NCBI GenBank assembly: GCA_024274915.1
Contig: JAJSAC010000051.1
Span: forward strand, 1-38,506
Reading direction: 5' to 3'
DNA from: Thermodesulfobacteriota bacterium
GTDB taxonomy: Bacteria; Thermosulfidibacterota; Thermosulfidibacteria; Thermosulfidibacterales; B14-G1
Length of the DNA stretch: 38,506 bases
Shown: piece by piece, positions 1 to 38,506 of the stretch
Numbering within the stretch: the stretch's first letter is position 1
Layout of the letters: the number at the start of each line of letters is the position of its first letter
The notes under the pieces: model-generated
The model's database searches: none
What the model saw: only the letters and a program-made list of their open reading frames with translations
Told to the model about the DNA's origin: nothing
Position numbers and translations under genes: made by a program

Positions 1-138
1 ACCCATTCCAGCAAAGTCCCCACCCGTTCCAGGATCCAGGCGAAACTGGATACTTTCCACAAGAACCGGTGGATACTTTCCCCTGGAATCAGTGGGGACT
101 TTGAACTGGAATCACTGGGGAGTTTCAACTGGAGCAGG
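1..138. repeat. Transposon-end-like 23-bp direct repeats with an inverted copy
   Basis: Four units with an exact 23-bp period start at 47, 70, 93 and 116, each beginning TGGATACTTT or TGGGGASTTT and mostly followed by CTGGAATCA. Positions 2-22 carry the same unit in inverted orientation: the reverse complement contains TGGGGACTTTG followed by CTGGAAT. Multiple spaced terminal repeats of this kind are typical of IS21-family ends, which I infer from memory of the family rather than from an alignment. No transposase lies in the window, so this is either the edge of an element extending left of position 1 or a relic. It abuts the SEC-C gene fragment. Confidence 0.55.
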
Positions 139-369
139 CATGTAGCAAAAACGTTTGCTATTGCCGCAAAGAATGCGGGATTTGATATAACCAACGAGGA
201 AGAGATTCAGGAATTTGTACAGCTTTATAACATGCAACTTGCCAAATTAAAAGGAGATAGAAGTAAATCGTCCAGCACCAAATCTAAAAAGCGCAAGGTA
301 GGAAGAAATGATCCTTGCCCATGCGGTAGCGGTAAGAAGTACAAGAAATGTTGTGGCCGATTATATTAA
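139..369 (+). pseudogene. 3' fragment of a SEC-C motif protein gene
   Basis: The frame ending at the TAA at 367-369 encodes a C-terminal SEC-C zinc motif ([20 protein letters not shown]). Before it come a Lys/Ser-rich linker and a short helical segment. SEC-C motifs (C-x-C-x8-C-C) bind zinc and occur at the C terminus of SecA and of many unrelated proteins. The frame stays open leftward to position 1, but bases 1-138 are the transposon-end repeats. The native gene therefore seems to have been cut by an insertion, leaving only about 75 codons. No SecA domain or other catalytic domain is visible, so the parent protein cannot be named. Confidence 0.6.
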
Positions 370-508
370 AGCGGTGTCTTCTTGATCTGATTTACAAGTA
401 TTACAGGACATGGCCGATGAGAAAAGCGGATAGGCGACTCTAGTCTTCCTCCTTGCAATCCCTCCCAGATCGTAATACACATATAACAAACAGGAAGAGA
501 GGTTTAAG

Positions 509-733
509 ATGCTGGCTGTGAGGCTACCCAAGGAGATAGAGGACCGTTTATCAAGGCTCGCCAGGGAGACAGGGCGGACCAAGAGCTACTATGTCCGGGA
601 GGCCCTCCTCCGTTATCTTGACGACCTGGAAGATGCCTACCTGGCCGAGGCTGCTTATGAGCGGTTCCTTGCCTCCAGGGAAGAGGCCGTTCCTATAGAG
701 GAAGTGGAGAGAAACCTTGGCCTGGAGGATTGA
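509..733 (+). CDS. Ribbon-helix-helix antitoxin (RelB/CopG type)
   Basis: This 74-residue protein has the ribbon-helix-helix pattern at its N terminus: a strand (MLAVRLPKE), then helices with RLARETGRTKSYYVREAL. An acidic C-terminal tail (EEAVPIEEVERNLGLED) presumably wraps the toxin. RHH antitoxins dimerise, bind operator DNA at their own promoter and neutralise the cognate toxin. The ATG at 509 is preceded by AGGAAGAGAGG with good spacing. The gene overlaps the downstream RelE-type gene by 17 bp, the usual arrangement of a translationally coupled type II module. Specific operator sites were not recognised in the 140 bp upstream. Confidence 0.88.
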   Translation: MLAVRLPKEIEDRLSRLARETGRTKSYYVREALLRYLDDLEDAYLAEAAYERFLASREEAVPIEEVERNLGLED

Positions 734-983
734 GTTTACTCCCGAGGCCGAAAAGCAACTGGCAAAGCTGGACAAAGAGAGTGCCAAGCGAATAACCAGG
801 TTTCTTAGGGAGAGGGTGGCTTCTCTAAATGATCCCAGGTCTCTTGGAGAGCCATTGAAGGGCAGGCTGCGGGAGTTTTGGCGTTACAGGGTAGGAGACT
901 ACCGGATTTTGTGCCGTGTAGAGGGGGGAAGGCTTCTTGTCCTGGTGGTGAGGATAGGGCACCGCCGAGACGTTTATAGGTAA
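717..983 (+). CDS. RelE/ParE-superfamily toxin
   Basis: This is an 88-residue RelE-like protein. It has the N-terminal strand (RIEFTPEAEKQLAKL), the helical hairpin and the C-terminal sheet (LKG..REFWRYRVGDYRILCRVE..LVVRIGHRRDVYR). The basic and aromatic residues of the last strands are those RelE family members use for ribosome-dependent mRNA cleavage; ParE relatives target gyrase, and sequence alone does not settle which applies. Translation appears to start at TTG 717, inside the antitoxin gene, with GGAGAG upstream. The pair sits beside a transposon relic, a common location for mobile toxin-antitoxin modules. The gene looks intact. Confidence 0.87.
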   Translation: MAWRIEFTPEAEKQLAKLDKESAKRITRFLRERVASLNDPRSLGEPLKGRLREFWRYRVGDYRILCRVEGGRLLVLVVRIGHRRDVYR

Positions 984-1248
984 CTCCTTAACCTTTCTCC
1001 TCAATCCTCAGCTTTACCCCTTTCCCCTGGCCGTACCCTGAGGGGAAAACCTCAAGTGCAATGAGGGACAGTGCCCAATCAATCATTGGGGTATCCCAGC
1101 CTTGAGCAATACAGGGTTCAAAAACTCAAGCTGGTGGCTTGAAATGAAGGGAGCAGTACTTTTTTCTTACCTGGAAGGTTCTGGGCAATGGGCTTAAACT
1201 TCATGGTAAAAAGTAGGAGGTTTAGGAATTTCAGGGGGAGGTGGAACC
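984..1248. other. 265-bp intergenic region, no gene seen
   Basis: No convincing ORF or strong promoter is visible here. A short perfect hairpin (CCCAAT, 5-nt loop, ATTGGG, 1074-1090) lies mid-region without a U-tract. The last 15 bases hold the ribosome binding site of the macro-domain gene (GGGGGAGGTGG). Confidence 0.4.
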
Positions 1249-1791
1249 ATGGAAGTGGCCATTGGACATGTGACCCTGGAAGTGGTTAGGGGCAATATCG
1301 CGAAGCAGGAGGGGTTTGAAGCCATCGTGAATGCCGCCAACGCCTGGCTCCGTCACGGCGGTGGCGTGGCGGGGGCCATCCACCGGGCGGCGGGTCCCGG
1401 TCTTGAGGAGGAGTGCCGCCCCCTGGCCCCTATTAAACCCGGCCAAGCGGTCATCACCGGTGGCCACAATCTGCCCAATCCCTATGTCATCCATGTCCTG
1501 GGTCCCGTCTACGGGGTGGATGACAAGCCTGCCCAGAAGCTGGCTGACTGTTATAAAAGCGCTCTGAGACTGGCCGATGAGAAGGGCCTAAAGTCTGTAG
1601 CCTTCCCCGCTATATCAACAGGTGCCTTCGGTTACCCTATGGAGGAAGCGGCCGAGGTGGCCTTCAAAACCATTCTTGACACTATTCCCCAGCTCAAGAG
1701 AGTGAAACGTGTCAGGATGGTCCTTTACCGGAAGAAAGACCTAAAAATCCACGAGAGGGTGTTGAAGAGGGTTTTGGGGGAAAGGGGCTGA
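1249..1791 (+). CDS. Macro-domain protein (ADP-ribose / O-acetyl-ADP-ribose hydrolase type)
   Basis: This 180-residue single macro domain has the family landmarks in order: GNI (15-17), VNAAN (27-31), the Gly-rich GGGVAGAIHRAAG loop (37-49), NPYVIHVLGPVY (77-88) and the phosphate loop STGAFGYP (123-130). Macro domains bind ADP-ribose. The MacroD/YmdB-like group with this NAAN plus GGGVAGAI signature removes ADP-ribose from acidic residues or deacetylates O-acetyl-ADP-ribose. The ATG at 1249 follows a strong GGGGGAGGTGG. The stop codon lies inside the stem of a terminator, so the gene is probably monocistronic. The exact substrate is not readable from sequence. Confidence 0.92.
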   Translation: MEVAIGHVTLEVVRGNIAKQEGFEAIVNAANAWLRHGGGVAGAIHRAAGPGLEEECRPLAPIKPGQAVITGGHNLPNPYVIHVLGPVYGVDDKPAQKLADCYKSALRLADEKGLKSVAFPAISTGAFGYPMEEAAEVAFKTILDTIPQLKRVKRVRMVLYRKKDLKIHERVLKRVLGERG

Positions 1792-1825
1792 GACCATGGG
1801 CTCCAGCCCCTTTCCTTATTTGTTT
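1779..1825 (+). terminator. Intrinsic terminator after the macro-domain gene
   Basis: A perfect 12-bp stem (GGAAAGGGGCTG at 1779-1790, CAGCCCCTTTCC at 1804-1815) with a 13-nt loop is followed by TTATTTGTTT. The macro gene stop (TGA 1789-1791) is inside the stem. The convergent minus-strand gene ends directly at 1816. Confidence 0.85.
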
Positions 1826-2571
1826 GTGGGTCCCAGCTTGTTCCATGGTACCTTTTTATAACCCCGGGGTGGTTCAAATCGGCTTGGGGGGATTTTCTCT
1901 TCTTTCAACGTCAGGGCCCTGGTGATGGTGTTGTTTCGGTAGTCTACCAATTTCAGGACCAAGCCCTGATGGGTGAGGTTGCGGAACTCTGGAGAGCTTT
2001 CCAACTTGAAAATGCCCAACTCCTTGTCTTCTGGGAAGGCCTCTTCCACCAGCTTTCTGAACCTCTTTTCAGCATGGGGAGAAAAGGGCCGGATGTTACG
2101 GGTGATCCAGAGCTTCATTACCTTTTCACCGTTCAGGTCTATCTCGAAGGTCTGGCATGGCTGACCCAAGAGGGTCTCTTCCCCTACCTTTTTAACAGTC
2201 ACTTTGGGCTTCTTGCCAATGCCCATCATCTTTTCTACATGGGCTCTGTTTTTAGGTGTCAGGCTTGCCAGCCAGGCCTTCACCTTTTGGTGGGATTCTT
2301 TGATCTTCTGAGCCATCTCTTGGGCCGTTGCTTGAGCGTAAGTCCTTTTCCAAGGGTCGGTCTGGATTATGAGCCCTTTCTCGGCGTCTATGATGGTAAC
2401 TCCATAAGGCGTCACCGAAGCGAAGCGGCCTTCTTGGTAGTAGTTAGTGATCTTTATGGGCGACATGCCAGGTTTTACCGTTTCTGAAATCAGGATCCAT
2501 CCTCCCCAGGCGGATGGGGCTAGGGCCATGGTGAGGAACAGTGCGAGTAGTTGGAGGTGTAATTTCCGCAT
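1816..2571 (-). CDS. Exported protein of unknown function (possibly DUF4412-like)
   Basis: This 251-residue protein has a Sec signal peptide: MRK start, hydrophobic stretch LQLLALFLTMALAPS, likely cleavage after SAWG or nearby. The mature part is mainly beta-strand. It contains a helical insert (residues about 82-115, Lys/Gln/Ala-rich) and a segment of the type VGEETLLGQPCQTFEI..NGEKVMKLWIT. That segment resembles periplasmic proteins annotated DUF4412 or outer-membrane lipoprotein-sorting folds. I do not recognise a specific family with certainty. It lies divergently from a putative lipoprotein gene and has its own promoter. Confidence 0.75.
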   Translation of the reverse strand: MRKLHLQLLALFLTMALAPSAWGGWILISETVKPGMSPIKITNYYQEGRFASVTPYGVTIIDAEKGLIIQTDPWKRTYAQATAQEMAQKIKESHQKVKAWLASLTPKNRAHVEKMMGIGKKPKVTVKKVGEETLLGQPCQTFEIDLNGEKVMKLWITRNIRPFSPHAEKRFRKLVEEAFPEDKELGIFKLESSPEFRNLTHQGLVLKLVDYRNNTITRALTLKEEKIPPSRFEPPRGYKKVPWNKLGPTNK

Positions 2572-2603
2572 ATTTACTCTCCTTTTCTAAGTTCTTTTTT
2601 TCT

Positions 2604-2632
2604 TTTATACTTGTTTTAGGGGACAATGGCAA
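2604..2632 (-). promoter_or_regulatory. Sigma-70-type promoter for the exported protein
   Basis: On the minus strand a TTGCCA -35 (2627-2632) and TATAAA -10 (2604-2609) are separated by exactly 17 bp, 33 bp or more before the start at 2571. On the plus strand TATACT (2606-2611) overlaps it and could serve the divergent lipoprotein gene, though its -35 is poor. Confidence 0.6.
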
Positions 2633-2645
2633 AAGAGGGGAGGAT

Positions 2646-3145
2646 GTGGATAGGGGCCTGAGGTGGAAGCCGGTTATATGGTTTCTTTTGTTTTTTCTGG
2701 GGCTTTCTTTGGGTTGTTCCTCTTATGACTGGACCTTTCCCAATGGGATAGAAGGCTACCGTTTGTCCAAGCTCATCAAGGGCAGGGCAGCCCTCAGAGA
2801 GATCACAGACTTCACGGCAAGAAGATCAAGGCTTTGAAGGGAGCCATCGCTGTCTATGTGGGTAATGGTGGAAAGGCTATGGTATGGGTTTCTCTGGCTC
2901 CTTCCGACAAGGTAGCCTTCCAACAGGTAGAGGTGATGATGGAGAAGATGGAACAGGGCAGCCCGTTCCATAATTTCACCCTGGATAAGGTGGGCTGTCT
3001 CTTGGTTTATCATTTTTTAGGCCTGGGTCAGGAGCACTATCTCTTTGCCCAGGACGATTCGGTCTACTGGATTTCTGCTCCCATGGGGGATGGGGTGGCC
3101 TTCCTCAGGGTTTTTGCCCGGAAAGGGTGTCCCCTCAGCCCTTAA
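2646..3145 (+). pseudogene. Small lipoprotein gene with an apparent -1 frameshift
   Basis: The first frame starts at GTG 2646. It encodes a lipoprotein signal (WFLLFFLGLSLGC, lipobox LSLGC), then YRLSKLIKGRAALREIT, and runs into a stop at about 2838. A different frame continues LHGKKIKALKGAIAVYVGNGG to the TAA at 3143-3145. Joining them by one base backwards near 2805-2810 gives a continuous, sensible protein of about 166 residues (ALREIT-RLHGKKIKAL). The upstream part lacks an end and the downstream part lacks a start with a ribosome binding site. It is either a recent frameshift or a sequencing/assembly error; programmed slippage seems less likely because no slippery heptamer is visible. 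Function is unknown. The 3' end overlaps rtcB by 11 bp in convergent orientation. Confidence 0.65.
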
Positions 3146-4580
3146 TAACCCCCAAGGGGCGAAGCTTCACCACCAATTTTGCTATGCCCGCTTTGTGGAC
3201 CACCTCCACCACGTCGTCTACGTCTTTGTAGGCCATAGGCATTTCTTCCACCAGGGTGGCTTTGCTGGAAGCCCGGGCGTAGATGCCGTATTTGTCAATT
3301 TCCTCCTGGATAGACTTGCCCCTGAGGGCCCTTTTTGCTGCTTGGCGGGAGAGGAGCCTTCCTGCCCCATGGCAAGTGGAACCAAAGGTCTCTTCCATGG
3401 CCTTTAGGGTACCTGCTAGGACGTAGGAGGCCCGTCCCATGTCACCGGGGATAATGACAGGTTGCCCCGTCTCCCTATAATGGGGAGGCAGTTCGGGGTG
3501 TCCCGGTGGGAAGGCCCGGGTGGCTCCTTTTCTGTGGACGGCCAGGCGGAGCCTTTCTCCGTTTACTGTGTGCTCTTCTATTTTGACGATGTTGTGGGCC
3601 ACGTCGTAGACCTGCCTCATTCCCAGGGCCTGGGGGCTTTTGCCGAAGACTTTGGAGAAGGCTTGGCGAGTCCAGTGGGCCAGACATTGGCGATTGGCCC
3701 AGGCGTAATTAGCGGCGCAGGCCATGGCTGCCAGGTAGTTTTGTCCTTCCTGGGAATTGTAAGGTGCACAGGCTAGCTGCCGATCGGGGACTTGGATCTG
3801 GTACCTCTGGAGAGCCCGTTCCATGACCTTGAGGAAGTCGGTGCATACCTGATGGCCGAAACCCCGGGAGCCCGAATGGATCATGACGGTGATCTGACCC
3901 TGCTCTAGGCCCATAACCGAAGCCAGCCTTTCGTTGAAGACCTGCTCTACCACCTGGACTTCCAAGAAATGGTTGCCCGATCCCAAGGTGCCCAGTTGAT
4001 CTTTACCTCGTTCCTGGGCCTTGCTGCTCACCAGGCTGGGGTCGGCTCCCGGTATGGATCCCCGGGACTCAGTGTTGTCCAGATCATCGGACCAGCCGTA
4101 GCCCTGCTCCACGGCCCAGGCCGCTCCCTTGCGAAGGACCTCTTTGTACTGGCCTCCCTTGATCTTGAGGGGTCCTCGAGAGCCCACCCCCGTGGGCACC
4201 GTGGCAAAGAGGGTGTCGATGAGTTCCTCCAGGCGGCTTTCCAGGTCTTCGAGGGTGAGATTTGTTCTTAGAAGTCTTACGCCGCAGTTGATGTCGAACC
4301 CTACGCCGCCAGGGGTGATGACCCCTTCCTGGGAAATGTTGGTGGCCACCACCCCTCCGATGGGCAGACCGTAGCCGTAGTGGATGTCGGGCATGGCCAG
4401 GGAAGCCTTGACAATGCCTGGGAGGGTGGCAGCGTTGGCCACCTGATCTATGCATTGATCTTTTTCAATTTCCTTTAGCATGGATTCCTTAGTGTAGATG
4501 ATGCCTGGCGCCCTCATGCCCGGTTTGTAGCCTTTGGGCACCATCCAGCGATAGTCGTCTATCTTTTTCAACGTGGCCAT
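3135..4580 (-). CDS. rtcB: RNA-splicing ligase RtcB
   Basis: This full-length 481-residue RtcB joins 2',3'-cyclic phosphate or 3'-phosphate RNA ends to 5'-OH ends using GTP and Mn2+, and acts in RNA repair and tRNA splicing. All catalytic landmarks of the family are present at nearly the same numbers as in the Pyrococcus enzyme: D96 and C99 in GFDINCGVRLL, H204 in GSGNHF, H235 in IHSGSRG, H330 in VAHN, and the guanylylated His H404 in STCHGAGR. The ATG at 4580 is preceded by AAAGGAGGG on the minus strand. The archease gene lies 18 bp upstream in the same operon, which is the expected activating partner. Confidence 0.97.
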   Translation of the reverse strand: MATLKKIDDYRWMVPKGYKPGMRAPGIIYTKESMLKEIEKDQCIDQVANAATLPGIVKASLAMPDIHYGYGLPIGGVVATNISQEGVITPGGVGFDINCGVRLLRTNLTLEDLESRLEELIDTLFATVPTGVGSRGPLKIKGGQYKEVLRKGAAWAVEQGYGWSDDLDNTESRGSIPGADPSLVSSKAQERGKDQLGTLGSGNHFLEVQVVEQVFNERLASVMGLEQGQITVMIHSGSRGFGHQVCTDFLKVMERALQRYQIQVPDRQLACAPYNSQEGQNYLAAMACAANYAWANRQCLAHWTRQAFSKVFGKSPQALGMRQVYDVAHNIVKIEEHTVNGERLRLAVHRKGATRAFPPGHPELPPHYRETGQPVIIPGDMGRASYVLAGTLKAMEETFGSTCHGAGRLLSRQAAKRALRGKSIQEEIDKYGIYARASSKATLVEEMPMAYKDVDDVVEVVHKAGIAKLVVKLRPLGVIKG

Positions 4581-4598
4581 GGTGTCCCTCCTTTACAT

Positions 4599-5042
4599 TT
4601 ATACGTCTAGCACCACTCGGGCTTTGTAGCCCTGGGGGCTCCTTTCTATCCGGGCCTGGTGGAGAGTGGCGGCCTTCACCAGGGTCTTGATGGGGTGCTT
4701 CCCTTTCTGGAACCTTTCACCTAAGCAATGTGCTTTTATGTAGTGGGGCTCCAGTTTTTCAATTACACAGTCTTTGAAGAGCCAGTCCCGGGCGTCTTGG
4801 AGAAAAACCAGTTCGTTGAGCCAGCTCACCAGGAGGTCTATCCAGTCTTCCCCCTGGGCCTCCACGGTAACCTCTTCTTGGAGTGCTATCTTGTCCAGGT
4901 CGGTGATGAGGTCGAAGAGGCCTCTCAGGGCGTTGCGGAATACCTCTTCCAGTGTGGCTCCGTAAATCTCCAGCCCCGTATCTGCGGTGGTGTCAAATGT
5001 CTGGAATCCCTTTGTCATTTCCACCTCCGTATTCATCACCAT
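4599..5042 (-). CDS. Archease, RtcB-activating protein
   Basis: This 147-residue archease-family protein shows FDTTADTGLEIYGATLEEVFRNA near the N terminus. The conserved metal-site acidic residues follow later (DWIDLLVSWLNELVFLQD), with HQARIE and a C-terminal RVVLDV strand. Archease is a calcium-binding cofactor that speeds RtcB guanylylation and lets it turn over many times. The usual H-T-A-D signature reads T-T-A-D here. Several in-frame ATGs exist (5042, 5036, 5015); the first gives a protein slightly longer than usual, so the start is uncertain by up to 9 codons. It is the promoter-proximal gene of a two-gene operon with rtcB. Confidence 0.92.
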   Translation of the reverse strand: MVMNTEVEMTKGFQTFDTTADTGLEIYGATLEEVFRNALRGLFDLITDLDKIALQEEVTVEAQGEDWIDLLVSWLNELVFLQDARDWLFKDCVIEKLEPHYIKAHCLGERFQKGKHPIKTLVKAATLHQARIERSPQGYKARVVLDV

Positions 5043-5160
5043 AGGCCTTTCTCAGCTGTTGTCCATGGCTATTTTTCTTATGATGTGGGCTAGGGTAGGG
5101 TTTTAAGAGGAAGTGGTTTCTCTGTGCTTCTCTTTGTGTTGCAGGATTTTATAGGTGGTC

Positions 5161-5184
5161 GGGGGAGGGGCTTCCCCCTCCCCC
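5161..5184 (-). terminator. GC-only hairpin after the aldehyde dehydrogenase gene
   Basis: A perfect 10-bp stem (GGGGGAGGGG and CCCCTCCCCC) closes a 4-nt loop 10 bp beyond the stop of the minus-strand aldehyde dehydrogenase. A U-tract is lacking on either strand, so it may be a weak terminator or an mRNA 3'-end stabiliser. Confidence 0.6.
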
Positions 5185-5194
5185 ATTTGGGGTT

Positions 5195-6610
5195 TCAGTT
5201 CAAGTCGAAACACACCAGCTTGATTTCTGTCATCTCTTCTATGGCATAGCTGGGACCTTCCCGGCCAATGCCACTCTCCTTCATGCCCCCGTAGGGCATG
5301 AGGTCAACCCGAAAGGTGGGTACATCGTTGATGATGATCCCTCCAGCTTCCACCTCTTTAGCGGCCTGCCAGGCTTTGTAGAGGTTTTGGGTGTAGATGC
5401 CCGCCTGAAGGCCATAGACCGAATCGTTTGTGAGTTCGATGGCTTCATCAAAGGTGGAGTAGGGGTTGATGAGGACCACGGGACCAAAGGCTTCTCCTGT
5501 GAAGAGCTGGGCGTTCTTGGGGCAATGGGTGACCACGGCGGGGGTCATCGTGGCTCCGCCCACCTCGCCGCCGCACAAGAGCTTGGCACCGGAGGCTACG
5601 GCCTCGTCTATCCACTCTTTCACCCTCTGGGCCTCTTTGGGCTCGATCATGGGACCCACCTGGGTCTCTTCCAGGAGCTGGTTGCCCACCTTCAGGGCCT
5701 TCACCTCTTCCACGTAGCGCTCTACGAAGGTGTCGAAAATACTCTCGTGGACAAAAATGCGCTGGACGGAGATACACACCTGGCCTGCCAGGGCGTAGGC
5801 CCCCAGGACTACCCTGGGGAAGGCTTTGTCCAACTGGGCGTCTTCGCAGATGATTACAGCCGAGTTGGAGCCCAGCTCCATGGTGGCCCGCTTGTAGCCC
5901 TTCTTCTTCATGATCTCTTTGCCCACGTCTCTGGAACCGGTAAAGGTGACCATCTTCACCCTCTCGTCTTCCACCAGGGTGTCGCCCACCTCTCCCCCTG
6001 GGCCGGTGATCACCTGGAAGGCTAGGGGTGGTACCCCTGCCTCTAAGAAGATCTCGCCCATAAGTACGTCAGCTAAGGGGGTGACAGAAGCGGGTTTCAG
6101 AATAACGCTGTTTCCCGCTGCCAAAGCCGGGGCGATCTTGTGCATGGCCAGGTTCACGGGAAAGTTGAAGGGGGTGATGGCCACGATGACCCCTAGGGGC
6201 ACTCTCAGGTAGAGGCCCATCTTGCCTCCCCCAGTGGGTGCACCGTCGAAGCGGACCTCTTCCCCGGCCAGCCTTTTGGCTTCCTCGGCGGAGAGGGTGA
6301 GGGTCTGGATGGCCCTGGTAATCTCTCCCCTGGCCTCGTTTATGGTTTTGCCCACCTCCTTGCTTACCAGCTGGGCCATCTCCTCCTTACGGGATTCCAT
6401 GATCCGAGCGGCCTTTTGGAGAATGGCGAACCGGTCATAGGCGGTGAGTTTTTTCATCTCCCGAAAGCCTTCTTGGGCGGCTTCGATGGCTTTGAGGGCA
6501 TCTTCTCTGGTTCCCCGGGGCACGGTATCGATCAGGGAGTTGTCATAGGGGTTGAGGACTTCTATAGCCCTGTCTCTTTCTACCCATTCCCCTGCCAAGA
6601 GCATCTTCAT
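5195..6610 (-). CDS. NAD(P)-dependent aldehyde dehydrogenase (lactaldehyde/GapN-like group)
   Basis: This 471-residue ALDH-superfamily enzyme oxidises an aldehyde to an acid. Residues visible: N149 in TPFNFP, K172 in [12 protein letters not shown] at 223-226, general base E246 in ELGSNSA, and nucleophile C279 in [14 protein letters not shown]. The [10 protein letters not shown] form is typical of the ALDH family 21/22 group (lactaldehyde dehydrogenase-like and non-phosphorylating glyceraldehyde-3-phosphate dehydrogenase relatives), so those are the likeliest substrates. The base motif reads ELGSN where most relatives have ELGGN. The ATG at 6610 is preceded by AGGGAGGTGG on the minus strand. 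It is transcribed divergently from the TCA cluster and is probably monocistronic. Confidence 0.9.
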
Positions 6611-6649
6611 AGTGCCACCTCCCTAAGGTTTTTTGGCCTCTTTACCCTT

Positions 6650-6655
6650 ACTATA
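6650..6655 (-). promoter_or_regulatory. Candidate extended -10 for the aldehyde dehydrogenase
   Basis: The minus strand reads TGATATAGT: TATAGT with an upstream TG, about 33 bp before the transcript would reach the ATG. The -35 at 17-bp spacing (GTGGAA) is poor, so this would depend on the extended -10. Confidence 0.4.
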
Positions 6656-6684
6656 TCAAGGAAGAGGTGATTTCCACTAACAAT

Positions 6685-6714
6685 TTGACACTTCTGGGAG
6701 TAGGCTGCTATAAA
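6685..6714 (+). promoter_or_regulatory. Strong sigma-70-type promoter of the TCA cluster
   Basis: A perfect -35 TTGACA (6685-6690) and TATAAA (6709-6714) are 18 bp apart, with a TG one base before the -10 (extended -10). The aconitase ATG is at 6761 behind GGGGAGGTAGATC, which leaves a leader of about 40 nt. Confidence 0.75.
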
Positions 6715-6760
6715 TCCCCTGCCCTTGAGGTCTGACTACTGTGTTTAGGGGAGGTAGATC

Positions 6761-8764
6761 ATGGGACTTAACGTTGTCCAAAAGATACTTAAGGAACATT
6801 TAGTGGAGGGGGAACTGGTTCCTGGTAAAGAAATGGCCATCAAGATAGACCAGACCCTTTACCAGGATGCCACGGGCACCATGGCGGCCATGGAATTTGA
6901 GGCCATGGGGGTTCCTAGGGTCAAGACTGAGTTCTCCATCATTTATATCGATCACAAGACCATCCAGATGGGATTTGAAGACGCGGACGACCATACCTAT
7001 CTTAGGACCTTCGCTGCCAGGTACGGTGTCCATTACTCCAAACCCGGCAATGGAATTTGCCACCAGGTGCATCTGGAACGCTTCGGCAAGCCTGGCAAAA
7101 CCCTCTTGGGTTCCGATTCCCATACCCCCACGGGGGGCGGAATAGGGATGATTGCCATAGGTGCTGGTGGTTTGGACGTCTCTGCTGCCATGGCGGGGCT
7201 CCCCTTTTATCTTACCTGTCCCAGGGTGTACGGTGTCCATCTCACGGGTAAACTGCCCAAGTGGGTCTCCGCCAAGGATGTGATCCTCAAGCTTCTCTCT
7301 ATCCTTACCACCAAGGGCAACGTGGGCTGGATGGTGGAATACTTCGGCCCCGGGGTGAAGACCCTGAGCGTGCCCGAGAGGGCCACTATCACAAACATGG
7401 GGGCTGAGTTGGGTGTCACCACTTCTGTCTTCCCCTCAGATGAGATTACAAAGGAGTTCCTCAGGGCCCAAGGTAGGGAGGAGGACTGGGTGGAACTTCT
7501 CCCCGATCCCGATGCCCAGTACGACAAGGTGATAGAGATCAACTTGTCTGAGCTGGAGCCTATGGTGGCCCTACCCCACAGTCCTGACAATGTGGTGACT
7601 GTTAGGGAAGTGGAAGGCAAGCTGGTGGACCAGGTATGCATCGGCTCCTGTACTAATTCTTCTTACAGAGACCTCATGGTGGTGGCCCGGGTGGCCAAGG
7701 CCTGGGTAGACAAATATGGCAAGGGCTTTGCCCCCCATCTAGACGTGGTGGTGGGTCCAGGTTCCAAGCAGGTTGTACGTCAGATAGACCAGGAAGGGGC
7801 CTTAGACGCCCTTTTGGACGCGGGGATCAGGCTTGAGGAAAACGCTTGCGGTTTCTGTATTGGTATGGGCCAGGCTCCCAAGAACAACGCAGTGTCCGTC
7901 AGAACCAACAACAGGAACTTCTACGGCCGTTCTGGTACCCTCAGTGCGGGGATCTATCTGGTGAGTCCTGAGACGGCCGTGGCCTGTGCTTTGACGGGTG
8001 TCATCACCGATCCTAGAGACCTGGAGAGCAAGTATGGACTGGAGTATCCCGATTTGAAGCTGCCCGACAGGTTTGTTATTGACGACAAGATGGTTCTTCC
8101 TCCTGTCGAAGACCCCAGTACTGTGGAGGTTTACCGGGGTCCCAACATCGTTCCTCCCGAGCCCAGCGAACCCCTGCCTCAGGATATCGAGGGTGAGGTG
8201 ACCATCAAAGTGGGTGACAAGATCACCACGGACCACATCATGCCCGCTGGCCAGCGTCTCAAGTACCGCTCCAACGTACCCAAATACGCCGAATTTGTGT
8301 TCGAATCGGTAGACTCCACCTTTTCCAAGAGGGCGCTGGAGAATAAGAAGAAGGGCGTTCATAATGTTATCGTTGGTGGTGAGTCTTACGGACAGGGATC
8401 CAGTCGCGAGCATGCTGCCCTGTGCCCCATGTATTTGGGTGTGAAGGCCGTTGTGGCCAAGACCATAGAGAGGATCCACAGGGGTAACCTCATCAACTTT
8501 GGGATTCTACCCCTCTACTTTGAGAATCCGGACGATTATGACAGGATAGACCAGGGGGACAAGATCTCCATGCCAGATGCCAGGAAGGCCCTCTTGGAGA
8601 ATACGGGTAGGCTGGTTATGAAGAATGAGACCAAGGGTATCGAAATTCCTCTCACTTTCAATCTCTCCGATAGGGAGCGTAAAATTGTTCTTTTAGGAGG
8701 TATGCTCAACGTGGCAAAAGAGTATGGAGGTAAGAGCTTCCGGGAAATAGAAATCGAAGAATAG
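6761..8764 (+). CDS. Aconitate hydratase (Aquifex-type, short form)
   Basis: This 667-residue aconitase interconverts citrate and isocitrate using a [4Fe-4S] cluster. The three cluster cysteines are visible: C297 in CIGSCTNSS, and C363 and C366 in NACGFCIGMG. The C-terminal swivelling domain carries GGESYGQGSSREHAA with the substrate-binding SSR. The length is far below the roughly 890 residues of AcnA and fits the shorter Aquifex-type/putative aconitase family found in many Desulfobacterota and thermophiles. It is the first gene of the TCA cluster, directly behind a near-consensus promoter, and ends at a hairpin. 3-Isopropylmalate dehydratase is excluded because both halves are fused and the context is TCA. 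Confidence 0.95.
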   Translation: MGLNVVQKILKEHLVEGELVPGKEMAIKIDQTLYQDATGTMAAMEFEAMGVPRVKTEFSIIYIDHKTIQMGFEDADDHTYLRTFAARYGVHYSKPGNGICHQVHLERFGKPGKTLLGSDSHTPTGGGIGMIAIGAGGLDVSAAMAGLPFYLTCPRVYGVHLTGKLPKWVSAKDVILKLLSILTTKGNVGWMVEYFGPGVKTLSVPERATITNMGAELGVTTSVFPSDEITKEFLRAQGREEDWVELLPDPDAQYDKVIEINLSELEPMVALPHSPDNVVTVREVEGKLVDQVCIGSCTNSSYRDLMVVARVAKAWVDKYGKGFAPHLDVVVGPGSKQVVRQIDQEGALDALLDAGIRLEENACGFCIGMGQAPKNNAVSVRTNNRNFYGRSGTLSAGIYLVSPETAVACALTGVITDPRDLESKYGLEYPDLKLPDRFVIDDKMVLPPVEDPSTVEVYRGPNIVPPEPSEPLPQDIEGEVTIKVGDKITTDHIMPAGQRLKYRSNVPKYAEFVFESVDSTFSKRALENKKKGVHNVIVGGESYGQGSSREHAALCPMYLGVKAVVAKTIERIHRGNLINFGILPLYFENPDDYDRIDQGDKISMPDARKALLENTGRLVMKNETKGIEIPLTFNLSDRERKIVLLGGMLNVAKEYGGKSFREIEIEE

Positions 8765-8801
8765 AACAAGGGTAAAATTTACAATAACCAGATTTTATTT
8801 T

Positions 8802-8833
8802 GGGCCGGAAAGCATGTTTTCCGGCCCGGTTCT
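8802..8833 (+). terminator. Hairpin after the aconitase gene
   Basis: A 10-bp stem (GGGCCGGAAA at 8802-8811, TTTCCGGCCC at 8818-8827) with a 6-nt loop is followed by GGTTCTTTG, a weak U-tract. It is probably an intrinsic terminator with partial readthrough. Confidence 0.65.
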
Positions 8834-8879
8834 TTGTGAAAGGCCTTGTTTAAGGGGTTTAATCCTATGTCTTGTTCTC

Positions 8880-8905
8880 TTGACATTTGAATTTGTGTAT
8901 ACTAT
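8880..8905 (+). promoter_or_regulatory. Candidate promoter of the citrate synthase gene
   Basis: A perfect TTGACA (8880-8885) is followed by TATACT (8898-8903), but the 12-bp spacing is too short for sigma-70. At the standard 17 bp only TATCTC is found. A promoter is likely here given the preceding terminator; its exact -10 is uncertain. Confidence 0.4.
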
Positions 8906-8940
8906 CTCTATCTCTGCCAATAAAACAGCGGAGGTGGGGT

Positions 8941-10257
8941 ATGTCAAAACTAAAGGAGAAATTGGCCTCTAAGATCCCGGCTGCCAGGGAGCGCTATCGT
9001 AAGTTGGTGAAGGAGTACGGGAGCGTGGTCATCGACCAGGTGACGGTGGCTCAGGTGGCCGGTGGAATGAGGGGGATTAAGTGCCTTCTCACTGACATCT
9101 CTTATCTGGATCCTTACGAGGGAATCCGTTTCCGTGGTTATACTATTCCTGAAGTGATGGAAAAGCTACCCAAAAGGGAAGGTGCTGAGGTTCCCCTGGT
9201 GGGTGGTTTTTACTATCTCTTGTTGACAGGGGATCTCCCTACCATGGAGGAGGCTGAGGACGTGGAGGCCGAATGGAAGGCCAGGGGGCAGGTGCCCCAG
9301 TACGTATGGGATGTGCTCCGTGCCCAGCCCAGGGATACTCATCCCATGACCATGTTTGCCGAGGCCGTGCTGTCCATGCAGAGGGAGTCTGTCTTTGCAA
9401 AGAGATATGCTGAGGGGATGAGAAGAGAAGAGTATTGGGATGCTATGTATGAAGACGCCATGAACATGCTGGCCAAGTTGCCCACCGTAGCCGCTTACAT
9501 CTATAGAATGAAGTACAAGGGGGACACTCCCATCGCTCCCGCTCCCGATCTTGATTGGGGCTCCAACTTTGCTTACATGATGGGTGTGCCGGATCCTGCT
9601 TATAGGGAGTTGATGAAGCTATATTTCATTCTCCACAGTGACCACGAAAGTGGCAATGTGAGTGCTCACACTGCTCATCTGGTGGCTTCGGCCTTGTCCG
9701 ATATCTATTATGCCTGGTGCGCTGGTCTCTGTGGATTGGCCGGTCCCCTCCATGGTTTGGCCAATCAGGAGTGCCTGGGATGGATTTTGGGTGTGATGGA
9801 GCACTTTGGTGGGGTGCCCACTAAGGAGCAGATGGAGCAGTATGCTTGGGATACCCTCAATGCAGGTCGTGTGATCCCTGGTTACGGCCATGCGGTGCTC
9901 AGACAGACAGATCCCAGGTATACGTCTCAGAGGGAGTTTGCCCTGAAGCACTGTCCGGATGACCCGGTGTTCAAAACGGTGAGCACCGCCTATGAGGTGA
10001 TACCTGAAGTGCTTAAGAAGCATGGTAAAGCCAAGAATCCCTGGCCTAACGTGGATGCCCATTCTGGTGTCCTCCAGTATCACTATGGCGTCAAAGAGTT
10101 TGATTTCTATACTGTTCTCTTTGGCATTGGCCGTGCCCTGGGTATCAGCGCTAACGTCATTTGGGATAGGGCTGTTGGTCAGCCCATCGAGAGGCCCAAG
10201 TCCATCACTACGGATATGCTGGAAGACATGGCCAAGAAGGGCAAAGGAGAGGGTTAG
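8941..10257 (+). CDS. gltA: Citrate (Si)-synthase, eukaryote-like type
   Basis: This 438-residue citrate synthase condenses oxaloacetate with acetyl-CoA. Active-site residues match the pig-heart pattern: H235 in DHESGNVSAHT, H271 in GPLHGLANQ, H317 in VIPGYGHAVLR and D372 in VDAHSG. The GPLHGLANQE and PGYGHAVLR strings are the eukaryote-like form known from Geobacter and relatives rather than the hexameric E. coli type. I chose the ATG at 8941 because GGAGGTGGGGT lies directly upstream; an in-frame TTG at 8887 would add 18 residues that look like promoter sequence. With no ATP-citrate lyase in the cluster, this enzyme would have to cleave citrate if the cycle ran backwards. Confidence 0.95.
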   Translation: MSKLKEKLASKIPAARERYRKLVKEYGSVVIDQVTVAQVAGGMRGIKCLLTDISYLDPYEGIRFRGYTIPEVMEKLPKREGAEVPLVGGFYYLLLTGDLPTMEEAEDVEAEWKARGQVPQYVWDVLRAQPRDTHPMTMFAEAVLSMQRESVFAKRYAEGMRREEYWDAMYEDAMNMLAKLPTVAAYIYRMKYKGDTPIAPAPDLDWGSNFAYMMGVPDPAYRELMKLYFILHSDHESGNVSAHTAHLVASALSDIYYAWCAGLCGLAGPLHGLANQECLGWILGVMEHFGGVPTKEQMEQYAWDTLNAGRVIPGYGHAVLRQTDPRYTSQREFALKHCPDDPVFKTVSTAYEVIPEVLKKHGKAKNPWPNVDAHSGVLQYHYGVKEFDFYTVLFGIGRALGISANVIWDRAVGQPIERPKSITTDMLEDMAKKGKGEG

Positions 10258-10282
10258 TGATTTTGGTCTGATTTGGATTGGA

Positions 10283-10316
10283 GGGGTGCTTCGGCACCCC
10301 TTTTGTTTTTATTTTT
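10283..10316 (+). terminator. Intrinsic terminator after citrate synthase
   Basis: The stem GGGGTGC / GCACCCC with a stable TTCG tetraloop (10283-10300) is followed by TTTTGTTTTTATTTTT. This is a textbook Rho-independent terminator. Confidence 0.92.
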
Positions 10317-10379
10317 GAGGAGGGTTTTTTTAACCATTGAATTTAGTAGTGGATTCTATCAGATATTCGTTTCATTTTA

Positions 10380-10406
10380 TTGACAATTTGACCTCGTTCA
10401 TTTAAT
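10380..10406 (+). promoter_or_regulatory. Candidate promoter of the isocitrate dehydrogenase gene
   Basis: A perfect TTGACA (10380-10385) is followed after 15 bp by TTTAAT (10401-10406, five of six). The spacing is short. An overlapping TTGACC (10388) with TACAAA at 19 bp is the alternative. The strong terminator upstream makes a promoter necessary here. Confidence 0.55.
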
Positions 10407-10440
10407 AACAAGTACAAAATTTGAAGAGAGGGGGCGAGCT

Positions 10441-12675
10441 ATGGACAAAAAACCAACGATAATTTGGACAAAGACGGATGAGGCACCTTATTTAGCATCA
10501 TTCTCTTTGCTTCCCATCATTGAACAGTACGTGAAGGCTGCCGATATCGGTGTGGTAGTGAAGGATATCTCCCTTGCCGGCAGGACTATGGCTGCTTTTC
10601 CCGAGTATTTGGGAGAGGGTCAGAGGGTTCCTGATGACCTCGCAGAATTGGGAGAGCTTGTTAATCGACCCGATTCAAACATCATTAAACTGCCCAATAT
10701 AAGTGCCACAGTGCCCCAGCTGAAGGACACCATAGCAGAGCTTAGAAAGAAGGGTTACATGGTGCCTGAGTACCCTGAGGAGCCCAAAACGGAGGAAGAG
10801 AAGAAGATCAAAGAGAGATACGCCGAGGTTTTGGGGAGCGCTGTTAACCCCGTCATCAGACAGGGCAACAACATTCGTAGCGTGCCTCCCCCAGTGAAGG
10901 AGTCGGCCAAGAAGCACCCCAACCTCATGGGATTGCCCCTTAAAGAGTGGCCCAAAGATTCCAGGTGCCATGTCTCTTATATGAGTCACGGTGATTTTTA
11001 CGAGAATGAGAAGTCTGTGACTCTTGAAAAGGATACAACGGTAAAGATTGAGTTTGTGGACGAGAGTGGTAACGTAACGGTTCTTAAAGAGGTGCCTGTT
11101 ACAGAAGGGGAGATCCTGGATGGTACCTTCATGGACGTGAAGGCCCTCCAGGAGTTCTTTGAGGAACAATTGGAGGATGCCAAGAGGGGAGGTGTCCTAT
11201 TCTCTCTTCACTTGAAGGCTACCATGATGAAGGTTTCCGATCCTCCCATCTTCGGGTACGCCGTTAAGGCCTATCTGAAGGATGTCTTTGAGAAGCACGG
11301 AAAGGTTTTCGAAGAGATTGGGGTTAATCCCAACAACGGCCTCGGGGACCTCTTCGATAAGCTTCAGAAGCTGCCCGAGGACAAAAGGAAGGAGATTGAG
11401 GCCGATATTAAGGCGGCCTTTGAGAAGAACCCTGACCTCTTCATGGTGGATTCTGACAGGGGCATCACCAACCTCCATGCTCCCAACCTGGTCATCATTG
11501 ACGCCTCCATGCCTGTCATCGTCAGGGACGGCGGCAGGGCCTGGGGTCCCGATGGTAAGCTCCACGATGCCAAGGCTGTCATTCCCGACAGATCCTATGC
11601 CAAGGCCTACGAAGAGATCATAGAGGATTGCAAGAAGAACGGTGCCTTCGACAGGACCACTATGGGTACCGTCATCAATATTGGTCTCATGGCTATGAAG
11701 GCTGAGGAGTATGGTTCCCACGACAAGACCTTCCAGGCCCCTGCCAATGGGGTCTTCAGGGTGGTGGACGGTGACGGTAATGTCCTCATGGAGCACAAGG
11801 TGGAGAAGGACGACATCTGGAGGGCGTGCCAGGTTAGAGATATAGCCATCAAAGACTGGGTGAAGCTGGCTGTGGAGGTTGGTAAATCCAAGGGCTACCC
11901 TGTGGTCTTCTGGCTGGACGAGAACAGGGCCCATCACGCCGAGCAGATCAAAAAGGTGAAGAGGTACCTTCAGGACCATGACACAGAGGGTCTGGAGATC
12001 CATATCATGAGCCCTGCCGAGGCCATGAAGTTCACCTGCCAGCAGGTGAGGAAGGGTGGGAACGCCATCGCCGTTACGGGCAACGTTCTCAGGGACTACC
12101 TCACCGACCTCTTCCCCATTCTGGAGGTGGGCACCAGTGCCAAAATGCTCTCCGTGGTGCCCCTTCTGGCGGGAGGCATCTTGGTGGAAGCCGGTGCTGG
12201 CGGTTCCGCCCCCAAGCATGTGCAGCAGTTGCTTAAGGAGGGTCACCTCAGGTGGGACTCCCTGGCAGAATTCACGGCTGTGGCGGCATCTGTGGAGCAT
12301 ATTGCCAAGAAGTATGATCACAAGGGTGCCAAGGTGATGTTGGATGCTATAAACTACGGCATCACCGAGGTCCTCAACAACGGCAAGTGGCCTTCCAGGA
12401 AGGTGGGTGAGCTGGATACCCGGGGCGAGCACTACTACTTTGCCCTCTACTGGGCTAAGGCCCTGGCCGAGCAGAACGAGGATGCCGAGCTTAAGGCTAA
12501 GTTCGCTGGGGTTTACGAGCAGCTGGCGGAGAACGAAGCCAAAATCAACGAGGAACTTTTGGCCGCCCAGGGGCGTCCTGTAGATATAGATGGATATTAC
12601 TTCCCTGATGAAGAGAAGGCGAAAAGGGAGATGCGACCCAGTCCCACGTTCAATGCGATCATAGACTCGATTTAA
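10441..12675 (+). CDS. Monomeric NADP-dependent isocitrate dehydrogenase
   Basis: This 744-residue protein belongs to the monomeric IDH family (about 740 residues; Azotobacter and Corynebacterium types). It converts isocitrate and NADP+ to 2-oxoglutarate, CO2 and NADPH. The N terminus ([20 protein letters not shown]), [32 protein letters not shown] and VLREGN-like stretches are characteristic, and the C terminus keeps [10 protein letters not shown]. It is unrelated in length to the dimeric Icd of about 410 residues. The ATG at 10441 follows GAGAGGGGGCGAGCT. The gene has its own promoter and terminator, so it is an independent unit inside the TCA cluster. Codon use looks like its neighbours. 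A remnant of what may be the former dimeric icd lies 0.3 kb downstream. Confidence 0.96.
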
Positions 12676-12700
12676 GTGAATATTAATGCTTAAGAAGTGC

Positions 12701-12729
12701 GGGGCCGGAGTATTTCCGGCCCCTTTTTA
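12701..12729 (+). terminator. Intrinsic terminator after isocitrate dehydrogenase
   Basis: A perfect 9-bp stem (GGGGCCGGA at 12701-12709, TCCGGCCCC at 12715-12723) with a 5-nt loop is followed by TTTTTAT. Confidence 0.93.
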
Positions 12730-12987
12730 TTAGGTTGAGAGGTTATGGTTGTATGGTGGGAGCGCTCTTCTTTTTCATCGATTGAGGGTTGTTTTCTGAG
12801 GGGAGTATTACAAAAAGGGTTTGGTCTTTTCCTGGGTAGGGGGAGCTTGACATGGGTTTTGCAAAAGTGATACCTTTCACCCGCTTAAAACGGATTGGTT
12901 TGGTGGTGTATTGCGGATGGGGGTTCTTTGTTAGGGGGTTAAGCTTCTTTAAAGAAGCAGTTCAACCACTGTAAATCTGGGGAGGGT
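12730..12987 (+). promoter_or_regulatory. Long regulatory interval upstream of the icd remnant and mdh
   Basis: A promoter candidate has TTGACA at 12847-12852 and, 18 bp on, TACCTT at 12871-12876 preceded by TGA (extended -10). A perfect 16-nt palindrome, GCTTCTTTAAAGAAGC (12943-12958), lies about 60 bp past the predicted start of transcription and could be an operator or an mRNA hairpin. No RNA gene or known riboswitch was recognised. Confidence 0.5.
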
Positions 12988-13080
12988 ATGGCAGGGTTTT
13001 ACCAGGTTCCTGATTGGGGCAAACCCATTACTGTGGGGCATGGGAAACTGATCGTTTCCGATACTCCATGGGGTGGATGA
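12988..13080 (+). pseudogene. Probable 5' remnant of a dimeric isocitrate dehydrogenase gene
   Basis: A 30-codon ORF starts at ATG 12988 behind an excellent GGGGAGGG and ends at TGA 13078. Its peptide contains GKPITVGHGKLIVSDTP. This lines up with the N terminus of dimeric NADP-Icd, for example E. coli GKKITLQNGKLNVPENP (from memory), and stops just where the Icd nucleotide-binding region should begin. Geobacter and relatives carry icd directly before mdh, the position seen here. The simplest reading is that most of icd was deleted and its promoter and leader kept for mdh. A short leader peptide is the alternative. Confidence 0.45.
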
Positions 13081-13136
13081 TCGGGAGTTCCAAGCCAGGG
13101 GCTGGGTTTGGGCCCGGCTCCGAGTTTAAAAAATGA

Positions 13137-14087
<951 letters not shown>

Positions 14088-14093
14088 CCTCTA

Positions 14094-14114
14094 GGGGGGG
14101 CTGAAAGCCCCCCC
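14094..14114 (+). terminator. G7/C7 hairpin between mdh and the fumarase genes
   Basis: A 9-bp stem (GGGGGGGCT / AGCCCCCCC) encloses a 3-nt loop and is followed by AATCCTTTG rather than a U-run. It may be a leaky terminator or a stabilising 3' end. No separate promoter is visible before the next gene, 24 bp downstream. Confidence 0.55.
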
Positions 14115-14138
14115 AATCCTTTGTAAGGGGATGGTGGC

Positions 14139-14978
14139 ATGAGAGAGGTAAATGTTTCTGAGATTACACAGGCTGTTAAGAAGCTTTGTATGGATGCCAA
14201 CTATTACCTTCCCGAAGATGTCTACAGCGCTCTGCAGGAGGCCCTAAAAAAAGAGAAATCTCCCGTTGGTAAATCCGTTTTGGAGCAGATTATCAGGAAC
14301 GCCGATATAGCCAGGGAGGAGAAGGTTGCCATCTGTCAGGATTGCGGCCTGGCCGTCATTTTTATGGAGATCGGCCAGAATGTGAAGTTTGTGGGTGGCG
14401 ATCTGAAAGAGGCCCTCTTCGAGGGAGTGCGCCAGGGTTATAGAGAGGGTTACTTGAGGAAGTCTACCTGTCATCCTTTTACCAGGGCCAATGTGGGGGA
14501 TAATACTCCTCCGGTCATTCACTATGATATAGTGCCTGGTGACAAAGTGAGGATCGTGCTTGCCCCCAAAGGTGGTGGTAGCGAGAACATGTCCCGGGTG
14601 ATGATGCTCAAGCCCGCCGATGGCCTGGAGGGGGTGAAGGACTATGTGGTCCAGAGGTGTAGCGAGTCTGGTGGAAATCCCTGTCCCCCCGTTATTGTGG
14701 GTGTAGGTGTGGGAGGTACCTTTGAGCGTTCAGCTTTCTTGGCCAAAAAGGCCCTCCTCAGGCCTCTAGGTAGGCCCAATCCTGATCTGGAGTTGGCGGC
14801 AGCGGAACAGGAGATGCTGGAAAGGATCAACAAGCTGGGCATGGGTCCCATGGGTTGGGGCGGTACTGTATATGCATTGGCCGTGCACTTTGAGATGGAA
14901 CCCTGCCATATTGCCAGTTTGCCCTGTGCTGTGAATATAAACTGCCACGCCGCCAGGCATAAAGAAATAACCATTTAA
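14139..14978 (+). CDS. Fumarate hydratase class I, alpha subunit
   Basis: This 279-residue protein corresponds to the N-terminal (TtdA-like) half of class I [4Fe-4S] fumarases, which interconvert fumarate and malate. The three cluster cysteines expected for the family are visible: C66 in ICQDCG, C182 in GGNPCPPVIVGVGVGG and C269 in VNINCHAARH. GGGSENMS and ANVGDNTPP are also conserved. The beta subunit follows 28 bp downstream. L-tartrate dehydratase shares this architecture, but placement between mdh and sdh makes fumarase by far the better call. The ATG at 14139 follows AAGGGGATGGTGGC. Confidence 0.93.
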   Translation: MREVNVSEITQAVKKLCMDANYYLPEDVYSALQEALKKEKSPVGKSVLEQIIRNADIAREEKVAICQDCGLAVIFMEIGQNVKFVGGDLKEALFEGVRQGYREGYLRKSTCHPFTRANVGDNTPPVIHYDIVPGDKVRIVLAPKGGGSENMSRVMMLKPADGLEGVKDYVVQRCSESGGNPCPPVIVGVGVGGTFERSAFLAKKALLRPLGRPNPDLELAAAEQEMLERINKLGMGPMGWGGTVYALAVHFEMEPCHIASLPCAVNINCHAARHKEITI

Positions 14979-15006
14979 ACAGTGCAATGGATGTAAGGAG
15001 GCTGTC

Positions 15007-15570
15007 ATGGCTGAGGATTACATTAGATTAACCACTCCGCTGACCGATGAGGGCGTGGAAAAACTCAAGATAGGGGACAGAGTGCTGTTGAATGGCGTCA
15101 TCTACACGGGGAGGGACGCGGCCCATAAGCGGATGGTGGAGGCCTTGGACAAAGGAGAGGACCTTCCCTTTGATATTAAAGGGGCCGTTATTTACTTTGT
15201 GGGCCCTGCTCCTGCCAAGCCTGGATGGTCAATAGGCTCCGCCGGTCCTACTACCAGCTACAGAATGGATCCTTACTCTCCTAGACTTATTGCTTTGGGT
15301 TTGAAGGGTATGATTGGAAAGGGTGGTCGTTCTCAAGAGGTCATTGATGCGTGTGTCAAGTATAAGTGCGTTTACTTCGGTGCCATTGGTGGTGCCGGTG
15401 CTCTCTTGGCCAAAAGCATAAAGAAGGCCGAGATCATTGCCTATGAGGATCTGGGGCCTGAGGCTGTAAGACAGTTGGAGGTGGAAGACTTCCCTGTTAT
15501 CGTGGTCAATGACGTTTATGGGAACGATCTTGAGAAGGAGGGCAGAAAGCAGTATGAAGTGAGAGATTAG
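15007..15570 (+). CDS. Fumarate hydratase class I, beta subunit
   Basis: This 187-residue protein corresponds to the C-terminal (TtdB-like) half of class I fumarase. It carries the signatures TGRDAAHKRMVEAL, GPTTSYRMDPYSPRLIALGLKGMIGKGGR and the AIGGAGALLAKSI loop. It pairs with the alpha subunit immediately upstream. The ATG at 15007 follows AAGGAGGCTGTC. A GC-rich hairpin lies after its stop and before the succinate dehydrogenase genes. Confidence 0.93.
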   Translation: MAEDYIRLTTPLTDEGVEKLKIGDRVLLNGVIYTGRDAAHKRMVEALDKGEDLPFDIKGAVIYFVGPAPAKPGWSIGSAGPTTSYRMDPYSPRLIALGLKGMIGKGGRSQEVIDACVKYKCVYFGAIGGAGALLAKSIKKAEIIAYEDLGPEAVRQLEVEDFPVIVVNDVYGNDLEKEGRKQYEVRD

Positions 15571-15591
15571 CCTTTAGGGTTTGAAATACTT

Positions 15592-15614
15592 GGGGGGTCT
15601 GCTATTCGACCCCC
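15592..15614 (+). terminator. G-rich hairpin between the fumarase and sdh genes
   Basis: A 7-bp stem (GGGGGTC / GACCCCC) with an 8-nt loop has no following U-tract. It is one of a series of similar G-run hairpins at module borders in this cluster. Confidence 0.45.
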
Positions 15615-15642
15615 TCCAAAAGTTTTAGAGGAGGTTTGGGGT

Positions 15643-16032
15643 ATGCTGGAGAAGCCCAGTGTTATTAAGCGTTACCGTTTGCACGTCGGAACCATTGCTT
15701 GGATCCTCCACAGGGCGACGGGACTCTTGCTGGTTCTCTACCTTATGCTCCACATTTGGGTTATACATCACGTTTCCCAAGGCCCTGCCGGCTTCAATAA
15801 AGTGATGAAAGCTGTACAGTCTCCTCTATTTCTCTTTCTGGAGATCGGATTGCTGGGATGCGTACTTTATCACGCTTTCAACGGACTGAGAATCATTATC
15901 GTGGAGTTTTCCAGGGAAGGGGTAGAGGCTCATAAACAGATTTTTGCGGCTATGATGGCGGTGGCCGTCTTCCTCTTCCTGGTAGGTGGTGTTCCGATGT
16001 TTATCCATTTTCTGCACGTTTTAGCAGGATAG
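15643..16032 (+). CDS. sdhC: Succinate dehydrogenase/fumarate reductase cytochrome b subunit (SdhC)
   Basis: This 129-residue membrane anchor has three predicted transmembrane helices: about 23-45, 63-85 and 102-127. Likely haem or quinone-site residues include R/H in LHRATG (helix I), LMLHIW and YHAFNGLRIII (helix II). With the next gene it forms the anchor that binds quinone and attaches SdhAB to the membrane. Gene order C-D-A-B is like that of E. coli sdh. The ATG at 15643 follows GAGGAGGTTTGGGGT. Whether the complex runs as succinate dehydrogenase or as fumarate reductase cannot be read from the sequence. Confidence 0.9.
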   Translation: MLEKPSVIKRYRLHVGTIAWILHRATGLLLVLYLMLHIWVIHHVSQGPAGFNKVMKAVQSPLFLFLEIGLLGCVLYHAFNGLRIIIVEFSREGVEAHKQIFAAMMAVAVFLFLVGGVPMFIHFLHVLAG

Positions 16033-16045
16033 GGGAGGTGAGCCT

Positions 16046-16399
16046 ATGAAGTTTCCCAGAACATCAGGTGGCTTTTACGCATGGCTCTTTCAAAGGCTAA
16101 CGGGTATTTTGCTGGTGATTTTGCTCATTATTCATTTTGCCATCACCCACAATCTACCCAAGGGTGGTGAGGTGACCTATGCCTTGGTAGCCCCCAGGCT
16201 GGCTACAGCCACCTGGAAGGTTTTTGATCTCACCTTTTTGGTGTGCGCCCTGTTCCACGGCCTCAACGGCGTGTGGATGGTGGTCCAGGACTACGTCCAC
16301 AGCGAAACGGCCCAGGCCTGGATCTTCTATGCCCTTTGCACCCTGGGGCTGGTTCTGTTGGTGCTAGGCGCCATCACCGTCATACCTTTCAAAGCTTAA
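16046..16399 (+). CDS. sdhD: Succinate dehydrogenase/fumarate reductase membrane anchor (SdhD)
   Basis: This 117-residue protein has three transmembrane helices: about 14-35, 57-78 and 90-112. It resembles SdhC in layout: FQRLTG at the start of helix I and LFHGLNGVWMVVQDY in helix II, the latter bearing the conserved H-x-x-N-G. It starts 13 bp after sdhC behind GGGGAGGTGAGCCT and is followed by sdhA 18 bp later. It completes a two-subunit anchor, so the enzyme is of the type with two small subunits, not the single five-helix cytochrome b type. Confidence 0.88.
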   Translation: MKFPRTSGGFYAWLFQRLTGILLVILLIIHFAITHNLPKGGEVTYALVAPRLATATWKVFDLTFLVCALFHGLNGVWMVVQDYVHSETAQAWIFYALCTLGLVLLVLGAITVIPFKA

Positions 16400-16417
16400 A
16401 GTCAGGGGGTGGTGAAC

Positions 16418-18259
16418 ATGGGCAAGTTTGAAGGATACAGAGGAACCTTCCGCTGCGTGGATAATCGGTGGTTGGGCACCGATGAGGCTAAGGAGCTCCA
16501 CGAGGTGGAAGGTGTGGAGTTACATAACGTTCATGAGCACGATGCCGTAATCGTTGGCGCTGGCCTGGCTGGTATGTATGCCGCCTTAGAGGTCAAGAAG
16601 GCAGGGTTTGATGTGGCTGTTCTCACTAAGGTTTTCCCCACCAGGTCCCACTCGGGGGCGGCCCAGGGAGGCATCGCCGCTGCTCTGGCCAATCTGGAAG
16701 AGGATCACATCGAGTGGCACTTCTACGACACTGTTAAGGGCTCTGACTTTTTGGGTGATCAGGATGCCATTGAGCTTATGGTGAGGGAAGCTCCTCTCGT
16801 CATCTTCGAGTACGAGCACATGGGCGTACCCTTCTCCAGGACTCCTGAGGGCAAGATCATGCAGAGATACTTCGGAGGACACGTCAAGGATTTTGGTAGG
16901 GGGAAACCTGTGCTGAGGGCCTGCATGGCTGCCGACAGGACGGGGCACGTCCTCCTTCACACCCTATGGGAGCAGTGTGTCAAGCTTGGAGTGAGGTTCT
17001 ATTCCGAGTACTACGTTCTCTCCCTCATCATCACCGATGGTCACTGCCAGGGTGTGGTGGCCTGGGACCTCATAAACGGCGGCATCCATGTTTTCCACGC
17101 CAAGGCCACCTGCTTTGCCACGGGTGGGTACGGCAGGGCCTACAAAATCACCACCAACTCCCACGCCAACACCGCCGACGGCGTGGCCATGGTTTTGGAG
17201 GCTGGTCTGCCCTTGGAGGACATGGAGTTTGTCCAGTTTCATCCCACGGGCATTGCCAAGCAGGGTATCCTCATCTCCGAGGCGGCCAGGGGTGAGGGTG
17301 GATACCTCATTAACGACAAGGGCGAGAGGTTCATGGAGCGGTATGCCCCAGACAAGATGGAGCTGGCCCCCAGGGATATCATCTCCCGGTCCATGTGGAC
17401 AGAATTCCTGGAAGGCCGGGGCATAGGAGGCGAGAGGGTGATCCACCTTGATCTGAGGCACCTGGGTGCCGATAAGATCAAGGAGAGGCTGCCCCAGATC
17501 CGGGAGCTAGCCATGAAGTTTGCCGGGGTGGACCCCATCGATGAACCCATTCCCATTCAGCCCACGGCCCATTACTCCATGGGTGGCATCCCCACGGATA
17601 TCAACTGCCGGGTCTTGGGAGACGGCAAAGAGCAGTGGGTAAGGGGCTTCTGGGCTGCTGGTGAGTGCGCCTGTGTCTCTGTCCACGGAGCCAATAGGCT
17701 GGGTACCAACTCTCTCCTAGATGCCTCTGTCCACGGCAAAAGGGCGGGCAGGGATATAGTGGAGTACCTCTCTGTGGTGGAGTGCTTCGAGCCCCTCCCT
17801 GTGGATTGTGCCAGGAAGGCTGTTGACAGGGTGAATTGGATCCTCAAGGCCGATGGCCCTGAGAGGCCCAGCGAGCTGAGGGAGATTCTCCAGGACAACA
17901 TGTATGAGTTATGTGGCGTTTTCAGGAATGAAGAGGACCTCACCAAGATGTACGACATCATTAAGGATCTCCAGAAACGCTACCAAAACATACACATCGA
18001 AGACAAATCCAAGGTCTTCAATACCCATCTCATGGAGGCGTTGGAGTTGGGCCATCTTTTAGAGGTGGCCGAGGTTATCGTGGCAGGGGCCCTGAATAGG
18101 ACGGAATGTAGGGGGGCCCACTGGCGTACCGATTGTCCCGGTAGGGACGACGAGAACTGGCTTAAACATACTCTGGCCTGGAAGACGGAGGAGGGTGTCG
18201 AGTTTGACTACAAGCCGGTGGTCATCACCCGCTTCATTCCTGAGGTAAGGAAGTACTGA
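16418..18259 (+). CDS. sdhA: Succinate dehydrogenase/fumarate reductase flavoprotein (SdhA)
   Basis: This 613-residue catalytic subunit has a dinucleotide-binding GAGLAG at 47-52. The His that carries covalent FAD is H78 in [12 protein letters not shown]. Substrate and proton-transfer motifs are [16 protein letters not shown] and TAHYSMGGI, with [15 protein letters not shown] towards the C-terminal side. About 35 residues precede the usual start point of SdhA ([18 protein letters not shown]). This extension is in frame from ATG 16418, which has AGGGGGTGG upstream; no better internal start was found. It partners with SdhB, 10 bp downstream. Confidence 0.95.
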
Positions 18260-18269
18260 GGAGGCAGCG

Positions 18270-18983
18270 ATGGCTGAGTATATCTTCAGAGTATTCAGGT
18301 ACGATCCTGAGAAGGATGAGGGTACCAGAGGCAGGGTCCAGGAGTACAAGATCGGAGTGGAGAGGGGCTGGACAGTCTTGGATGCCCTCAATTACATCAA
18401 GTGGCATGTGGACGGCTCCCTCGCTTACAGGCGTGCCTGCCGCCACGGTATCTGTGGCTCTTGTGGTATGACCATCAATGGTAAAAACACCATTGCCTGT
18501 GAGCAGCAGGTGGCAGACCTGGGTACCCAGGTTGTGACTGTTGAACCTTTGAGGGGGTTCCGGGTGATAAAGGACTTGATAGTGGATATGGAGCCCTTTT
18601 ATGACAAGCTCTATGCCATCAAGCCTTACCTTATCGCCTACTCTGATCCCCCCACGGACAAGGAGAGACTCCAGTCCCCTGAGGACAGAAAGCTCCTGGA
18701 CGGCAAGTATGAGTGCATACTTTGCGGTTGCTGCACTTCTTCCTGTCCCACCTATTGGGCGGACAAGGAGTTCTTAGGACCCAATGCCTTGATGAAGGCT
18801 GCTCGCTTTGCCGTTGACTCAAGGGATGAAGGATGGGAAGAGAGGGTGAATGCCATAGACGATAAGCACGGGGTTTGGCGCTGTCATACCATCTTCAACT
18901 GCGTTGAGGCCTGTCCCAAAGAGCTCAATGCCACCAGGGCCATAGTGGAACTCAGGAGACTCATGCTCAAAGGTCGTTTGTAG
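18270..18983 (+). CDS. sdhB: Succinate dehydrogenase/fumarate reductase iron-sulfur subunit (SdhB)
   Basis: This 237-residue subunit has all three clusters. The plant-type [2Fe-2S] has C57, C62, C65 and C77 (ACRHGICGSCG). A ferredoxin-type motif lies at C149, C152, C155 and C159 (CILCGCCTSSCP). A final set has C205, C211 and C215 (CHTIFNCVEACPKE). Together these give the standard [2Fe-2S], [4Fe-4S], [3Fe-4S] chain from FAD to quinone. Ile150 in the CILC motif fits the usual pattern. The ATG at 18270 follows GAGGAGGCAGCG. A G-rich hairpin separates it from sucC. Confidence 0.96.
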   Translation: MAEYIFRVFRYDPEKDEGTRGRVQEYKIGVERGWTVLDALNYIKWHVDGSLAYRRACRHGICGSCGMTINGKNTIACEQQVADLGTQVVTVEPLRGFRVIKDLIVDMEPFYDKLYAIKPYLIAYSDPPTDKERLQSPEDRKLLDGKYECILCGCCTSSCPTYWADKEFLGPNALMKAARFAVDSRDEGWEERVNAIDDKHGVWRCHTIFNCVEACPKELNATRAIVELRRLMLKGRL

Positions 18984-19016
18984 GTGCCTATGGTAAGTTG
19001 GGAAATTTAGAATGAT

Positions 19017-19040
19017 GGGGGGCCATCCCGTGGTCCCCCC
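19017..19040 (+). terminator. G-rich hairpin between sdhB and sucC
   Basis: GGGGGGCCA pairs with TGGTCCCCCC across a 5-nt loop with one bulged base, followed by AATTCTTTG. The tail closely resembles the one after the mdh hairpin (AATCCTTTG). Confidence 0.5.
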
Positions 19041-19066
19041 AATTCTTTGAAGGAGGTAGGGGCTAG

Positions 19067-20233
19067 ATGAAGGTTCATGAGTATCAGGCCAAAGAGATCT
19101 TTAAGGAATATGGGATCCCTGTTCCCAAAGGAGGGCTGGCCACAACTCCTCAAGAGGCCAGGAAGGTAGCCGAAGAGGTGGGCGGTAACCTTTGGGTGGT
19201 GAAGGCCCAGATCCACGCTGGTGGTAGGGGTAAGGGAGGTGGTGTCAAGTTGGCCCGCTCATTGGACGAAGTGGAGCAGGTGGCCAGTCAAATCATCGGC
19301 ATGACCCTAGTAACTCACCAGACAGGTCCCGAAGGGAAGCTGGTGAGAAAGGTTCTGGTGGAAGAGGGACTCAATATTGAGAAGGAACTTTATCTGGGTA
19401 TGGTTATCGACCGCTCCTCCGAGTGCCCCGTTATGATGGCCTCCACAGAGGGAGGTGTGGAAATCGAGAAGGTGGCCGCAGAGACCCCAGAGAAGATCGT
19501 CAAGGCTTTCATTGACCCCGCCCTGGGTATGCTTCCCTTCTACGCCAGGAAGCTGACCTTTGGTCTGGGACTCTCCGGTGACCTCTTCAAAAAAGCTGTT
19601 AGCTTCATGACCAAGCTTTACCAGGCCTTTATAGAGAAAGACGCTTCCCTGGCAGAGATCAACCCCTTGGTCATCACAAAGGAGGGTGACGTAATCGCCC
19701 TGGACGCTAAAATGAATTTCGACGATGATGCTCTTTACCGCCATCCCGATATTGCTGCCATGAGGGATCTGGACGAAGAGGATCCTTTGGAGGTAGAGGC
19801 CAAGAAGTACGATCTCAACTTTATCAAACTGGACGGCAACATCGGATGTATGGTGAACGGTGCCGGTTTGGCCATGGCCACCATGGATATCATCAAGATC
19901 TACGGTGGCGAACCTGCCAATTTTTTGGACGTGGGTGGCGCAGCCAGCGCAGAGAGGGTGGAGAACGCTTTCAAGATCCTGCTCTCTGAACCCAACGTGA
20001 AGGCTGTTTTGGTCAACATTTTTGGCGGCATCGTCCGGTGTGACAGGGTGGCTAAGGGTATTGCCCAGGCTGCCAAGAACCTGGAGGTGAAGGTTCCCAT
20101 GGTGGTGCGTTTGGAGGGGACAAATAGTAAGGAAGGAATGGAGATTCTGGAGAAATCTGGGCTCTCTTTCATCACGGCCAAGAGCATGGCTGAGGCGGCT
20201 GAGAAGGCTGTTCAGGCTGCCGGTATCAAGTAG
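19067..20233 (+). CDS. sucC: Succinyl-CoA synthetase beta subunit (ADP-forming type)
   Basis: This 388-residue protein starts [22 protein letters not shown], the family N terminus. An ATP-grasp region follows with [16 protein letters not shown] (phosphate-binding loop) and EINPLVI. The C-terminal CoA-ligase domain carries DVGGAAS and [10 protein letters not shown]. With SucD it interconverts succinyl-CoA and succinate plus CoA with nucleotide phosphorylation. The ATG at 19067 follows AAGGAGGTAGGGGCTAG. sucD begins 24 bp after the stop. Confidence 0.97.
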
Positions 20234-20256
20234 AGCAAAGGTAAGGAGGTTAGCCC

Positions 20257-21132
20257 ATGAGCATTCTCGTGAATAAAGACACCAGAGTGGTGGTCCAGGG
20301 AATCACCGGTAAGGAGGGCACCTTCCACACCACCCAGTGTATAGAGTATGGCACCAACGTGGTGGCGGGTGTCACCCCCGGCAAGGGTGGTAGCATGTGG
20401 GAAGGCAAGGTGCCCGTGTACAACACCGTAGCCGAGGCGGTGGAGAGGGAGGGAGCCAATGCATCTCTTATTTTTGTACCCCCCGCTTTTTGTGCCGATG
20501 CCATCGCCGAGGCAGTGGATGCAGGGATGGGAGTCATCGTCACCATCACCGAGGGAATCCCTGCCCTGGACATGATGAAGGTGAAGCGTTCCATGAAGGG
20601 CAAGAACGTGCGCATGGTGGGTCCTAACTGCCCCGGTGTTATCACCCCTGATGAGTGTAAGATGGGTATCATGCCTGGATATATCTTCAAGAAGGGTCCC
20701 GTAGGACTCATCTCCAGGTCGGGCACCCTCACCTATGAGGCGGTGTGGCAGTGTACTGAGAGGGGCATCGGCCAGTCTACCTGTATTGGTATTGGCGGTG
20801 ATCCCATCATAGGCTCTACCCAAGTGGATCTGTTGAAGCTTTTCAACGAGGATCCGGAAACGGAGCTGGTGGTCCTTATCGGTGAGATTGGCGGTACAGC
20901 TGAAGAGGAGGCTGCCGAATATATCAAAAAGGAGTTCACCAAGCCCGTGGTGGCCTTCATCGCTGGGAAGACGGCCCCTCCAGGCAGGCGTATGGGCCAC
21001 GCTGGTGCCATCATTGCTGGGGGTAAGGGCACTGCCGCTGAGAAAATGGCGGCCCTGAGGGAAGCTGGCGCTCACGTGGTTGAGAGTCCTGCCGAGATAG
21101 GGGCTGTTGTGGCTAGAGTTTTGGGTAAATAG
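20257..21132 (+). CDS. sucD: Succinyl-CoA synthetase alpha subunit
   Basis: This 291-residue protein has a CoA-binding Rossmann domain at the N terminus ([15 protein letters not shown], then VTPGKGG). The phosphorylated active-site His is H248 in [25 protein letters not shown] and [10 protein letters not shown] are also conserved. It forms the alpha-beta enzyme with SucC and sits directly before the 2-oxoglutarate oxidoreductase genes that supply its succinyl-CoA. The ATG at 20257 follows AAGGAGGTTAGCCC. Confidence 0.97.
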
Positions 21133-21148
21133 GAGCGAGGAGGAGGAG

Positions 21149-21403
21149 ATGGCTACAGCGCAAAAGAAGAAGAAGTTCAGAGGGGTGGTTATAGTAGCTC
21201 CCGAGAGGTGTAAGGGGTGCGCCATCTGTGTAGAGTTCTGTCCCACTGGGGCTATCACCATGTCTGACAAGTTTAACTCTAAAGGGTACCATTACCCTGA
21301 ATTCACCTATCCTGACAAATGTACTGGTTGTGGTCTCTGTGGGATGTACTGTCCCGACTTTGCCGTTTATGGTTTCAGGGAAAAGATTGCGGAGGGTGAG
21401 TAA
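21149..21403 (+). CDS. korD: 2-oxoglutarate:ferredoxin oxidoreductase, ferredoxin-like delta subunit
   Basis: This 84-residue protein carries two [4Fe-4S] motifs: C21, C24, C27, C31 (CKGCAICVEFCP) and C58, C61, C64, C68 (CTGCGLCGMYCP). It passes electrons from the KorAB active site to soluble ferredoxin. I chose ATG 21149, directly behind GAGGAGGAGG; an upstream in-frame start would lie inside sucD. Its stop overlaps the korA start by one base, so translation is coupled. Confidence 0.93.
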   Translation: MATAQKKKKFRGVVIVAPERCKGCAICVEFCPTGAITMSDKFNSKGYHYPEFTYPDKCTGCGLCGMYCPDFAVYGFREKIAEGE

Positions 21404-22581
21404 TGGCTGAGGTCAAGTGTATCACTGCCGATCCCAAAGGGGTCCTTACAGGGGTTCACTATATGGACGGCAATCATGCCGCCTGTGAGGGTGCTCTGGC
21501 GGCTGGATGCCGTTTTGCTGCAGGATATCCCATCACTCCCTCTACTGAGGTGGTGGAGAGGTTTTCTGCTCGGATTCCTCTCGTGGGCGGTGTTTTCATT
21601 CAGATGGAGGATGAGATTGCTTCTTCCATCTGTCTTCAAGGTGCTGTCTGGGCTGGTCTGAAGGCCATGACCGTCACTTCGGGTCCTGGCATGTCCCTGA
21701 TGTTGGAGCATGTCGGTTTGGCAGCCTGTTTGGAGACCCCCTGCGTCTTTGTCAACGTTCAGAGGGGTGGTCCCTCCACGGGGCTTCCCACCCTTCCCGG
21801 CCAGGCCGATATGCAGCAATGCCGCTGGGGTTCCCATGGTGACTACGAGGTCATTGCCTTATCTCCCAGTACTGTCCAGGAGTGTTTCGACTTCATCATC
21901 GATGCCTTTAACTTGGCGGAGATCTATAGAGTGCCCGTCTTCTTCATGATGGACGAGTGTGTAGGGCATATGACGGAGAAGGTGGTCATTCCCGAGGCTG
22001 ATAAGATTAAGGTGGTGGAGAGGCGTTATACGAGCAAGCCTCCCGAAGAGTATCTCCCCTACAAGCCCGATCCCGATCTGGTGCCTGAGATGGTGAAGGC
22101 AGGTGATGGCTACAGAATCCATGTGACGGGCCTTACCCACGATGAGAAGGGTTATCCTGTCATCAACGCCCAGGCTCAGCATGAAATGGTTTGGAGATTG
22201 GTGGACAAGATTGAGAAGAACGCCCCCAAGATTTGGAGATACGAGGAAGAGGATATAGAGGGGGCTGACGTGGTTGTCCTCTCCTACGGTATCTCCGCCA
22301 GGGTGGCTTTGAAGGCCATTGAGATGGCGAAAGAGAGAGGACTCAAAGTGGGCCGGATGAGGCTCATCGTGGTGTGGCCCTTCCCTGAGCCCAGGGTGAA
22401 GGAGATCGCTAGCAAGGTGAAGGCCATTGTGGTACCCGAGCTTAATATTAGGGGCCAGATTGCCAGGGAAGTGGAGAGAATAGTGGAAGGGACCTGCAGA
22501 GTGATGAGGGTTCCCCACGCTGGCGGTACCGTCCACGACCCTGAGCGGATATTAGACGCCATTATGGAGGCTGTGAAATGA
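21403..22581 (+). CDS. korA: 2-oxoglutarate:ferredoxin oxidoreductase alpha subunit
   Basis: This 392-residue protein starts with the pyrimidine-binding domain of 2-oxoacid:acceptor oxidoreductases: GNHAACEGALAAGCRFAAGYPITPSTE, then QMEDEIASSI and VTSGPGMSLMLEH. A C-terminal transketolase-like domain follows (VVLSYGISARVALKA, VVPELNIRGQI). With KorB it oxidatively decarboxylates 2-oxoglutarate to succinyl-CoA, or in reverse carboxylates succinyl-CoA using reduced ferredoxin. GYPITPSTE plus the succinyl-CoA synthetase neighbour supports 2-oxoglutarate rather than pyruvate as substrate. It overlaps korB by 4 bp (ATGA). Confidence 0.93.
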   Translation: MAEVKCITADPKGVLTGVHYMDGNHAACEGALAAGCRFAAGYPITPSTEVVERFSARIPLVGGVFIQMEDEIASSICLQGAVWAGLKAMTVTSGPGMSLMLEHVGLAACLETPCVFVNVQRGGPSTGLPTLPGQADMQQCRWGSHGDYEVIALSPSTVQECFDFIIDAFNLAEIYRVPVFFMMDECVGHMTEKVVIPEADKIKVVERRYTSKPPEEYLPYKPDPDLVPEMVKAGDGYRIHVTGLTHDEKGYPVINAQAQHEMVWRLVDKIEKNAPKIWRYEEEDIEGADVVVLSYGISARVALKAIEMAKERGLKVGRMRLIVVWPFPEPRVKEIASKVKAIVVPELNIRGQIAREVERIVEGTCRVMRVPHAGGTVHDPERILDAIMEAVK

Positions 22582-23447
22582 GTGTTGTGGTGGATAGCAT
22601 TAAAGAAAATCCTGTGGAGGAGTTTCTCAGGACAGATCGTTTACCCCATGTCTGGTGTACTGGATGCGGTATTGGCACCACTGTTAACTGTTTCGCCAGG
22701 GCGGTTAAGGAGTGTGGGATTCCTTTAGATGAGCTGGCAATAGTTTCCGGCATTGGATGTACAGGGAGGGTAGCCGGCTATCTAAAGCTCGACTCCTTCC
22801 ACACCACCCATGGTAGGCCCATCGCCTTTGCCACGGGCCTTCATCTGGCCAACCCCAAGTTGAAAGTGGTGGTCTATTCAGGTGACGGGGACCTAGTGGG
22901 TATCGGGGGCAACCACTTTATTCACGCTGCCAGGAGGAATCTGGACATCACTGTAATACTGCTCAATAACTTCACCTACGCCATGACGGGCGGCCAGGTG
23001 ACCCCTACGGCGCCCCTGGATAGCATTGAGACTACCACCCCCTACGGTGTTTTTGAAGAGAACTTTAATCTGCCCCATTTGGCGGCTTCCTGTGGAGCGG
23101 TTTATGTGGCTCGCTGGACGGCTTATCATGTGATGCAGGTGAAAAAGGCCATGGTGGAGGCTCTCAACAAGAAGGGCTTCTCCTTCATTGAGATTCTTTC
23201 TCCCTGCCCAACCATCTACCTCAGGCGGAACAGGCTTGGTTCGGCCATCGACGAGCTCAAGTATTATAAGGAGCATTCAGTCATCCAGCATGGAGCCGAT
23301 ACCAGGGAGGTGGGCATAACTGTAAGGAGGCCTGAAAAGATCATCGTTGGCAAGTTTGTGGATATCGAGAAACCTGATTACTTGACGGCCATGAACAAGC
23401 ATCTATCCGAGGTGTTGGGAGATAAATACGTGAGGTGGGGGGAGTAA
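22578..23447 (+). CDS. korB: 2-oxoglutarate:ferredoxin oxidoreductase beta subunit
   Basis: This 289-residue TPP-binding subunit has cluster or cofactor-proximal cysteines C27 and C30 (WCTGCGIGTT), SGIGCTGR, FHTTHGRPIAFATG, and the TPP/Mg motif GDGDLVGIGGNHFIHAARRN with NFTYAMTGGQ. ATG 22578 overlaps the korA stop as ATGA. Pyruvate and 2-oxoglutarate enzymes are hard to separate by this subunit alone; the assignment rests on operon context and on overall KorB-like length and sequence. Confidence 0.93.
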   Translation: MSVVVDSIKENPVEEFLRTDRLPHVWCTGCGIGTTVNCFARAVKECGIPLDELAIVSGIGCTGRVAGYLKLDSFHTTHGRPIAFATGLHLANPKLKVVVYSGDGDLVGIGGNHFIHAARRNLDITVILLNNFTYAMTGGQVTPTAPLDSIETTTPYGVFEENFNLPHLAASCGAVYVARWTAYHVMQVKKAMVEALNKKGFSFIEILSPCPTIYLRRNRLGSAIDELKYYKEHSVIQHGADTREVGITVRRPEKIIVGKFVDIEKPDYLTAMNKHLSEVLGDKYVRWGE

Positions 23448-23450
23448 CCC

Positions 23451-23999
23451 ATGGGCAGGATCGAGGTTAGAATAGGAGGGTTTGGAGGTCAGGGTATCAT
23501 CCTCATGGGCATTGTCCTGGGCAAGGCGTACGCCATTTTCGAAGGCAAAGAAGCTACCCTCACCCAGAGCTTTGGACCGGAAGCCAGAGGGGGTGCATGT
23601 TCTGCCCAGGTGGTTCTGGAGGATACCAGAGTTCTTTATCCTTATACCACAAATGTTGACATCCTGGTGGTCATGTCCCAGGAGGCTTATACTACCTACT
23701 ATCCCAAGCTCAAGGACGATGGTATCCTTTTGATCGAGGATGAGTTGGTGAAGTTGGATGAAGTGAAGCCTGGTCAGAAGGTCTACGGAATCCCGGCCAC
23801 CAGGATTGCCGAGGAAGTGGGGCGCAGAATGGTGCTGAACATAGTGATGCTGGGCTTTCTTACCGCGGTCACCAAAGTGGTCAGCAGGGATGCCATGAGG
23901 AAGGCTGTGGAGAGCAGTGTACCTTCGGGCACCGAGGAATTGAATCTAAAGGCCTTTGACCGGGGGTATCAGTACGGAATAGAGAAATACGGCGAGTAG
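23451..23999 (+). CDS. korG: 2-oxoglutarate:ferredoxin oxidoreductase gamma subunit
   Basis: This 182-residue gamma-domain protein begins RIEVRIGGFGGQGIILMG and has FGPEARGGACSAQVVL, both diagnostic of the gamma domain of 2-oxoacid oxidoreductases, which contributes to CoA binding. It starts 4 bp after korB and ends the TCA cluster, followed by a strong hairpin. Confidence 0.93.
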   Translation: MGRIEVRIGGFGGQGIILMGIVLGKAYAIFEGKEATLTQSFGPEARGGACSAQVVLEDTRVLYPYTTNVDILVVMSQEAYTTYYPKLKDDGILLIEDELVKLDEVKPGQKVYGIPATRIAEEVGRRMVLNIVMLGFLTAVTKVVSRDAMRKAVESSVPSGTEELNLKAFDRGYQYGIEKYGE

Positions 24000-24019
24000 C
24001 TCTGTTGTTGGTTAATTGA

Positions 24020-24055
24020 GGGGGCCTTTTAAGGCCCCCTACTTTTCTTCCTTTT
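24020..24055. terminator. Terminator between korG and lon (convergent)
   Basis: A perfect 9-bp stem, GGGGGCCTT / AAGGCCCCC (24020-24039), is followed on the plus strand by TACTTTTCTTCCTTTT. It overlaps the stop codon of the convergent lon gene (24039-24041) and may serve both strands. Confidence 0.75.
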
Positions 24056-26507
24056 CCCCTTCGGCCAGAACCCCTTCCAGAGGATCCTTCTCTTTTAAGG
24101 GGTTCTCTTTCAACGCCCACTCCACCACTTGATCCATGTGTTCCACAGGGAGGAAGGTTACACTTTTTTTCACCTCTTGGGGCATGTCTGCGAGGTCGGA
24201 GAGGTTTTTCTGCGGAATGATCACCCGCCTGATTCCTGCTCTTTTGGCTGCCAGGGCCTTTTCCCTGAGTCCCCCTATTGGCAGAACTCTCCCTGTGAGG
24301 GTGATTTCCCCTGTCATTGCCACGTCCTTCCTTGTTGGGATTTTGGTGAGGGCTGATATGAGGGCTATGGCCAAAGTGATGCCTGCCGAGGGTCCATCCT
24401 TGGGTATGGCCCCTGCTGGGACGTGGATGTGGAAGTCGTGTTTGTAGTAAAAGTCCGATGGGATCCCCAACTGTTGGGCTCTGGTGCGGGTGTAGTCCAC
24501 GGCGGCCATGGCCGACTCTTTCATGACGTCGCCTAGCTGGCCTGTGAGGGTGAGTTTCCCTTTACCAGGCATGACAGTGGCTTCCACATGTATGATGTCC
24601 CCTCCCGTGGGGGTCCAGGCTAAGCCTATGGCCACTCCCACCTCGTCTTTTTTCAGGGCCTCCGTCTCTGGGTGGAACCTGGGAGAACCCAGGTACTTTT
24701 CTACGGTTTTGACGGTGATTTTGAAGGGTCCCTTCTCTCCTTCAGCGATTCTTCTGGCCACTTTTCTACATATGGAGCCTATTTCCCTCTCTAGGTTTCT
24801 TAGTCCTGCTTCCCGGGTGTATAGGCGGATGATCTTCCGGATGGCTCCGTCGGAAAAAGAGATATTTTCTCCATTCAATCCGTTGGCTTCCCGTTGTCTA
24901 GGTATAAGATAGCGCTTGGCGATGGCCACTTTGTCTTCTTCGGTGTAGCCAGGGATCTCTATCACCTCCATCCTGTCCAACAAGGGGGAGGGAATGGTGT
25001 CCATGATATTGGCGGTGCAGATGAACATCACCTTAGAGAGGTCAAAGGGTACCCCTAAGTAATGGTCGACGAAGGCGTGGTTCTGCTCCGGGTCTAGGAC
25101 CTCTAGGAGGGCAGAGCTTGGGTCGCCCCGGAAGTCGGTTCCCAGTTTGTCCACCTCGTCCAACATAAAAACGGGGTTATTGGAGCCAGCCTGCTTTATG
25201 CCTTGAATGATCTTACCGGGTAGGGCACCGATGTACGTTCGGCGGTGTCCCCTTATCTCTGCTTCATCCCTGACTCCTCCTAGGCTAATGCGCACAAACT
25301 TTCTTCCCAGGGCCCTAGCAATGGAACGCCCCAGGGACGTCTTCCCCACGCCTGGGGGGCCCACGAAACATAGGATGGGTCCCTTTGCCGTCCTTTTCAG
25401 TTTGAGCACGCTCAGGTATTCCAAAATCCTGTCTTTAACCTTTTCCAAGTCGTAGTGGTCCTCGTCCAGGATTTTCTTGGCGGTTTTCACCTCTAGGTTG
25501 TCCCTGGTGGACTTTTTCCAGGGTAGTTCAGTGAGCCATTCAAGATAGGTGCGAACTACTGTCGCCTCGGCAGAGTCGGGGTGCATTTTGGCCAGTCTCT
25601 TGAGTTGGCGTCGGGCCTCTTTCTCAACGTCTTTCGGCATGCGGGCTTTTTTTATCTTCTCCTCAAACTCCTTGATCTCCTCTTCCCGCTCGTCCCCTTC
25701 TCCCAGCTCCTTTTGGATGGCTTTGAGCTGCTCCCTCAAAAAATATTCCCTCTGGAGTCGCCCCATTTCTTCTTTGGCTTCTGTCTGGATCTTTTGTTGC
25801 ACAGCGAGAAGCTCAATCTCCCTGTATAGGATCTGAGCCACTTTTTTGAGCCGCTCCACAGGATCGAGGGTTTCCAGGATTTGTTGGGCGTCTTCCACTT
25901 TGAGGCCCAGGTTGGAGGCCACCAAGTCTGCCAATTTGCCAGGGTCCTCCAGATTGTTGGCTACCACTACCAGGTCGGGAGTTATGGCCTTACCTAAGGA
26001 GACGGCTTTTTCCAAGCCCTCTCTCACAGATCTGATGAGGGCTTCTGTTTCTAAGGTGGTCTCTTTTATCCCTGGTTCTTCCAGTACAGAGACCCTGATC
26101 CGATAGAAGGGTTGGGTCTGGGTAAACTCTTCAATCTTGCCCTTCGCTAATCCCTGGACCAAGATCTTGATGCGTCCATCGGGAAGCTTAAGCATGCGCA
26201 TGATCATTCCAACGGTGCCTACTTGGTGGATGTCCTTGGGAGTGGGTTCCTCTATCTCTGCCTTCTTCTGGGTTGCCAGAAAGATAAGCCTGTCCCTGGA
26301 CAGGGCTTCATCCACTGCTTTTATACTGGCTTCCCTGCCCACAAAGAGTGGCAGTATCATGAAGGGGAAGACTACCACATCCCTGGTGGGAAGGAGGGGT
26401 AGCTCCCGGGGAATGGTGAATTCTTGTTCTTCGTGGGCCGGGGCCTCCGGTTCCCTGTCTCTCCCTGGTATCCAGATGAGAGGGGTTTCCCTTTCATTCT
26501 TCTCCAT
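24039..26507 (-). CDS. lon: ATP-dependent Lon protease
   Basis: This 822-residue LonA has an N-terminal substrate-binding domain ([23 protein letters not shown], to about 230), a coiled-coil segment, an AAA+ module and a C-terminal protease. Walker A is GPPGVGKT (383-390) and Walker B is VFMLDEVDK. The catalytic dyad is S707 in KDGPSAG and K750 in [13 protein letters not shown]. It degrades misfolded and regulatory proteins in the cytoplasm. The start at 26507 lies 2 bp after the hsp20 stop, so it forms a heat-shock-type operon with that chaperone, under the promoter upstream of hsp20. The C-terminal tail is Glu/Lys-rich. Confidence 0.97.
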
Positions 26508-26509
26508 GA

Positions 26510-26911
26510 TCAGTCCTCCTGGTCGATTTTCACGATGCGTTCCTCTTTTTTGAGGGGGATCTGGATGTAAAGGACTCCTTTCCGAAAAACAGCTTTAATT
26601 CCCTGATTGTCTATGGGATGAGGGAGTTTTATCACTCTTTTGAAAGGTCCCCAAAACCTTTCCATCCTGATGAACGATAAAGGTGCAGAGCTCTGTTGTC
26701 TTTCCTTTTTATTGCCCTCGATCACCAGATGTCCTTCCTGTAGTGTTAGCCTCACGTCTTGGGGATCGACGCCGGGTATCTCCACTTCTAGGTATAGGGT
26801 GTTTTTGGAGTAGTACATGTCCAAGGGGGGGAAGAAAGAGTCTTCCATCTCTTGGGGGTATTCACTTCGCTCTAGGATGAAGAGTATCTCGGGTTTAAGT
26901 CTGAAGCTCAT
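26510..26911 (-). CDS. Small heat-shock protein (Hsp20/alpha-crystallin)
   Basis: This protein of about 133 residues is dominated by an alpha-crystallin domain: [28 protein letters not shown], then [11 protein letters not shown] and [14 protein letters not shown], the conserved A-x-x-x-G-V-L. It acts as an ATP-independent holdase. I place the start at ATG 26911 because GGAGG lies 7 bases upstream and the upstream promoter would start transcription near 26936; a longer frame reaching 26971 would overlap the promoter. It precedes lon by 2 bp. Confidence 0.93.
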
Positions 26912-26942
26912 AAGTTTCCTCCAGGGTTTTGACTCTTTACAG

Positions 26943-26971
26943 AAGATAAGCCTAGTGGTAGAGCTTGTCAA
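26943..26971 (-). promoter_or_regulatory. Promoter of the hsp20-lon operon
   Basis: On the minus strand a perfect TTGACA (26966-26971) and TATCTT (26943-26948) are 17 bp apart, giving a leader of about 25 nt. It is a sigma-70-type site; no CIRCE element or sigma-32-like sequence was seen. Confidence 0.7.
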
Positions 26972-26995
26972 AACCTTGGTCTTGCGGGAGACTTC

Positions 26996-27586
26996 ATGGA
27001 GCTCAGGGAGGCTATTCTAGGCAGGCGGAGCGTCAGGAGGTACAAAGCCCAATCTGTTCCTAAAGGATTGATAGAAGAGATTATGAATCTGGCGGTTTGG
27101 GCCCCTTCTGGGATGAACCGCCAAAATTGGTATTTCGTGGCGGTGGCGGGAGAGCTCAGGAATAGGGTGGTAGAGATCTGCTATCAGGGTTACCTCTCCT
27201 ACATTGGCGAAAGGGTGGAGAGGGTGTTTAGTCACAAGCCTCATGTGGTCAGGGAGACGAAGAGCTTTTTTGCCACTTTAGGTGGCGCTCCTGTGGTGAT
27301 CTTTGCTTACGCCGAGCCAGGACCTGAGAGTATTTTCACAGATGTCCAGAACGTTTCTGCGGTTATCCAGAACATTCTTCTTTTGGCCCATGAAAAGGGG
27401 TTGGGCACCTGCTGGATGACGGGGCCTTTAAATATGGAAAAGGAGTTCAATAGGCTTTTGGGTGTTGAGAACAAAAAGCTGGTGGCCCTTATCGCCATGG
27501 GGTACCCGGATGAGACACCTAAGGTGCCTCCTCGGAGGGGAGAGAAGGTGCTGTACAAGGGTTTTCTGGAGGATGGGGAGTCTTGA
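26996..27586 (+). CDS. Nitroreductase-family FMN protein
   Basis: This 196-residue member of the nitroreductase family starts with the diagnostic ILGRRSVRRYKAQSVP (FMN-phosphate-binding arginines). WAPSGMNRQNWYFVAV, GLGTCWMTGP and IAMGYPDE follow. These enzymes are homodimers with FMN at the interface and reduce nitro groups, quinones or flavins with NAD(P)H; the natural substrate here is unknown. ATG 26996 follows GCGGGAGACTTC. It is divergent from hsp20-lon across 84 bp and its own promoter is not obvious. Confidence 0.9.
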   Translation: MELREAILGRRSVRRYKAQSVPKGLIEEIMNLAVWAPSGMNRQNWYFVAVAGELRNRVVEICYQGYLSYIGERVERVFSHKPHVVRETKSFFATLGGAPVVIFAYAEPGPESIFTDVQNVSAVIQNILLLAHEKGLGTCWMTGPLNMEKEFNRLLGVENKKLVALIAMGYPDETPKVPPRRGEKVLYKGFLEDGES

Positions 27587-27621
27587 CACCCGGGTATTCA
27601 GGGGCTATTAGACTCCTGCCT

Positions 27622-27698
27622 GGCGGTGTAGCTCAGCAGGTTAGAGCAGGCGGCTCATATCCGCCGAGTCGGGGGTTCGAGTCCCTCCACCGCCACCA
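27622..27698 (+). tRNA. tRNA-Met (anticodon CAT), elongator type
   Basis: This is a complete 77-nt cloverleaf. The acceptor stem GGCGGTG pairs with CACCGCC, the D-arm is GCTC/GAGC, the anticodon stem GGCGG/CCGCC has loop CTCATAT with CAT at 27656-27658, the variable loop has 5 nt, and the T-arm GGGGG/CCCTC has loop TTCGAGT. CCA is encoded at the 3' end. G1:C72 pairing and the absence of three G:C pairs at 29-31 exclude the initiator. A lysidine-modified tRNA-Ile(CAT) cannot be fully excluded from sequence alone. Confidence 0.93.
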
Positions 27699-27739
27699 TA
27701 ACCTTCAGTATGTTCTCTCCCATTATTTTTGCATGCACT

Positions 27740-27769
27740 TTGACAATTCCTTCCCATTTCTTCTAAATT
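27740..27769 (+). promoter_or_regulatory. Candidate promoter of the pilB-pilT-arg-dap genes
   Basis: A perfect TTGACA (27740-27745) is followed after 18 bp by TAAATT (27764-27769, four of six), in an A/T-rich stretch between the tRNA and pilB. Confidence 0.5.
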
Positions 27770-27815
27770 TGTGTTATGTTTTTTTGCTTTATGCATGTTT
27801 TGGGGGTGGTGCGAT

Positions 27816-29516
27816 TTGGGTGCTGTCAGGCTGAAACTGAGGTTGGGGGAGCTTCTTATAAAGAGGGGGCTGGTCTCCCTCGAACAGATAGAGGAAGCCC
27901 TCAAGGTTCAGGCTACCACAGGGAAGAGGTTGGGTGACATCTTGGTGGAGAGGGGGTACATCACTCGGGAAGCCCTTGAGAAGGTTTTGGAGGAGTACAA
28001 GGCCTCGGCGGAAGCAGAAGGGGTGATTTCTAAGGCAGATGAGGTGGATCCCTCTATGGCTAAGCTCTTCCCGGAGAAGTTGGCCAGGATGTTTAAAGTG
28101 GTCCCTTTGAAGATGGAGAATGGCACTCTCTTGGTGGCATCTCCTGATGTGCTGGATATCAGTACCCTAGACTATATCCGTTTCGCTACAGGCCACAATG
28201 TGAAGGTCATCCTCACCACTGAGGCCTTTGTAGAAGGAGTTATAGACAGGCTTTACAGCCCTCAGCTGGACATTCTGAAAGATGTTTTCGAAGAAGCGGA
28301 AATGGAAAGCGTAGAGGTTCTTCACGAGGAAGAGCAGGAACTTGCCTTTGGAGAAGATCTAGCCCATGAAGCCCCTGTCATAAGGCTGGTCAACTATATA
28401 ATAGCCGATGCCCTTTCCAAGAGGGCCAGTGACATTCATATGGAGCCTTACGAGAGGCGATTCAGGATCAGGTTTAGGGTAGACGGTGTCCTCTACGATC
28501 AGATGGATGTGCCACTCCGGCTTAAGGAGGCAGTGGTGGCCAGGGTGAAGATTATGTCCAATCTGGATATCATGGAGAGGAGGGTCCCCCAAGACGGTCG
28601 GATTAAGGTGAGGATTAAAGGTAAGGAGGTGGACCTCCGTGTTTCCACAGTTCCCACCGTTTTTGGGGAAAAGGTGGTTATGAGGCTTCTGGAAAAGAGC
28701 GGACTGGTGTTTGATCTCACCCGGTTAGGTTTCGAAGAAGAACAGTTGAAGGTATTTATTGAAGCCACAGAGAGGCCTTATGGAATGGTTCTTATCACGG
28801 GGCCCACGGGCTCCGGTAAGACCACCACTCTATATTCAGCCCTGATTCGTCTCAACAGTCCCGAAGTGAATATCATGACCGTCGAAGACCCGGTGGAGTA
28901 CAACTTTGAAGGAATAAATCAGGTTCAGATCAAGGAGGACATCGGTCTCACCTTTGCCTCGACCCTTAGAGCTTTCCTGCGCCAGGACCCTGATATCATT
29001 CTGGTGGGTGAGATTCGGGACATGGAGACGGCAGATATCGCCATAAAGGCGGCCCTCACTGGGCATTTGGTTTTTTCCACCCTTCACACCAATGATGCTC
29101 CCAGTACCGTCACCCGTCTGGTGGATATGGGCGTGGAGCCTTTCCTGGTCGCTTCTTCTTTGAATATGGTGGTGGCTCAGAGGTTGGTGAGGAAGATATG
29201 TGCCAATTGTAGGAGGGAGTATAAGCCCCCCCCTTCTCTGCTCGAGAGGTTGGGATTAGAAGAGGATCAGGGGATCTTTTACAAGGGTGAAGGGTGTACG
29301 GCCTGTAATGAGACGGGTTACAAAGGGAGGTTGGCTCTTTATGAGGTGATGCCCATGTCTAAACGGATAATGACATTGGTGGTAGAAAGGGTTACGGCTG
29401 ATCATATTCGCCGAGTCGCCTTGGAAGAGGGGATGGCAACTCTCAGGGAGGTTGGTTTGAGGAAGGCTCGGGAGGGTGTCACCACGCTAGAGGAGGTTAT
29501 GAGGGTAACCACTTAG
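27816..29516 (+). CDS. pilB: Type IV pilus assembly ATPase PilB
   Basis: This GspE/PilB-family ATPase powers pilus extension. The N-terminal MshE/GspE-N domain begins LGELLIKRGLVSLEQIEEAL. The ATPase core has Walker A GPTGSGKTTT (about 329), the Asp box EDPVEY, Walker B ILVGEIRD and the His box TGHLVFSTLHTNDA. The zinc tetra-Cys motif is CANC...CTACNETGYKGR. The longest frame starts at GTG 27771, but that adds a Cys/Phe/Trp-rich tail overlapping the promoter. I prefer TTG 27816 (about 566 residues), with GGGGGTGG just upstream. pilT follows 13 bp downstream; pilC and pilin genes are not in the window. Confidence 0.93.
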   Translation: MGAVRLKLRLGELLIKRGLVSLEQIEEALKVQATTGKRLGDILVERGYITREALEKVLEEYKASAEAEGVISKADEVDPSMAKLFPEKLARMFKVVPLKMENGTLLVASPDVLDISTLDYIRFATGHNVKVILTTEAFVEGVIDRLYSPQLDILKDVFEEAEMESVEVLHEEEQELAFGEDLAHEAPVIRLVNYIIADALSKRASDIHMEPYERRFRIRFRVDGVLYDQMDVPLRLKEAVVARVKIMSNLDIMERRVPQDGRIKVRIKGKEVDLRVSTVPTVFGEKVVMRLLEKSGLVFDLTRLGFEEEQLKVFIEATERPYGMVLITGPTGSGKTTTLYSALIRLNSPEVNIMTVEDPVEYNFEGINQVQIKEDIGLTFASTLRAFLRQDPDIILVGEIRDMETADIAIKAALTGHLVFSTLHTNDAPSTVTRLVDMGVEPFLVASSLNMVVAQRLVRKICANCRREYKPPPSLLERLGLEEDQGIFYKGEGCTACNETGYKGRLALYEVMPMSKRIMTLVVERVTADHIRRVALEEGMATLREVGLRKAREGVTTLEEVMRVTT

Positions 29517-29529
29517 GAGGCGGTGTTGC

Positions 29530-30621
29530 ATGGACACTTTGGAAGAGCTCTTGCGTTATATGGTGGAAAAGAACGCCACGGATCTTCATATCACCACGGG
29601 CGCCCCCCCTAAGGTGAGGATGAGCGGTGAGTTGGTGCCTGTCCCTGGGACCGAAGACCTAAGTCCTGCCGATACTCAGAGGCTCTGTTTCAGCGTCATG
29701 ACTGACGCCCAGAAGCAAAAGTTCGACGAAGAGCACGAAGTGGACTTTTCCTTTGGTATCAGGGGGCTGGCCAGGTTCAGGGCCAATGTCTTTCGTCAGA
29801 GGGGGGCTGTGGCAGGGGCGTTCAGGCGCATTCCCTATGAGGTGATTCCCTTGGAGAAGCTGGGGTTGCCCCCGGTGGTCTTTACCTTTGTGACCAAATC
29901 CAAAGGCCTTATTCTGGTTACGGGTCCCACGGGTTCAGGCAAGTCCACTACCCTGGCGGCTTTCATAGACAGGATCAACGAGACTTACAACAAACACATT
30001 ATCACTGTGGAGGACCCCATTGAGTACCTCCATCCCCATAAAAAGTGTCTGGTAAATCAGAGGGAAGTCCATTCTGACACCGAGTCTTTCAAAAAAGCCC
30101 TTCGATATGTACTGAGACAGGATCCCGATGTGGTTCTCATAGGTGAGATGAGAGACCTGGAGAGTATGGCTGCGGCTCTCACCATTGCCGAGACGGGGCA
30201 TCTGACCTTCGCCACCCTTCACACTAACTCGGCCGTGGAAACCATAAACCGAATCGTGGACTCTTTCCCTTCCCATCAACAGACCCAGATAAGGTCCCAG
30301 CTCTCTTTCGTTTTGGAGGGGATCATATGTCAGCAGCTTATGCCAAGGGCCGACGGTAGAGGGTTGGTTCTGGCTTCAGAGGTTCTGGTAATGACACCCG
30401 CTGTGAGGAACCTCATCAGGGAGAACAAACTCCACCAAATCTACTCCGTCATGCAGTCGGGCCAGTCTCATCACGGTATGCAGACCCTAAATCAGTCCTT
30501 GGCTTCCCTCTATGAAAGGGGGCTCATCACCTATGAGCAGGCCCTCTTCTCCTCTCCTCGCCAGGAAGAGATAGTGACCATGCTGGACAGGATCAAGATG
30601 GGTTTGGGACTTGGGAGATGA
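29530..30621 (+). CDS. pilT: Type IV pilus retraction ATPase PilT
   Basis: This 363-residue PilT drives pilus depolymerisation for twitching motility. Walker A is GPTGSGKST at 132-140. EDPIEYLHPHK, VVLIGEMRDLESMAAALTIAETGHLTFATLHTNSA and the PilT-specific C-terminal VRNLIRE match the family. The N-terminal LRYMVEKNATDLHITTGAPP is also characteristic. ATG 29530 follows GGAGGCGGTGTTGC. Its stop overlaps the argH start (ATGA), which couples a motility gene to an arginine-biosynthesis gene. Confidence 0.96.
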   Translation: MDTLEELLRYMVEKNATDLHITTGAPPKVRMSGELVPVPGTEDLSPADTQRLCFSVMTDAQKQKFDEEHEVDFSFGIRGLARFRANVFRQRGAVAGAFRRIPYEVIPLEKLGLPPVVFTFVTKSKGLILVTGPTGSGKSTTLAAFIDRINETYNKHIITVEDPIEYLHPHKKCLVNQREVHSDTESFKKALRYVLRQDPDVVLIGEMRDLESMAAALTIAETGHLTFATLHTNSAVETINRIVDSFPSHQQTQIRSQLSFVLEGIICQQLMPRADGRGLVLASEVLVMTPAVRNLIRENKLHQIYSVMQSGQSHHGMQTLNQSLASLYERGLITYEQALFSSPRQEEIVTMLDRIKMGLGLGR

Positions 30622-31997
30622 GTAAGCTCTGGAACGGCAGGTTTTCCGAGAACACGGACAATTTGGTGGAGGCCTTTACCCAGTCGGTTCATTACGATGT
30701 GAGGCTCTACAGGGAGGATATCAGGGGCTCCATAGTCCACTGTGAGATGCTGGTGAAGCAGGGCATAATAACGCCTGAAGAAGGTGAGAGGATTGTCCAG
30801 GGCCTTCTGGAGATTGAGAAGGAGATAGAAGAAGGGGCCTTTCAACCTGACCCCTCCATGGAAGATATCCATATGAACATAGAGGCCCATCTCATAGAGA
30901 AAGTGGGACCTGTGGGGGGGAAACTCCACACAGCTCGTAGTAGGAACGATCAAGTGGTGCTGGACGAGCGATTGTACCTTCGCGGAGAGATAAGGGAGGT
31001 GGTAGACCTCATAAAGAACTTCCAACGGGTTTTGGTGATGAGGGCTAGGGAGCATGTAGGCACTATCATGCCCGGCTTCACCCATCTTCAACATGCTCAG
31101 CCAGTGAGGTTGGCCTTCCATCTTTTGGCCTATGTGGAGATGCTGGAGAGGGATAAGGAGAGGTTTATGGATGCCCTCAAGAGGGTGAATATCCTTCCCT
31201 TAGGGGCAGGGGCTTTGGCCGGAACCACCCTTCCCATTGATAGGGAGTGGGTGGCCAAGAGACTGGGTTTCCCTAGGATTTCGGCCAACGCCATGGATAC
31301 CGTGGCTGACAGGGATTTTATCCTGGAATTCTTGGCCCATGGAGCCATCACCATGATCCACCTTTCCCGAATGGCTGAGGAACTGGTCCTTTGGAGCTCC
31401 CCTGAGTTTTCCTTTGTAGAGTTGTCTGACTCTTACTGTACTGGTTCCAGTATTATGCCCCAAAAGAAGAATCCTGATGTGGCCGAGCTGGTTCGGGGCA
31501 AGAGTGGGAGGGTGGTGGGTAATCTAGTCTCTCTCTTGGTGGTGCTGAAAGGCCTCCCCCTGGCTTACAATAGGGACCTCCAAGAGGACAAAGAGCCCAT
31601 GTTTGATACTTCGGATACCCTCAAGATGTCTCTCAAAGTGATGGCCGGAATGTATGAGAGGGCCGTGTTCAATGTTGGAGAGATGGAGAGAAGGGCTAGG
31701 GAAGGCTTTACCAATGCCACGGACTTGGCTGATTACCTTGTGAGGAAGGGGGTACCCTTCAGGGAAGCCCATCGGATGGTGGGGGAGTTGGTTGCTTACT
31801 GTCTTGACAGGGGTAAAACTTTAGAGGAGCTTTCTTTGGAGGAGATGAGGGGGGTGGCCCCTACGGTGGAGAAAGATGTGTATGAGGTATTGGACCTTCA
31901 GAGGGTCGTGGACGGTAGAGGCTCTTTGGGGGGGACTTCAAGAGAACAAGTGGAGGAGAGGCTGAAGATATGGGAAGAATTGTTAAAGGAGGCTTAG
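30618..31997 (+). CDS. argH: Argininosuccinate lyase
   Basis: This 459-residue member of the fumarase/aspartase superfamily splits argininosuccinate to arginine and fumarate, the last step of arginine synthesis. It opens LWNGRFSENTDNLVEAFTQSVHYD and contains TARSRNDQV, GFTHLQHAQPV and the signature loop GSSIMPQKKNPDVAELVRGK with the catalytic Ser. Start ATG 30618 overlaps the pilT stop. The end overlaps the next gene by 28 bp. No other arg gene is nearby. Confidence 0.97.
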   Translation: MSKLWNGRFSENTDNLVEAFTQSVHYDVRLYREDIRGSIVHCEMLVKQGIITPEEGERIVQGLLEIEKEIEEGAFQPDPSMEDIHMNIEAHLIEKVGPVGGKLHTARSRNDQVVLDERLYLRGEIREVVDLIKNFQRVLVMRAREHVGTIMPGFTHLQHAQPVRLAFHLLAYVEMLERDKERFMDALKRVNILPLGAGALAGTTLPIDREWVAKRLGFPRISANAMDTVADRDFILEFLAHGAITMIHLSRMAEELVLWSSPEFSFVELSDSYCTGSSIMPQKKNPDVAELVRGKSGRVVGNLVSLLVVLKGLPLAYNRDLQEDKEPMFDTSDTLKMSLKVMAGMYERAVFNVGEMERRAREGFTNATDLADYLVRKGVPFREAHRMVGELVAYCLDRGKTLEELSLEEMRGVAPTVEKDVYEVLDLQRVVDGRGSLGGTSREQVEERLKIWEELLKEA

Positions 31998-32932
31998 TAG
32001 TCCTCTTTCTCTTTTTGATGGGGGGATGCGGCCACAAGACTCCCCCCATACCTCCTCGTACTCTGATGCCCAGGCCAGTGGACGTGAAGGAGGTTAGGGT
32101 GAGGCCCAGTGGGGTTTATCTGGTCTTCACTTTGCCCTCGAAGTACGTGAGGAGGGGTAGGATCTCTACAGGTGTGTATTACCGGGTGGATAGGTGTATG
32201 GGAAGCCATTGTACTTCTGTAGCGGGGGGCAGGGAAGCTCCGGGTAGCTTGGTGGTGGTGAAAGACCCCCATGCCGAGGAAGGAATGTTCTATCATTATG
32301 TGATAAGGCCCAGAGTGGAGGCCAGGGGGGTTCCAGTTGATGTTCCTGTGAAGATAGGGCCCTTTCCCTCTCCCCCTCAAGGGCTTAGAGCGGATGCTTT
32401 CCAAGGTAAGGTGGTGCTTGCCTGGGAAAGGGGGGGTCGTTTCGTTGTATACAGGAGGGTGGCGGTAGAGGATTACCCCCTTAAGCCTTTAGCAGTGGTG
32501 GATGGTGGCGGGTACGAGGACCTATCTGTGGATAACGGAGTCACTTACCACTATGTGGTTAGGAGATGGAAGAAGAAAGGCCTTTTGGTGGTGGAGAGTG
32601 CCCCTTCCAGGGAAGTGGTGGTAACACCTATGGATACGGAGCCTCCGCCGACACCCCAGGGGCTCACCGCTCACTACCGGGGTGGTGTTGTTTACATCGC
32701 TTGGGACCCTGTGAGTGCCGGCGATTTAGCTGGATACTACCTCTATCGCAGAGTGGAGGGAGGAGAGTGGACGCCTGTAACCAGAGAGGTTTTGTACCAG
32801 CCCCTCTATGTTGATAGGAAGGTGAGCCCTGGAATGACCTGTGAATACAGAGTGGTGTCTATAGATCAATCAGGCAACATGAGTGAGCCTTCTACTGTGG
32901 TAAGGATCAAGATTCCAGCTGGAGGGAGGTAG
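31970..32932 (+). CDS. Lipoprotein with fibronectin type III-like domains
   Basis: This 320-residue protein has a lipoprotein signal ([11 protein letters not shown], lipobox about residues 17-20). A Pro-rich [16 protein letters not shown] stretch and beta-rich repeats follow. The last two units resemble fibronectin type III domains: about 130-215 ([18 protein letters not shown]..) and about 220-318 ([37 protein letters not shown].., ending [21 protein letters not shown]). A degenerate third unit may precede them. The ATG at 31970 lies inside argH with GGAGAGG upstream. Its place before lysA-dapF recalls the small LptM/YifL lipoprotein next to dapF in proteobacteria, whose post-Cys sequence is similar (GCGxKxP). 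Function unknown. Confidence 0.8.
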
Positions 32933-32934
32933 GG

Positions 32935-34197
32935 GTGCATCACTTTCAATATAAGGACGGGGTACTTTACTGTGAGGGGGTCTCTCTTGAAGGGGTTGCC
33001 CGGGAGGTGGGAACTCCTTGTTATGTATACAGTCACTCTACACTGATTCGCCATTACCGAGTGATGGAGGAGGCCTTTTCGGCCTTTCCTCACCTTATCT
33101 GTTTTGCTGTAAAGGCCAACTCCAACTTGGCGGTTCTTAGGGCCCTGGTGAGAGAGGGAAGTGGCATGGATATTGTCTCTGGTGGAGAACTTTTCAGGGC
33201 CTTGAGGGCTGGTGCAGATCCTACAAAGATAGTGTTTGCAGGGGTGGGCAAGACAGAGAGGGAAATGGAGTACGCTTTAAGGGTGGGTATCCTCATGTTC
33301 AACGTGGAATCAGAACAGGAGCTGGAAACCCTCCAAGGGGTGGCCTGCCGTCTAGACACCAAGGCTCCCGTGGCTTTGAGGGTCAATCCCGATGTGGACC
33401 CCAAGACCCATCCCTACATTTCTACTGGATTGAAGAAGAGTAAATTTGGCATCTCCATCAAGGAGGCGGTGAAGGAGTACGAGAAGGCCCTTTCTCTCCC
33501 TTGCATAGAGGTGAAGGGCGTCCATTGTCACATTGGCTCTCAAATCACCCAGGTGGAGCCCTTCGTGGACGCCCTCCAAAGGGTTTTAGTTCTGGTGGAG
33601 GAACTGAGGGAAATGGGGGTGGGCATTTCTTATGTGGATATGGGAGGTGGTCTGGGGATTCAGTATAAAGACGAGGATCCTCCCCCCCCTTCCGAGTTGG
33701 CCCGGTCCGTGGCTCCCCTTTTGGCGGAGAGGGATATCACCCTCATTCTAGAACCTGGCCGAGTTATCGCTGGGAATGCAGGCATCCTTTTGACCAAAGT
33801 TCTTTACTTGAAGAAGGGGGAGTTGAAGGACTTTGTGGTAGTGGACGCTGCCATGAACGACTTGGCCAGGCCCAGTCTTTACGGGGCCTATCATGCCATT
33901 CTGCCAGTGGTGGAAAAGCCCTTGGGAGGCATGGTGGCCGATGTAGTGGGGCCTATTTGTGAGAGTGGAGATTTTCTGGCCCAGGAGAGGGAACTGCCAG
34001 CCTTGGATCGAGGAGATTTGTTAGCAGTGATGAGTGCTGGCGCCTACGGCTTCACCATGTCCAGCAACTACAACTCTCGTCCCCGGGTAGCGGAGGTTAT
34101 GGTGAAAGGGGGCGAGTTTTGGGTGGTGAGGGAGAGGGAGGCCTACGAAGACCTGGTAAAGGGAGAGCGGATTCCCGCCTTTTTGCTGGAGGGCTGA
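32935..34197 (+). CDS. lysA: Diaminopimelate decarboxylase
   Basis: This 420-residue PLP enzyme of the alanine-racemase-fold type decarboxylates meso-diaminopimelate to lysine. PLP-binding K60 lies in [34 protein letters not shown] and [11 protein letters not shown] with the active-site Cys are all present. Translation appears to start at GTG 32935 behind GGGAGGTAGGG. dapF starts 3 bp after the stop. The ordering argH, lipoprotein, lysA, dapF, dapA, dapB forms one compact operon. Confidence 0.96.
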
Positions 34198-34200
34198 TAG

Positions 34201-35013
34201 GTGTTTCCCTTTGCCAAGCTTACAGGTAGTGGCAATGACTTCATATTGGTGGACAACATGGGAGGTCATGTGGACGTGGAGGCCTTCCGAGAAAGGATTC
34301 CCAAGGTCTGTGCCCGGGCCAGGTCCGTGGGGGCAGATGGTATCATTTTTTTAGAGCCCTCTTCCTTGGCCCATTTTAGATGGCGTTTTTTCAACTCCGA
34401 TGGCTCTGAGGCGGAGATGTGTGGCAACGGTGGCCGATGTGCTGCCCGTTTTGCCTTTGAAAGGGGCATTGCTCCCAGGGAGATGATTTTCGAAACCATG
34501 GCGGGGGTTATTAAGGCCAGGGTTCTAGAAGGAGGACAGGTGAAGGTACAGCTTACCACTCCCCAGGGATGGCGGTGGCGGGAGAGGCTGCCTTTAGGCC
34601 ATGGGGTGATAGAGTACTCCTTCGTTAACACAGGGGTACCCCATGTAGTGGTTATGGTGGAAGACTTGGGAAATGTGGACGTGGAGAACCTAGGAAGGAG
34701 GGTACGCTTCCATCCCCGCTTCTCTCCGGCGGGTACCAACGTCAACTTTGTCCAGGTGCTGGACGAGGGCCGTCTGGCTTTGCGTACTTATGAGCGAGGT
34801 GTGGAGGCCGAAACCCTGGCATGTGGAACGGGGGCTACGGCAGCGGCTCTCGTTTATCTTGGAGATGGGGAGGAGGGCAAAGTGGAGGTTCTAACCCGGG
34901 GTGGAGAGACCCTGGTGGTGGAGAAGGTGGGAGAAGAGGTCTTTCTCCAGGGAGGGACCCGATGGATTTACAACGGCCACCTCAAGCCTGAGGCATGGGA
35001 ATGGGGAATTTAG
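34201..35013 (+). CDS. dapF: Diaminopimelate epimerase
   Basis: This 270-residue enzyme converts LL- to meso-diaminopimelate by a two-cysteine mechanism. C74 in EMCGNGGRC and C208 in ACGTGA are both present, along with KLTGSGNDFILVDN at the N terminus. The start is GTG 34201, with GGAGGGCTGATAG upstream. It lies directly after lysA. A 75-bp gap with weak heptamer repeats separates it from dapA. Confidence 0.96.
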   Translation: MFPFAKLTGSGNDFILVDNMGGHVDVEAFRERIPKVCARARSVGADGIIFLEPSSLAHFRWRFFNSDGSEAEMCGNGGRCAARFAFERGIAPREMIFETMAGVIKARVLEGGQVKVQLTTPQGWRWRERLPLGHGVIEYSFVNTGVPHVVVMVEDLGNVDVENLGRRVRFHPRFSPAGTNVNFVQVLDEGRLALRTYERGVEAETLACGTGATAAALVYLGDGEEGKVEVLTRGGETLVVEKVGEEVFLQGGTRWIYNGHLKPEAWEWGI

Positions 35014-35027
35014 TGGAAAGCTGGGAT

Positions 35028-35056
35028 TGAAGGGTGAAAAGTCAAAAGTTGACAAG
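35028..35056 (+). repeat. Short degenerate heptamer repeat before dapA
   Basis: Consecutive 7-mers TGAAGGG, TGAAAAG, TCAAAAG and TTGACAA follow one another between dapF and dapA. The array is short and degenerate, but has the same period as the arrays flanking gltX. Confidence 0.4.
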
Positions 35057-35088
35057 AACACCAAGGTAAAAAACTTTAGGAGGCGGAT

Positions 35089-35970
35089 ATGTTTAGGGGA
35101 TCTATAGTAGCCATTGTTACCCCTTTCCGCAATGGAGAGGTGGACGAGGAGAGGCTTAGGGAGCTGGTGGAATACCACATGTCCAATGGCACCCACGGTA
35201 TTGTGCCGTGTGGCACTACAGGGGAATCGGCTACCCTGTCTCATGGGGAGCATAAGAGGGTGGTGAAAATTGTGGTAGACCAAGTAAAGGGGCGGGTGCC
35301 TGTCATAGCTGGATCGGGGTCCAACTCCACAGCCGAGGCCTTGGAACTCACTAAATTTGCTAAAGAGGCGGGAGCCGATGCTGCACTGGTTATCACCCCC
35401 TACTATAACAAGCCTCCTCAGGAGGGGCTCTACAGACACTACTCTTACTTGGCCCAGGAGGTGGACTTTCCCCTCATCATCTACAACGTGCCCGGCAGGA
35501 CGGGTGTGGACATCTTGCCCCGTACCATCGCCCGTTTGGCCCAGTTACCCCAGGTCGTTGGGGTGAAGGAAGCCACTGGTTCCGTGAAGCGTACCACCGA
35601 AATCCTGTCTTTGGTGGATAAGGAGGATTTCTGCATTCTCTCTGGTGACGACTTCATTGTTTATCCCCTCTTGTGCGTGGGGGCTAAGGGGGTCATCTCT
35701 GTGGTTGCCAACGTGGCACCTCGCATAATGGCCGATCAGGTGGAGAGTTTCGAGAGAGGGGATCATGCCCGGGCCCGGGAACTTCATTATAAGCTCCAGC
35801 CCCTGTGTGAAGCCATGTTTTACGAGACCAACCCCATACCTGTTAAAACGGCGTTGGCAGAGATGGGCCTGATCGCCGAAGAGGTCCGTATGCCCCTGTG
35901 TCCCATGTCCCCTGCCAATCGAGAGAGACTGAGGAGGGTGCTCTTGGACATGGGACTTGTCCATCACTGA
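35089..35970 (+). CDS. dapA: 4-hydroxy-tetrahydrodipicolinate synthase
   Basis: This 293-residue class I aldolase condenses pyruvate with aspartate semialdehyde. Schiff-base K160 (GVKEATGS), Y132 and R137 in YNVPGRTG, and T44 in CGTTGES correspond closely to the E. coli K161, Y133, R138 and T44. ATG 35089 follows AGGAGGCGGAT. dapB begins 8 bp after the stop. Confidence 0.97.
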   Translation: MFRGSIVAIVTPFRNGEVDEERLRELVEYHMSNGTHGIVPCGTTGESATLSHGEHKRVVKIVVDQVKGRVPVIAGSGSNSTAEALELTKFAKEAGADAALVITPYYNKPPQEGLYRHYSYLAQEVDFPLIIYNVPGRTGVDILPRTIARLAQLPQVVGVKEATGSVKRTTEILSLVDKEDFCILSGDDFIVYPLLCVGAKGVISVVANVAPRIMADQVESFERGDHARARELHYKLQPLCEAMFYETNPIPVKTALAEMGLIAEEVRMPLCPMSPANRERLRRVLLDMGLVHH

Positions 35971-35978
35971 GGTGAACT

Positions 35979-36779
35979 ATGATAGGGGTGGTGGTCGCAG
36001 GTGTGGCAGGCAGAATGGGTTCCACCATAGCCCGTTTGGTGGAGGAAGACCTCCAACTTACCCTGGTAGGGGCTACCGAGGCCCCAGGTCACCCTTGGGT
36101 GGGAGGGGATCTTAAAGCTTTTTTGGGCGTGGGAGAGGAGGTGAAGGTATCCTCTACGTTGGATGAGGCCATCACCGGGGAGACCCGGGTGGTGATAGAT
36201 TTCACTTTGCCCCAGGCTACCTTGGCCCACCTGGAAACGGCGGTGAAGGAGGGGGTGGCCATGGTTATTGGTACTACGGGTATCACAGGGGATGATCTGG
36301 AAAAGGCTCGGTCTCTGGCTGCCCGCATTCCCTGCGTTTGGGCTCCCAATATGAGCGTGGGGGTGAACCTTCTGTTTAAGCTGGTGGGAGAGGTGGCCCG
36401 AATTCTGGGGGAGGACTACGATGTGGAAATTGTCGAAATCCATCATCGGTTCAAGAAGGACGCCCCCAGTGGTACCGCCGTGCGCCTAGCCGAGAAGGTG
36501 GCTCAGGCCCTAAGACGGGAGATAGACCAGGTAGGGGTGTATGGCCGCCGTGGCATGGTGGGAGAGCGGAAAAAGGAGGAGATCGGTGTTATGGCCTTAA
36601 GGGGTGGTGATGTGGTGGGGGAACACACCGTCATCTTTGCCACCCTAGGGGAGAGGGTGGAGCTTACCCACCGGGCCCATAGCCGAGAGACCTTTGCCAG
36701 AGGTGCCATAAGGGCGGCTAAGTGGGTGGTGGACATGGCGCCAGGCCTCTACGACATGGCCCAAGTGCTGGGGCTTTAG
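35979..36779 (+). CDS. dapB: 4-hydroxy-tetrahydrodipicolinate reductase
   Basis: This 266-residue NAD(P)H-dependent reductase performs the next step of lysine and peptidoglycan precursor synthesis. The Rossmann motif is VAGVAGRMG, IGTTGI follows, and the catalytic region is EIHHRFKKDAPSGTAVRLAE, which contains the DapB signature. RGGDVVGEHTV and TLGERVELTHRAHSRETFA are conserved. The start at ATG 35979 follows GAGGTGAACT. A diaminopimelate aminotransferase gene (dapL) or the succinylase genes are not in this window. Confidence 0.96.
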   Translation: MIGVVVAGVAGRMGSTIARLVEEDLQLTLVGATEAPGHPWVGGDLKAFLGVGEEVKVSSTLDEAITGETRVVIDFTLPQATLAHLETAVKEGVAMVIGTTGITGDDLEKARSLAARIPCVWAPNMSVGVNLLFKLVGEVARILGEDYDVEIVEIHHRFKKDAPSGTAVRLAEKVAQALRREIDQVGVYGRRGMVGERKKEEIGVMALRGGDVVGEHTVIFATLGERVELTHRAHSRETFARGAIRAAKWVVDMAPGLYDMAQVLGL

Positions 36780-36787
36780 GTGTAGGG

Positions 36788-36857
36788 CTAAAGACAAGGG
36801 CAAAAGGCTAAAGGCTAGGGGCTAGAGGTGAGGGATGAAGGCGGAAGGATGAGGGAT
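36788..36857 (+). repeat. Degenerate 7-bp tandem array overlapping the gltX start
   Basis: Ten successive 7-mers of related sequence (for example TAAAGGC, TAGGGGC, TAGAGGT, GAGGGAT, GAAGGAT) run without phase change between dapB and gltX. Both possible gltX starts (GTG 36828, ATG 36849) lie inside the array. Confidence 0.7.
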
Positions 36858-38267
36858 GGTAAAAAGGCAAGCTCATCCTTGGGTTTTCCTGTAAAGACCC
36901 GTTTCGCTCCCAGCCCCACGGGGTATCTTCACCTGGGCAATGCCAGGATAGCTCTCATAAACTACGTAGTGGCCCTCCAGCATGGGGGTCACTTTCTATT
37001 GCGCATGGAGGATACTGATCTGGAGAGAAGCCAGCCCCGTTTTGTGTCGGCGATAAAGGAGGATCTGGAATGGCTGGGACTTTCGTGGCACGGGGAAGTG
37101 ATTTTTCAAAGCCAAAGACTCGAGCTCTATAAAAGAAAGGCCCTGGATCTGTGGAAAGGGGGGGTGGCCTATCCTTGTTTTCGTACCCCCCAGGAGTTGG
37201 AGGATCATCGAAGGAAATGTATCGAGAAGGGGAAACCTCCACGCTACAGTGGCAGGTGCAGAGGGCTTTCTCCTATGGAAGTTCAGGCTCGTGTGGTTGA
37301 GGGAGAGCCTTTTTCCCTCCGTCTCAAGATAAATGCTGGGGCCCATGTGAAATGGGAGGATGTGGTGAAGGGCGCCAAGAAATTCAGGGGCAAGGACCTG
37401 GACGATGTAGTCCTTTTGAGGTCTGATGGTACGCCTACCTATCATTTGGCGGTGGTGGTGGACGATGGAGAGGCGGGTATCACCCATGTCATTCGAGGGG
37501 AAGACCATTTAGCCAACACCCCTTACCATATCCTTCTCTTTGAGGCCCTTGGTTATCCTGCGCCCACCTTTGCCCATGTGCCTCTGGTACGGGCTCCGGA
37601 AGGTGAGGTGCTGGAAAAGAGGGAGGGAAGCCTTTGGACGTTGAGACGTCTCCGAGGGGAGGGTTATTTGCCCTTGGCTTTGGTCAATTTCCTCATCATC
37701 CTGGGCTGGAACCCACCCCGTAAGCCTCCCCTCACGTGGAAAGATATACTGGGGTCCTTTTCCATGGAGAAACTCTCTTCTTCTTCCGTCACCTTTTCCC
37801 CCTCTTCCCTGGTTTCCATCAACAGAAAGCTCCTGGCCACTTTACCCTTGGAGGAAATCTTAGGAGCCTTGGAGCCCTATTTATCTTGTCCGCTGCCTAA
37901 AGGGAGGCTTAAAGGGGCCGTAGCTCTAGTAAGGGAGAATGCTTCTACCCTGGTAGACTTGGCTCAATGGGTGGAGAGACTGGTGGTGGGGCCTGGCAAA
38001 GTAGATCTGGAAGAAGGTGAGGAGGATGTACTCCGGTTTTTCTGGGACTCCAAGGGGGAGGGGCGTTCCTGGCAGGAGGTCTTGGAGGAGATGGCGAAGG
38101 GAATGGACAAGGAGGAGAAGCGCCTCCTCTTTCGTACTTTAAGGAAGGCTTTCCTGGGTTCACCCCAAGGCCCTCCCATGGGAGATTTGATAGCTTTCCT
38201 GGGGGAGGAGGAAGTGGCTAGGAGGCTAAGGGACTCCTTGAGCTTAGAGGATGAAGAACCATCTTGA
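36849..38267 (+). CDS. gltX: Glutamyl-tRNA synthetase with atypical KMSKS loop
   Basis: This class I synthetase of about 472 residues has the HIGH-equivalent HLGN (28-31) in APSPTGYLHLGNARIALIN, RMEDTD, and the Rossmann stretch YHLAVVVDDGEAGITHVIRGEDHLANT. The region aligned with the KMSKS loop reads EGEVLEKREGSL (251-262), where bacterial GluRS normally have DGKKLSKRHG. K257 and R258 remain, but the first Lys and the Ser are lost. The zinc region is partial (C110, C124, C137). The anticodon-binding half is present, so it is not a truncated GluQ-RS. ATG 36849 is a compromise: it and the GTG at 36828 both lie in a repeat array. It could be a second, specialised GluRS or the only one. Confidence 0.88.
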   Translation: MRDGKKASSSLGFPVKTRFAPSPTGYLHLGNARIALINYVVALQHGGHFLLRMEDTDLERSQPRFVSAIKEDLEWLGLSWHGEVIFQSQRLELYKRKALDLWKGGVAYPCFRTPQELEDHRRKCIEKGKPPRYSGRCRGLSPMEVQARVVEGEPFSLRLKINAGAHVKWEDVVKGAKKFRGKDLDDVVLLRSDGTPTYHLAVVVDDGEAGITHVIRGEDHLANTPYHILLFEALGYPAPTFAHVPLVRAPEGEVLEKREGSLWTLRRLRGEGYLPLALVNFLIILGWNPPRKPPLTWKDILGSFSMEKLSSSSVTFSPSSLVSINRKLLATLPLEEILGALEPYLSCPLPKGRLKGAVALVRENASTLVDLAQWVERLVVGPGKVDLEEGEEDVLRFFWDSKGEGRSWQEVLEEMAKGMDKEEKRLLFRTLRKAFLGSPQGPPMGDLIAFLGEEEVARRLRDSLSLEDEEPS

Positions 38268-38303
38268 TGCAGGGCTTCCCCCAGTTTTACCCTTAGGGAT
38301 AGG

Positions 38304-38444
38304 GGCGGGGCGTTCCGACCGCAGAGATGATAGCTCATAGTTCATAGCTCGTAGTTCATGGTTCAATGCTCATAGTTGTTATCAGCCATGAGCCATGAGC
38401 CATCAGCTATCAGCCATGGGCAAGGGAGGAATGCCCCGCCTTTT
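38304..38444 (+). terminator. Large terminator-like stem with an inserted heptamer loop
   Basis: GGCGGGGCGTTCC (38304-38316) and GGAATGCCCCGCC (38428-38440) form a 13-bp RNA stem with one G-U pair, followed by TTTTCACTT. The 111-nt loop contains the heptamer array, whose halves are themselves complementary. It is the likely 3' end of the gltX transcript. Confidence 0.6.
38328..38418 (+). repeat. Inverted heptamer tandem array after gltX
   Basis: Thirteen exact-phase 7-mers are present. Seven resemble TCATAGT or TCATGGT, one is a centre unit, and five resemble AGCCATG. In reverse complement, offset by one base, the second group reads TCATGGC, so the two halves can fold into an imperfect arm of about 35 bp. 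Confidence 0.75.
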
Positions 38445-38506
38445 CACTTGTTTGAAAGGGAAAATCCAGAATTCTGAACATGATGCCTTTACCAAGAAGG
38501 GAATCT

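Follow-up and report, generated by a model that had tools for sequence, protein, structure and literature searches.

Inverted heptamer arrays at the apex of a repeated MITE-like element adjoining gltX in a Thermosulfidibacterales genome

The gltX-proximal locus

The window analysed here is the whole of a 38,506 nt contig (C44), one of 77 contigs in a 2.03 Mb genome (G000). Near its right end, on the forward strand, is a gltX-like gene (nt 36828–38267), a putative glutamate-tRNA ligase gene named from its sequence, its reading frame and its orthologues. A copy of a repeated element starts 2 bp past the gltX stop (nt 38270–38506, forward strand, as are all the features below) and, judging from full copies elsewhere that retain both ends, its right terminal repeat falls beyond the end of the contig. 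The copy opens with a left terminal inverted repeat, CAGGGCTTCCCCCA (nt 38270–38283; consensus of the copies, CAGGACTTCCCCCA), and this is followed by the left arm of a GC-rich inner stem, GGCGGGGCGTTCC (nt 38304–38316), recognised by folding and by its pairing across 42 copies. Further along are a left array of seven TCATRGY-like heptamers (nt 38328–38376), a junction unit, TGTTATC (nt 38377–38383; a GTTGYTATC junction is common to most copies), and a right array of five reverse-complement units (nt 38384–38418), both arrays being delimited by sequence and by the 7 bp steps seen among copies. The right arm of the inner stem, GGAATGCCCCGCC (nt 38428–38440), is likewise supported by the fold and by pairing in the copies. 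It leads into the right subterminal arm (nt 38441–38506), which was defined by alignment of the copies and is cut by the contig end; the arm begins with the TTTT (nt 38441–38444) that prompted the idea of a terminator, and this reads CTTT in most copies.

An earlier note on this DNA, made from the sequence alone, had described thirteen in-phase 7-mers with inverted halves (nt 38328–38418) in the loop of a 13 bp stem followed by TTTT, and each of these parts is present where it was placed. The array is clearly non-random. Self-matching at a lag of 7 reaches a maximum of 59/84 at the array, while lags of 4–6 and 8–13 give no more than 43 anywhere in the window, and the folded RNA of the feature has an energy of −78.7 kcal/mol compared with −46.7 ± 3.9 kcal/mol for 200 shuffles (z = −8.1). 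The description was correct as far as it went, but the parts it covers are just the centre of a larger element that is repeated in the genome. An Rfam search of the final 2.5 kb of the window gave no match. A scan of a collection of genome contigs, from which the genome of the window was apparently absent, gave a single chance match in an Acetobacteraceae MAG, and viral contigs gave none.

Other short repeats occur in the window. Degenerate heptamers of different units (GGCTAAA, GGATGAR) run from just ahead of gltX across its called start (nt 36786–36858), and similar heptamers also precede gltX in another of the 60 genomes searched (G001). The start of the contig (nt 47–133) carries almost four copies of a 23 bp repeat, TGGATACTTTCCACTGGAATCAG. 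Some insertion sequences have multiple end repeats, which these copies resemble.

A repeated element with transposon-like ends

The element to which the stem and array belong recurs throughout the genome and is mostly 195–259 bp in length. It has a 14 bp terminal repeat (CAGGACTTCCCCCA) and the GC-rich inner stem, and its apex is built from heptamer (TSATRGY) arrays in inverted orientation. A search of the genome found the core in at least 40 places at E < 1e-45 (40 scored of 107 candidates), and alignment of the copies with their flanks showed that conservation reaches well outside the stem. The ends of the element are the terminal repeat and its reverse complement, for which there are 90 exact sites in the genome against about 0.015 expected by chance. 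Merging of these sites with the core matches gives about 82 loci, a count in which an element split by a contig gap may score twice, many contigs ending inside a copy. In the stretches fetched from the genome, 43 pairs of terminal repeats are spaced 195–295 bp apart, one of which (L078) probably joins a lone end to a chance match.

Target duplications of 7–11 bp (mostly 8–10 bp) with at most one mismatch border 26 of the 41 full copies for which both flanks were available, and 22 of these are perfect; the other 15 copies have none under the same criterion. When the left flank of one copy was combined with the right flank of another, duplications appeared in only 6 of 1640 combinations. The target duplication of the window copy is invisible because the contig ends inside the element. 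At the orthologous gltX loci of G001 and G003, the element gives no BLAST match in the available sequence. A rough ORF call places most copies in intergenic DNA, with 11 of 43 overlapping an ORF of at least 100 aa; copies occur in either orientation and also between divergent genes. The element therefore has the properties by which MITEs are recognised (short, with terminal inverted repeats, target duplications and a high copy number, and too short to encode a transposase), and it is almost certainly a non-autonomous transposable element of this kind.

A transposase associated with these terminal repeats was not found among genes of the families PF13808, PF01609 and PF00872. The first two families are absent from the genome itself, and the terminal repeat was not found near its IS256-type gene. 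The flanks of PF01609 genes (8 relatives) and PF00872 genes (9 genomes), scanned with up to three mismatches allowed, yielded no flanking pair of terminal repeats and only a few single, weak matches. An ISAs1-like origin, guessed from the CAGG start and the length of the duplications, was unsupported.

Heptamers in the MITE apex and in cobalamin riboswitches

Heptamers form the apex in 38 of the 43 terminal-repeat pairs. Array lengths could be measured in 37 copies, the window copy included (7 of 44 rows were omitted), and range from 19 to 61 bp on the left and from 12 to 47 bp on the right. A single 7 bp phase is common to 34 of the 37 left arrays and 36 of the 37 right arrays, so that copy number varies in 7 bp steps between MITE copies. 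The lengths of the left and right arrays show no clear correlation (rho 0.20, p 0.23; 37 copies), which lends no support to copying of whole units from arm to arm.

MITEs with the same terminal repeat and inner stem are found in G004, which belongs to the same family but to another genus. Three copies in the genome of the window (L063, L064 and L077) have a non-heptamer apex that aligns over its length with the one usual in the G004 MITEs and is homologous to it, suggesting from sequence comparison that this apex is probably the older state and the heptamers derived. In L055 the apex holds an insert of another sort, distinct from that of these three. Four G004 copies (L097, L123, L127 and L130) carry short heptamer stretches in place of the usual apex, which indicates that heptamers probably entered the MITE apex more than once. 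In L116, a copy from the genome of the window, heptamers stand next to a stub of the older apex (GGCGAATTCATGGGC), and this copy looks like an intermediate between the two states.

Variants of other kinds were also seen. The copy at L021 (~4932–5170, contig C37) has the common heptamer core but a differing right arm, by eye like that of the G004 MITEs, and is likely to be a hybrid between MITE subfamilies. A shorter, related element without heptamers adjoins a MITE copy at L039 (~2728–2821). Inside five G004 MITEs (L127, L129, L133, L134 and L097) there is a further palindrome, GGGGTCCCCACAAAATC ... GATTTTGTGGGGTAAAA, apparently a separate small repeat nested in them.

Overall, the element is an imperfect palindrome with the heptamers as its apex. 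Among six older-apex copies taken from the two genera, pairing holds in 93.7% of cells, and both sides have changed in 10 of 37 pairs. The covariation score was reached by none of 500 shuffles and was lost when partners were slid, although the shuffle control is lenient because the six copies are related and were hand-chosen from those with the older apex. Between L126 and L128 the entire apex is inverted relative to the arms. Homogenisation of arms and inversion of the spacer are both described as products of template switching between inverted repeats in parts of two published accounts (PMC8604942, PMC8794818). Of 1176 site pairs, 152 failed a four-gamete test, most often those comparing the left with the right arm (74/374); exchange between copies would account for these failures, as would recurrent mutation.

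Heptamer arrays are not confined to the MITE. A pattern of three tandem TSATRGY units has 246 matches in the genome of the window, 10 in G001, one in G003 and two each in G004 and G059, with none in the other 55 of the 60 genomes, and control matches were zero throughout. Arrays outside MITEs are present in the genome of the window, G001, G003 and G004, across the same genus and the sister genus; some are in a single orientation and one is inverted. The occurrence of arrays elsewhere, together with the 7 bp steps in copy number, means that the outcome named in the earlier note as counting against it, an isolated array, was not observed. A scan of about 297 kb of the genome with a periodicity cut-off of 36/56, in which MITE-like stretches including one riboswitch array were masked, gave three lag-7 arrays compared with one at lag 9 and none at the other lags from 4 to 12, a small excess. 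Arrays of other heptamer units, CCCCAGT-like and GGAGACG-like, occur at L064 (3976–4078 and 3324–3403).

A BLAST match beside one MITE was traced to a cobalamin riboswitch that contains a hairpin of inverted heptamers. Rfam searches of seven loci in the same genome identified a cobalamin riboswitch and a tRNA, and three further matches were far below threshold. Across nine genomes there were 20 riboswitch matches, of which 18 were examined (two from G007 were omitted) and 16 were full length. Heptamer stems are present in 6 of these 16: all three from the genome of the window, both from G004 and one of two from G002. They sit between the conserved CCACTG and GGGAAGG motifs, at the position of a variable stem, and the stems that carry them remain paired. 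Five of the six contain the strict heptamer pattern, while the sixth (L168) was recognised by eye and by a lag-7 self-match of 21/35, compared with no more than 17 in the ten without heptamers.

Orthologous riboswitches differ in this respect. Upstream of one gene, the stem is heptameric in the genome of the window and in G004 but short in G002, G003 and G005; the proteins encoded by this gene in G004 and G002 are 89% identical over 473 aa. Another locus, whose upstream neighbour is conserved, has the heptameric form in G002 and G004 and a short stem in G001 and G003. The heptamer stem has therefore been repeatedly gained or lost. Heptamer periodicity was seen in none of the seven RNase P RNAs examined (of nine matches; a partial one from G005 and a sub-threshold one from G007 were omitted).

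A MITE copy lies about 50–65 bp from the 5′ end of each of the three cobalamin riboswitches in the genome of the window (contigs C29 and C37; L160, 1215–1781; L166, 1501–2031; L171, 1501 to ~2055). Uniform intergenic insertion would produce this proximity with a probability below 1e-4, a rough, post hoc figure that uses assumed intergenic fractions. No terminal repeat was found near the G004 riboswitches in the stretches fetched, and the proximity is only a lead.

Origin of the heptamer hairpin and comparison with known systems

The earlier note had placed the array within a terminator-like stem. An intrinsic gltX terminator with an expanding repeat in its loop would suit the position 2 bp past the stop codon, the GC-rich stem followed by TTTT and the very stable fold, but the stem is the inner stem of the MITE, and its copies do not keep the T run. 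The pair that includes the first T is G-C in 36 of 42 copies and G-T in the other six, so that TTTT is a minority state; in those 36 copies pairing continues past the 13 bp stem and only TTT follows. The same sequence recurs at about 82 mostly intergenic loci in various orientations, with borders that are transposon ends flanked by duplications. As part of a repeated mobile element with an unkept T run, the hairpin is very unlikely to be explained in the main as a terminator. It may be a structured 3′ RNA, the other suggestion of the earlier note. The many contigs that end inside a copy, the window included, could hint at an assembly artefact, or the array could be a chance sequence; dozens of copies with distinct flanks and target duplications, and homologous elements in relatives, already refute this reading, which is virtually excluded.

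Another reading is selection on the hairpin as RNA, for example as an mRNA stabiliser, an RNase site or a regulator carried by the MITE. The compensatory changes would then reflect RNA pairing rather than template switching. Departures from pairing in the inner stem (42 copies, modelled strand) favour G-T over A-C (60 versus 11 cells), and the riboswitch stems that bear heptamers are still paired. One fixed site, however, supplies 40 of the 60 G-T cells and the split by site is about 8 to 2, so the bias is suggestive and cannot decide between RNA selection and template switching. Quasi-palindromes are also stated, in parts of PMC8794818 and PMC8604942, to self-correct without selection, and the MITE copies occur in either orientation, including between divergent genes. 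Selection of this kind is considered rather unlikely. It is more improbable still that the heptamer hairpin moves as a unit of its own, inserting into the tips of MITEs and riboswitches. Inverted heptamers do occur in MITEs from two genera, several riboswitch loci have them in the same stem, where their presence varies between orthologues, and G001 has a free inverted array; against this, neither fixed borders nor terminal repeats or duplications were seen for the array itself, and arrays vary in sequence by site, some being in one orientation only.

Insertion of a MITE just after gltX, with the heptamers as its reshaped hairpin apex, is, taken as a whole, the quite probable explanation of the locus. 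Its spread would have depended on a transposase supplied in trans that recognises the terminal repeats. Heptamers would have arisen at hairpin tips by slippage in replication and then replaced the ancestral, non-heptamer apex. Each arm could subsequently change length by slippage in 7-base steps, while template switching between the arms would hold them complementary and now and then flip the apex. The hairpin-tip mechanism of slippage and template switching has about an even chance of being correct, and an identical process at the tip would account for the heptamer hairpins on cobalamin riboswitch stems.

A broader proposal, conceivable though doubtful, is that hairpin tips act as growth points throughout the order, with a degenerate heptamer repeatedly capturing the apex of unrelated palindromes. 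It covers the MITEs of two genera and the cobalamin riboswitch stems at several orthologous loci, and includes 7-base lengthening of both arms with complementarity kept by template switching. If true, this would provide a natural case of structured RNAs acquiring stems through DNA replication. Replication template switching is claimed, in part of PMC8794818, to create and maintain RNA hairpins, and the variability of riboswitch heptamer hairpins between orthologues makes that claim testable in bacteria by ordinary strain sequencing. The dozens of copies beside an apparently older apex constitute many replicate records of change at a hairpin tip. The findings also advise caution, as a heptamer array may sit within a structured RNA without having a function.

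STRR heptamers of heterocystous cyanobacteria are said to have been reported in RNase P RNA (by Vioque, in 1997). The likeness to STRR drawn in the earlier note holds for degenerate tandem heptamers at many sites, and for their presence within a structured RNA; it fails for RNase P RNA (0/7), the TSATRGY unit being found instead in cobalamin riboswitches and mostly carried by MITEs. The BOX elements of Streptococcus pneumoniae have a middle module (boxB) that is variable in number, with a unit much longer than a heptamer. They resemble the present element in being short, mobile and intergenic, as far as the consulted part of PMC10969869 describes them, and differ in sequence and host.

Xanthomonas and Nostoc have heptamers between genes, at times inverted, and Calothrix also has heptanucleotide repeats, according to part of PMC4692102. 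The Xanthomonas GGGAATC heptamers form many intergenic arrays, often as inverted pairs, which are hairpin-capable and variable between species; their unit, however, is G-rich and quadruplex-forming, and that part of the source describes no transposable-element carrier. The TAACTGA repeats of Beggiatoaceae are similarly abundant, intergenic heptamers, but are direct repeats of one fixed unit before start codons, with no MITE described in the part of PMC4679880 consulted. In the literature searched, mostly without subscription journals, no report placed heptamers at the apex of a MITE or within the stem of a cobalamin riboswitch.

A close parallel is BrickBuilt of Porphyromonas gingivalis, an intergenic bacterial MITE with conserved ends and a variable internal tandem repeat. 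In part of PMC4596501 it is described as having a 23 bp unit between a leader and a tail, and 19 copies, few of them with intact ends. The element described here does not share the 23 bp unit with BrickBuilt ends; it has a 7 bp unit in two opposed apex arrays, about 82 loci and also a non-heptamer apex, and its heptamers are found in riboswitches as well. Bacterial MITEs with an internal tandem repeat are thus already known, and what sets this one apart is the presence of opposed heptamer arrays of varying length on one palindrome.
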